Shown one piece after another: positions 1 to 43,686 of a stretch of 43,686 nucleotides of DNA. Within the stretch, counting starts at the first letter, position 1. Every line of letters starts with the position of its first letter. The notes beneath the pieces are model-generated. The model had not been told where the DNA came from. It worked only from the letters and a program-made list of their open reading frames with translations, and did no database searches. This DNA is from an uncultured Prevotellaceae bacterium (GTDB taxonomy: Bacteria; Bacteroidota; Bacteroidia; Bacteroidales; Muribaculaceae): assembly GCA_900318205.1 (NCBI GenBank), contig ONJS01000035.1, positions 1-43,686 on the forward strand. Reading direction: 5' to 3'. The translations under genes and the position numbers were made by a program.

Positions 1-1
1 G

Positions 2-139
2 ATGATGAACGGCAAGACCGTTGCTGGCGTACGCTACTTCAACCTGGCTGGCCAGGAGGTAACCGAGGCTAACGGCCTGACCATCGTTGTTACCACCTAC
101 ACCGACGGTACCACCAGCGCTGTTAAGGTGATGAAGTAA
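2..139 (+). CDS. C-terminal end of a secreted protein with a type IX-like sorting tail (partial)
   Basis: Only the last 45 codons are inside the window; the gene begins upstream. The visible peptide has the pattern GVRYFNLAGQEV, then a hydrophobic strand (TIVVTTYTDGT), then a basic end (AVKVMK). This resembles Bacteroidetes type IX secretion C-terminal sorting domains, which direct export across the outer membrane and surface attachment. It is almost the same as the last 45 residues of the 894-residue protein ending at 6247, so the two are paralogues at least at this end. A strong hairpin terminator follows at 187-216. What the missing part does cannot be told. Confidence 0.75.
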   Translation: MMNGKTVAGVRYFNLAGQEVTEANGLTIVVTTYTDGTTSAVKVMK

Positions 140-186
140 GCCGTTAGGCTTTAGCTATTAGCCTTTAGCTGATAGCAAACAAACAG

Positions 187-221
187 AGTGGAGACGCAAA
201 ATTTTGCGTCTCCACTTTTTT
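187..221 (+). terminator. Rho-independent terminator after the partial secreted-protein gene
   Basis: A perfect inverted repeat (arms 187-201 and 202-216, core GAGACGCAAA) is followed by a run of T. The same core occurs in the terminator at 6272-6306 behind the paralogous gene. Confidence 0.85.
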
Positions 222-283
222 ACATTACAGGCTAAGCCTTGTGGATCACCTTTTTGCCACATGGCACAATGAACGTGCCTCAT

Positions 284-323
284 TCAAAAAATACAGGCGG
301 CCTCGCAATGAGGTCGCCTGTAT
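284..323 (-). terminator. Terminator of the korAB operon
   Basis: Arms 291-304 and 310-323 (ATACAGGCGGCCTC pairing with GAGGTCGCCTGTAT, one G-U/A-C position) with a run of A at 286-290, which is a T run on the minus strand, 24 bp downstream of the korB stop. Confidence 0.85.
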
Positions 324-346
324 CATATACAGTTGATTAAGTTATC

Positions 347-1378
347 TTAATCCACTTGCCAAGTGTCGCCAGCCATGATAACATCCTCGAGACAGGTAAA
401 GCCATGCTTTGCCTTGGCCTCCTCGACCTGCTCGGCTACCGCAGTCTCATAGGTGGGAGCCTCAACAGCACGGATGACACCGAGTGCCACGGGCAGATCA
501 GTACCGTCCATCATTGCCAGCATCTGATGCAGGAAGAAACTCTCACAGTGGGCATCGTGCACCAGAATGTCGTCAATCGTATAGCCATCCTCGCCGATGG
601 TCACGGCCTTAAGGCCAAAACCATCCTGCACGAGGCCACGGTTATTGTCCTTGCCGAAGATCATCTTCTCGCCATGAACGAGGTGGATGGTACGGTCAGG
701 ACGATTCTCGCGGTCGGTAATGTAGTTGTGGATACCGTTGTTGAAAATCATGCAGTTCTGCAAAATCTCAACAACTGAGCAACCCTTGTGCTGGGCAGCA
801 GCCATCATCACTTCCTGGCTAATGTCTAATGCCACGTCAAGGCTGCGGGCAAAGAAGGTGCCACGGGCACCGAAGGTCAACTCAGCAGGAATGAATGGAT
901 CCTCAACGGTGCCATAGGGCGAAGACTTGGACTTGAAGCCACGGGCACTTGTGGGCGAGAACTGACCCTTGGTCAAACCGTAGATGCGGTTGTTCAGCAA
1001 CAACAGGTTGAGGTCCACGTTGCGACGCACCTCATGGATAAAGTGGTTGCCACCGATGGCAAGACAGTCACCATCGCCCGACACCTGCCAAACGGTCATG
1101 TCGGGGTTAGCGGTCTTGAAACCAGTTGCCACAGCACCGCCACGGCCATGAATGGTGTGGAAGGCGTAAGTGCGGGTGTAATAAGGCAGACGCGAACTGC
1201 AACCGATACCCGAAATCACAGCGGTCTTCTCGGGAGGGATATTCAGTTGTGCCATGGCCTTGAGCAGGACATTGAGCACAGCATGGTCACCGCAACCGGG
1301 ACACCAGCGCACGGGCTGATTATTCTTGAAATCGAGAGGCTTGTGAGCCATTGGCTGATTGTTATTGTTCTGTTCCAT
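347..1378 (-). CDS. korB: 2-oxoacid:ferredoxin oxidoreductase, beta subunit
   Basis: Thiamine-diphosphate-binding subunit of a 2-oxoacid (probably 2-oxoglutarate) ferredoxin oxidoreductase, a cytoplasmic enzyme that forms or splits acyl-CoA using ferredoxin. The 343-residue length is normal for the family. CPGCG at residues 26-30 supplies iron-sulphur cysteines. The TPP/Mg motif runs from GDGD at 101-104 to NN at 129-130, followed by IYGLTKGQFSPTS. The start codon shares one base with the stop of korA (TAATG), so the pair is translationally coupled and forms one operon with a terminator right after korB. The exact 2-oxoacid (2-oxoglutarate, branched-chain or other) cannot be settled by eye; 2-oxoglutarate is the usual annotation for this arrangement in Bacteroidales. 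Confidence 0.93.
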   Translation of the reverse strand: MEQNNNNQPMAHKPLDFKNNQPVRWCPGCGDHAVLNVLLKAMAQLNIPPEKTAVISGIGCSSRLPYYTRTYAFHTIHGRGGAVATGFKTANPDMTVWQVSGDGDCLAIGGNHFIHEVRRNVDLNLLLLNNRIYGLTKGQFSPTSARGFKSKSSPYGTVEDPFIPAELTFGARGTFFARSLDVALDISQEVMMAAAQHKGCSVVEILQNCMIFNNGIHNYITDRENRPDRTIHLVHGEKMIFGKDNNRGLVQDGFGLKAVTIGEDGYTIDDILVHDAHCESFFLHQMLAMMDGTDLPVALGVIRAVEAPTYETAVAEQVEEAKAKHGFTCLEDVIMAGDTWQVD

Positions 1379-3228
1379 TAGATTTCCTCCTCCATCATGA
1401 TGTTTTTAACTCCGTCAACAATCTCCTGAACCAGGAACGGTTGTCCCTGCACCTTATTGATGTGGCAGATGTTCAGGTTAGGAATCTTACTCTGCAGGTA
1501 ACTTGCCAGTTGACCAGTGTTCAACTCGGCGACAATCACCGTCTTGAAGCGGCTCAGCAACTCGGCCGTGTTCTTGGGCAGCGGGTTGATGTAGCGGATG
1601 TGGGTCATCGCGATTCTGATGCCCTCATTATTCAGGCGGTTAACGGCATCCAGGATGTGACCGTAAGTACTACCCCAACCCAGGATGATGGTGTCGGCAC
1701 CAGTGTCACCCTTGAGTTTGAGTTCGGGAATATCGTTGACCACATTGGCAATCTTCATGCGACGGGTCTCAACCATGTGGGCATGGTTGATGGGGTCATT
1801 GCTGAGTACGCCCAAGTTGTAGTCCTTCTCCAGACCACCAATGACGTGCTCCAGTCCCTTGGTACCGGGGATAGCCCAATAGCGGATGCCCAGGGCATTG
1901 CGCATGAACGGTGTCCACGTCGGCTTCAAGGCCTCGGGGACGTAATTGGGCTTGATGACGGGATACTCACCCTCCTCGGGGATGCGCCATGCCGATGAAC
2001 CGTTGGCAATGAAGGCGTCGGTGAGCAGGATGACGGGAGTCATGTGCTCGATGGCAAGGCGGGCAGCCTGGAACGCCATCTTGAAGCAATCGGTGGGTGA
2101 AGCGGCAGCCAATACGACGAGGGGACTCTCACCACTGCGTCCGTAGAGAGCTTGCTGCAGGTCGGTCTGCTCGGTCTTAGTAGGCAGACCCGTAGAGGGA
2201 CCACCACGCTGCACGTCAACCAGCACGAGGGGCAACTCGGCCATGACAGCAAGACCCAGCGCCTCGCTCTTGAGAGCCAAGCCAGGACCGGAAGTCGTCG
2301 TTACAGCCAGATGTCCGGCAAATGCGGCACCAATGGCAGAACAGATACCACCAATCTCATCTTCCATCTGGATGGCCTTCACGCCCAAGTCACGGCGCTT
2401 GGCCAACTCATGCAGGATATCAGTTGCAGGGGTGATGGGATATGAACCCAGGAACAAGGGGCGACCACTCATCTCTGAAGCCTTGATCAGACCCCATGCC
2501 GTAGCCTTATTACCGCTAACGTCGGTATAAGTGCCAGGGCGCACATCATCACTCTGGATACGATAGGTCGATACTGTGGCATGGATATTGTGGCCATAGT
2601 TGTAACCGCCCTTGATGACAAGTTCGTTGGCGGCATATACATCGGGTTTTTCGGCAAACTTCGCCTTGAGGAACTTCAACGGCGCCTCCATGGGGCGGTT
2701 GAAGAGCCAGCAGACGAGACCCAGGGCAAACATGTTGCGGCACTTGAGCTGGGCTTTCAAGTCCATGCCGGTGTCCTTCAGGGCTTCCTTGACCATGGTG
2801 GTGATGGGAGCTTCAATGACTTGAGCCTTGAGGTTCAACTCCTCGTAGGGGTCATCGGTTGTGTACAGGGCTTTGTCCAAGCCTGCCTGAGTGAAGGTGT
2901 CGATGTCGACGATTGCGGCACCACCCTTGCGCAGGAACTGTGCGTTCTGCTTGAGGGCTGCGGGATTCATCGCAACCAACACGTCACACTCGTCACCCGG
3001 GGTGTGCACACCGTGACCGATGTGAACCTGGAAACCCGAGACACCACCCAGAGATCCCTGCGGTGCACGCACCTCGGCAGGGTAATCAGGGAATGTTGAA
3101 ATGCGGTCACCGAGGCCCGCACTCACGTTAGAGAAAATGTTGCCAGCCAACTGCATACCATCGCCGCTGTCACCTGAGAAGCGCACGACGATGCTCTGAC
3201 GGAACTGGACTTTTGCTTTTTCTGCCAT
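1378..3228 (-). CDS. korA: 2-oxoacid:ferredoxin oxidoreductase, fused gamma-alpha subunit
   Basis: Partner of KorB. The 616-residue protein is a fusion. The N-terminal ~190 residues are the gamma domain (GDSGDGMQLAG at about 19-29), and the rest is the alpha (pyrimidine-binding) part, with GSYPITPATDILHELA, QMEDEIGGICSAIGAAFAG and TTTSGPGLALKSEALG typical of the family, ending in the transketolase C-terminal-like domain. This gamma-alpha fusion is the standard Bacteroidetes form. First gene of a two-gene operon: a TAnnTTTG box on the minus strand at 3282-3289 gives a leader of about 50 nt, and the stop codon overlaps the korB start. The substrate is probably 2-oxoglutarate by analogy. Confidence 0.93.
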   Translation of the reverse strand: MAEKAKVQFRQSIVVRFSGDSGDGMQLAGNIFSNVSAGLGDRISTFPDYPAEVRAPQGSLGGVSGFQVHIGHGVHTPGDECDVLVAMNPAALKQNAQFLRKGGAAIVDIDTFTQAGLDKALYTTDDPYEELNLKAQVIEAPITTMVKEALKDTGMDLKAQLKCRNMFALGLVCWLFNRPMEAPLKFLKAKFAEKPDVYAANELVIKGGYNYGHNIHATVSTYRIQSDDVRPGTYTDVSGNKATAWGLIKASEMSGRPLFLGSYPITPATDILHELAKRRDLGVKAIQMEDEIGGICSAIGAAFAGHLAVTTTSGPGLALKSEALGLAVMAELPLVLVDVQRGGPSTGLPTKTEQTDLQQALYGRSGESPLVVLAAASPTDCFKMAFQAARLAIEHMTPVILLTDAFIANGSSAWRIPEEGEYPVIKPNYVPEALKPTWTPFMRNALGIRYWAIPGTKGLEHVIGGLEKDYNLGVLSNDPINHAHMVETRRMKIANVVNDIPELKLKGDTGADTIILGWGSTYGHILDAVNRLNNEGIRIAMTHIRYINPLPKNTAELLSRFKTVIVAELNTGQLASYLQSKIPNLNICHINKVQGQPFLVQEIVDGVKNIMMEEEI

Positions 3229-3281
3229 TTTTACAATGATAATGAAACAGTTCTATTTTAATAAGCTCTTAAAAAACGCCG

Positions 3282-3289
3282 CAAAATTA
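3282..3289 (-). promoter_or_regulatory. Predicted promoter (-7 box) of korAB
   Basis: TAATTTTG on the minus strand, matching the Bacteroidales consensus TAnnTTTG, about 54 bp before the korA start. No good TTTG was seen at -33. Confidence 0.6.
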
Positions 3290-3430
3290 CAACTTATTTC
3301 CCGACTATAAGGCATTTATGCGAATATTTTTACCAATAACCTTGAGGTCGCTGATTATTCTCAGTGAAATGATCTTTTTTCCGTTGCTTTTTACCGAATA
3401 AGGTGATTTTTTTACCTTCTTTTTCTATTC

Positions 3431-3456
3431 TAAAAAGAATTTTCTTTTTAACTTTG
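3431..3456 (+). promoter_or_regulatory. Promoter of the 894-residue secreted protein with an overlapping inverted repeat
   Basis: TAACTTTG at 3449-3456 is a consensus -7 box, giving a leader of about 100 nt. An inverted repeat, TAAAAAGAA / TTCTTTTTA with a 2-nt centre, lies at 3431-3450 and shares its last two bases with the box. It may be an operator or just AT-rich promoter DNA. Confidence 0.6.
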
Positions 3457-3562
3457 CAGGTTGAATATAGTGTGTCGTTATCCTTACTGATAATCATGCA
3501 CGATAGTGAATAGATAGCGAGTTTTTATAACCATATTAATTAATTTTAAAACGTTTAAGTCT

Positions 3563-6247
3563 ATGAAGAAAGTTTTTACTTTACTGACGATGATGGTAGC
3601 GTTTGCCTTTACATCACAGGCAGCCTATTATCTGGTAGGTAATGCTCCCTTCGGCAACGGATGGGATCCGTCCAACGGAGTGGAGATGACCCAGAACGCT
3701 GATGGTACCTACAGTTTCACTGGTACTATCAACGGTTCTATCTGGTTCGTGTTTGCCGACGCTCTCGCTGAGTCGAGCAGCGACTGGGCAACGTTCAACA
3801 GCACGATGCGTATTGGCCCGACCGGTGGCGACGAGGAGATCACTGCTGGTGCATGGGTTTCCTTCCAGAAAGCTGGAGGTGACAATGGTGCTTACAAGTT
3901 TACCGGTAGCGGTAGCGAGTACACTGTCACGCTGAACCCCTTCAGCAACAAGTTCAAAATTGACGGCTATGTAGAGCCCATCGTGATCGACACCTATACT
4001 GTTGCAGGTACCCCCGTTTCAGTATTTGGCACCGAGTGGGATGCTACTAACACCGACAATGACATGATCAAGCTGGACAACGGTATGTACCAGCTCGACA
4101 AGCTGGGTTGCGAACTGGGCGCTGGCTCTGAGCTGCAGTTCAAGGTTGTGGGCAACCACGACTGGGGCAATGCTTGGCCCGCTGAGAACCGCACTCTGAC
4201 CCTCGACCAGAGCGGTATCTACAACCTGCGTTTCACCTTCGATCCCACCACCACCTTCTGCGGTGTTCAGGCTTCGCTCGTTGGCGATCTCGACACCCGC
4301 ACTGGTGACCTGTTCATCCTGGGTGAGGTTAACGACAACCACTGGGCAGCCAATGTTGGTCTCCAGATGGATACCGAGGATGAGAACATCTTCACTGCCA
4401 CCTTTACCACCAAGGGTGAAACCATCGACGAGACCGACGGTATCGGCTACAGCTACTTCTCATTTACCACCTTGCTCGCTGAGGATGAGGACTGGAGCAC
4501 CATTCAGGCCTATCGCCTGGGTGCCTCTGAGGAGAACTTCCTGCTGAGCGACGACATGATGGGCGTTGAGCTGCCTCTGGGTGCCAACACCAACAGCTAC
4601 AAGATTCCCGCTGGTGAGTATGAGGCAACCGTTAACCTGGATGCCATGACCGTGGTTATCACCAAGGTCGTTAAAGAGACCACCGCTACTCCCGTGATCA
4701 CCTACGAGGTAACCGACGACAATGTTATCATCACCGTTACCGGTGAGGGTGAGGTTCACGTTTACGTTGACGGCGTTGAGGTTGAGAATCCCTACATCAT
4801 CCCGCGTGGTGAAGAGGACGTAACCGTTGTTGTTACCGCTACCGCTCAGGAGGATGGCAAGGAGATCAGCGAGACCGCTACTGCCGAGGTTGTTGTTCCA
4901 GCCAAGGTTATGGAAGTAACCGCTACCCCCGTTATCGCTTATCAGGTAACTGAGGACGAGGTTATCATCACCGTTACCGGTGACGGCGAGATTCACGTTT
5001 ATGTTGATGGCGTTGAGGTTGAGAACCCCTACACCATCGCTCGTGGCACTGAGGATGTAACCGTTGTTGTTACCGCTACCGCTCAGGAGGAAGGCAAGCT
5101 CATCAGTGAGACTGCTACCGCCGAGGTTGTTGTTCCCGCCAAGGCTGGTGAGGAGCCCGGTGACGGCTACAAGATTGAGCCCGTTTGGGTTATCGACGAC
5201 CTGTCATTCCTGCCCACCGCTGACGTACGTCAGGGCTTCGGTATGGACGGCATGTTCTACATCAACAACAAGGCTGACCAGAAGGTTATCGTCGTTGACG
5301 AGAACGGTCTTGCCAACATTGAGTATCCTGGCGGTGCCAACTGCGGTATCACCCGTGACGAGGCCGGCAACATCGTTGTCAGCAACGCTGCCTTCCCCAA
5401 TCCCTGGGCCGAGGCTACCATTAAGGTGATCAACCCCGAGACCAATGAGGTTAAGGAATACACCGTACCTGAGGAGTGTGGTCTGATGGGCCGCTGCGAC
5501 TTCCTGGGCTTTGCCAAGGGCAACCTCATGGAGGATGGTGTTCTCTACCTGACCGGTGGCACCGTGAATGCTAATCCCGAAACCAGCCCCTTCAACACTG
5601 GCGTTGTAATCCTGACCATCAGTGGTGGTGAGGTGAACGTCGATGAGTGCTACGAGGCCACTTGCGACGGTCTCTCTTCAACCACTTCGACTGTAATCAA
5701 CTACTACGTTGACCTCGCTGGCGAGGAGTCTCTGCTTTATGTAACCCGCAACGCTGCTCTCCAGAAGCTCGCTGCCGATGGTGACAACTTCGTTGCCGAG
5801 GCCACGGCTCTGCCTGGCAAGGGTGCTTGCAACGGTACCTTCGCATTTGTTTGGGACAACAAGGAGTTCTTTGTATATCCCACTCTGCCCAACTACCTGA
5901 ATGGCTTTGCTGTTGCTGAGGCTGGTGCCGAGGCTCCCATCGTGGAAGTTCCCGCTACCGCTGCTGCCAACGCCAATACATACCAGGCTGACTGGCTGAA
6001 TGCTGAGGTTATCAGCGAGACCGAGGTGCTCATCTATCAATACTATCCCGGTGGCAACATCGCCGTTTACCGCCTGACCAAGGTCGGTGGTGGTATTGAG
6101 GAGCTCATCAACGACAACAACAAGGTTGTCGCTGGCGTACGCTACTACAACATCATGGGTCAGGAGATGACCGAGGCCAACGGTCTCACCATCATCGTGA
6201 CCACCTACACCGATGGCACCAGCAGTGCTGTTAAGGTGATGAAGTAA
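3563..6247 (+). CDS. Large secreted multi-module protein with two 79-residue repeats and a type IX-like C-terminal tail
   Basis: An 894-residue protein with a signal peptide (residues 1-20, ending SQA). Three beta-rich modules follow (about 21-135, 143-237 and 247-371), each with aromatic-rich patterns such as YLVGNAPFGNGWDP and LFILGEVNDNHWAAN. They recall the SusE/SusF-type carbohydrate-binding modules of Bacteroidetes surface proteins, but this is inference. Residues 374-531 are two tandem 79-residue repeats, each beginning TATPVI and remotely like chitobiase C-terminal Ig-like domains. Residues ~538-820 look like a propeller or NHL-type domain (WVIDDLSFLP, GMDGMFYINN). The last ~45 residues (GVRYYNIMGQEM to AVKVMK) resemble a type IX sorting domain. 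It has its own promoter and terminator, so it is monocistronic. Function unknown; probably a surface glycan-interacting or structural protein. Confidence 0.8.
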   Translation: MKKVFTLLTMMVAFAFTSQAAYYLVGNAPFGNGWDPSNGVEMTQNADGTYSFTGTINGSIWFVFADALAESSSDWATFNSTMRIGPTGGDEEITAGAWVSFQKAGGDNGAYKFTGSGSEYTVTLNPFSNKFKIDGYVEPIVIDTYTVAGTPVSVFGTEWDATNTDNDMIKLDNGMYQLDKLGCELGAGSELQFKVVGNHDWGNAWPAENRTLTLDQSGIYNLRFTFDPTTTFCGVQASLVGDLDTRTGDLFILGEVNDNHWAANVGLQMDTEDENIFTATFTTKGETIDETDGIGYSYFSFTTLLAEDEDWSTIQAYRLGASEENFLLSDDMMGVELPLGANTNSYKIPAGEYEATVNLDAMTVVITKVVKETTATPVITYEVTDDNVIITVTGEGEVHVYVDGVEVENPYIIPRGEEDVTVVVTATAQEDGKEISETATAEVVVPAKVMEVTATPVIAYQVTEDEVIITVTGDGEIHVYVDGVEVENPYTIARGTEDVTVVVTATAQEEGKLISETATAEVVVPAKAGEEPGDGYKIEPVWVIDDLSFLPTADVRQGFGMDGMFYINNKADQKVIVVDENGLANIEYPGGANCGITRDEAGNIVVSNAAFPNPWAEATIKVINPETNEVKEYTVPEECGLMGRCDFLGFAKGNLMEDGVLYLTGGTVNANPETSPFNTGVVILTISGGEVNVDECYEATCDGLSSTTSTVINYYVDLAGEESLLYVTRNAALQKLAADGDNFVAEATALPGKGACNGTFAFVWDNKEFFVYPTLPNYLNGFAVAEAGAEAPIVEVPATAAANANTYQADWLNAEVISETEVLIYQYYPGGNIAVYRLTKVGGGIEELINDNNKVVAGVRYYNIMGQEMTEANGLTIIVTTYTDGTSSAVKVMK
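4682..5155 (+). repeat. Two tandem 237-bp in-frame repeats
   Basis: Units 4682-4918 and 4919-5155 encode residues 374-452 and 453-531 of the secreted protein. The protein copies differ at about 11 of the first 75 positions and the DNA is very similar, which points to a fairly recent internal duplication and a site where copy number could change by recombination. Confidence 0.85.
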
Positions 6248-6271
6248 GCAATTAGCTTACCACAAACAAAA

Positions 6272-6306
6272 AATAGAGACGCAAATTCATGCGTCTCTAT
6301 TTTTTT
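6272..6306 (+). terminator. Terminator of the 894-residue protein gene
   Basis: AATAGAGACGCA (6272-6283) pairs with TGCGTCTCTATT (6290-6301), followed by T residues. The core GAGACGCAAA matches the terminator at 187-221. Confidence 0.85.
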
Positions 6307-6382
6307 GCTTTAGCTTGTCCGGTAAAGATTTTCAACATCTGCATAATTCACTATATATGAGATGAAATAACATTTCTGCTGT

Positions 6383-6694
6383 ATCATGGACTTAGCTTTT
6401 GCCTCGTAGAGGCAGGCCGAGTCGAAGACTCAACTTTTATGGAAAACACCTTGCAAGCTCATCGAAGATGAGCGCAGCTTGGTGGTAGCTATATCAAGTG
6501 GAAAGTGCGTCGTAGACGAACTTCTACATCCGTCAAATCACAAAGTTCCTCTTCGAGGCACTTGCAATGATCGGCTTATGGAGCAAGCTGCGAACCTCTT
6601 CGAGGTTCTTGCATGGTCTTTCTCATTGACATCGGTTCTTCGAACCGCTAACATCTTCGATGTTTCTCAGGACACTGATGCTTTTATGCATCAT
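6383..6694. repeat. Two inverted copies of a four-hairpin non-coding element
   Basis: This gene-free block holds eight short hairpins with three-base loops. The four on the left read C-GNA-G on the plus strand: 6400-6414 (TGCCTC/GAGGCA), 6419-6431 (GAGTC/GACTC), 6457-6473 (GCTCATC/GATGAGC) and 6508-6518 (CGTC/GACG). The four on the right read C-GAA-G on the minus strand: 6548-6558, 6592-6608 (GAACCTC/GAGGTTC), 6633-6647 (CGGTTC/GAACCG) and 6650-6664 (AACATC/GATGTT). Loop-to-loop spacings are 18, 40, 48, 40, 47, 40 and 17, a mirror pattern. The reverse complement of the right half aligns with the left half, sharing linkers (TGCAAG, CGCAGCTTG, AAGTG, AACTT) while the stem sequences differ but still pair. 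No family is recognised. The unit could act as RNA or as single-stranded DNA. Confidence 0.8.
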
Positions 6695-6719
6695 GTATTG
6701 GGGAAAAAACAGTGAAGGA

Positions 6720-8630
6720 TTACTTTACTGCCCGATAGGTATCATCATCAAGATGCTCGACAAAGCCCTCGTCAACAAGGAAAGAGAGCATCGATACGAT
6801 TTCATCCTTAGGGAATGACAAGGTGTTGAGAAACTCCTCAAGACGACGGGGACGCAAGCCTGCCATATAAAGAATGCCTTGCTGCACATCATCGGGAGTG
6901 TGATCGGCTCGCTTGCGGCGATCGATGCACAGGTCACAATGGCCACAATCATCCTCGGACTTCTCGCCAAAGTAGCCTAACAGCATACGTTCACGACAGC
7001 CAGTGTCGCTATAGGCATAGTTAATGGTCGCCTCAATGCGGTCGTTCATGCGCTGACGCAGGTCCTCATATATGACTTTGGGAATCAACACGTGCTGGGG
7101 CTCTTCACGGGATGTCGTATATATAATATAAGGTGTACGCTTGCGGGGCACATAGTGGAGAATGTGCATTCGGGTCAACTCAAGCAACGCGTTGTAGATC
7201 GTCTCCTGATTCAAGCCCGTGCGGAAAGCTATAACGTCTTCATTGATGAACACATAGTCGGCAAACAGGCCCGTATAAAGTCTGAGTATCGCTTGCAGCA
7301 CTTGATCGGCACCCGGGGTTTCCGTGTCAAGGTCATAAAGCTGTTCCTTGCGCGCCAGGATCATCACGCGAGACTGCGTCTCGATTTCCTCAACAAACTC
7401 GATATAACCTGACTGGGTGAGGATTTTCAAGGCATTATGTGTGGGAAGCACCGGCAGGTCAAACGTGCGGCAGAAGAGGTTGAAGTTGAAGTCGAACATC
7501 TGCTGGCAACCTTCCCCAATGCTCACACCCAAGAAGTTACCCACTCGTTCATAGACTTTGCGGATGAAATCCTTGTCGGGGAACGCTTCGGTGATATGAC
7601 GCCGCAACACACGTTGGTCGGTGTGCTTGACCAGCAGCACGGCATAGGACCGCTTGCCGTCGCGTCCTGCCCTACCCGCCTCTTGATAATACTCCTCCAG
7701 CGAATTGGGGACATCGACGTGGACGACGAGGCGCACATCGGGTTTGTCAATGCCCATGCCGAAGGCATTGGTCGCTACCATGACACGGCACTCGTCGGTA
7801 GTCCACTTGTTCTGCTTGTCTTCCTTATCCTCGACATAGAGACCCGCATGGTAGAAATCGGCATGGATGCCGGCACGGTTGAGCTCGTCGCTGATCTGCT
7901 TAGTGCGTTTACGTGACCTGACATAGACGATGGCAGTGCCTGGCACGGAGCGCAGGATATGGACGAGTTCAGCCATTTTCTCCTCGGTGGGACGCACGAC
8001 ATAGGACAAATTGCTACGGGCGAAACTCATCGAGAACACGTTGGGCGCCTTGAAATGAAGGCACCGCTGGATGTCCTCGACCACCACCGGAGTGGCTGTT
8101 GCGGTGAGCGCCAATACGGGAACGGCAGGAAAAAGCTTGCGAACGGCAACTATCTTCAGGAACGAGGGCCTGAAGTCGTAACCCCACTGTGAGATACAGT
8201 GCGCCTCGTCAACGACAATGAGCCTCACGGGCATCTGGCGCAAGCGTTCCAGGAAAGAATGAGACTGCAGGCGCTCGGGGGAGACATAAAGGAACTTGTA
8301 GTTGCCGTAAAGACATTTCTCATAGGTGCGGTTCACCTCGGCCCGTGTCAAGCCGGCATAGAGGTAAGTCGCCTTGATGTTGAGAGCACGCAGGCGATCC
8401 ACCTGATCCTTCATGAGGGAGATGATGGGCGTGATGACAAGGGCCATACCGTCGATGGCCATTGTAGGAACCTGAAATGTTATAGACTTGCCGCCACCTG
8501 TGGGCATCAGGCCCAAGGTGTCGCGGCCGTCAAGAACCGACTCGATAATGTCCTGCTGAAGCGGCCTGAAGGCATCATAGCCCCAGTATTTCTTGAGGAC
8601 TTCAAGAATCGGCTTGGATTGACTCGGCAT
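6720..8630 (-). CDS. recQ: ATP-dependent DNA helicase RecQ
   Basis: A 3'-5' superfamily 2 helicase used in recombinational repair and processing of stalled forks. Of 636 residues, motif I (TGGGKS) is at 44-49 and the DEAH box (DEAHCISQWGYDFR) begins at 141. Motif VI is seen in YYQEAGRAGRDG. The zinc-binding segment has CRERMLLGYFGE followed by CGHCDLC. The C-terminal end (LRPRRLEEFLNTLSFP) has a winged-helix character but no clear HRDC domain, as in many Bacteroidetes RecQ proteins. Its start lies inside the end of recJ (29-bp overlap), so the two are co-transcribed and probably translationally coupled. Working with RecJ is expected, because RecQ unwinds and RecJ digests the 5' strand. Confidence 0.95.
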   Translation of the reverse strand: MPSQSKPILEVLKKYWGYDAFRPLQQDIIESVLDGRDTLGLMPTGGGKSITFQVPTMAIDGMALVITPIISLMKDQVDRLRALNIKATYLYAGLTRAEVNRTYEKCLYGNYKFLYVSPERLQSHSFLERLRQMPVRLIVVDEAHCISQWGYDFRPSFLKIVAVRKLFPAVPVLALTATATPVVVEDIQRCLHFKAPNVFSMSFARSNLSYVVRPTEEKMAELVHILRSVPGTAIVYVRSRKRTKQISDELNRAGIHADFYHAGLYVEDKEDKQNKWTTDECRVMVATNAFGMGIDKPDVRLVVHVDVPNSLEEYYQEAGRAGRDGKRSYAVLLVKHTDQRVLRRHITEAFPDKDFIRKVYERVGNFLGVSIGEGCQQMFDFNFNLFCRTFDLPVLPTHNALKILTQSGYIEFVEEIETQSRVMILARKEQLYDLDTETPGADQVLQAILRLYTGLFADYVFINEDVIAFRTGLNQETIYNALLELTRMHILHYVPRKRTPYIIYTTSREEPQHVLIPKVIYEDLRQRMNDRIEATINYAYSDTGCRERMLLGYFGEKSEDDCGHCDLCIDRRKRADHTPDDVQQGILYMAGLRPRRLEEFLNTLSFPKDEIVSMLSFLVDEGFVEHLDDDTYRAVK

Positions 8631-10359
8631 CGTCGTGCAGTTTTATAGCCTTCACCATAAGTTGCACCGAGGAGTTCATGCGATGCCTGGTCTCCTCGAT
8701 CGTATAGCAGATGTCAATGGCCTTGCCTGCTTTGAGCGCATCGTTGAACTGTGCCAGTCCAAAAGCAATGGCGTTGTTCACCTTGTTGCCCTCCTCGTCC
8801 ACGAGGTCAAGCTTGATGTGCTCCATCTTCTTGCCCACGACCTTGCTTGTACCCTGGTCAAAGACCTTGCGGGTGACAAAGACAGGCTTTCCGTTGCCCG
8901 GTCCATAAGGATTGAGCATACGCAGGTAGCGCAACAATGCGCCATTGATGTCGCTGAACTTGATTTCACAGTCGATATCCATGGCCGGGGTGACTTGCTC
9001 GTCCTCGATGTGGCTCTCGACGTATTCGGTCAAGCGGCGACGGAACTCGGGAATGTTCTCCTCCTTGATGGAGAGACCGACGGCATTGGTGTGGCCGCCA
9101 AAGGTCTCCAGCAGGTCACGGCACGACTTGATAGCGGTATAGACGTCAAAGCCACGCACCGAACGGGACGAACCAGTGGCAACGCCGTCGGAATAATAGG
9201 TGAGAACCACCGACGGGCGGAAGTAAAGCTCTGCCAGCCTTGCTGCCACGATGCCAATGACACCCTTGTGCCAGTTGCGGTCGTAGATAACGATGGGTTT
9301 CTTGCCGTCAAGCACCTGAGCATGACGATCAATAATCTCGTTGGCCTCGACAGTCACCTGGCTGTCCAGTTCCTTGCGGTTGCTGTTATACTGGTCAATG
9401 CGCTTGGAAATCTCCATCGCACTCTGCATGTTGCGGCTCACCAGCAGCTCAACAGACTCCTGTCCCGACTCCATGCGGCCCGAAGCGTTGATGCGCGGTC
9501 CGATCTTGAAGATAATGTCGTTGATGGTCAAGTCATGACGATTCAGTCCACAGGTGCGGATGATACTGCGCAGGCCCACATTAGGATTGTTGTTGAGACG
9601 GCGCAGGCCGTAGAACATCATCACCCTGTTCTCGCCCGTAAGCGGAACAATGTCGGCAGCGATGCTCACGGCAACAAGGTCCAACATGGCCTCCAGATTA
9701 TACATCGTCCCCAGGCCGTTGCTCTTGGAGAACGCCTGCATGAACTTGAAACCGACGCCACATCCCGACAAGCCCTTGTAGGGATAGGTGTCATCAACGA
9801 GTTTGGGATTAAGGATTGCCGCGGCATCGGGCAGCTCATCGTCCGGGACATGGTGGTCACACACGATGAATTCTATGCCCTTCTCCTTGGCATACGCGAT
9901 TTCGTCGATTGCCTTGATACCACAATCGAGCACAATAACCAATTTCACCCCAATCGATTCTGCATAGTCGATGCTTTGCAGTGAGATGCCATATCCGTCG
10001 TCATCGCGCGTCGGGATATAGTAAACCAGATTGGAGTAAATGTTCTGAAGATACTTATACACGAGCGCTACGGCAGTGGTACCATCCACGTCGTAATCCC
10101 CGTAAATCATGATCTTCTCTTTTGCCCCTAACGCCTGGTTGAGCCTTGCCACTGCCTTGTCCATGTTCTTCATCAAGAACGGATCGTGCAGCTGTTGCAG
10201 CGACGGGTAGAGGAAGTCGTGGACATCTTCCGCGGTCTTCAATCCCCTGAGCACCAACAGCCGAGCGATGGCGGGACAGTTGGGGAACTGGGCCGCCAAC
10301 TGCTCCTGGGCAATGCGTTCGTCGGATGTTAGAGGTAAGTAATTCCATTTACTTATCAT
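8602..10359 (-). CDS. recJ: Single-stranded-DNA-specific exonuclease RecJ
   Basis: A 5'-3' single-strand exonuclease of the DHH phosphoesterase superfamily, acting in recombination and mismatch repair. Its 585 residues are normal for the family. Metal-binding motifs are DYDVDG at 88-93, LDCGIKAID at about 144-152 and CDHH ending at 170, followed by a glycine-rich DHHA1 motif (GGHTNAVGLS) and a C-terminal OB-fold-like domain. It is the first gene of the recJ-recQ operon. The upstream region 10360-10540 would form an unusually long leader if the TACTTTTG box at 10532-10539 is the promoter. Confidence 0.95.
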   Translation of the reverse strand: MISKWNYLPLTSDERIAQEQLAAQFPNCPAIARLLVLRGLKTAEDVHDFLYPSLQQLHDPFLMKNMDKAVARLNQALGAKEKIMIYGDYDVDGTTAVALVYKYLQNIYSNLVYYIPTRDDDGYGISLQSIDYAESIGVKLVIVLDCGIKAIDEIAYAKEKGIEFIVCDHHVPDDELPDAAAILNPKLVDDTYPYKGLSGCGVGFKFMQAFSKSNGLGTMYNLEAMLDLVAVSIAADIVPLTGENRVMMFYGLRRLNNNPNVGLRSIIRTCGLNRHDLTINDIIFKIGPRINASGRMESGQESVELLVSRNMQSAMEISKRIDQYNSNRKELDSQVTVEANEIIDRHAQVLDGKKPIVIYDRNWHKGVIGIVAARLAELYFRPSVVLTYYSDGVATGSSRSVRGFDVYTAIKSCRDLLETFGGHTNAVGLSIKEENIPEFRRRLTEYVESHIEDEQVTPAMDIDCEIKFSDINGALLRYLRMLNPYGPGNGKPVFVTRKVFDQGTSKVVGKKMEHIKLDLVDEEGNKVNNAIAFGLAQFNDALKAGKAIDICYTIEETRHRMNSSVQLMVKAIKLHDDAESIQADS

Positions 10360-10772
10360 TTATGTTTATTTTTTAATATGCAATAACAGGGGCTCATTGC
10401 CGCGGAGCGATGAGCGAGTGGAGATATGGATATTTATCTTACTGGGGACCAATTAGTTGAGATGCCGGTTTTCAAGAAGCCCCATCGATAGGATGCCACC
10501 AGCAGCCTCTAATCCCCTCGTTTCAGTGCCACAAAAGTACTGCAAAAGGCAGATTTTTCAAAATAAAGCAGCAACTATTTCACGTTCGTCACGAGTTTTT
10601 ATAGAAATTTAACAACCTAAAATGACATCAGTCCTGTTTTTCAGTGCTTTCCAAGATAGACTTTATTTAAAGAATCACTTTATATTTATCATTTTAATCA
10701 TTTGATTATAAATATTTTTATTAAATAACTTGTGATAAAGAGCAAACCAGCACACGCTGTAGGGGTACAGAC
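10360..10772. other. Intergenic region: possible long recJ leader and AT-rich stretch
   Basis: No gene was found here. On the minus strand a -7-like box (TACTTTTG) at 10532-10539 would start a ~170-nt leader for recJ. That leader contains an imperfect hairpin (GCTCATTGC at 10392-10400 with GCGATGAGC at 10407-10415) and a possible long-range pairing of GGGG...TTAG (10444-10456) with CTAATCCCC (10509-10517). From about 10600 to 10745 the DNA is very AT-rich with no recognisable signal. Confidence 0.4.
10532..10539 (-). promoter_or_regulatory. Predicted promoter (-7 box) of recJ-recQ
   Basis: TACTTTTG on the minus strand fits TAnnTTTG. It lies 173 bp before the recJ start, so the leader would be long. 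No nearer box was found. Confidence 0.4.
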
Positions 10773-10807
10773 AAAAAAATCACCGACCGGATGACCCAGT
10801 CGGTGAT
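10773..10807 (-). terminator. Terminator of tRNA-Cys
   Basis: ATCACCGAC (10779-10787) pairs with GTCGGTGAT (10799-10807), with a run of A at 10773-10779 that is a T run on the minus strand, just downstream of the tRNA. Confidence 0.85.
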
Positions 10808-10813
10808 CAATTC

Positions 10814-10888
10814 TGGAGGTCGCTAGCGGACTCGAACCGCTGTGCCCGGTTTTGCAGACCGGTGACTAAACCACTCATCCAAGCGACC
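10814..10888 (-). tRNA. tRNA-Cys (anticodon GCA)
   Basis: Cloverleaf on the minus strand: acceptor GGTCGCT/AGCGACC, discriminator T, encoded CCA, T-arm GGTTCGAGTCC, anticodon loop CTGCAAA with GCA at 10853-10855. A promoter box (minus TAATTTTG, 10906-10913) and a terminator flank it, so it can be transcribed on its own. Confidence 0.95.
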
Positions 10889-10905
10889 CTTCGTGAATAG
10901 CGGTG

Positions 10906-10913
10906 CAAAATTA
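10906..10913 (-). promoter_or_regulatory. Predicted promoter of tRNA-Cys
   Basis: Minus-strand TAATTTTG ending 17 bp before the tRNA. It overlaps the stop codon of the small membrane protein gene upstream. Confidence 0.6.
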
Positions 10914-11123
10914 CTGCGGATTTTTGACCTGTGCAACTTTATCGGCACATTTTTTTGCTGAATTTTTCTCAGGCTTCTGGCATACATCCTTCAATTTACA
11001 TGCTGCACAGGCAGTTAGCGCAGATTTCCGGCTGTTCGCCGCCCGCACGATTGAACGCACTGTAGCCGCCACAGCAAGGGCTACAATCAGTCCAGCAAGG
11101 ATATATTGAACCAGATCACTCAT
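10911..11123 (-). CDS. Small single-pass membrane protein with a cysteine cluster
   Basis: A 70-residue protein. Residues ~5-27 form one hydrophobic helix (VQYILAGLIVALAVAATV). The cytoplasm-like tail holds four cysteines in the pattern CAAC, K-L-K-D-V-C, then KKC among many lysines. It starts 10 bp after the topB stop and reads the same way, so it is likely the last gene of a mazG-topB transcript. The arrangement of one helix plus a short Cys-rich tail recalls the FeoB-associated Cys-rich membrane proteins, but no feoB is present, so this is only a resemblance. The cysteines could bind a metal. The function is not known. Confidence 0.65.
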   Translation of the reverse strand: MSDLVQYILAGLIVALAVAATVRSIVRAANSRKSALTACAACKLKDVCQKPEKNSAKKCADKVAQVKNPQ

Positions 11124-11133
11124 CTGTCATACA

Positions 11134-13212
11134 TTATTTATCCTTGAAATTCTTCTTTACCAACCTGGACAGCTTTGCCGGTGTCAGGTCGGCAGGATAC
11201 TCGGTGAAAGGCAGCACAGTGTGGCAGCCGTTCATGTACTCACTGCAGCCGAATGCCGTTTTCCCTTTGACGAGATGCCCCTTGCCACAGACCGGGCAAG
11301 GTATTTCCTCAATGCTCTTCAGCCTCGGCGCACGCGGCTTCTTGGCCTTTTCTTCCCCACCCGACGGAGCCTTGGGCTTGGAAGGCTTGCCTTGCTCTAC
11401 AGCGATGCTTCCACTGTTGTTGTCGCGCAACACATTGAGTACGATCTCACCAATCATTTTCTTGAGTTCATCAATGAACTGGGCGGCACTATATTCACCT
11501 CGTTCTATTTCACGCAACTTTTTCTCCCACAAACCCGTAAGCGATGCACTTTTAAGTAATGGTTCATGGATTGTATCTATCAGTTGGATACCAGCCAGGG
11601 TGGGCATAATGCTCTTGCGCTCCTTGCGGATATAGCGGCGCTTGAACAGCGTCTCGATGATGGCGGCACGCGTTGAGGGACGACCGATACCGTTCTCCTT
11701 CATCGCGTCGCGCAGCTCCTCGTCATCAACGGTCTTTCCTGCAGTTTCCATTGCGCGCAACAGCGTGCCTTCGGTATAGGGCTTGGGAGGTTGAGTCGTG
11801 CGTTTTAAAATCGACGGCTCATGCGGTCCGCTCTCCCCTTTCTCGAAGTGCGGCATTACGCCATTGTCCTCATCATCAGCCTTTTCCTTGCTGTCATCAT
11901 CGACATTTTTATCACCCGGCTTGTTGAACAGGTCACGCCAACCGGGCTTGAGAATCTCCTTGCCCGTCGCCTTGAAACCATACTCGCCCACTTGTGCTAA
12001 TACGGTGGTCGTATTAAACTCACAGTCAGGATAAAACGCCGCAATAAAGCGCATGGCAATCAAGTGATACACGCGCTTCTCATCGGGTGTCATTGCCACC
12101 GTCGCAGGATTGACATTGGTGGGGATAATGGCATGATGGTCAGTGACTTTACTGTTGTCAAACACCTTCTTGGTCTTGGGCAGCTTGGGCAGCGACAGCA
12201 AGGGAGCCGTCAAGTTGGCATAGGGCACCATAGCCTGCAGGATGCCAGGCACTTGCGGGTAGATGTCATCATTCAGGAAAGTCGTGTCCACACGGGGATA
12301 GGTTGTCGCCTTTTTCTCATAGAGGGACTGAATGGTCTTGAGCGCCTCATCGGCCGACATGCCGAACTTCTTATTGCACTCCACCTGAAGGCTTGTCAAG
12401 TCAAACAGGCGCGGTGGTGCCTCACGACCCTTCTTGGTTTCAACCGACGTCACCTCAAACGGTAACAGCTTGATATTCTCAACGATAGCACTTGCCTCGC
12501 CCTCGGTTTTAAAGCGCCCGCGAGTGCTGTTGAAGGTCACGCCGCGGTACTTGGTCTTGAGCTCCCAGTAATCCTCGGGCACGAAATTCTCAATTTCGCG
12601 GTATCGGGCCACAATCATGGCGAGCGTAGGCGTCTGGACACGGCCTACCGAGAGCACATCGCGCGAGCGCGAATACTTTAAGGTATAAAGGCGCGTGGCA
12701 TTCATCCCCAGCACCCAGTCACCGATGGCACGAGAGAGGCCCGCAAAATACAGATTATCAAAGTCTTTGGCATCCTTGAGCTGCTCAAAACCCTTGCGGA
12801 TGCTCTCGTCGGTCAACGACGAGATCCACAGGCGCTTGACGGGTTTATCACACCCAGCCTTCTGATACACCCAACGCTGAATCAATTCACCTTCTTGGCC
12901 GGCATCACCGCAGTTGATGACCTCTTCGGCACTGGAAATCAAGTTCTGGATGACGTTAAACTGCTTCTTGATGCCCTCATCATCCTTCAGTTTGATGCCA
13001 AACCGAGGCGGGATCATGGGCAACTGTCCCAGACTCCACCACTTCCACTGGTCGGTGTAGTCATTAGGCTCCTTGAGTTCGCACAAGTGACCGAAAGTCC
13101 ACGTCACCTGATAGCCATTGCCCTCAAAGTAGCCTTCGTGCCTGTCATTGGCACCAAGCAATCGGGCAATGTCACGTGCCACACTGGGTTTCTCGGTTAC
13201 GCAAACTTTCAT
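11134..13212 (-). CDS. topB: DNA topoisomerase III (type IA)
   Basis: Cuts and rejoins single strands to relax or decatenate DNA, often in partnership with a RecQ-family helicase, which is encoded nearby here. In 692 residues the Toprim domain starts VCVTEKPSVARDIARLL and carries the acidic motif GDAGQEGELI. LSVGRVQTPTLAMIV follows. The catalytic tyrosine is in TYPRVDT, at about residue 305. A C-terminal zinc-ribbon (CPVCGKGHLV and then C residues in a GCSEYMNGCH pattern) closes the protein after a lysine/proline-rich linker. The GDAGQEGE variant in place of DPDREGE is common in Bacteroidetes TopB proteins. It lies 62 bp downstream of mazG on the same strand, with an AT-rich hairpin in between. 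Confidence 0.95.
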   Translation of the reverse strand: MKVCVTEKPSVARDIARLLGANDRHEGYFEGNGYQVTWTFGHLCELKEPNDYTDQWKWWSLGQLPMIPPRFGIKLKDDEGIKKQFNVIQNLISSAEEVINCGDAGQEGELIQRWVYQKAGCDKPVKRLWISSLTDESIRKGFEQLKDAKDFDNLYFAGLSRAIGDWVLGMNATRLYTLKYSRSRDVLSVGRVQTPTLAMIVARYREIENFVPEDYWELKTKYRGVTFNSTRGRFKTEGEASAIVENIKLLPFEVTSVETKKGREAPPRLFDLTSLQVECNKKFGMSADEALKTIQSLYEKKATTYPRVDTTFLNDDIYPQVPGILQAMVPYANLTAPLLSLPKLPKTKKVFDNSKVTDHHAIIPTNVNPATVAMTPDEKRVYHLIAMRFIAAFYPDCEFNTTTVLAQVGEYGFKATGKEILKPGWRDLFNKPGDKNVDDDSKEKADDEDNGVMPHFEKGESGPHEPSILKRTTQPPKPYTEGTLLRAMETAGKTVDDEELRDAMKENGIGRPSTRAAIIETLFKRRYIRKERKSIMPTLAGIQLIDTIHEPLLKSASLTGLWEKKLREIERGEYSAAQFIDELKKMIGEIVLNVLRDNNSGSIAVEQGKPSKPKAPSGGEEKAKKPRAPRLKSIEEIPCPVCGKGHLVKGKTAFGCSEYMNGCHTVLPFTEYPADLTPAKLSRLVKKNFKDK

Positions 13213-13240
13213 TATTGTTTATATTTAATTACTAGTTGGT

Positions 13241-13277
13241 TAAATATCTAAATGTAAAGTGATAATTTAGATATTTA
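13241..13277. repeat. Perfect AT-rich inverted repeat between mazG and topB
   Basis: TAAATATCTAAA (13241-13252) and TTTAGATATTTA (13266-13277) are exact reverse complements with a 13-nt loop. The right arm ends in the mazG stop codon. There is no T run, so it may be an mRNA processing or stability element between the genes rather than a terminator. Confidence 0.7.
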
Positions 13278-14072
13278 CTCACCCAGATGAAGCCCCTTTG
13301 CCTCGTTCCAGAGGTCGTCCATCTCGGCGAGCGTCAACTCGTTGACATGACGGCCCTGCTCGTTGGCCTTCTGCTCGATGTAGTTAAACCGGGCGATAAA
13401 TTTGCGGTTGGTGCGCTCCAGGGCATTGTCGGGGCGAACGCCATAAAGACGGGCTGCATTGACAAGAGAGAAAAACAGGTCACCGAACTCCTTCTCACGG
13501 TCCACAGCATTGTCATTCTTCAACTCGGCCTCCACTTCACCGAACTCCTCACGCACCTTGTCCCAAACGTCTTCCTTCTGCTGCCAGTCAAAGCCCACAT
13601 TGGCGGCCTTCTCCTGGACACGTTCGGCCTTAATGAGCGACGGCAGGCTGCGAGGCACTCCACTGAGTACCATCTTGTTACCATCTTTTTCGCTCATCTT
13701 GATCAATTCCCAATTCTTGAGTACTTGGGCGGCAGTATCGGCCTTCTCATCACCGAAAACGTGGGGATGGCGGAAGATAAGTTTCTCGCACAGAGCGTCG
13801 CAGACGTCGGCGATGTCAAATTTGCCCTTCTCGTCGCCGATTTTGGCATAAAAGACAATGTGCAACAGCACATCGCCCAGTTCCTTACGGATTTTATCGT
13901 CGTCCTCGCCCATGATGGCGTCAGCGAGTTCCATGGTTTCCTCAATGGTGTTGGGACGCAGGCTCTCATTGGTCTGCTTGCGGTCCCACGGGCACTTCAC
14001 ACGCAGCTCGTCCAGGATGTCGAGCAGGCGTCCAAAGGCCTCCAGTTTCTTCTCTCTGGTGTTGTTAGGCAT
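13275..14072 (-). CDS. mazG: Nucleoside triphosphate pyrophosphohydrolase MazG
   Basis: Hydrolyses (d)NTPs to NMP and pyrophosphate and so sanitises the nucleotide pool. The 265-residue length is that of full-length two-domain MazG. The N-terminal half has the metal-binding helix pair EETMEL (44-49) and KELGDVLLH (from 63). The second half repeats the fold (AERVQEKAANVGFDW, REEFGEVEAEL, EFGDLFFSLVN). A minus-strand TAATTTTG box at 14106-14113 gives a ~30-nt leader. It faces away from the sialidase-like gene, with the two promoters only about 21 bp apart. Confidence 0.93.
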   Translation of the reverse strand: MPNNTREKKLEAFGRLLDILDELRVKCPWDRKQTNESLRPNTIEETMELADAIMGEDDDKIRKELGDVLLHIVFYAKIGDEKGKFDIADVCDALCEKLIFRHPHVFGDEKADTAAQVLKNWELIKMSEKDGNKMVLSGVPRSLPSLIKAERVQEKAANVGFDWQQKEDVWDKVREEFGEVEAELKNDNAVDREKEFGDLFFSLVNAARLYGVRPDNALERTNRKFIARFNYIEQKANEQGRHVNELTLAEMDDLWNEAKGLHLGE

Positions 14073-14105
14073 GATTATAGCGCTTTTTTAATTGTTTTTG
14101 AGCCA

Positions 14106-14113
14106 CAAAATTA
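14106..14113 (-). promoter_or_regulatory. Predicted promoter of mazG
   Basis: Minus-strand TAATTTTG 33 bp before the mazG start, back to back with the plus-strand box at 14135-14142. Confidence 0.55.
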
Positions 14114-14134
14114 GTCATTTTTTTGTAAATGTAG

Positions 14135-14142
14135 TAATTTTG
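14135..14142 (+). promoter_or_regulatory. Predicted promoter of the sialidase-like gene, next to the start codon
   Basis: TAATTTTG ends only 4 bp before the ATG at 14147. Transcription would begin at or very near the start codon, so the mRNA would be nearly leaderless. Confidence 0.5.
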
Positions 14143-14146
14143 CTGC

Positions 14147-15208
14147 ATGAGTAAAATCAAACTGCTACTAATATGTTTGGCACTGGCCGTGAGTGGAAGC
14201 CTCAAGGCGCAGATCCTGTGCAAGGAATTTATCTATGAGCCCAAAGCGTTCCCGTCATGTCACGCCTCGACCATCGCGTGCCTGCAGAACGGCGACCTGG
14301 TGACAGCCTTTTTCGGCGGATCCTATGAGGGCTGTCCCGACGTGTGTATCTGGGTATGCCGTAAGACCGTGGGCAGTGACCACTGGACCGAGCCGGCTAT
14401 GGCAGCTGACGGCGTCATCAACGACACCCTGCGCAAGGCGTGCTATAATCCCGTGCTATATCAAATGCCGGACGGCGAGTTGTGGCTTTTCTTCAAAATC
14501 GGCTCCTGTGTAGCAGACTGGAGCGGATGGCTGACCCGCTCTAATGACAATGGCAAAACCTGGAGCCCTCGCGAACCGTTGCCCGATGGCTTTCTAGGAC
14601 CCATCAAGAACAAACCCGAGCTCATCGGCAACCGCCTTGTGTGCCCTTCCAGCACCGAGAATGACGGATGGAAAATCCATTTTGAGATTTACGACCTCAC
14701 CACCCGCCAGTGGCACAAGACTCCAGCTATAGAAGCAGCACTGGCTCACTCGTTGCAAAGTCCCGGCACCATAGCCCCCATCGGCGCCATCCAGCCCTCT
14801 ATCATCCGTCTTGCCGACGGCACCTTGCAGGTGCTGTGCCGCACCCAGAACGGAAAACTTGCCACATCCTATTCTCACGATGAAGGAGAAAGCTGGAGCC
14901 GCGTGGAGCTGACCAACGTGCCCAATAACTGCTCGGGCACCGATGCCGTGACCGTTCATCCCACCTTGCATGCATTGATCTATAACCCCGTGGAATCCAT
15001 CCTGGGCGACTACCGCGACCCCCGCACGCCCATCGATGTTGCCACCAGCATGGACGGCATCTACTGGAACAAGCTCGTTACCCTCGACCACGAGCCCGGC
15101 AGCGAGTTCTCCTACCCTGCCGTCGTCGTCGACCCCCGCGACAGCACCCTGCACATCACCTATACCTGGAAACGCCAGCGCATTGTCTATGCCCATGTAA
15201 AGCCTTGA
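14147..15208 (+). CDS. Secreted BNR-repeat sialidase-like protein
   Basis: A 353-residue exported protein (signal peptide to about residue 21, ending LKA) with the six-bladed sialidase-like propeller. Asp-box motifs are seen at about 131-139 (SNDNGKTWS) and 242-250 (SHDEGESWS), with a degenerate one near 301 (SMDGIYWN). The N-terminal part (PSCHASTIACLQNGDLVTAF, then GGSYEGCPDVCIWV) matches the BNR_2 sialidase-like family common in Bacteroidetes. The FRIP motif of classical bacterial sialidases, which carries a catalytic arginine, is not seen. Sialic acid may therefore not be the substrate, and another glycan-active role is possible. It has its own promoter and no clear terminator; the porin downstream has a separate promoter. 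Confidence 0.8.
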   Translation: MSKIKLLLICLALAVSGSLKAQILCKEFIYEPKAFPSCHASTIACLQNGDLVTAFFGGSYEGCPDVCIWVCRKTVGSDHWTEPAMAADGVINDTLRKACYNPVLYQMPDGELWLFFKIGSCVADWSGWLTRSNDNGKTWSPREPLPDGFLGPIKNKPELIGNRLVCPSSTENDGWKIHFEIYDLTTRQWHKTPAIEAALAHSLQSPGTIAPIGAIQPSIIRLADGTLQVLCRTQNGKLATSYSHDEGESWSRVELTNVPNNCSGTDAVTVHPTLHALIYNPVESILGDYRDPRTPIDVATSMDGIYWNKLVTLDHEPGSEFSYPAVVVDPRDSTLHITYTWKRQRIVYAHVKP

Positions 15209-15242
15209 AAAGCCACCATTCACTCAAAACAATAAGGTTTTC

Positions 15243-15274
15243 TTTGGTAGAGGCATACTTTTGTTGTAATTTTG
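15243..15274 (+). promoter_or_regulatory. Promoter of the porin gene
   Basis: TTTG at 15243-15246, a 20-bp spacer and TAATTTTG at 15267-15274: a full match to the Bacteroidales consensus. It overlaps a possible TTG start at 15272, which is why the ATG at 15311 is taken as the real start. Confidence 0.8.
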
Positions 15275-15310
15275 CAGCCAATTTTTAAAACAAATATCAA
15301 GAAAACTGCA

Positions 15311-16525
15311 ATGACAAGAAAATCTATGCTGCTTGTCCTGTGTGCTACACTCCTGGGAATCAATGCCATGGCACAGGGCAACAACACCCGCATGGGTGGT
15401 GACGAGACCGATGACACCGAGTCGCTCGCTGAGCGTATCTTCAAGTTAGAAAAGAAGACCGACGCATTTAATTTCCACATCAATTTCGCATCAAGCCTGG
15501 TGGCCGAGGACGCCAACCACGGCGAATGGGACTCAAAATTTGTGTGCCGTGACCTGCGCCTTGACATCAAGGGCGACATCACGCCCAAGGTCTTCTATCG
15601 CATCCGTCACCGCTTCAATAGCAACCAGACCGCCAAAGGTTTGGACCGTTTCGCCAAGGCGACCGATATCATGATGGTGGGCTATCGTCCCAGCAGCAAA
15701 GTGGATATCGCCGCCGGTAAGCTTTGCCAGATATGGGGCGGATTTGAATATGACCAGAACCCCATGGAAATCTACCGCTACAGTGACCTGATTGACATGA
15801 TGGACATCTTTATGGCCGGTGCAATGGTGAGCTACCACCCCGTCCCCACCCAAGAGGTGGCCTTCCAGATGACCAACAGCTATAACGGCTCGTTCACCGA
15901 GGATCTGGGCGAAGACCCGCAGATTGTCACCAATGACCTGCAGAAGCCCGAGAAGCTCGCTCGCAGCCGCGCCCCGTTCACCTATATCCTGAACTGGAAC
16001 GGCAATTTCCTGCAAGACCAGTTGCAGACACGTTGGGCTTGGGGTATCCAGACCCAAGCCAAGCACAAGTACTCACGCATGATCACGTTGGGACAGAGGC
16101 TTAACTTGCCTAATTATCAGCTGTATTTTGACTACTTCGGCGAGTGGGACGACGTGGATCGCCTGCACTATGCCACGAACGACCTGAAGGACATGATTGC
16201 TCCGGGCTCAACCCACCTGGGCAAAGTACACAGCCACACCTTCATCGCCAAGATGAACTGGCAATTCGCCCCCAAGTGGAACCTGATGCTCAAGGGCACC
16301 TACGAGACCACTAGCATCGCCAAGATTGCCGACCTGCACAACTACCGCAAGTCAATCGGCTATCTGGGCAGCATTGAGTACTGGCCGATGCCCAAGAAAC
16401 TGGACTTCCGCGTGTTCCTTGCCTACCTGGGTCACAAGTATGACTTCAACAAGGCGTGCGGCCTTGAGGACTACAACACCAACCGCGTGGAGCTGGGCTT
16501 CATGTACCGCATCAAGTGCTATTAA
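15311..16525 (+). CDS. Outer-membrane porin (O/P family-like)
   Basis: A 404-residue exported beta-barrel protein. The signal peptide (MTRKSMLLVLCATLLG, cleaved after AMA) is followed by a short acidic segment and predicted amphipathic strands alternating aromatic and polar residues (YRIRHRFNSNQTAKGLDRF, YILNWNGNFLQDQLQTRWAW, QLYFDYFGEWDD). It ends RVELGFMYRIKCY; the second-last residue is cysteine, and the usual last residue of a barrel (Phe or Tyr) is present. This fits Bacteroidetes phosphate-selective-porin-like proteins. The substrate is not known. The start was set at 15311 because the upstream in-frame TTG lies in the promoter. Confidence 0.8.
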   Translation: MTRKSMLLVLCATLLGINAMAQGNNTRMGGDETDDTESLAERIFKLEKKTDAFNFHINFASSLVAEDANHGEWDSKFVCRDLRLDIKGDITPKVFYRIRHRFNSNQTAKGLDRFAKATDIMMVGYRPSSKVDIAAGKLCQIWGGFEYDQNPMEIYRYSDLIDMMDIFMAGAMVSYHPVPTQEVAFQMTNSYNGSFTEDLGEDPQIVTNDLQKPEKLARSRAPFTYILNWNGNFLQDQLQTRWAWGIQTQAKHKYSRMITLGQRLNLPNYQLYFDYFGEWDDVDRLHYATNDLKDMIAPGSTHLGKVHSHTFIAKMNWQFAPKWNLMLKGTYETTSIAKIADLHNYRKSIGYLGSIEYWPMPKKLDFRVFLAYLGHKYDFNKACGLEDYNTNRVELGFMYRIKCY

Positions 16526-16584
16526 GGCTCGCCTCAATAGCAGATTAGTGATGAGTGATTAGAGATTAGTGAGATTTTTCTCTG

Positions 16585-16619
16585 GAGCGGCCATTCCTGC
16601 AAAGCAGGGGTGGCCGCTC
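16585..16619. repeat. Two-part hairpin between the porin and lplA
   Basis: GAGCGGCCA (16585-16593) pairs with TGGCCGCTC (16611-16619), enclosing a second hairpin CCTGC-AAA-GCAGG (16596-16608). There is no T run, so it could be a weak terminator or an interspersed repeat. The preceding 16545-16575 carries degenerate GATTAGTGA repeats. Confidence 0.6.
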
Positions 16620-16683
16620 TAGTTAAATCATGGGATTTAATAAATATTTTGATTTATTATTTTATAATGTGAGGAATATGTTC

Positions 16684-16691
16684 TACTTTTG
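16684..16691 (+). promoter_or_regulatory. Predicted promoter of lplA and perhaps the whole gcv cluster
   Basis: TACTTTTG 18 bp before the lplA start. No terminator is seen between lplA and gcvT. Confidence 0.55.
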
Positions 16692-16709
16692 TGGGAAGTT
16701 TAGAAAGAC

Positions 16710-17696
16710 ATGATGAAATACCTTAGTCTGCCTGACAACGCGACACGTATTCTTCCATTCTATTTAGCAATGGAGGAGTATGCTGCACGCATCATAGGAG
16801 AGGATGACATCTTCTTCATGTGGCAGGTGGAGCCGACGGTCATCTTCGGCCGCAACCAGTTGATTGCGAGCGAGGTGAACGTGGATTATTGCCGTGAGCA
16901 TGGCATAGCCTTCTACCGTCGTCGCAGCGGTGGCGGATGCGTTTATGCCGACAAGGACAACATCATGTTCAGCTACATCACGCGCAGCGACGAGGTACAG
17001 ACGACGTTCTCACACTATACCAGCGCCGTTGCCGAGATGTTGCAGGGATTGGGACTGAATGCCACCGCCAGCGACCGCAACGATGTGCTTATCGACGGCC
17101 GCAAGGTGAGCGGCAACGCGTTCTATCACATCCCGGGACGCAGCATCGTGCACGGCACCATGCTCTATGACACCAACATGGAGCACATGCTGAATGCTAT
17201 CACGCCATCGCGCGAAAAGTTGACCAGCAAGGGCGTGGAGTCGGTCAGGAGCCACATCACCACCCTGCGCGAGCATCTGACGATGGACATCGAGGACTTC
17301 AAGCAGCACGTTCGCCAAACGCTGTGTGACGGCGAGATACAACTCACTGCCGATGACGTTGCCGAAATTGAACTGCTCACCCTGCCCTACCTGGAGCCCG
17401 ATTTCCTGAAGGGCAAAGACCCCCGTCATGAGATCACTTGTGGCGGGCGCGTGGAGGGTGTGGGTAGTATCCACATCCATGTGGAACTCAAGCACGACGT
17501 GGTCACCGACCTGCACCTGACGGGCGATTTCCTGCCCCTGTGCAACGATGTGCAATCGGTTCTGCTTGACAAGCTGCGTGGCGTCAAACTCGAAACCGTT
17601 GACCTGCACAAAGCCCTAGAAGGCTGTGATGCAGGACAATGGATAATGAATTTATCAACCGAACAATTCATAAAGCTATTAACAGATAGCCATTAG
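16710..17696 (+). CDS. lplA: Lipoate--protein ligase
   Basis: Activates free lipoate with ATP and attaches it to a lysine of carrier domains, here most likely GcvH encoded 1.3 kb downstream. The 328-residue protein has the LplA signature RRSGGGCVYAD at about 71-81 and DNIMFSYI. A second conserved segment DVLIDGRKVSGNAF is typical of the ligase fold, and the C-terminal accessory domain is present, as in LplA rather than the octanoyltransferase LipB. Two adjacent ATG codons (16710 and 16713) are both possible starts. Its place ahead of gcvT, gcvH, gcvPA, gcvPB and lpd shows it serves lipoylation of the glycine cleavage system by lipoate scavenging. Confidence 0.93.
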   Translation: MMKYLSLPDNATRILPFYLAMEEYAARIIGEDDIFFMWQVEPTVIFGRNQLIASEVNVDYCREHGIAFYRRRSGGGCVYADKDNIMFSYITRSDEVQTTFSHYTSAVAEMLQGLGLNATASDRNDVLIDGRKVSGNAFYHIPGRSIVHGTMLYDTNMEHMLNAITPSREKLTSKGVESVRSHITTLREHLTMDIEDFKQHVRQTLCDGEIQLTADDVAEIELLTLPYLEPDFLKGKDPRHEITCGGRVEGVGSIHIHVELKHDVVTDLHLTGDFLPLCNDVQSVLLDKLRGVKLETVDLHKALEGCDAGQWIMNLSTEQFIKLLTDSH

Positions 17697-17756
17697 GTTT
17701 TAAAAACTAAAAACATAAGAACTTATATATTAACCAATTAAAAACCATTTTAAACC

Positions 17757-18854
17757 GTGACTGAAGAAATTAAAGTTACCTGTCTGCATGACAGGCACGT
17801 AGCGCAAGGCGCTCTCATGTCCCCCTTCGCTGGTTACGACATGCCCATCCAGTATGTAGATATCACCACTGAGCACAATGCTGTGCGCCAGAAGGTGGGT
17901 GTTTTTGACGTTTCACACATGGGCGAGGTGGAAATCACCGGTCCCGATGCCGCCAAGTTCACCAACTACATTTTCACCAACGATATCAACGCCATCAAGG
18001 CTGGCCAGATTCTGTACGGTATGATGCTCTACCCCGACGGCGGTACTGTTGACGACCTGCTGGTTTACCGTGTTGACGATAATGACTACTTCCTCGTGAT
18101 CAATGCAGCCAACATCGACAAGGATGTTGCTTGGATCATGGAGCAGGCTAAGAACTTTGACGTGAAGGTTGACCACCAGAGCGAGCAATATGGCCAGATC
18201 GCCGTCCAAGGTCCCGAAGCCGAGAAGACCATGGCCGCGGTGCTCAACATCGACACCACCGACCTAACGTTCTACACCTTCAAGAAGATGGAATATGACG
18301 GCAAGACCATCATCGTTAGCCGCACCGGTTACACCGGCGAGGACGGTTTTGAGGTATATGCCGATCCCGCCATCATTTGCAAGATGTGGGATATGCTCAT
18401 GGAAGCCGGCGTACAGGCCTGTGGTCTGGGTTGCCGCGACACCCTGCGCTTTGAGGCTGGTCTGCCCCTGTATGGCGACGAGCTGACTCCTGAGATTTCA
18501 CCTATCGCCGCTACCTTCGGCATGTTTGTGAAGCTCGACAAGGAAGGTGGTTTCATCGGCCGCGACGCCTGCGCCCAGCAGAAGGCAGAAGGCACCCCCA
18601 AGAAACTCGTTGGTCTGGAGCTTGAAGGCAAGGCTATTCCCCGCCATGGCTATGAGGTACTCGACGGCGAGAACGTAGTAGGTTACATCACCACCGGTTA
18701 TCATAGCATCACGCTGGACAAGAGCGTAGCCTTTGCACTGGTTGACCGTGCAGTAGGTGCCCTGGGCAACACGCTGAGCGTGCGCATCCGCAAGAAAGTG
18801 TTCCCCGCTGTTGTGGTGAAGAAACGCTTCTATACCCCTAATTATAAGAAGTGA
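17757..18854 (+). CDS. gcvT: Glycine cleavage system T protein (aminomethyltransferase)
   Basis: Takes the aminomethyl group from lipoyl-GcvH and transfers the one-carbon unit to tetrahydrofolate, releasing ammonia. Its 365 residues match the family length. Typical segments are LMSPFAGYDMPIQY, GVFDVSHMGEVEITG, SRTGYTGEDGFE and GLGCRDTLRFEAGLPLYGDEL. The start is GTG at 17757: the protein N-terminus expected for the family begins a few residues before the CLHDRH segment, and the next Met is at residue 21. It lies 60 bp after lplA with no terminator between, so it is probably co-transcribed. Confidence 0.95.
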   Translation: MTEEIKVTCLHDRHVAQGALMSPFAGYDMPIQYVDITTEHNAVRQKVGVFDVSHMGEVEITGPDAAKFTNYIFTNDINAIKAGQILYGMMLYPDGGTVDDLLVYRVDDNDYFLVINAANIDKDVAWIMEQAKNFDVKVDHQSEQYGQIAVQGPEAEKTMAAVLNIDTTDLTFYTFKKMEYDGKTIIVSRTGYTGEDGFEVYADPAIICKMWDMLMEAGVQACGLGCRDTLRFEAGLPLYGDELTPEISPIAATFGMFVKLDKEGGFIGRDACAQQKAEGTPKKLVGLELEGKAIPRHGYEVLDGENVVGYITTGYHSITLDKSVAFALVDRAVGALGNTLSVRIRKKVFPAVVVKKRFYTPNYKK

Positions 18855-18925
18855 GGCTTTAGGTTTTAGGCGTTAGGCTTTAGGCTTTAGGTTTTAGACC
18901 TTAGACTTTAGACCTAAGGTGTTAG
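18855..18925. repeat. Degenerate TTTAGG-type repeats between gcvT and gcvH
   Basis: About eight imperfect copies of a 7-8 nt unit (TTTAGGC, TTTAGGT, TTAGACC). Shorter runs of the same kind occur at 140-176, 16540-16575, 19375-19425 and 30184-30240. This is low-complexity intergenic sequence often seen in this order. Confidence 0.7.
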
Positions 18926-18993
18926 GAGGATAAGACAAGAGAAATTTATTTTTAAGAAACAATTATATTAACTGATTAATTTTTAATAATACA

Positions 18994-19374
18994 ATGAGTA
19001 AGATTATCGACGGACTCTATTACAGCGAGTCACATGAGTATGTAAAGGTAGAAGGCGATTTCGGTTTCATCGGTATCACTGACTTTGCACAGCACGAGCT
19101 GGGCAACGTGGTTTACGTGGACATGCCCGAGGTTGACGATGAGGTAACTGCAGGTGAGGACTTTGGCGCCGTTGAGAGCGTTAAGGCTGCCAGCGACCTG
19201 ATGTCGCCCGTTAGCGGTACTGTTGTTGAGGTGAACGAGGCTCTCGAGGACGAGCCCGGCCTGATCAACAAGGATGCCTTTGAGAACTGGATCATCAAGG
19301 TTGAACTCAGCGACAAGAGCGAGCTCGACAACCTGATGGATGCTGCTGCCTACAAGGCCATGATCGGCGAGTAA
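18994..19374 (+). CDS. gcvH: Glycine cleavage system H protein
   Basis: The small lipoyl carrier that shuttles the aminomethyl group between P, T and L proteins. It has 126 residues. The lipoylated lysine is K64 in VESVKAAS, preceded by GEDFGA, and the C-terminal GLINKDAFENWIIKVEL is typical. It lies between gcvT and gcvPA in the same orientation. The attached lipoate is probably supplied by the LplA encoded at the front of the cluster. Confidence 0.96.
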   Translation: MSKIIDGLYYSESHEYVKVEGDFGFIGITDFAQHELGNVVYVDMPEVDDEVTAGEDFGAVESVKAASDLMSPVSGTVVEVNEALEDEPGLINKDAFENWIIKVELSDKSELDNLMDAAAYKAMIGE

Positions 19375-19436
19375 TTTGAGTTAGAAGTTAGTAGTTAGAA
19401 GTTAAGAGTTAACCGACGACTGAAAACTGATAAACA

Positions 19437-20783
19437 ATGAGTTATAAATTTTATCCGCACACCAGTGATGAGCTGCAGGCCATGTTGAACACGGCAGGCG
19501 TCAAGTCGCTGGACGACCTCTATCAGGATGTGCCCCAGGAACTCCAGCTCAAGAAGGAGTATGAGTTGCCCGAGGCCATGAGTGAGATTGAAGTGCGCCG
19601 TTTCTTTGACGACCTGGGCATGGGCAACATCACCATGCGCACCTTCCTGGGCGGCGGTTTCTATGACCACTACAGCCCTGCTGTCGTTCAAGACATCGTT
19701 AGGCGCAGCGAGTTCCTCACCGCCTACACCCCCTATCAGGCCGAGATTTCGCAGGGTACCCTGCAATATATCTTTGAGTACCAGAGCATGATGGCCGAAC
19801 TGACCGGCATGGAAGTGTCCAACGCTTCGATGTACGATGGCACGACCGCTACTGCCGAGGCCATGATGATGGCTGTCTCCAACGCCAAGAAGCGCAAACG
19901 CGTACTGGTGAGCGAGACCATCAGCCCCTACGTGCTGCGCGTGGTAAAGACCTACGCCAAGTACCAGGGCATCCAGATTGACATGGTTCCCGCCGTTGGT
20001 GGCGTGATGGACCGTGACGCCCTCAAGGTAGAACTCGAGAAGGACGACGTGGCTGGTGTTATCGTTGCTACGCCCAACTTCTACGGTATCCTCGAGGACT
20101 ACACCGGCATTGCCGACCTGTGCCATGAGCACAAGGCATTGCTGATCATGCACTGCGTAGCCACTGCCCTGAGCGTGGTCAAGACGCCCGCCGAATGGGG
20201 TGCTGACATCGCTGTGGGTGACGGCCAGAGCCTGGGTATCCCCTTGAACTATGGTGGTCCCTATGTAGGCTTCCTGTGCACTACCAAGAAGTTGATCCGC
20301 AAGATGCCGGGCCGCATCGTTGGTGCTACCAAGGATGCTGACGGCAAGCGCGCCTTCGTCCTCACCCTGCAGGCCCGCGAGCAGCACATCCGCCGCGAGA
20401 AAGCCACGAGCAACATCTGCTCCAACCAGAGCCTGATGGCCCTGTACGTGACCGTTTATATGGGTCTGATGGGTGCCAAGGGTCTGAAAGAGGTGAACGA
20501 GATCAGTTACAGCAACGCCCACTACCTGGCCGACAGCCTGGTGAAGACGGGTCTGTTTGAGATGGCTTATCCCGACAAGCCCTTCCTCAACGAGTTTGCC
20601 GTGAAGACCAAGCTCGACATCGACAAACTGCAGGAATACTGCGGTGAAGAGTACCTCCAGTGCGGTCTCAAGATTGCCGACGACACTTTACTGCTCGCCG
20701 TGACCGAGACCTACAGCCGTGAGGATTGTGACGACCTTGTTGACGCATGTGTAACCTTTAATGAAGAACAGGAGGGCAAGTAA
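19437..20783 (+). CDS. gcvPA: Glycine dehydrogenase (decarboxylating) subunit 1
   Basis: N-terminal half of the P protein, which decarboxylates glycine on pyridoxal phosphate. The 448-residue protein begins with the family pattern YPHTSDELQAML and has FLGGGFYDHYSPAVVQDI, YTPYQAEISQGTLQ and NASMYDGTTATAEA. GDGQSLGIPLNYGGPYVGFL follows near the middle. It lacks the PLP-binding lysine, which is in the other subunit. The stop is 3 bp before the gcvPB start, so the two are tightly coupled. A split P protein is usual in Firmicutes and Thermotogae, while many Bacteroides carry a single long GcvP. Confidence 0.95.
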   Translation: MSYKFYPHTSDELQAMLNTAGVKSLDDLYQDVPQELQLKKEYELPEAMSEIEVRRFFDDLGMGNITMRTFLGGGFYDHYSPAVVQDIVRRSEFLTAYTPYQAEISQGTLQYIFEYQSMMAELTGMEVSNASMYDGTTATAEAMMMAVSNAKKRKRVLVSETISPYVLRVVKTYAKYQGIQIDMVPAVGGVMDRDALKVELEKDDVAGVIVATPNFYGILEDYTGIADLCHEHKALLIMHCVATALSVVKTPAEWGADIAVGDGQSLGIPLNYGGPYVGFLCTTKKLIRKMPGRIVGATKDADGKRAFVLTLQAREQHIRREKATSNICSNQSLMALYVTVYMGLMGAKGLKEVNEISYSNAHYLADSLVKTGLFEMAYPDKPFLNEFAVKTKLDIDKLQEYCGEEYLQCGLKIADDTLLLAVTETYSREDCDDLVDACVTFNEEQEGK

Positions 20784-20786
20784 GTT

Positions 20787-22244
20787 ATGAATAACACTTT
20801 TTACGGTAAACTCATATTTGAGTTGTCACAGAATGGCCGTCAGGGTTATTCCCTGCCCGAGAACAGGTCCAAGGGTCTGATGCGTGAAAACGCACCTCTG
20901 CTGCCCGAGGTGGATGAGCTGAGCGTTGTGCGCCACTACACCAACATGAGCAACAACAACTTCGGTGTTGACACGGGCTTCTATCCCCTGGGTTCCTGCA
21001 CCATGAAGTATAATCCCAAGATCAACGAGGAGATTGCCGCCCACCGTGAGTTCACGGGTCTGCACCCGCTGCAGAATCCCGAGACCACCCAGGGTGCCCT
21101 CGCTGTTTACTACTTCCTGCAGACCAGCCTGGCCGAGATTTCGGGCCTGAAGGAGTTCACGCTGAACCCCTTTGCCGGTGCCCATGGTGAGTTGACCGGC
21201 CTGATGATCATGCGCGGTTACCACCTGGAGCGTGGCGACGTGAAGCGCACCAAGGTCATCATCCCCGACAGCGCCCACGGTACCAACCCTGCCAGCTCGG
21301 CAGTGTGCGGTCTTGACGTTGTGGTTGTGAAGAGCCGTCCCGACGGCACCGTCGATGTGGATGACCTGCGTCCCCTGCTCGACGACACCATCGCCGGTAT
21401 GATGATGACCAACCCCAACACGCTGGGTATCTTTGAGCACAACATCGGCGAAATCGCCAAGGCTGTCCATGATGCCGGCGGCCTGATGTACTATGACGGC
21501 GCCAACCTCAACCCCATGCTGGGTAAGGTGCGTCCCGGTGACATCGGCTTTGACATCATGCACATCAACCTGCACAAGACCTTCTCGACGCCTCACGGCG
21601 GTGGTGGTCCCGGTAGCGGTCCAGTCGGCGTGCGTGCCGGTCTGGAGCACCTGCTCCCCAACCCCCGCGTCGTGAAAGTCGAGGAAGAGGACTACGATTA
21701 CTTCAAGCTGGAGTGCAGCGACAAGTCCATCGGCAGCATCAGCGGTCACCTGGGCAACTTCGGCGTGATGATGCGCGCCCTTGCCTACATCCTGACCCTG
21801 GGCCGTGACCAGCTCAAGTGGGTCGGCCCGCTGGCAACCCTCAACGCCAACTACATCAAGGAGTCGTTGAAGGATGTCTTTGAACTGCCCATCGGCGGTG
21901 TGTGCAAGCACGAGTTTGTCTTTGACGGCCTGAAGGACAAGTCCACCGGCGTTACCACCCTCGACGTGGCTAAACGTCTGCTGGACTATGGCTTCCATGC
22001 TCCTACCATCTACTTCCCCTTGCTGTTCCACGAGGCTCTGATGATTGAGCCCACCGAGAACGAGAGCAAGCAGACCCTCGACGAGTTCATCCGCATCATG
22101 CGTGTGATTGCTCAAGAGGCCAAGGACGATCCCGAGATGGTGAAGACTGCTCCGCACAACACGCCCGTGCGTCGCCTTGACGACACCCAGGCCGCCCTGC
22201 ATCCCATTGTGACCTGGCGCGAGCTTGTCAACGACAACCAGTAA
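20787..22244 (+). CDS. gcvPB: Glycine dehydrogenase (decarboxylating) subunit 2
   Basis: Catalytic PLP-binding half of the P protein, forming a heterotetramer with GcvPA. In 485 residues the PLP lysine is K264 in HINLHKTFSTPHGGGGPG. Other family segments are GFYPLGSCTMKYNPK, HPLQNPETTQGAL and DSAHGTNPASSA. The gene follows gcvPA by 3 bp and is followed by a long imperfect inverted repeat (22264-22334) and then lpd. Length and motifs are normal and no damage was seen. Confidence 0.96.
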   Translation: MNNTFYGKLIFELSQNGRQGYSLPENRSKGLMRENAPLLPEVDELSVVRHYTNMSNNNFGVDTGFYPLGSCTMKYNPKINEEIAAHREFTGLHPLQNPETTQGALAVYYFLQTSLAEISGLKEFTLNPFAGAHGELTGLMIMRGYHLERGDVKRTKVIIPDSAHGTNPASSAVCGLDVVVVKSRPDGTVDVDDLRPLLDDTIAGMMMTNPNTLGIFEHNIGEIAKAVHDAGGLMYYDGANLNPMLGKVRPGDIGFDIMHINLHKTFSTPHGGGGPGSGPVGVRAGLEHLLPNPRVVKVEEEDYDYFKLECSDKSIGSISGHLGNFGVMMRALAYILTLGRDQLKWVGPLATLNANYIKESLKDVFELPIGGVCKHEFVFDGLKDKSTGVTTLDVAKRLLDYGFHAPTIYFPLLFHEALMIEPTENESKQTLDEFIRIMRVIAQEAKDDPEMVKTAPHNTPVRRLDDTQAALHPIVTWRELVNDNQ

Positions 22245-22263
22245 AAACCGACTGCAGAAATCA

Positions 22264-22334
22264 CTCACGCTAAGTCGCTAAGACGCTAAGTTTCTATTTT
22301 TATCATTCTTAGCGACTTTGCGGCTTAGCGTGAG
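22264..22334. repeat. Long imperfect inverted repeat built of CGCTAAG units
   Basis: Arms of 27 nt at 22264-22290 and 22308-22334 pair with three mismatches around a 17-nt AT-rich loop. Each arm contains repeated (A)CGCTAAG units. It sits between gcvPB and lpd and may act as a terminator, attenuator or mRNA stabiliser; similar CGCTAAG repeats are common intergenic sequences in Bacteroidales genomes. Confidence 0.7.
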
Positions 22335-22374
22335 GATTTGTCAAGAATAACGTTTAAACCATTAATATCACATT

Positions 22375-23712
22375 ATGTTTGACATTATTATAATAGGTGC
22401 CGGTCCTGGCGGTTATGAAACCGCTGCCGATGCTGCTGCACACGGCCTGACCGTCGCCATCGTCGAGCGCGACCAGATGGGTGGCACCTGCCTGAACCGT
22501 GGCTGTATCCCCACCAAGGCCCTGTGCCGCAATGCCGAGGTCATCAACCTGATGCGCGAGGCTGAGGTTTGGGGCGTAAAGACTGGCGAAATGGCCTTTG
22601 ACTACGCACCCGTGTTTGAACGCAAGGAAGCTGTCGTCAAGCAGTTGCGCGAAGGCGTGGAGATGCTCATGGGCGCTCCCGGCATCACCGCCATCAAGGG
22701 CGAGGCCAGCCTTAAGGACGCTAACACCGTTGTCGTTAACGGCGAGGAATATCAAGCCAAGAACATCATCATTGCTACCGGTTCAGCACCTCGTGGCCTG
22801 CCCATCGAGGGTGCCGACCTGGCCATGACCAGCGACGATATCCTGGCGATGGAAACGCTGCCCGAGAGCCTGTGCATCGTGGGTGGTGGAGTCATCGGCA
22901 TGGAGTTTGCCGCTGTATTCAGCACGTTTGGCGTTGAAGTAACCGTCATCGAGTATTGCAAGGAAATCCTGCCGCCGTTTGACAAGGACGTGGCCAAGCG
23001 CCTGAAGACCGTCCTGAGCAAACGAGGCATCAAGATCATCACCAGTGCCGCTGTCAACGGCATCAGCCAGAGTGAAGACGGCATGACCGTCACCTACGAG
23101 CTCAAGGGTAAGCCTCAGAGCGTTACCTGTGAAAAGGTGCTCATGTCGGTAGGTCGCCAGCCCGTTCTGCCCCAGGGTCTTGACGCTGTGGGTGTCAACG
23201 TTGGCCGCCGCGGCATCGAGGTGGACGACAACATGATGACCAACGTGCCTGGCGTATATGCCATCGGCGATGTGAACGGTCGCATGATGCTCGCCCACGC
23301 TGCCAGTGCACAGGGCCTGCGTGCCCTGCACGCTATCATGGGCAAAGCTGACGACATCAAGCTTGACATCGTTCCCAGTGCCGTGTTCACCGTGCCCGAG
23401 TTGGCTATGGTGGGACTTACCGAGGAACAGTGTGCTGAGAAGGGTCTTGATGTGACCGTCAAGAAATCATTCTTCCGCAGCAACGGCAAGGCTGTCGCCA
23501 TGAACGAGACCGACGGCCTTATCAAGATGATTGTCGATAACGCGACACGCCAGATTGTGGGCTGCCACATCTGTGGAGCACACGCTGCCGACCTCATCCA
23601 GGAAGTTGTCACCGCAATGAATGCCGGTGCTACCGTTGACCTGCTTGCCCGCAGCATCCACGGTCACCCCACGCTGAGCGAGGTAATGCTCACTGCCGCC
23701 CGCCAGTTCTGA
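22375..23712 (+). CDS. lpdA: Dihydrolipoyl dehydrogenase (E3 / L protein)
   Basis: FAD enzyme that reoxidises dihydrolipoyl-GcvH with NAD+, closing the glycine cleavage cycle. The 445-residue protein has the N-terminal dinucleotide-binding motif GAGPGGYETA at 8-17 and the redox disulphide C39/C44 in GGTCLNRGCIPTKAL. A second GGGVIGMEFA motif binds NAD. The C-terminal His-Glu pair lies in HGHPTLSEV near residue 430. As the last gene of the cluster with a strong terminator after it, it is most likely the dedicated L protein. No other 2-oxoacid dehydrogenase complex genes are in the window. Confidence 0.94.
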   Translation: MFDIIIIGAGPGGYETAADAAAHGLTVAIVERDQMGGTCLNRGCIPTKALCRNAEVINLMREAEVWGVKTGEMAFDYAPVFERKEAVVKQLREGVEMLMGAPGITAIKGEASLKDANTVVVNGEEYQAKNIIIATGSAPRGLPIEGADLAMTSDDILAMETLPESLCIVGGGVIGMEFAAVFSTFGVEVTVIEYCKEILPPFDKDVAKRLKTVLSKRGIKIITSAAVNGISQSEDGMTVTYELKGKPQSVTCEKVLMSVGRQPVLPQGLDAVGVNVGRRGIEVDDNMMTNVPGVYAIGDVNGRMMLAHAASAQGLRALHAIMGKADDIKLDIVPSAVFTVPELAMVGLTEEQCAEKGLDVTVKKSFFRSNGKAVAMNETDGLIKMIVDNATRQIVGCHICGAHAADLIQEVVTAMNAGATVDLLARSIHGHPTLSEVMLTAARQF

Positions 23713-23738
23713 CCCATTCCGGCAAGCTGACGGCTTGT

Positions 23739-23787
23739 AACAACACCAGCACGCCACCTGCAAATTAATGCAAGTGGCGTGTTGTTT
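23739..23787 (+). terminator. Terminator of the gcv cluster
   Basis: AACAACAC plus ACGCCAC-TGCA arms pair with TGCA-GTGGCGT plus GTTGTT around an AATTAA loop, followed by TTTT. Located 27 bp after the lpd stop. Confidence 0.8.
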
Positions 23788-23821
23788 TAGTTACACATTA
23801 GAAGGAAACATGGTGAAAATG

Positions 23822-23852
23822 TTTGACGTTCCAAATTTTTGTTGTAATTTTG
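23822..23852 (+). promoter_or_regulatory. Promoter of the dockerin-like secreted protein
   Basis: TTTG at 23822-23825, a 19-bp spacer and TAATTTTG at 23845-23852, a full consensus match. The leader to the ATG at 24002 would be about 145 nt. Confidence 0.8.
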
Positions 23853-24001
23853 CAACAAATAGCACATTTAATCTATCAACCATCAACTGTCTCCACCTTC
23901 TTAATTCCTCATTTTCAGATGTTTAAATGAGCCTATGTATGATTATTGTCCTATTCACAACCCACATTGTATTATTAACCAAGCATTATAAATCCTTGAA
24001 C

Positions 24002-25582
24002 ATGACAAAAAGAACGAGATTTTTATCTGTAATCCTTATTACATTAGCAGTTTTTTTACCAGCGAAAGCCACCCAGCAGCTAACAGTGTTTAACGGTGAC
24101 GAATTAAGCAATACCGCACCCATCAACCTTGTTTATTTTGATGAGGTCGGCACCCGAACCCAAGTCATCTATCCCGCCAGCAGTCTGGCAGTAATGACTG
24201 GCGAAGTGATCAACTCAATGAAATTCTATACCAGCGATCCCATTACCGAAGGGGGTGGTATGTTGCAGATATCTGTCGGTGAGACAGACAAGATGGACTT
24301 TGCAGGCTCTGGCTACGTTGAAGGCCTGACCCAAGTCGCATCCTACTCCATGACGAGTGGTTTGACAGAGATTGAAATCGTCTTTGATGAGCCCTACACC
24401 TACATGGGAGGAAACCTCGTCTTTGAGAGTATTGTCACTGAAACCACTAATGAAAGTTTCGTCACCTTCTGGGGCATGAGGCCCGACAACTATAATGCCA
24501 TCTCCCGTAACGAGATCAGCAAGTTCTTGCCAAAAACGACCTTTAATTATGGCACTGATGCTCCCTATTCGGCTAAAGTTCTCCCCTTTGAACTGACATT
24601 CAAGACCATCCGTGCCGAACGCGAAGACGTGCAGAGCGTCGTCATTACCAATACCGGATTGAACGGCTTTAGCCCCTCATTAAGTGCCGAGGCTCCTTTC
24701 TACGCCAGCACTCCTAACGCCGTGATTCTCTCAGGCGAGTCACTCGAGGTTCCTGTGACCTTTGCCCCCACTGCCGCAGGCAGCTACACCGGAGTGCTGA
24801 CCGTCGATTGCGGTGAAGCCGGTATCCACGAAGTGCCATTATCGGGCACAGCCATCGAGGCTGCCCAGGAATTGATGGTGTGTGACAGCACCGATTATGG
24901 TAGTTTTCTGCCTATCTATGGCGCTGATATTGACATCGTCGGCACCGAGGGCCAGATGATTTATCCCTCCAGCATGCTCACCCAGATGGCAGGACGCAAG
25001 ATATATGGTCTGAAGTTCCACATCAAGGATTATGTGGAGATGGACGGCGGTGTCATCCAATTGTCGCTTAAAGAAGTGAGCCACAGTGCCTTTGCCTGGG
25101 CAGGTTTGACCGGCGACCTGACAGCTGTCGCCACCTATACACCGGTTCTCAATAGCACCGAAATGATCTTCTACTTTGACGAGCCGTTTGAGTATCAAGG
25201 AGATAATCTGCTCGTGGACTGCAAAGTCATCGAGGCTGGCAGAACCAACTACAGGCAGACCTTCTTCTATGGCACCCCTACAGACTACAACTCAGGCGTA
25301 TATCACTCGTTGTGGTACGGTACAACCTTTGATACAGAGATTGTTCCCTTCCTGCCCTGTGCCACCTTTGAGTTTGAAAAGAATGACGTTCCCGAGGTAA
25401 TCCGAGGTGATGCCAATCAGGATACAAACGTGACTATCAGCGATGTCACCGCCCTCATCAACATCCTGCTGAGCGGTGCCGAAACGCCAACCGAAGCAGA
25501 TTGCGACCTTAACCAGGCTGTCAACATCGCCGATGTGACGGTACTCATCAATTACCTGTTGTCTGGCGAATGGCCTGATTAA
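24002..25582 (+). CDS. Secreted protein with duplicated modules and a C-terminal dockerin-like repeat pair
   Basis: A 526-residue exported protein. The signal peptide begins MTKRTRFLSVILIT and ends PAKA; this fixes the start at 24002 instead of an upstream in-frame ATG at 23927. Two similar modules, about residues 22-205 and 290-455, share the pattern IYPASSL / IYPSSML, then FDEPYTYMGGNL / FDEPFEYQGDNL. Between them, about 211-287, is an Ig-like ASH-type domain (ITNTGLNGF, VTFAPTAAGSYTGVLTV). From about 468 to the end are two dockerin-type calcium-loop repeats (GDANQDTNVTISDVTALI and CDLNQAVNIADVTVLI). Function unknown. Dockerins normally bind cohesins in cellulosomes, which are not typical of Bacteroidales, so the repeats may serve as calcium-stabilised surface modules. 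Confidence 0.8.
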   Translation: MTKRTRFLSVILITLAVFLPAKATQQLTVFNGDELSNTAPINLVYFDEVGTRTQVIYPASSLAVMTGEVINSMKFYTSDPITEGGGMLQISVGETDKMDFAGSGYVEGLTQVASYSMTSGLTEIEIVFDEPYTYMGGNLVFESIVTETTNESFVTFWGMRPDNYNAISRNEISKFLPKTTFNYGTDAPYSAKVLPFELTFKTIRAEREDVQSVVITNTGLNGFSPSLSAEAPFYASTPNAVILSGESLEVPVTFAPTAAGSYTGVLTVDCGEAGIHEVPLSGTAIEAAQELMVCDSTDYGSFLPIYGADIDIVGTEGQMIYPSSMLTQMAGRKIYGLKFHIKDYVEMDGGVIQLSLKEVSHSAFAWAGLTGDLTAVATYTPVLNSTEMIFYFDEPFEYQGDNLLVDCKVIEAGRTNYRQTFFYGTPTDYNSGVYHSLWYGTTFDTEIVPFLPCATFEFEKNDVPEVIRGDANQDTNVTISDVTALINILLSGAETPTEADCDLNQAVNIADVTVLINYLLSGEWPD

Positions 25583-25596
25583 TCATCAAGTAAAAC

Positions 25597-25643
25597 GATA
25601 TGAAAAAGGGCGGAACCCGAATGGTTCTGCCCTTTTTCATATC
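25597..25643. terminator. Bidirectional terminator between convergent genes
   Basis: 21-nt arms (25597-25617 and 25623-25643) pair with a single mismatch. The A/T runs inside the arms allow termination in both directions, serving the dockerin-like gene and the YitT-family gene. Confidence 0.85.
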
Positions 25644-25660
25644 ACGTCACTTGATAGCGG

Positions 25661-26623
25661 TTACTCCTGAGGCAGGCGGCGGAAGCCCTCACCCAAAATC
25701 TCGGAACTCTCCATGATGTTGACAAACGCGTGCGGGTCGATGTGGTAGAGCACCGAACGCAGCTTGATCATGTCGGAACGGTCGAGGGTCACATAGAGCA
25801 TCTTGCGCTCCGTACCCTTGTAAAGACCTGTGCCAGCGATGAGTGTGCCGCCACGCTTGATGTCGTTGATGATATAGTCACGCACAGCATCGGCCTCATC
25901 AGTAACGATGAACATGGTCTTGTAGGTCTTCATACCATCGACCACGAGGTCGATGACCTTACCCTCAATGAAGATAATGATGATAGAATAGATGGGCAGG
26001 CGGATGTCACCGAAGGCAACTAGGGTGCTCAAGGTGATGATGCCATCAACGATCATGACGAGGGTACCGAGTGAGATCTTGGTGTACTTGTGCAGGATCA
26101 TCGAGATGATGTCCGAGCCACCACTGGTAGCGCCCGAGCGGAAAATCAGACCGATAGCCACACCATAGATAATACCGGCAACGACGGTATTGAGGAAGTA
26201 GTCGGGATGGAACCAGCCACCGTGGTGAGGAATCTCAACCATCGACTTGACCATGGATGGATCAACCGATGCCATGATAGCGCCATCATGAATCACGGGA
26301 TTGTAGCCCCACTTACTCTCGAGGATAAAGGTGAACAAGAAAATCAACGCCGTCGAGACGATGGTCTTGATACCGAACTTAGGTCCAAGAATCCATGTGC
26401 CGATGAGCAGCAAGGGGATATCCATGCAGATGGCATAAAGCGAAATCTTCCAGGGCCACAGCGTGTTGAACACGTTGGAGAGGCCGTAGGTACCGCCAGG
26501 TGCCATCAGATAGGGGTTCACAAACATCACATCACCGACAGCAAACAGCAGGCTACCGATGGTGAGCAGAGCGTATGCCAATACTTCCTGCCACAATTTT
26601 CTCTTTGGATCAATCTTAATCAT
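25661..26623 (-). CDS. YitT-family integral membrane protein
   Basis: A 320-residue inner-membrane protein with an N-terminal YitT domain of about five or six helices (for example AYALLTIGSLLFAVGDVMFV, IVSTALIFLFTFIL, VAGIIYGVAIGLIF). A soluble C-terminal DUF2179 domain (IVTDEADAVRDYIIN, GTLIAGTGLYKGTERKML, DPHAFVNIMESSEILGEGF) follows. The loop RSGATSGGSDIISMIL is highly characteristic of the family. Its biochemical role is not established. It stands alone, with a promoter box at 26659-26666 and the shared terminator at its end. Confidence 0.9.
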   Translation of the reverse strand: MIKIDPKRKLWQEVLAYALLTIGSLLFAVGDVMFVNPYLMAPGGTYGLSNVFNTLWPWKISLYAICMDIPLLLIGTWILGPKFGIKTIVSTALIFLFTFILESKWGYNPVIHDGAIMASVDPSMVKSMVEIPHHGGWFHPDYFLNTVVAGIIYGVAIGLIFRSGATSGGSDIISMILHKYTKISLGTLVMIVDGIITLSTLVAFGDIRLPIYSIIIIFIEGKVIDLVVDGMKTYKTMFIVTDEADAVRDYIINDIKRGGTLIAGTGLYKGTERKMLYVTLDRSDMIKLRSVLYHIDPHAFVNIMESSEILGEGFRRLPQE

Positions 26624-26658
26624 ATCTTATTCTGTTAGTGTTCTGTAAAAATCGGGCG

Positions 26659-26666
26659 CAAAGGTA
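26659..26666 (-). promoter_or_regulatory. Predicted promoter of the YitT-family gene
   Basis: Minus-strand TACCTTTG 35 bp before the start codon. The remainder of the gap to 26850 is AT-rich without other recognised signals. Confidence 0.65.
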
Positions 26667-26848
26667 CTCATTATTTCTCAATCAGCGACATAACACAAGA
26701 AAATTCCAATTAAATCTTGTTCATCCGCATTCAAGACCAATCAAGAGTGCATTTTGGGGCAGAAAATACATATCGTTTTTACACAAATGACCATAAATAT
26801 TTCCAATAGCCTGATTGTCAACATAATAACATATCACGAATGACCTGC

Positions 26849-26885
26849 TTTTTCTTGCTGGACAAGAAAAAAGTATGTACCTTTG
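26849..26885 (+). promoter_or_regulatory. Promoter of the propeller-like protein with an operator-like inverted repeat
   Basis: CTTG at 26854-26857, a 20-bp spacer and TACCTTTG at 26878-26885. A perfect inverted repeat TTTTTCTTG / CAAGAAAAA with a 5-nt centre (26849-26871) covers the -33 box and most of the spacer, a position where a bound protein would block RNA polymerase. Confidence 0.6.
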
Positions 26886-26915
26886 CCAACGTAATAACCA
26901 ACAAAAACAGACACG

Positions 26916-28892
26916 ATGAAACAACTGATGATCATAGTCATGTCGCTACTGGCCATCATGGCCTATGCGCAGGAAGATTACCGCGAGCGGATCAATCTTC
27001 ATTGGAGCAGCCCAGAACTGGCCATCTCTCCCAAGGGCATAATTGCGCTGGGTGCCAAAACAGATATCTATGTGACCGATGCGCCCGAAAAGGGTTGGCG
27101 AGGAATCCCGATGCCGGTGAATAATAGTTGGAGTAGCATAAAAGACTTGTGCTGGTCGAGCGAGAACGTATTGATTGCCAGCGTGGAAGGAAAACTCTAT
27201 GCATGGGAAATAGCCGATGACGGAACATTCAAGCCGCTTGCAATGAGCAATGCTCCCGAGGCCAATGATCTGCGAAGTGATGGCAACGGCCGTGTCTGGG
27301 CATGGGGATTGAGCAATAAGGTATTTTACTCGAGCGACAGCGGCTGTTCATGGAGCGAGGTAGCACACATCCAGGAACTTGATGACTTAAATGCTCAGTC
27401 AATTTTGGGGACCCATTATATCAACGACTTATATTTTGACAACAACGGCAAGCGCGGGTTGATCGGCTCCAACTACAATGAATTATACCTGACCCTTGAC
27501 AACTGCAAGACGCTGCAGCGCATCCCCACCCCACTCGACCAGAAAGCATACCAACAGGACGAGAAAGCAGCAAAGAGAATAAGAATCAACAAGGTACGCA
27601 TCCTTGGCGACTACTACATCGTGGAGCAAGACTACAAGGCATTCATCACCAGCACCAAAGATATCAGGTGGAGACCCACAAATGGTTCTGACACAGCGAG
27701 TGACATCGACGTGATGAGCAACCGATTTATCGTTATCAGGCCCGATGCAGGGACTGTACGTCTCCTAGACGAAAAACTGAATTTGGTCAACGAGTTTAAA
27801 GTGCCTGAGGAGAAAAATGACATAGCCTACGGTGACGACATGTACATCATCGACAAGACAGCTCTGCACAAATGTGGCATCAATGGCAACAAGCGGTATG
27901 AACTTTTTAGAACGGACCAAGAGATTGACCCAATGCATGCCGACGAGCCGTCCCGCATCTTCACCATCGACGGGCAGGAGTTCTACTTCGACAGCTACGA
28001 CCTGATAGCCAAGAGCAAAGCGACGGGCAAGTGGTACAGATACATGACATTTGACTTCGAGCCGTCCAAACCCTTCGAGGGCATAGGCAAAATCTTTTTC
28101 TACAACTCCTTTCTCGATGATGAGATGACCCTCTATCAATTGAATGTCAAGGAGAAAACCGTAAAGCCGTATGAGTGGCCCAGCAAGATGTTTGACCGCA
28201 AGAAAGTGGTGGGCATGCAGGTTATCTACAGCGTGATCGGCTGCTTCGTTAACTCTGGCATCAATAAGCACTACCGCTTGCAGGGCGATGAACTGGTATG
28301 GGAGAAGGACTACACTATCGGCAATGAGCGCAGAAATGCCTATCCCGAATTGCCCAAGCGGTTCAAAGCGAGCGACATCCAACAACTGGTCAGACTCATC
28401 GATGAGTCGAGGTCACATAAGCAACCCTACACTGACACGCTCATCACCGACGAAGACAGGGCCGAATACGCCAAGCTCATCGACGAGTTCCTTGAAGACG
28501 ATAATGACAATATCATCAAGTACATGGACAACAACGACAAATGGATAGCAGCTGGCCAGCAAATCACTGCGCTGAACGAGAGCTGGTTGAAACAGGCACG
28601 TGAATATGCGTCACGCTCCTTTAGCACGACAACCGTGACCCGCAAGATCTTGTTCACGTTTGAGGACGGTAGCTCCATGTCGTGCTACAACGATAAATGG
28701 AAGGTAAGTTACCTGTATTCACCCTGGACGATCACCTATGGCAACTTTGTGTACATGACCGAGGATCTGCACGTGGGAAGTCTCATTAACCAGATCACAC
28801 AAGGCAAGATGCTTGACCAGCGCTATTGCAGCAAGGCCTTTGCCATCTACCAGATGGTCAAACAGCAGAATGGCAATTCATTTGAGCAATGA
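26916..28892 (+). CDS. Secreted propeller-like protein of unknown function
   Basis: A 658-residue exported protein with a signal peptide to about residue 18 (cleaved after AYA). The first ~300 residues repeat patterns of the BNR/sortilin type, such as GRVWAWGLSNKVFYSSDSGCSWSEVA and GLIGSNYNELYLTLDNCKTLQRI, which suggests a beta-propeller. The rest is beta-rich followed by a helical segment near 500-570 (DRAEYAKLIDEFLEDDND). No catalytic motif is recognised. The stop overlaps the start of the small lipoprotein gene by 4 bp (ATGA), so the two are translationally coupled and probably act together at the cell surface. Confidence 0.75.
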   Translation: MKQLMIIVMSLLAIMAYAQEDYRERINLHWSSPELAISPKGIIALGAKTDIYVTDAPEKGWRGIPMPVNNSWSSIKDLCWSSENVLIASVEGKLYAWEIADDGTFKPLAMSNAPEANDLRSDGNGRVWAWGLSNKVFYSSDSGCSWSEVAHIQELDDLNAQSILGTHYINDLYFDNNGKRGLIGSNYNELYLTLDNCKTLQRIPTPLDQKAYQQDEKAAKRIRINKVRILGDYYIVEQDYKAFITSTKDIRWRPTNGSDTASDIDVMSNRFIVIRPDAGTVRLLDEKLNLVNEFKVPEEKNDIAYGDDMYIIDKTALHKCGINGNKRYELFRTDQEIDPMHADEPSRIFTIDGQEFYFDSYDLIAKSKATGKWYRYMTFDFEPSKPFEGIGKIFFYNSFLDDEMTLYQLNVKEKTVKPYEWPSKMFDRKKVVGMQVIYSVIGCFVNSGINKHYRLQGDELVWEKDYTIGNERRNAYPELPKRFKASDIQQLVRLIDESRSHKQPYTDTLITDEDRAEYAKLIDEFLEDDNDNIIKYMDNNDKWIAAGQQITALNESWLKQAREYASRSFSTTTVTRKILFTFEDGSSMSCYNDKWKVSYLYSPWTITYGNFVYMTEDLHVGSLINQITQGKMLDQRYCSKAFAIYQMVKQQNGNSFEQ

Positions 28893-29299
28893 AGAAGGCA
28901 ACCATATTACTTATTATCTTTTTGGCAACAATGGCAAGTCTTGTTTCCTGCGGTGATGAGCCCGACGGCAAGTGGGACAAGATGAAGTGGAAAAACCTCA
29001 GCGGCCTGTCCAAAGAGAATGGCACCTATATACTCCCTGCCGACGGTGGCACCTATGCCTTTGAGTGCACTAACTACAGTAGCCCTTGGCTATCAAGCAT
29101 TTTGGACAATGGCGAGTATATCTATCCCAGTCCAGACTTCCACTCCTTCACAAGCGATTGGTTCAGTGTGCTGTGTAACCATGCCACTGTGACCGTCACC
29201 ATCCAGCCACTTGATGGGTCCACTGCCAGCCGTAGCCTTAGTGTTGGGGTAACGGCTGGAGACATCTTTGACTCCATCGACTTTGTGCAACGACGATAA
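28889..29299 (+). CDS. Small lipoprotein with a BACON-like beta domain
   Basis: A 136-residue protein. The hydrophobic leader MKKATILLIIFLATMASL ends in the lipobox LVSC, with the lipidated cysteine at residue 21. The mature part (ILPADGGTYAFECTNYSSPWL, then SFTSDWFSVLCNHATVTVTIQPL) has the PADGGT... W pattern of BACON-type domains, which in Bacteroidetes often bind mucin or glycans or act as spacers; this is a resemblance only. The start overlaps the end of the propeller-like gene. No clear terminator was found before the deoD promoter. Confidence 0.75.
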   Translation: MKKATILLIIFLATMASLVSCGDEPDGKWDKMKWKNLSGLSKENGTYILPADGGTYAFECTNYSSPWLSSILDNGEYIYPSPDFHSFTSDWFSVLCNHATVTVTIQPLDGSTASRSLSVGVTAGDIFDSIDFVQRR

Positions 29300-29425
29300 T
29301 TCAAAGAGGAAACAGAAATGCCGTCAGCTTGGATGCTGGAGCCTTAAATCGAGAGGTGACAGTTTTTTTGCATTGCCATAACAGAAAAAAATCGTATTGA
29401 CTGAGGTAATTTGGAAAAAACTGAG

Positions 29426-29433
29426 TACCTTTG
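29426..29433 (+). promoter_or_regulatory. Predicted promoter of deoD and the downstream operon
   Basis: TACCTTTG, 39 bp before the deoD ATG. It overlaps an in-frame TTG at 29431, which argues against that codon as a start. Confidence 0.65.
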
Positions 29434-29472
29434 CAGTTAATCACATTAAAAACAACTCTAATAAATACTATT

Positions 29473-30183
29473 ATGGCAGACAAAACACCTACTCCGCACA
29501 TCGGCGCCAAGTATGGCGAGATTGCACCCACAGTGATTATGGCTGGCGACCCCTTGCGCGCCAAGTTGATGGCAGAACGTTATCTTGAGAACCCGACGCT
29601 CTACAACCAGGTGCGTGGTATGCTCGGCTATACGGGCACGTACAAAGGTAAACGCGTGTCGGTTCAAGGCCACGGCATGGGTATTCCCTCAATCGGCATC
29701 TACTCCTATGAGTTGTTCAACTTCTATGATGTAAAGACCATTATCCGTGTGGGTTCGGCTGGCTCGATGAACCCCGACCTGCACATCGGTGACCTGGTGA
29801 TGGCTATGGGTGCCTGCACCAATAGCGCATACGCCATGCAGTTCCACTTGCCTGGCATCTATGCCCCGATTGCCGACTTTGACCTGCTGCGCGCCGCCGT
29901 AGAAAAGGCCGAGGAACTGGGTTACCGCTACAAGGTGGGTAACGTCTATTCGTCGGACACCTTCTACGATGACAGCCCCGATACCGACCAATGGCAGAAG
30001 ATGGGTGTGCTTGCCGTAGAGATGGAAGCCCCCGCCCTCTATATGAACGCCGCCCGCAGTGGTGCCCGCGCCTTGTGCATCTGCACCATCAGCGACTCAC
30101 TGGTAACCGGCGAAGTCACCACCGCCGAGGAGCGTCAGAACAACTTCACCCAGATGATGGACGTTGCTTTCGGCATCATCTAA
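29473..30183 (+). CDS. deoD: Purine nucleoside phosphorylase, DeoD type
   Basis: Splits purine (deoxy)nucleosides with phosphate into base and (deoxy)ribose-1-phosphate for salvage. The ATG at 29473 gives [20 protein letters not shown] and 236 residues, close to the 239 of E. coli DeoD. Family motifs are [45 protein letters not shown] and the catalytic-region SDSLVTGE. It is first in a run of four same-strand genes (deoD, flavoprotein, DUF4494, yggS). Hexameric PNP of this type accepts adenosine as well as guanosine and inosine, but specificity here is inferred. Confidence 0.94.
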
Positions 30184-30250
30184 TTAGGCTTTAAGATTTT
30201 AGGCATTAGGCTGACAACTAAAAACTGACAACTGAAAACTGAGATAAGCT

Positions 30251-31237
30251 ATGGCAATGCTATCAAGAATCACCGAGCTGTTTGAAATCGACTATCCTGT
30301 GGTTTCAGGCGGCATGGTGTGGTGTAGCGGGTGGGAACTCGCTGCGGCCGTGAGCAATGCTGGTGGACTGGGCCTGATTGGCGCCGGTTCAATGACACCA
30401 GAGGTGTTGCGAGATCATATCATCAAATGCCGTCAGGCGACAAACTACAACTTCGGCGTGAACGTGCCGCTGATGCGTCCACAAGCTCCTGAAATGATGG
30501 AAGTTATCGCCGAGCAGAAAGTGCCCGTAGTGTTCACCTCGGCTGGCAGTCCCAAGAAATGGACCGAATGGCTCCATGAGCGCGGTATCATGGTGGCCCA
30601 TGTGGTTTCCTCAACGGCATTTGCTATCAAATGTCAAGAAGCTGGCGTTGATGCTGTTGTCGCCGAAGGCTTTGAAGCCGGTGGACACAACGGCAAGGAG
30701 GAAACAACCACGATGTGCCTGATTCCCGCCGTTAGACGAGCCATCAGCCTGCCGCTGATTGCGGCCGGTGGTATCGCAACCGGCGATGCCATGTTGGCAG
30801 CCGAAGCCATGGGAGCCGATGGTGTACAAGTCGGCACCTTGTTCGCCCTGACAGAGGAAAGCTCCGCTCACGAGAACTTCAAGCGCCTGTGCCTCAATCT
30901 CGACGAAGGCGGCACCTTGCTGCACTTCAGGAAGCTCTCGCCCACCCGTCTGGTGAAAAACAATTTCCAGACTGCCGTGCAAGAAGCCGAGAATCGTGGC
31001 GCCAGTGAGGAAGAACTGCTTGAACTCATCGGCCTGGGCAAGACACGAACAGGCATCTTTGAAGGCGATGTCGAGAACGGTGAGCTGGAAATAGGCCAAG
31101 CTTGCAGCCTGCTGAAAGGCCGTGAGATTGAGCCTGTTGATGTAGTGATGCAACGGTTTGTTCAAGAGTATTACTCCTCACGCAGGCAGCTGATCAACCA
31201 GGCCATGGAGGAGCAGATTTCAAGAAGAACCTATTAA
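30251..31237 (+). CDS. FMN-dependent nitronate monooxygenase / FabK-like oxidoreductase
   Basis: A 328-residue TIM-barrel flavoprotein. Characteristic segments are PVVSGGMVWCSGWELAAAV, GLGLIGAGSM, the flavin-binding AEGFEAGGHNG and the phosphate-binding AAGGIATGDAML plus GADGVQVGTLF. This family holds both enoyl-ACP reductase II (FabK) and nitronate monooxygenases, and the sequence alone does not separate them; in Bacteroidales a FabK-type role in fatty acid synthesis is possible. Start codons at 30251 and 30257 are both usable. It follows deoD by 67 bp of low-complexity TTAGG-type sequence. Confidence 0.88.
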   Translation: MAMLSRITELFEIDYPVVSGGMVWCSGWELAAAVSNAGGLGLIGAGSMTPEVLRDHIIKCRQATNYNFGVNVPLMRPQAPEMMEVIAEQKVPVVFTSAGSPKKWTEWLHERGIMVAHVVSSTAFAIKCQEAGVDAVVAEGFEAGGHNGKEETTTMCLIPAVRRAISLPLIAAGGIATGDAMLAAEAMGADGVQVGTLFALTEESSAHENFKRLCLNLDEGGTLLHFRKLSPTRLVKNNFQTAVQEAENRGASEEELLELIGLGKTRTGIFEGDVENGELEIGQACSLLKGREIEPVDVVMQRFVQEYYSSRRQLINQAMEEQISRRTY

Positions 31238-31338
31238 TGTTCAATTTGGAGAGTATTTCAAATTGAGATTTAGAGTATATATAGATTTCTAACACAACTA
31301 TTTAAATTATCACTTTAAAGATATAAAATCAAACAATT

Positions 31339-31818
31339 ATGTCACAGTGGTTTGAATGCAAAGTAAAATATGACCGCACCATGGAAAACGGTGCGATGAA
31401 AACCGTTTCTGAACCTTATCTCGTTGATGCCTTGTCATTCACCGAAGCCGAGGCGCGCATCACCGACAAGATGCAGCCTTTCATCAGCGGCGACTTCAAG
31501 GTGGACGCTGTAAAGCGTGTAAACCTGAGCGACATCTTCTATAATGAGGGTGGAGACCGCTGGTATAAGGTAAAAACCAATTTCATCACTATCGACGAGA
31601 AGACAGCCGTAGAAAAGCGCACTGCCAGCTACCAGCTGGTGCAGGCCAGCGACCTGAAGGGCGCATTATCGGTGTTCCTGGAGGGTATGCACGACACGAT
31701 GGCCGACTTTGAGATCGCCTCGATTGCCGAAACACCGCTCATGGACGTCTTCCCCGCAAATCTTGACGAAACCCGCGCCGACCGCGAGGCACGCCAGAAG
31801 GCACAGAACAAGTCGTGA
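31339..31818 (+). CDS. DUF4494 family protein
   Basis: A 159-residue cytoplasmic-type protein that begins MSQWFECKVKYDR and has the pattern EPYLVDALSFTEAEARI and VKRVNLSDIFYNEGGDRWYKVK. This is the DUF4494 family, found mainly in Bacteroidetes, often near yggS as here. The C-terminus is charged. The function is unknown. It ends 6 bp before yggS, so the two are almost certainly co-transcribed. Confidence 0.85.
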   Translation: MSQWFECKVKYDRTMENGAMKTVSEPYLVDALSFTEAEARITDKMQPFISGDFKVDAVKRVNLSDIFYNEGGDRWYKVKTNFITIDEKTAVEKRTASYQLVQASDLKGALSVFLEGMHDTMADFEIASIAETPLMDVFPANLDETRADREARQKAQNKS

Positions 31819-31824
31819 GACACT

Positions 31825-32499
31825 ATGGCAAGCATCAAAGACAATCTTGAGAAAGTAACCGCACAACTGCCTGGTGGCGTGCGACTTGTCGCTGTCTCCA
31901 AGTTCCATCCCGTTGAGGAACTGGCCGAGGCTTATGAGGCTGGACAACGCCTATTCGGCGAGAACCGCGCCCAGGAACTGGTTGCCAAGGCTCCCGAGCT
32001 GCCCAAAGACATCCGCTGGCACTTCATCGGACACTTGCAGAAGAACAAGGTGCGTGCCATCATGCCCCATGTGACAGTGATTGAGAGCGTGGACAGTGTG
32101 GAACTGCTTCGTCTCATTGAGAAAGAGGCCGCCCGCATCGACCGCACCGTGGACGTGCTGCTCCAACTGCATGTGGCTCAGGAAGAGACCAAGAGCGGTT
32201 TCAGCGTGGAAGAAGTCCTGGAAGCCGGCGAAGCCGGTGAACTGACCGAAGGCCTGCCACACGTACACGTTTGCGGTGTGATGGCAATGGCGTCACTCAC
32301 CGACGATATGGACCAGGTGGCTCGTGAGTTTGACCTCGTTCGCCGCACCTATATCACGCTGAAGGACGGTGCCTTTGACGAGAGCGAATACTTCAACGAG
32401 TTGAGCATGGGCATGAGCGATGACTGGCAAGTTGCCGTTAAATACGGTGCGACCCTAGTGCGCATCGGCACCGCCATTTTCGGCCCAAGGAAATACTGA
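31825..32499 (+). CDS. yggS: YggS family pyridoxal phosphate homeostasis protein
   Basis: PLP-binding protein (PLPBP/PROSC family) that helps keep free PLP levels balanced; no catalytic activity is known. It has 224 residues. The PLP lysine is K26 in AVSKFHP, with FGENRAQELVAKAP, WHFIGHLQKNKVR, and the C-terminal phosphate loop LSMGMSDDW typical of the family, then VRIGTAIFG. Located 6 bp after the DUF4494 gene. A PLP enzyme pair (GcvPAB) is encoded in the same region. Confidence 0.94.
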   Translation: MASIKDNLEKVTAQLPGGVRLVAVSKFHPVEELAEAYEAGQRLFGENRAQELVAKAPELPKDIRWHFIGHLQKNKVRAIMPHVTVIESVDSVELLRLIEKEAARIDRTVDVLLQLHVAQEETKSGFSVEEVLEAGEAGELTEGLPHVHVCGVMAMASLTDDMDQVAREFDLVRRTYITLKDGAFDESEYFNELSMGMSDDWQVAVKYGATLVRIGTAIFGPRKY

Positions 32500-32547
32500 T
32501 TTTCATAAATTAATCACCAAGAATACGGCATTTTGCAAAAAATGTCG

Positions 32548-32555
32548 TATTTTTG
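32548..32555 (+). promoter_or_regulatory. Possible promoter of the MFS transporter
   Basis: TATTTTTG 50 bp before the start codon; there is no well-placed TTTG upstream, so confidence is limited. Confidence 0.4.
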
Positions 32556-32605
32556 CCGAAAATTATCACAAAACAAACATTAATAATCAAATATTCAGAA
32601 CCAAA

Positions 32606-33862
32606 ATGACAACAGAAAAGAAAAACGGAGCCTTGGTGTCAATTATCGCCATGATGTTCCTCTTTGCAATGATTTCATTTGTAACCAACATGGCCGCGCC
32701 GTTCGGTACAATCTGGGACGACCACTACGACTGGGCCGGCATGATGGGCAACATGATGAATTTTGCGGCCTACCTGTTCATGGGTATTCCCGCGGGTATC
32801 CTCATCACAAAGATCGGTTACAAGAAAACCGCTCTTGTCGCATTGGCACTCGGTTTCATTGGCATGGCAATACAATACTTGTCAAGCACCATGAGCGCCA
32901 GCGAGATCAGCACCTATGTCATCTATCTCATCGGTGCTTTCATCTGCGGTTTCTGTGTTTGTATCCTCAACACGGTAGTTAATCCCATGCTCAACCAGCT
33001 GGGCGGTGGCGGCAATCGCGGCAACCAGCTTATCCAGACTGGTGGCACACTCAACTCCCTGGCTGCAACGCTGACGCCGATGATGGTGGGTATGCTGGTT
33101 GGTGAGACGACCGAGAAGACGACTATGGAATCAGTTCAGCCGCTGCTGTTCATCGCCATGGCCATCTTTGCGATCTCATTCTGCATCATCTATTTCACCA
33201 AGCTTCAAGAGCCCAAGACCGAAGCCCAGAACGTGATGGAAGGCGTGAAAGGCGCGTTGAGTTTCCGTCATCTGGTGCTCGGTATCATTGCCATCTTCTT
33301 CTATGTTGGCATTGAGGTGGGTATCCCTGGTCAGCTCTTGTTCTACCTGACCGAGCCTGTTGCCGAAGGCGGCGTTCTGGGCAGTGCTCCCATCGCTGGT
33401 GCCATCGCCGGCATCTACTGGCTGCTCATGCTCGTGGGCCGTTTCAGCAGTTCACTTATCTCTGGAAAGATTTCTCCCCGCACGCAGCTTGTTTTCACAT
33501 CAGGCCTGGCCATCATCCTCCTCTTGGTTGCCATCTTCTTGCCCGAGGATATCAAGATGACCCTCAAGGGCGCTGAAGTACCCGTCAAGGTGCTGTTCAT
33601 CATCCTGTGCGGTATCTGCACATCAGTCATGTGGGGCGTTGTCTTCAACCTTGCCACCGAGGGCTTGGGCAAATTCACCGCTGCCGCATCCGGTCTGTTC
33701 ATGACGATGGTTGTTGGTGGTGGCGTGATGCCTCTCATCCAGAACTTCATGTCCGACAAAGTGGGCCACATCCAGAGCTACTGGCTGGTTGTCGCCATGC
33801 TGGCCTACATGCTGTTCTATGCCCTTATCGGCAGCAAGCCCAGCAAGAAGGCTGAAGCATAA
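32606..33862 (+). CDS. MFS sugar transporter, FHS (glucose/galactose/fucose) type
   Basis: A 418-residue inner-membrane carrier with about 12 hydrophobic helices. Features of the fucose-galactose-glucose:H+ symporter group are FMGIPAGILITKIGYKKTALV after helix 2, CILNTVVNPMLNQLGGGGNRGN after helix 4 and GGTLNSLAATLTPMMVG. The N- and C-terminal halves are joined by a hydrophilic loop (KLQEPKTEAQNV). The sugar carried is not known. It is followed by a strong terminator and then transketolase under its own promoter. Confidence 0.85.
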   Translation: MTTEKKNGALVSIIAMMFLFAMISFVTNMAAPFGTIWDDHYDWAGMMGNMMNFAAYLFMGIPAGILITKIGYKKTALVALALGFIGMAIQYLSSTMSASEISTYVIYLIGAFICGFCVCILNTVVNPMLNQLGGGGNRGNQLIQTGGTLNSLAATLTPMMVGMLVGETTEKTTMESVQPLLFIAMAIFAISFCIIYFTKLQEPKTEAQNVMEGVKGALSFRHLVLGIIAIFFYVGIEVGIPGQLLFYLTEPVAEGGVLGSAPIAGAIAGIYWLLMLVGRFSSSLISGKISPRTQLVFTSGLAIILLLVAIFLPEDIKMTLKGAEVPVKVLFIILCGICTSVMWGVVFNLATEGLGKFTAAASGLFMTMVVGGGVMPLIQNFMSDKVGHIQSYWLVVAMLAYMLFYALIGSKPSKKAEA

Positions 33863-33890
33863 GCATTGAAGGCTGATTACCAAACACATC

Positions 33891-33933
33891 ATTGTGGTCG
33901 CGCCATTACGGTGTGACCACAATTTTCTTTTTA
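33891..33933 (+). terminator. Terminator of the MFS transporter
   Basis: ATTGTGGTC (33891-33899) pairs with GACCACAAT (33915-33923), followed by TTTTCTTTTT. Confidence 0.85.
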
Positions 33934-33980
33934 CTGAAAAATTGTTGAACAAGAATTCCACTCATATAAAAAAAAGGCAG

Positions 33981-33988
33981 TATATTTG
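33981..33988 (+). promoter_or_regulatory. Predicted promoter of transketolase
   Basis: TATATTTG, 35 bp before the tkt start codon and after the upstream terminator. Confidence 0.6.
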
Positions 33989-34023
33989 TAGTTTAGTAAA
34001 TAACCTAATCACTCAATACTATT

Positions 34024-36054
34024 ATGATCGATTCCAAATTGATGACACGCGCGGCAAATAACATCCGCATCCTTGCCGCTTCGATGGTTGAACAAGCCAA
34101 GTCTGGACATCCCGGTGGCGCCATGGGTGGTGCCGACTTTGTGAACGTCCTGTTCTCAAAATATTTAGTGACCGACCCCGACAATCCTGCATGGTTTGCC
34201 CGTGACCGTTTCTTCCTGGATCCCGGCCACATGTCACCGATGCTCTACAGCGTTCTGCACCTGGCTGGCCGCTACTCGACCGACGACATCAAGGCTTTCC
34301 GTTCATGGGGCAGCATCACTCCCGGTCATCCCGAGCTCGACGTGGAGCACGGCGTGGAGAACACATCGGGTCCCCTGGGTCAAGGCCATGTGATGGCCAT
34401 CGGTGCCGCAATCGCCGAGCGTTTCATCGCCACGCACTATAGCGAGGTGTTTGCCCACAAGACCTACGCCTTCATCAGTGACGGTGGCGTTCAGGAGGGT
34501 ATTTCCCAGGAGGCAGCCCGCATTGCAGGTTACCTGGGTCTGAACAACCTGATCATGTTCTATGACAGCAACACGGTGCAGCTCTCGACCGACTGTGACG
34601 CCGTGAGCAACGAAGATACTGCCATGAAGTACCGCGCATGGAACTGGAACGTCATTGAGTGTGACGGAACCGATCCCGTCGCTCTCGCCGAGGCATTGGA
34701 CAAGGCGCTTGCCGAAAAGCAGCGTCCCACCATCATCATCGGCCGCACCATTATGGGACGCGGTTGTGTAACTGCTGAGGGTGAGAACTTTGAGGGCAAA
34801 TGCAGTACTCACGGTAACCCGTTGAGCAAATCGGGTGCCGACTATGCCAAGACCATTGAGAACCTGGGCGGCAATCCTGAGAATCCTTGGGTAGTATTCC
34901 CCGAGGTAGCCGAACTGTATGCCCAACGTGCCGAAGAGCAGCGCAGACTGGTTGCACAGCGCAAACAGGAAATTGACGCTTGGGCAAAGCAGAACCCCGA
35001 TGCCATGAAGAAGTTGCAAGACTTTATTGACGGCAAGGCGCCTAAGGTGGACTATGCCGCTATCGAACACAAACCTGGCATCGCAACTCGTGCAGCCAGC
35101 GCCAACGTGCTCGCCACCCTCGCCAAGGAGGTGGAAAATATGATTGTCTCATCGGCCGACCTGGCTAACAGCGACAAGACCGACGGTTACCTCAAGGTGC
35201 GCGGAGCGTTCAAGACCCACGATTTCCAGGGCGCGTTCCTCCATGCCGGTGTTTCCGAGCTGGCCATGGCAGCCATCATCAACGGTATGGCACTGCACGG
35301 TGGCGTGATTGCCGCCTGCGGCACCTTCTTCGTCTTCAGCGACTATATCAAGCCTGCTGCCCGACTGTCGGCACTGATGGAACTGCCTGTCAAGTTCATC
35401 TGGACCCATGACGCCTTCCGTGTGGGCGAGGACGGCCCCACCCACGAGCCCGTTGAGCAGGAAGCCCAGATCCGCCTGATGGAGGAATTGCAGAACCATC
35501 ATGGCCGCAACAGTATGCTCGTGCTGCGTCCTGCCGACGCCGCCGAGACTTCCGTTGCCTGGAAGATGGCCATGGAGAACAATTTGACTCCTACAGCCCT
35601 GATTCTCTCGCGCCAAAATATCGACGACCTGCCTAGCGCAACGGGTAACCGCTATGCCGATGCCCTTGGAGCTGAGCGCGGCGGCTATGTAGTCATCAAG
35701 CAGGACAAGCCCGACATTGTGCTCGTGGGTAACGGCTCGGAGGTTGCCACACTGGTTGCCGCCAACGACATCATCAAGGAGCAAGGTATTAAGGCACAGA
35801 TTGTTTCGGTTCCCTCCATCGGTCTGTTCCTCAATCAGGATGCCGACTACCGCAATACGGTCATTCCCGCCGGCGTTCCTGCATTTGGCTTGACGTCGGG
35901 TCTGCCCAGCACCTTGCGACGCGTGGTTCCCACCAGTACCATCTTCGGTTTGGACCACTTTGGCGCTTCAGCTCCGTACAAGATACTTGACGAGAAATTT
36001 GGATTCACACCCGAGCATGTCGCAGGCCTCATCAGTGCTGCACTCAAGGCTTGA
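34024..36054 (+). CDS. tkt: Transketolase
   Basis: Thiamine-diphosphate enzyme of the non-oxidative pentose phosphate pathway, moving two-carbon units between sugar phosphates. The 676-residue length is normal. Motifs are SGHPGGAMGGADF near residue 28, GPLGQGHVMAIGAAIAERF, and the TPP motif SDGGVQEGISQEAAR ending in MFYDSN. HDAFRVGEDGPTHEPVEQ is in the pyrimidine domain, and a C-terminal domain starts about residue 550. The start ATGATC at 34024 follows an A/T-rich leader. Confidence 0.96.
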   Translation: MIDSKLMTRAANNIRILAASMVEQAKSGHPGGAMGGADFVNVLFSKYLVTDPDNPAWFARDRFFLDPGHMSPMLYSVLHLAGRYSTDDIKAFRSWGSITPGHPELDVEHGVENTSGPLGQGHVMAIGAAIAERFIATHYSEVFAHKTYAFISDGGVQEGISQEAARIAGYLGLNNLIMFYDSNTVQLSTDCDAVSNEDTAMKYRAWNWNVIECDGTDPVALAEALDKALAEKQRPTIIIGRTIMGRGCVTAEGENFEGKCSTHGNPLSKSGADYAKTIENLGGNPENPWVVFPEVAELYAQRAEEQRRLVAQRKQEIDAWAKQNPDAMKKLQDFIDGKAPKVDYAAIEHKPGIATRAASANVLATLAKEVENMIVSSADLANSDKTDGYLKVRGAFKTHDFQGAFLHAGVSELAMAAIINGMALHGGVIAACGTFFVFSDYIKPAARLSALMELPVKFIWTHDAFRVGEDGPTHEPVEQEAQIRLMEELQNHHGRNSMLVLRPADAAETSVAWKMAMENNLTPTALILSRQNIDDLPSATGNRYADALGAERGGYVVIKQDKPDIVLVGNGSEVATLVAANDIIKEQGIKAQIVSVPSIGLFLNQDADYRNTVIPAGVPAFGLTSGLPSTLRRVVPTSTIFGLDHFGASAPYKILDEKFGFTPEHVAGLISAALKA

Positions 36055-36088
36055 CGTTAAGAATCTTTAAAATTTTTCAATTTAAATT

Positions 36089-36118
36089 TTTGAGATACAA
36101 TAAAAATTAGTAATTTTG
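36089..36118 (+). promoter_or_regulatory. Promoter of the OmpA-family gene
   Basis: TTTG at 36089-36092, an 18-bp spacer and TAATTTTG at 36111-36118. The leader is about 80 nt. Confidence 0.6.
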
Positions 36119-36200
36119 TCACGCAAAAGTCTTTGTAACAGCAATAATAAATTAATAAAATACTGATTATTAACAAATTAAAATAATACAACAAATAATT

Positions 36201-37451
36201 ATGAAGAAAATTGCATTGTTAGCATTGATATGCTTGTTTTGCATGTTGCCTTCCACCACTCAAGCTCAAGAGGTAACTTACGTTGAGGATCCTTCTCAGG
36301 GTTATCTCTTCAACAGAATGAGAGACAACTGGTTCATCATGGCTGATGGTGGTGTTGGTCTGATGATGTCCCCTTACGACAGGCATGAGCACTTTGGTCA
36401 CCGTCTGGGTGCCAAGGCTGATTTCTTTGTCGGTAAGTGGTTCTCGCCCCTGCTCGGTTTGCGTGCAGGTGCCGACTTTGAACAGATGAAGGGTGCTACC
36501 TGGACCGGCAACTATGCTGCTCTGGGTTACCGCAACTGGCCCCGTCAGTTTGATAACGGCAAATACGTTCCCCAGCACTTCAATAACATTGGTCTGGTTG
36601 GAGACGTATTGTTCAACGTTTCAAACTGGTTGGTAGGTTACAAGCCCCATCGCTTCTATAACTGTATTTTCTACGTCGGCATGGCTGTCAACTGGGTATA
36701 TGCCCGCGAAGGTGCAAGGCCCGTTTCGGACGGTGCTTGGAAATATGGTGCAAACGATGACACCGATCACTGCCGTAACTATAGCATGCAGTGCGGTTTG
36801 CTCAACTCATTTGCCATCACCAAGAAGATCGACTTCAATGTTGACCTCCGCTTCGACCTGATGCAGGAGCATGTTGATGGTACTTACAGTTGGTATAAGA
36901 CTTGGAATGAGTATCCTGGTGTATTGCTGGGTATGACCTACAAGTTCGGCAAGAGCGAGTGGAATGCACCCGTACAGGCTCAGTGCCCCGAGTGGAAATA
37001 CACCGATGCCGAGGGTGACGCACTGGTTGCTGACCTCAATGATGCCAACCGCAAGATCGCTGACCTGGAGAACCAGCTGCGCAAGTGCTTGGAGAAGAAA
37101 GCTGAGCTGGATGAGGGTGGTCCTGCCGAAGCACCCCTCGCTACCATCTACTTCCCCATCAACCGTACCGACGTGCTGGGTGTACAGCGCAACGTTGTTG
37201 AAGCAGTTGCTGAGGTCATGAAGAATGAGAACCGCAACTACCTGCTCACCGGTTGGGCCGACAACTACACCGGCAACGACAAGATCAATGTCCGCCTGCG
37301 TAAGGGTCGTGTAGCTACCGTGAAGAATGAGCTCGTGAAGAAGGGCGTTTCTGAGAGCCGCCTCGAGACCGAGATCAACAATGGCGAGCTGACCGACTAC
37401 GGTCCCAAGTGCGCATCACTTGACCGCGCTGTGACCATCCACCGCAAGTAA
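36201..37451 (+). CDS. OmpA-family outer-membrane protein
   Basis: A 416-residue exported protein. Signal peptide to about residue 22 (TQA), then a large N-terminal beta-barrel domain with alternating aromatic strands (NWFIMADGGVGLMM, FYNCIFYVGMAVNWVY, YPGVLLGMTYKFG). A coiled-coil stretch near 273-305 (LVADLNDANRKIADLENQL) precedes the C-terminal OmpA peptidoglycan-binding domain from about 311. There GWADNYTGNDKINVRLRKGR supplies the Asp and Arg expected to bind diaminopimelate. It thus ties the outer membrane to the cell wall. Monocistronic, with its own promoter and terminator; proteins of this type are usually abundant. Confidence 0.88.
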   Translation: MKKIALLALICLFCMLPSTTQAQEVTYVEDPSQGYLFNRMRDNWFIMADGGVGLMMSPYDRHEHFGHRLGAKADFFVGKWFSPLLGLRAGADFEQMKGATWTGNYAALGYRNWPRQFDNGKYVPQHFNNIGLVGDVLFNVSNWLVGYKPHRFYNCIFYVGMAVNWVYAREGARPVSDGAWKYGANDDTDHCRNYSMQCGLLNSFAITKKIDFNVDLRFDLMQEHVDGTYSWYKTWNEYPGVLLGMTYKFGKSEWNAPVQAQCPEWKYTDAEGDALVADLNDANRKIADLENQLRKCLEKKAELDEGGPAEAPLATIYFPINRTDVLGVQRNVVEAVAEVMKNENRNYLLTGWADNYTGNDKINVRLRKGRVATVKNELVKKGVSESRLETEINNGELTDYGPKCASLDRAVTIHRK

Positions 37452-37488
37452 TCGCTCTTAACAAAGAGATAGATCAGCATTATGATTT

Positions 37489-37523
37489 AAGATGTCCCAC
37501 TGATATGGCGGGACATCTTTTTT
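37489..37523 (+). terminator. Terminator of the OmpA-family gene
   Basis: AAGATGTCCC (37489-37498) pairs with GGGACATCTT (37510-37519), followed by TTTT. Confidence 0.88.
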
Positions 37524-37556
37524 AACCCTTGACGATAACCCCGAGTTCATCAAGAC

Positions 37557-39002
37557 GTGACCACCCGAACATCCCATAAGGACATCCTGCTGCAATCCAT
37601 CCGCGAGGGCAAGCAACTGTCGCTCAAAGGGCAGCTGCAGCTTACTTTCGCCTTGAGCATCCCCGCTATCCTGGCTAGCGTATCGGCCATGGTGATGCAA
37701 TTTATCGATGCAGCGATGGTTGGACAACTCGGTGCCGACGACTCGGCATCGGTGGGATTGATGGGTACCACTTCATGGATGTTTGAGGGCATCTTGACAT
37801 CGTTTGTCGCCGGATATGCCGTGCAGGTGGCACACCTGCTGGGCGCCAAACGACCTGCTGACGCACGACAGATGGTGAGGCAAGCCATCGTCGTGTGTAT
37901 GCTGTTCAGCCTGTTGCTCGCAGGATTTGGACTGTTGATCTGCGGTCCCCTACCCGTCTGGCTTGGAGCCCAACCACACATCAGGACTGGAGCGACCAAC
38001 TACTTCGGTACATTCATGCTGTTTGTGCCATTCTTCATGCTAGACATCGTGGCCAGTTCCATGCTGCGCAGCAGCGGCAACATGCGGGTTCCCAGTGTGC
38101 TCAATGTCGTGATGTGTGTGCTTGATGTGGTTTTCAACTTTTTCCTCATTTTCCCGACACGGCAGTTGACATTGATGGGCAACACGATCACTATGCCGGG
38201 TGCCGGATTGGGCATTGTGGGCGCCGCATTGGGCACAGCCTATGCAGGTATGGTTGTCAGCCTGCTCATGATGTACTACCTCGTTTTCCGTTCCAACGAG
38301 CTGAGGCTCACGCTTGACAAGGGGTCATTCAAGCCCAAATGGAACAATTTTGTCAAGGCTATCAAGATTTCGATGCCCATGGGGCTGCAACACATCATGC
38401 TCACGGGCGCATCCATCGTCATCACAGGCATTGTTGCCCCGCTGGGCAGTATTGCACTTGCCGCCAACTCGTTTGCCATCACTGCCGAGAGTCTCTGCTA
38501 CATGTCTGGGTATGGTATCGCCGATGCCGCGACGACGCTCATCGGGCAAAGTCTGGGAGCTGGGCGCAAACGGCTCACCCGCAGTTTTGCATGGATCAAT
38601 GTGCTGTCAGGCATGGCCATCATGGGACTGATGGCAGTGTTTATGTACCTGTTTGCAGCCGAACTGATGGGACTGATGTCACCAGTGCCCGAGGTGGTGG
38701 AACTGGGTGCGCGTTGCCTTAGACTTGAAGCGTGGGCCGAGCCACTGTTTGCCGCTTCCATCATCGGTTACGGCGTGTTTGTCGGCGCCGGATACACTTT
38801 GGCACCGTGCGGCATTAACCTGGTGAGCATGTGGATTGTCAGGTTGGGACTCTCTGCCATTTTAGTGACCTCGATGGGTCTCTACGGCGTGTGGATGGCG
38901 ATGGCCATTGAATTGTGTTTCAGAGGAATGGTCTATCTAGTGTGGCTAAGTACCAAACGATGGATGAGGAGAAGCGTCATTGATCAACGGGAGCACGCTT
39001 GA
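37557..39002 (+). CDS. MATE family efflux transporter
   Basis: A 481-residue inner-membrane multidrug/toxin extruder with about 12 helices. The family pattern is seen in LSIPAILASVSAMVMQFIDAAMVGQLGADDSASVGLMG in the first helices and again in PMGLQHIMLTGASIVITGIVAPLGSIALAANSFA in the second half. The substrate is unknown. GTG at 37557 is taken as the start because the terminator lies just upstream and the next Met is residue 45. Its last 26 bp overlap the end of the convergent EamA transporter gene, so the two transcripts have complementary ends. Confidence 0.88.
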   Translation: MTTRTSHKDILLQSIREGKQLSLKGQLQLTFALSIPAILASVSAMVMQFIDAAMVGQLGADDSASVGLMGTTSWMFEGILTSFVAGYAVQVAHLLGAKRPADARQMVRQAIVVCMLFSLLLAGFGLLICGPLPVWLGAQPHIRTGATNYFGTFMLFVPFFMLDIVASSMLRSSGNMRVPSVLNVVMCVLDVVFNFFLIFPTRQLTLMGNTITMPGAGLGIVGAALGTAYAGMVVSLLMMYYLVFRSNELRLTLDKGSFKPKWNNFVKAIKISMPMGLQHIMLTGASIVITGIVAPLGSIALAANSFAITAESLCYMSGYGIADAATTLIGQSLGAGRKRLTRSFAWINVLSGMAIMGLMAVFMYLFAAELMGLMSPVPEVVELGARCLRLEAWAEPLFAASIIGYGVFVGAGYTLAPCGINLVSMWIVRLGLSAILVTSMGLYGVWMAMAIELCFRGMVYLVWLSTKRWMRRSVIDQREHA

Positions 39003-39888
39003 ACTTCTCGGCCATGATGACACCGGCAAGAATCAGCACACAGCCGATATAGGCAATCGCGTTGGTGCGCTCACCGAACCAGATGGCGGCAGCAATCATC
39101 GAGATGATGGGACTCAGGTAGAAATAATTGCTGGCTCGCACAGCTCCGATGCGCTTGACCGTGATACCCCAGATGAAATAGGCAGCCATCGAGCACACGA
39201 GTCCAAGATACAATAGGTTGCCCCAAACGGCGGGCTGTCGCAAGACGTCCATGCTGATTCTGGTTTCCTCCATTGCCAGCAGCGGCAGCGCCGATAAAAC
39301 GCCATAGAAGAACAGTTTGCGCGTGATAAACAGGGTCGTATAGGTGCGGTTCAGCTTCTTCAACGCCATGGAATAGAAGGCCCACACCAGCGCTGCCAGC
39401 ATCGCCAACAAGTCACCAAGCACACTGTCACCCCACACGAAGCCGTCTTTCAAAGCCAGCATCACCGAACCGATGAAGGCAATCACCATGCCCACGCCCG
39501 TCAATAGCGTGATGCGCTCGTCACGGTAGAAGATAGCGCCCATCAATGCCGTCGTCAGCGGTGCGATGCTCACCAGCACTGCCACATCGCTGATGAGCGT
39601 GAGTTCGAGCGCGGTATTCTCAGCAATAAAATAAGCCGAGCCGCCAGCCACACCACACACTACAAAGAGCAGCTCGTCACGCCATCCGGTATAACGCACC
39701 TTGAAACGGCAGATGACCAGCAACGATAAATAGGCGATTGTAAATCGCGCCACAAAAATCTCGGTAGGCGTCAAACCGGCGTCAAGCAGCACCCTAGTGT
39801 TGAGGAATGATATACCCCACACCAGAATCATGGCAAATGCCGCCACATGATACCAGAAGTCGCTATGTGATTGCTTTTCTTGTCCCAT
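38977..39888 (-). CDS. EamA/DMT-superfamily transporter
   Basis: A 303-residue inner-membrane protein made of two EamA repeats, about ten helices (FAMILVWGISFLNTRVLL at the front, GDLLAMLAALVWAFYSMALKK beginning the second half). Family members export metabolites or drugs; the substrate here is unknown. The ATG at 39888 is chosen because an upstream in-frame Met at 39912 overlaps the promoter box at 39902-39909. With this start the leader is only about 5-9 nt. The 3' end overlaps the MATE gene by 26 bp. Confidence 0.86.
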   Translation of the reverse strand: MGQEKQSHSDFWYHVAAFAMILVWGISFLNTRVLLDAGLTPTEIFVARFTIAYLSLLVICRFKVRYTGWRDELLFVVCGVAGGSAYFIAENTALELTLISDVAVLVSIAPLTTALMGAIFYRDERITLLTGVGMVIAFIGSVMLALKDGFVWGDSVLGDLLAMLAALVWAFYSMALKKLNRTYTTLFITRKLFFYGVLSALPLLAMEETRISMDVLRQPAVWGNLLYLGLVCSMAAYFIWGITVKRIGAVRASNYFYLSPIISMIAAAIWFGERTNAIAYIGCVLILAGVIMAEKFKRAPVDQ

Positions 39889-39901
39889 TAGAAATATGGT
39901 G

Positions 39902-39909
39902 CAAAGGTA
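39902..39909 (-). promoter_or_regulatory. Predicted promoter of the EamA transporter gene
   Basis: Minus-strand TACCTTTG, ending 13 bp before the ATG at 39888. Confidence 0.65.
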
Positions 39910-39967
39910 CAACTTAGTCGGCAGTTATCTCAGCCAGATTACCATTTTTTTAGCCTCCTTGGACCGA

Positions 39968-40013
39968 AGTGTAAAAAAATTTGACACTTTAGTGTAAAAA
40001 AAATTGACACTTT
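39968..40013. repeat. Two tandem 23-bp dyads, operator-like
   Basis: Units 39968-39990 and 39991-40013 are adjacent and differ at one position. Each is itself an inverted repeat (AGTGT ... ACACT around an A/T core, with TTGACACTTT at the right side). They lie 20 bp upstream of a predicted plus-strand promoter (40034-40066) and about 60-110 bp upstream of the EamA promoter, as expected for a dimeric repressor or activator site. Confidence 0.75.
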
Positions 40014-40033
40014 TCATTTTTTGAAGAAAAATC

Positions 40034-40066
40034 TTTGCACTGGGCTTGACACTCCATGTATCTTCG
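40034..40066 (+). promoter_or_regulatory. Predicted plus-strand promoter reading into a geneless stretch
   Basis: TTTG at 40034-40037, a 21-bp spacer and TATCTTCG at 40059-40066 (one base from TAnnTTTG). The next gene, tilS, starts 345 bp later and has its own promoter. Confidence 0.5.
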
Positions 40067-40370
40067 CATCAAGAAAAACAACCTGGAACGATGTCAAGGG
40101 ATCAAGGCATCAGGTTAAAATAAACAGACAGGAAAAAAGACATATCAACTACACTGGCGTCAACAGTCCCTTGACAATTTCCTAAAGGTTGATAAAGCGC
40201 CAATACAGTAACAGGCTGCCACAGATTGTTAGGGAAAGATCATTGGAATGACGCGTTCAACGGGTAAAAATCACCACCGTTGCACACGGCATTCTTTTTT
40301 ATCCCTAACCCTTCTGGCGTAAATACAGTCGCTTCTTCGGCATTGCTCCCGCATCCCGACAACGAGATCT
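40067..40370 (+). other. Geneless stretch with internal inverted repeats; possible non-coding RNA or long leader
   Basis: No credible ORF on either strand. TGTCAAGGGA (40092-40101) pairs exactly with TCCCTTGACA (40167-40176). A second local pairing is AACCT (40080-40084) with AGGTT (40112-40116), together with GATG/CATC. CCGT-ACGG at 40278-40290 followed by CATTCTTTTTT could be a weak terminator. No known RNA family is recognised. Confidence 0.35.
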
Positions 40371-40374
40371 GATG

Positions 40375-40405
40375 TTGCAAATCACGAGGAAATTCACTAA
40401 TTTTG
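40375..40405 (+). promoter_or_regulatory. Promoter of tilS, adjacent to the start codon
   Basis: TTG at 40375-40377 (GTTG), a 20-bp spacer and TAATTTTG at 40398-40405. The ATG is 5 bp after the box, so the mRNA would be leaderless or nearly so. Confidence 0.6.
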
Positions 40406-40410
40406 CAGTT

Positions 40411-41736
40411 ATGAACGAAGAACAATTTATCAACAGAGTGCTTGGTGCTGAGAATATGACCTGCATCAAGAAGGAAAAGATACTGGTAGCGTTGAGCGGC
40501 GGGGCCGACTCGGTTGCGTTGCTACGCGTTCTGCTCGCGGCGGGGTGCGATTGCAGAGCCGCGCATTGCAACTTCCACCTGCGCGGCGAGGAATCAATGC
40601 GTGACGAGCGTTTTGTGAGAGACTTATGCGAGCGACTCGGTGTGTCCTTGACCGTCAAGGACTTTGACGTTGCGGCATGGCAGCAAGAGCATGGTGGCTC
40701 GATTGAGATGGCATGCCGTGAACTGCGCTATCAGTGGTTTGATCAGGAACTTGAGCGACAGGATTGCGACCGCATTGCCGTTGCCCACCATTCAGACGAC
40801 CAGATCGAAACGTTCTTCCTGAACCTGCTGCGCGGTACGGGCTCCAAGGGCCTATCCGGCATGAGACGCTACTACAACGGCATCTGGCGTCCGCTGCTGT
40901 CCGTTTCACGGCAAGATATTCTCGACTACCTGGAAAGCATTGGGCAGGACTATGTCACCGACAGCACCAATGCCCAGAACGATTTTCGCCGCAACCGCCT
41001 GCGCAACCTCGTGCTGCCCGTCATCGAAAAGGAATTTCCCGGAAGCAAGGAGCGCATCCTCTACACGATGCATAACCTGGCGGACGACTTTGACCTGATG
41101 GCATATTACGTGGAAACTGACCTGGATGGCATAGAGCACATCGACATCAAAACTGATTACATCTGCGAACACCCGTATGGCGAGACCCTACTCTATCACC
41201 GAATTCGCGAACGCGGGTTCAACCGTGAGCAATGTGCCCAAGCGATTGAGGCAGCAAGGAAAGGTCACACTGGGCGGCTTTTCACCGCTGGCGACTATGT
41301 GCTCGCCGTGAACAGGGAGACTCTGTCCGTTGATCTCAATCTACCGACCGACGGCGTTGAGATTCCCATCGACCTGACCAAGGACATCGTCAGTCCAATC
41401 AGCGTCCTCGTTCATCGCTGTCACGAGCCATTCTCACCACGGATGTGCTCCAATCGTCTCCACGTTGCCTTCAACACCCGACTGCTTGACTGCAAACGCA
41501 TCGTTATGCGCCATTGGCGCCAAGGTGACCGCATCCGCCCCTTTGGCATGAAAGGCACTAAACTCGTGAGTGACCTTTTCAATGAACTCAAACTTGACTA
41601 TGCCACTAAGAAATACGCATGGTTGCTTGAAGCCGACGGCGAGATCATCTGGGTAGTCGGTCATCGTTCAACTGCGCTCTATCCTGTTGAGAACGGAAGC
41701 CAGGACTACCTGTTCCTAACAAAGACAATTCCTTGA
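40411..41736 (+). CDS. tilS: tRNA(Ile)-lysidine synthase
   Basis: Uses ATP and lysine to convert the wobble cytidine of tRNA-Ile(CAU) to lysidine, so that AUA is read as Ile; it is essential in most bacteria. From ATG 40411 it has 441 residues. The PP-loop SGGADS is at 29-34, followed by AAHCNFHLRGEES and AHHSDDQIETFFLNLLRGTG. The C-terminal TilS domain is seen in MRHWRQGDRIRPFGMKGTKLVSD. The start 13 codons upstream at 40372 is rejected because it lies in the promoter. It precedes two tRNA genes that have their own promoter. Confidence 0.94.
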   Translation: MNEEQFINRVLGAENMTCIKKEKILVALSGGADSVALLRVLLAAGCDCRAAHCNFHLRGEESMRDERFVRDLCERLGVSLTVKDFDVAAWQQEHGGSIEMACRELRYQWFDQELERQDCDRIAVAHHSDDQIETFFLNLLRGTGSKGLSGMRRYYNGIWRPLLSVSRQDILDYLESIGQDYVTDSTNAQNDFRRNRLRNLVLPVIEKEFPGSKERILYTMHNLADDFDLMAYYVETDLDGIEHIDIKTDYICEHPYGETLLYHRIRERGFNREQCAQAIEAARKGHTGRLFTAGDYVLAVNRETLSVDLNLPTDGVEIPIDLTKDIVSPISVLVHRCHEPFSPRMCSNRLHVAFNTRLLDCKRIVMRHWRQGDRIRPFGMKGTKLVSDLFNELKLDYATKKYAWLLEADGEIIWVVGHRSTALYPVENGSQDYLFLTKTIP

Positions 41737-41782
41737 CAGAATAAAGATTTCGCAAAAAAGAAATCAAAAAACCGTCAAAAAA

Positions 41783-41814
41783 CTTGCACAAAACGAAACT
41801 TGGCAGTACCTTTG
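41783..41814 (+). promoter_or_regulatory. Promoter of the tRNA-Ser/tRNA-Arg pair
   Basis: CTTG at 41783-41786, a 20-bp spacer and TACCTTTG at 41807-41814, 39 bp before tRNA-Ser. Confidence 0.75.
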
Positions 41815-41853
41815 CACCCCAAATGAGTGGGTTGACACGTTCGGCCCACTTTC

Positions 41854-41939
41854 GGAGAGATGGCAGAGTGGTCGATTGCGGCGGTCTTGAAAACCGTTGA
41901 GGCTAACTACCTCCAGGGGTTCGAATCCCTTTCTCTCCG
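41854..41939 (+). tRNA. tRNA-Ser (anticodon UGA)
   Basis: 86-nt cloverleaf with acceptor GGAGAGA/TCTCTCC and discriminator G, a long variable arm as in all tRNA-Ser, anticodon TGA in the loop of CGGTCTTGAAAACCG, and T-arm GGTTCGAATCC. CCA is not encoded. Confidence 0.95.
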
Positions 41940-41950
41940 CATTTTTTTTT

Positions 41951-42024
41951 GGTCCTGTAGCTCAGCTGGATAGAGCAACAGCCTTCTAAGCTGTGGGCCC
42001 TGGGTTCGAATCCCAGCAGGATCA
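41951..42024 (+). tRNA. tRNA-Arg (anticodon UCU)
   Basis: 74-nt cloverleaf: acceptor GGTCCTG/CAGGATC, D-arm GCTCAGCTGGATAGAGC, anticodon loop CTTCTAA (TCT), T-arm GGTTCGAATCC, discriminator A, CCA not encoded. Transcribed together with tRNA-Ser. Confidence 0.95.
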
Positions 42025-42037
42025 CGCTTCCAATTTT

Positions 42038-42083
42038 AGGCGCTAGATTTCTACGGTTTACCAACGAAATTCCGCGCCTTTTT
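42038..42083 (+). terminator. Terminator of the tRNA pair
   Basis: AGGCGC (42038-42043) pairs with GCGCCT (42074-42079); the inner ATTTC/GAAAT extends the stem, followed by TTTTT. Confidence 0.7.
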
Positions 42084-42167
42084 GTATTTGATACAATTCG
42101 TTTCGTTCACGGAGACTCAAGTACGGTTTACAACGGCTGCAAAAAAACGATATGTCTGCGGTGCGTT

Positions 42168-42497
42168 TCACAAAAATGTATTACCTTTGCAGCGGCAGAA
42201 GGCGGTAAGATGTATTCCCCGCTGCAGTAAAGCCATACACGCCCTAACGTCAGCGGAATTGGACCGCTGTTTGGGGCGTGATTTCTTTTGGATAATCCCC
42301 AATAGTTCCTTGTTCTTCCACTCTGTGATGTTGATGCATTCGACATAGATGTCGAGTTTCTGCGGACAGTTTGCCAGGGGCAGTTCTATCTCCATGCTGT
42401 AGTCATCGGCATCGGTGAAGATGCGGTTCTCCGATACATATTCTATCGAGGACCCCTTCTTCAGCGCTGCCTGTTTTCCGTTTATCGTCAGTATCAT
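42168..42497 (-). pseudogene. Fragment of a prophage minor structural (tail) protein gene
   Basis: The first ~55 residues (ILTINGKQAALKKGSSIEYV, then SENRIFTDADDYSMEIELPL and NCPQKLDIYV) strongly resemble the N-terminus of a large structural protein in Bacteroidales prophages, normally many hundreds of residues long. After that the reading is unlike the family and stops at 109 residues, so the gene is truncated or replaced. It lies just downstream of two tRNA genes, a usual phage integration place. It keeps a promoter-like box (minus TACCTTTG, 42524-42531) and an operator-like inverted repeat. It may be a degraded prophage end, or less likely a small functional protein. Confidence 0.5.
42182..42290 (+). 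ncRNA. Candidate small RNA after the tRNA genes
   Basis: A consensus TACCTTTG box at 42182-42189 is followed by about 95 nt without a plausible ORF, ending in a terminator: CACGCCC (42238-42244) with GGGCGTG (42274-42280), an inner CAGCGG/CCGCTG stem (42251-42256, 42264-42269), then TTTCTTTT. A further pairing AGCGG (42191-42195)/CCGCT (42219-42223) is possible. It runs antisense to the end of the phage-like fragment. Not recognised as a known RNA family. Confidence 0.5.
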
Positions 42498-42504
42498 AAG
42501 AATA

Positions 42505-42541
42505 GCGGTTGATTTACTTAATGCAAAGGTAAATCAACCGC
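42505..42541 (-). promoter_or_regulatory. 13-bp inverted repeat across the promoter of the phage-like fragment
   Basis: GCGGTTGATTTAC (42505-42517) and GTAAATCAACCGC (42529-42541) are exact reverse complements around an 11-bp centre. A minus-strand TACCTTTG box (42524-42531) overlaps the right arm. This looks like a repressor operator, although a 5' mRNA hairpin is also possible. Confidence 0.65.
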
Positions 42542-42559
42542 ATATGGCTTGAAAAGACG
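42534..42559 (+). repeat. Direct repeat, left copy
   Basis: A 26-bp sequence beginning TCAACCGC and ending CTTGAAAAGACG. It recurs at 43399-43424 with three mismatches (23 of 26 identical). The pair encloses the 223-residue membrane protein gene. Confidence 0.75.
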
Positions 42560-42583
42560 TTATCTAATCTAGATCATCACTTT

Positions 42584-43255
42584 TCATGGATCATTAGACT
42601 CCTTTTTGAGAGAATACAATCCTATCTTCCATAATAAGAACAAGGCTAGAATGATGACAATTAGTGTGATAACAGTTCCAATCATATACGGTATCTTTCT
42701 GGACTCCCAATAGAATTCATTTAACGTCAATATTTTGATTTGCCCGTTATCAATCATGGTAGATATGCGCTTGTCGTTTTCAAGAAGAGTAATAGATTTT
42801 TTACTTGTATTGAGAACGAAATTTACGCAATTATCTTGATTGATGCCTATAACTGTGTCACCAACCACCTGGATATTTGTCACGTCGGCACTAACATCAA
42901 ATCTTAATTCATCATCAGAAATCGTCACTTTCTGATCATCACAAGTAATGTAGCCATGCCATGTATTATCATCAATTGAGTATAATTTGTACCCATTGGG
43001 TAAATGGGCAACCCATGAATCCCCTATTCCTAGGTCTATATCACAGATAACCGATGTGAGCAGCATTGTTACAAAACTGCCTACAATCCAGATGCCTATG
43101 GCTACCGCTGGTGAAATGGCTGCAAGAAATACCTTGCGTTTTCTTTTGCGTTTTCCACCTAGCACATATGCCATCAGTCCACCAATGACACCCAACACCC
43201 ATGCCAGAAGGAGGGCAAAACCTAAAATAAAAAGGATATTGACAAATAACATCAT
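42584..43255 (-). CDS. Membrane protein of unknown function
   Basis: A 223-residue protein. Two N-terminal helices (NILFILGFALLLAWVLGVIG and AISPAVAIGIWIVGSFVTML, separated by the basic loop GGKRKRKRK), then an extracytoplasmic-looking beta-rich part (residues ~75-180), and a C-terminal helix (IGTVITLIVIILALFLLW). No family is recognised. The gene is more AT-rich than most of the window and sits between two 26-bp direct repeats and behind a phage-like fragment, which suggests acquired DNA. A minus-strand TAACTTTG box at 43286-43293 is its likely promoter. Start codons at 43255 and 43252 are both possible. Confidence 0.7.
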   Translation of the reverse strand: MMLFVNILFILGFALLLAWVLGVIGGLMAYVLGGKRKRKRKVFLAAISPAVAIGIWIVGSFVTMLLTSVICDIDLGIGDSWVAHLPNGYKLYSIDDNTWHGYITCDDQKVTISDDELRFDVSADVTNIQVVGDTVIGINQDNCVNFVLNTSKKSITLLENDKRISTMIDNGQIKILTLNEFYWESRKIPYMIGTVITLIVIILALFLLWKIGLYSLKKESNDP

Positions 43256-43285
43256 AGACTAAAAAGGATATTATAATTGACACGG

Positions 43286-43293
43286 CAAAGTTA
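43286..43293 (-). promoter_or_regulatory. Predicted promoter of the 223-residue membrane protein
   Basis: Minus-strand TAACTTTG, 30 bp before the start codon. Confidence 0.6.
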
Positions 43294-43398
43294 GCGATAA
43301 TATTTTGCTAAACACTTCATTTTCTCTTAGATTTCGGTGACTGATTGTTTCATGAGGCGCTGGTACTCGCCAGAGTTTTATAATTTTGGAAAAGTTGT

Positions 43399-43424
43399 TC
43401 AACCGCGTTTGACTTGAAAAGACG
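43399..43424 (+). repeat. Direct repeat, right copy
   Basis: Second copy of the 26-bp sequence at 42534-42559 (23 of 26 identical, mismatches at positions 9, 11 and 14), in the same orientation, 840 bp away. Confidence 0.75.
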
Positions 43425-43441
43425 CAAGTGAGTTTATGAGA

Positions 43442-43686
43442 TTATTGAGTTAGTTCAACCCATGGCAGTTTCTTTTTTTCTTTGAATTCTTGCCATACTG
43501 AATCAATATCTAATAATGAGGGCCTTGAAATATGGCGTTGACTCAAATAGTTTATATAATCTTCTTCATTATTGAAACCATCGATATCTGGGGTATCGAC
43601 ATTGATAACAAACCAAGCTTTAAGTACAGCTTGCCCTCTTAGTACTGGGCCGAATTCATCCTTTTTATCTTTAGCCTCACAATACA
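43442..43686 (-). CDS. C-terminal end of an unknown protein (partial)
   Basis: An open frame without stops runs from the window end to a TAA at 43442 on the minus strand, about 80 residues. The translation includes DEFGPVLRGQAVLKAWFVIN and VDTPDIDGFNNEEDYINYL and ends KKLPWVELTQ. No family is recognised. The codon use is AT-rich like the neighbouring membrane protein gene, and unlike the genes before the tRNAs. The start is outside the window. Confidence 0.6.
   Translation of the reverse strand, partial: YCEAKDKKDEFGPVLRGQAVLKAWFVINVDTPDIDGFNNEEDYINYLSQRHISRPSLLDIDSVWQEFKEKKKLPWVELTQ

Follow-up and report, generated by a model that had tools for sequence, protein, structure and literature searches.

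The window, that is the whole analysed stretch of 43,686 nucleotides, carries between two convergent genes a gene-less miniature inverted-repeat element of 372 bp (6309-6680, plus strand). An earlier note had placed a hairpin region at 6383-6694; the region is real, but these coordinates are too narrow for the element. The left terminal inverted end (6309-6326, plus strand; TTTAGCTTGTCCGGTAAA, a degenerate variant of the family form YATTRGTGTCCGGTAAA) and the right one (6668-6680, minus strand; CAGGACACTGATG, family form CCGGACACYAATR) were both delimited by an empty site and by the ends of full-length relatives, and they are bordered by the two copies of a target-site duplication, TTTTTTTGC at 6300-6308 and CTTTTATGC at 6681-6689, identified by eye and identical at 7 of 9 positions. 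An end module of approximately 70-80 nt (6327-6399, plus strand) leads from the left inverted end to the first of four hairpins on the plus strand: H1 (6400-6414, TGCCTC-GTA-GAGGCA), H2 (6419-6431, GAGTC-GAA-GACTC), H3 with its outer clamp CACC/GGTG (6447-6484, core GCTCATC-GAA-GATGAGC at 6457-6473) and H4 (6503-6523, AAGT-G-CGTC-GTA-GACG-A-ACTT). Beyond a short spacer (6524-6542), the site of a Y1 transposase gene in relatives, follow their counterparts on the minus strand: H4' (6543-6563, core CCTC-TTC-GAGG), H3' (6592-6608, GAACCTC-TTC-GAGGTTC), H2' (6633-6647, CGGTTC-TTC-GAACCG) and H1' (6650-6664, AACATC-TTC-GATGTT). All hairpins were assigned from the sequence and a consensus fold; the eight stems named in the earlier note occur in the sequence as written there, and alignment confirmed that the two halves are inverted copies (78% mean column identity).

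The nearest relative (locus L308, left gene 95.8% identical) has a clean, uninterrupted empty site with the target ATTTTTTGC present once, and this sets the bounds of the window element at 6309-6680 with a duplication of 7/9 (by eye). We also inspected the orthologous site in the best 29 loci, taken from 74 other genomes of the genus matching the recQ-side flank; none of the 29 contained the element, and the left neighbour gene was present in 24. Within the window genome, the same DNA was found at nine places, several of them with one arm, together with a 43-base fragment on one such contig. A search of related genomes, as proposed in the earlier note, yielded many further copies: when a full-length copy was used to query 149 other genomes, matches (which include arrays around Y1 genes) were obtained in 71 of 90 from the same genus (E of 0.001 or better) and in one of 59 from other genera, the latter marginal (E 4.2e-4). 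The copies displayed have differing flanks. Scanning GTDB genomes for the pattern yielded 47 stretches, whose record titles all name Bacteroidales, Muribaculaceae, Prevotellaceae or Porphyromonadaceae and, where they name an animal, ruminant gut. No DNA match to 6340-6700 was found in phage and plasmid collections. One copy of the window family (L004, 1359-1811) is broken inside H3' by a stretch with a hairpin of its own.

The 312-nt hairpin region folds better than all 100 of its dinucleotide shuffles, both as DNA (z -7.6, one strand folded) and as RNA (z -5.2 for one strand and -6.1 for the other). Covariation was analysed on 150 unique four-hairpin units (70 left and 80 right; 46 of the units lie next to Y1 genes), aligned without structure and then submitted to RNAalifold. 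The consensus consisted of the four hairpins and the outer clamp of H3, with standard pairs in 4767 of 4929 cells (96.7%); at the outermost pair of the clamp, 75 of the 150 units have C-G and 71 have G-C. Changes on both sides of a pair occurred 104 times on single branches of the tree, and 79 of these led from one Watson-Crick pair to another. Re-pairing the same columns 1000 times produced 3.5 changes of the latter kind on average and never more than 25, and sliding the partner column by 1-3 left 1-5. For both-side changes of any kind the slid controls reached 26-39 against the 104 observed, hence relatedness inflates this count and the Watson-Crick-to-Watson-Crick count discriminates better. 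Outside the fold, values of 4 to 7 are also seen for a few column pairs, two of which extend stems H1 and H2. The statistical test suggested in the earlier note thus upholds its claim that the stems are kept by compensatory change.

The loops are mostly the trinucleotide GNA (548 of 600; by hairpin 138, 134, 128 and 148 of 150). Loops of the d(C-GNA-G) type are very stable in DNA; our literature search on GNA triloops gave no relevant description. A genome-wide excess of C-GNA-G hairpins was considered as well and proved modest: hairpins with 3-nt loops of all kinds numbered 382 in 806 kb of the element's own genome and 217 in one order-3 Markov sequence.

Selection on structure, as read from the paired changes in the earlier note, is likely, although the palindromes could have another origin. 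Template switching, a known mutational route in bacteria, can renew perfect palindromes, and with 96.7% of cells paired the changes might reflect mutation of this kind rather than structural selection. However, the conserved linkers, the GNA loops, and the number and order of the hairpins indicate function, as does the association of one array type with a single Y1 clade described below, and a G-A mismatch in H4 persists uncorrected; we thus regard a mutational origin of the paired changes as unlikely.

The earlier note had left the choice between RNA and single-stranded DNA. The former would mean a structured RNA or a 3'-end regulatory element that is retained for its effect on gene expression, and would fit the good folding of both strands as RNA as well as the position of the window copy between convergent genes and beside a terminator-like stem, H2 itself scoring as terminator-like. 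Yet the Rfam search of the window found three tRNAs and nothing else, flanks differ between the displayed copies, the element is absent from the orthologous site in all 29 best loci and the conserved loop is unusually stable in DNA, which makes this role very improbable. As a Y1/HUH enzyme is what the arrays surround, single-stranded DNA is the likely setting.

In several relatives, a gap of approximately 515 nt separates the two half-units and encodes a protein of 147 aa, the layout common to relatives being H1-H4 and H4'-H1' on either side of a Y1/HUH transposase gene of about 147 codons. The protein matched Pfam Y1_Tnp (2.9e-22) and, above the model cut-off, NCBIfam IS200 (1.3e-16), and scored below the cut-off of the REP-associated NCBIfam model. 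Its predicted structure (pLDDT 84.7) is most similar to IS200/IS605 transposases, with the TnpA-REP structure 4er8 at a TM score of 0.63. The Y1 motifs are [ND]H[VI]H and Y..NQ..HH, and the W motif is WG in 46 of 49 genes of the genus and WQ in 21 of 22 recognised genes elsewhere in the phylum. Matches to the 147-aa protein were found in 81 of 101 genomes of the genus (E 1e-5), and matches to the Y1 protein P0001 in 152 of 395 Bacteroidota genomes (E 1e-12).

To the flanks of these genes we applied a test of inverted similarity. Of 51 genus Y1 loci given, 49 were recognised, three had short flanks and 46 were measured; the set consists of the best matches and 20 loci picked by hand from the list, and is not a random sample. 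Inverted similarity exceeded the best of 100 shuffles in 44 of the 46, with L148 and L267 below, and the lowest score of those 44 loci, 58, was reached by one of 2000 random flank pairs from the element's own genome. An inverted hairpin doublet associated with a Y1 gene, the arrangement that marks REP/REPIN systems, is therefore present. The phylum-wide test (29 best loci) found inverted flanks above shuffles in 17 of 28 measured loci and is the weaker one; in four of the 28 the motif search took a wrong stretch. Arrays fall into types labelled A to E. Type A was present on both sides of 27 of 28 genes that are 65-100% identical to P0001; the exception, L142, lacks its downstream flank and has no array match upstream. 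Among 12 genes at 56-61% identity, six had type B, in four cases on both sides, two had type A without B and four had neither, and among nine genes at 39-45% identity two had type C matches and seven none of the types. Thus type A tracks one Y1 clade, and type B does so in part.

The window genome has a different Y1 gene (L087, G000:C31:369677-370102), 41% identical to P0001 and with inverted hairpin flanks of its own. It also has a remnant (L088, G000:C49 near 12129) that matches only residues 1-21 of P0001 and is enclosed by inverted GGCC-type hairpins; it may represent an intermediate between an array with a gene and a gene-less array. In three loci of different species (L119, L120 and L125) the type-A Y1 gene lies, by eye, apparently between the same two neighbour genes, as expected of a gene that is long resident and does not hop.

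Full-length copies of the miniature are mostly 377-380 bp long and end in YATTRGTGTCCGG. Their inverted ends, YATTRGTGTCC, are shared with seven IS4-family insertion sequences, with at most one mismatch per end and with partial agreement beyond about 11-13 bp. Among 36 elements with paired ends, distinct by sequence, 9-bp direct repeats matched at 7 or more of 9 positions in 22 and at fewer in 14, while in 2000 shuffled pairings elements of the former kind numbered 1.7 on average and seven at most; the 36 are partly dependent, since L011 and L012 occupy a single site and one right end in L074 is common to two elements. The seven insertion sequences (L228, L229, L231, L237, L238, L243 and L255) share the first 11 bases and have 9/9 duplications, and the other IS4 loci with paired ends (L219/L235, L230, L244/L256) have duplications of 3-5 of 9. 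The L228 protein belongs to the IS4 family by NCBIfam and has the domains DUF4372 and DDE_Tnp_1; DUF4372 occurs in 27 of 101 genomes of the genus, and the window genome is without it. None of the IS4 loci examined has the exact end GTGTCCGGGGAAA, the closest being L243 with GTCCGGTAAAA at one end. An exact form of the end occurs in 16 of 101 genomes of the genus. The end motif ATTAGTGTCCGG by itself was not enriched (9 and 13 matches, the reversed control having 22 and 16), so only paired ends carry signal. The assertion that no gene, CRISPR or IS explains the element was thus overturned twice, by the Y1 transposase gene that the same arrays flank in relatives and by the IS4-family-type inverted ends and 9-bp duplications of full-length copies.

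In 30 fetched loci, the same end was also found to enclose arrays of other kinds. Of these, type B arrays flank Y1 genes as well, and type C arrays do so with less certainty; for types D and E none of the Y1 flanks examined gave a match, so derivation from a Y1 locus is not established for every array held in these ends. A module of about 80 nt at one end looks common to the types (67% mean column identity, nine sequences). Four further loci (L113, L118, L207 and L217) represent another miniature family with IS4-type ends, whose inner palindromes around GGGGACGGTT match no examined Y1 flank. Some gene-less type-A arrays were also seen in different inverted ends, GTAWCTATTCASCGATTC, which may resemble IS66-type ends (L032, L037 and L338); an 8-bp direct repeat is evident only in L338, with 7 of 8 positions matching, and in L032 and L037 the match is at 3. 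If upheld, this would mean that two unrelated kinds of miniature element have acquired the arrays.

A Y1 gene inside IS4-type ends was rejected as a candidate arrangement, for none of the 49 Y1 loci has such an end within 700 nt both upstream and downstream; the ends accordingly belong to the miniature. The same result bears on the idea of a REPIN-like element moved by the Y1 enzyme alone, its IS4-like ends being coincidental or part of the Y1 recognition site. HUH transposition produces no target duplication, so that the repeats of at least 7/9 in 22 of 36 elements would be unexpected, and the enclosure of unrelated hairpin arrays by the same ends also argues against this idea. Despite the match of the arrays to Y1 flanks, and a precedent in the REP doublets moved by TnpA-REP (described in PMC6006769), movement by Y1 alone is thus quite improbable.

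The array anatomy common with Y1 loci, the covariation, the IS4-type ends, the duplications and the empty site are seen directly in the sequences, and in our view the reading that most probably accounts for them is a miniature inverted-repeat element (MITE) with IS4-type ends, moved in trans by a DDE transposase, whose body derives from a Y1-associated array and whose hairpins are putative Y1 sites. The outer ends YATTRGTGTCC and the 9-bp duplication are those of the IS4-family insertion sequences of the same genus (DUF4372 plus DDE_Tnp_1), and from these features we infer that an IS4-type DDE transposase, acting in trans, most likely catalysed the spread as a unit of 372-380 bp. The body is a gene-less palindromic cassette of four hairpins and their inverted counterpart, presumably descended from the array that in relatives stands on both sides of a Y1/HUH transposase gene, whose product resembles TnpAY1 subclass 1.2. 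By analogy with REPs for TnpA-REP, the cognate Y1 probably binds or cleaves the hairpins as single-stranded DNA, and we propose that such binding or cleavage would explain their covariation. The window copy itself is probably dormant, because its ends are worn (degenerate, with a 7/9 duplication) and no enzyme for the element was found in the window assembly (94.8% complete): it has neither a DDE_Tnp_1 or DUF4372 gene nor a type-A Y1 gene, the other Y1 sequences there being the 41%-identity gene and the short remnant.

More tentatively, and with considerable doubt, one may suppose that subclass 1.2-like Y1 enzymes of Bacteroidota have cognate, co-evolving inverted arrays of GNA-loop hairpins that serve as interchangeable cassettes in unrelated DDE miniatures, both those with IS4-type ends and those with the second type of end, the arrays being written or renewed by Y1 and carried by DDE enzymes. 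If true, a single-strand HUH system and a double-strand DDE system share one element, joining two transposition systems in one unit. The arrays around the Y1 gene suggest a substrate of a poorly understood enzyme group, and this widespread orphan group of HUH transposases would gain a candidate substrate testable with oligonucleotides. Moreover, strong compensatory change is found here in hairpins that need not be RNA.

Among known systems, the REPtrons, in which REP, BIME or REPIN sequences accompany TnpA-REP (RAYT), likewise have a Y1/HUH gene bracketed by inverted hairpins, arrays tied to one transposase clade (here type A), dispersed gene-less copies, and a gene in one shared neighbourhood (by eye for the A-type gene). 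They differ in having one hairpin per side and the class 2 motif Y...NP, compared to four hairpins per side, GNA loops and the motif Y..NQ..HH here, and in that the dispersed full-length copies here have ends of the DDE type together with 9-bp duplications. The GT[AG]G foot of REP/REPIN sequences is absent as well: it was found within 2 nt of the foot in 0-4 units per hairpin on this strand, at most 4 of 150 at any hairpin, and in 0-1 on the other (n=80 for H1 and n=150 for H2, H3 and the H4 core, with the outer H4 foot excluded). With IS200/IS605 (TnpAY1 subclass 1.1) the relatives share hairpins near the gene and, according to the structural prediction, the enzyme fold, whereas the arrays here are inverted on two sides and many hairpins long and the motif is distinct.

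According to the survey of Quentin et al. 2018 (PMC6006769), TnpAY1 subclass 1.2 comprises proteins of about 148 aa with the motif Y...Q..HH and the W motif WQ, mostly from Cyanobacteria and Bacteroidetes; its table gives 'no' under REP, and terminal IS200 structures are generally lacking, both as survey observations on the subclass and not as its definition. The relatives' gene agrees in HUH, Y..NQ..HH, a length of about 148 aa and its occurrence in Bacteroidota, and the Y1 genes of other Bacteroidota genera also agree in WQ (21 of 22 recognised). In contrast, the genus genes have WG (46 of 49), a departure from the WQ of the survey, for which reason we describe these enzymes as resembling subclass 1.2 and do not assign them to it; inverted arrays accompany the gene at 44 of the 46 loci measured in the genus and at 17 of the 28 measured across the phylum, against none in the survey's table. 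In the portions of the literature covered (including PMC3733652, PMC8266576 and PMC11194056), no arrays are described for subclass 1.2 and no such arrays inside IS4-type miniatures. With IS4-family MITEs the element shares the YATTRGTGTCC inverted ends and the 9-bp duplication of the IS4-family insertion sequences of the same genus, the lack of a transposase gene and a length under about 500 bp. It differs from them in its body, which is a palindromic array matching the flanks of another transposase and not a deleted IS4 gene, and in that the same ends hold several unrelated arrays. Thus both kinds of component are known, and it is their combination that is unusual.
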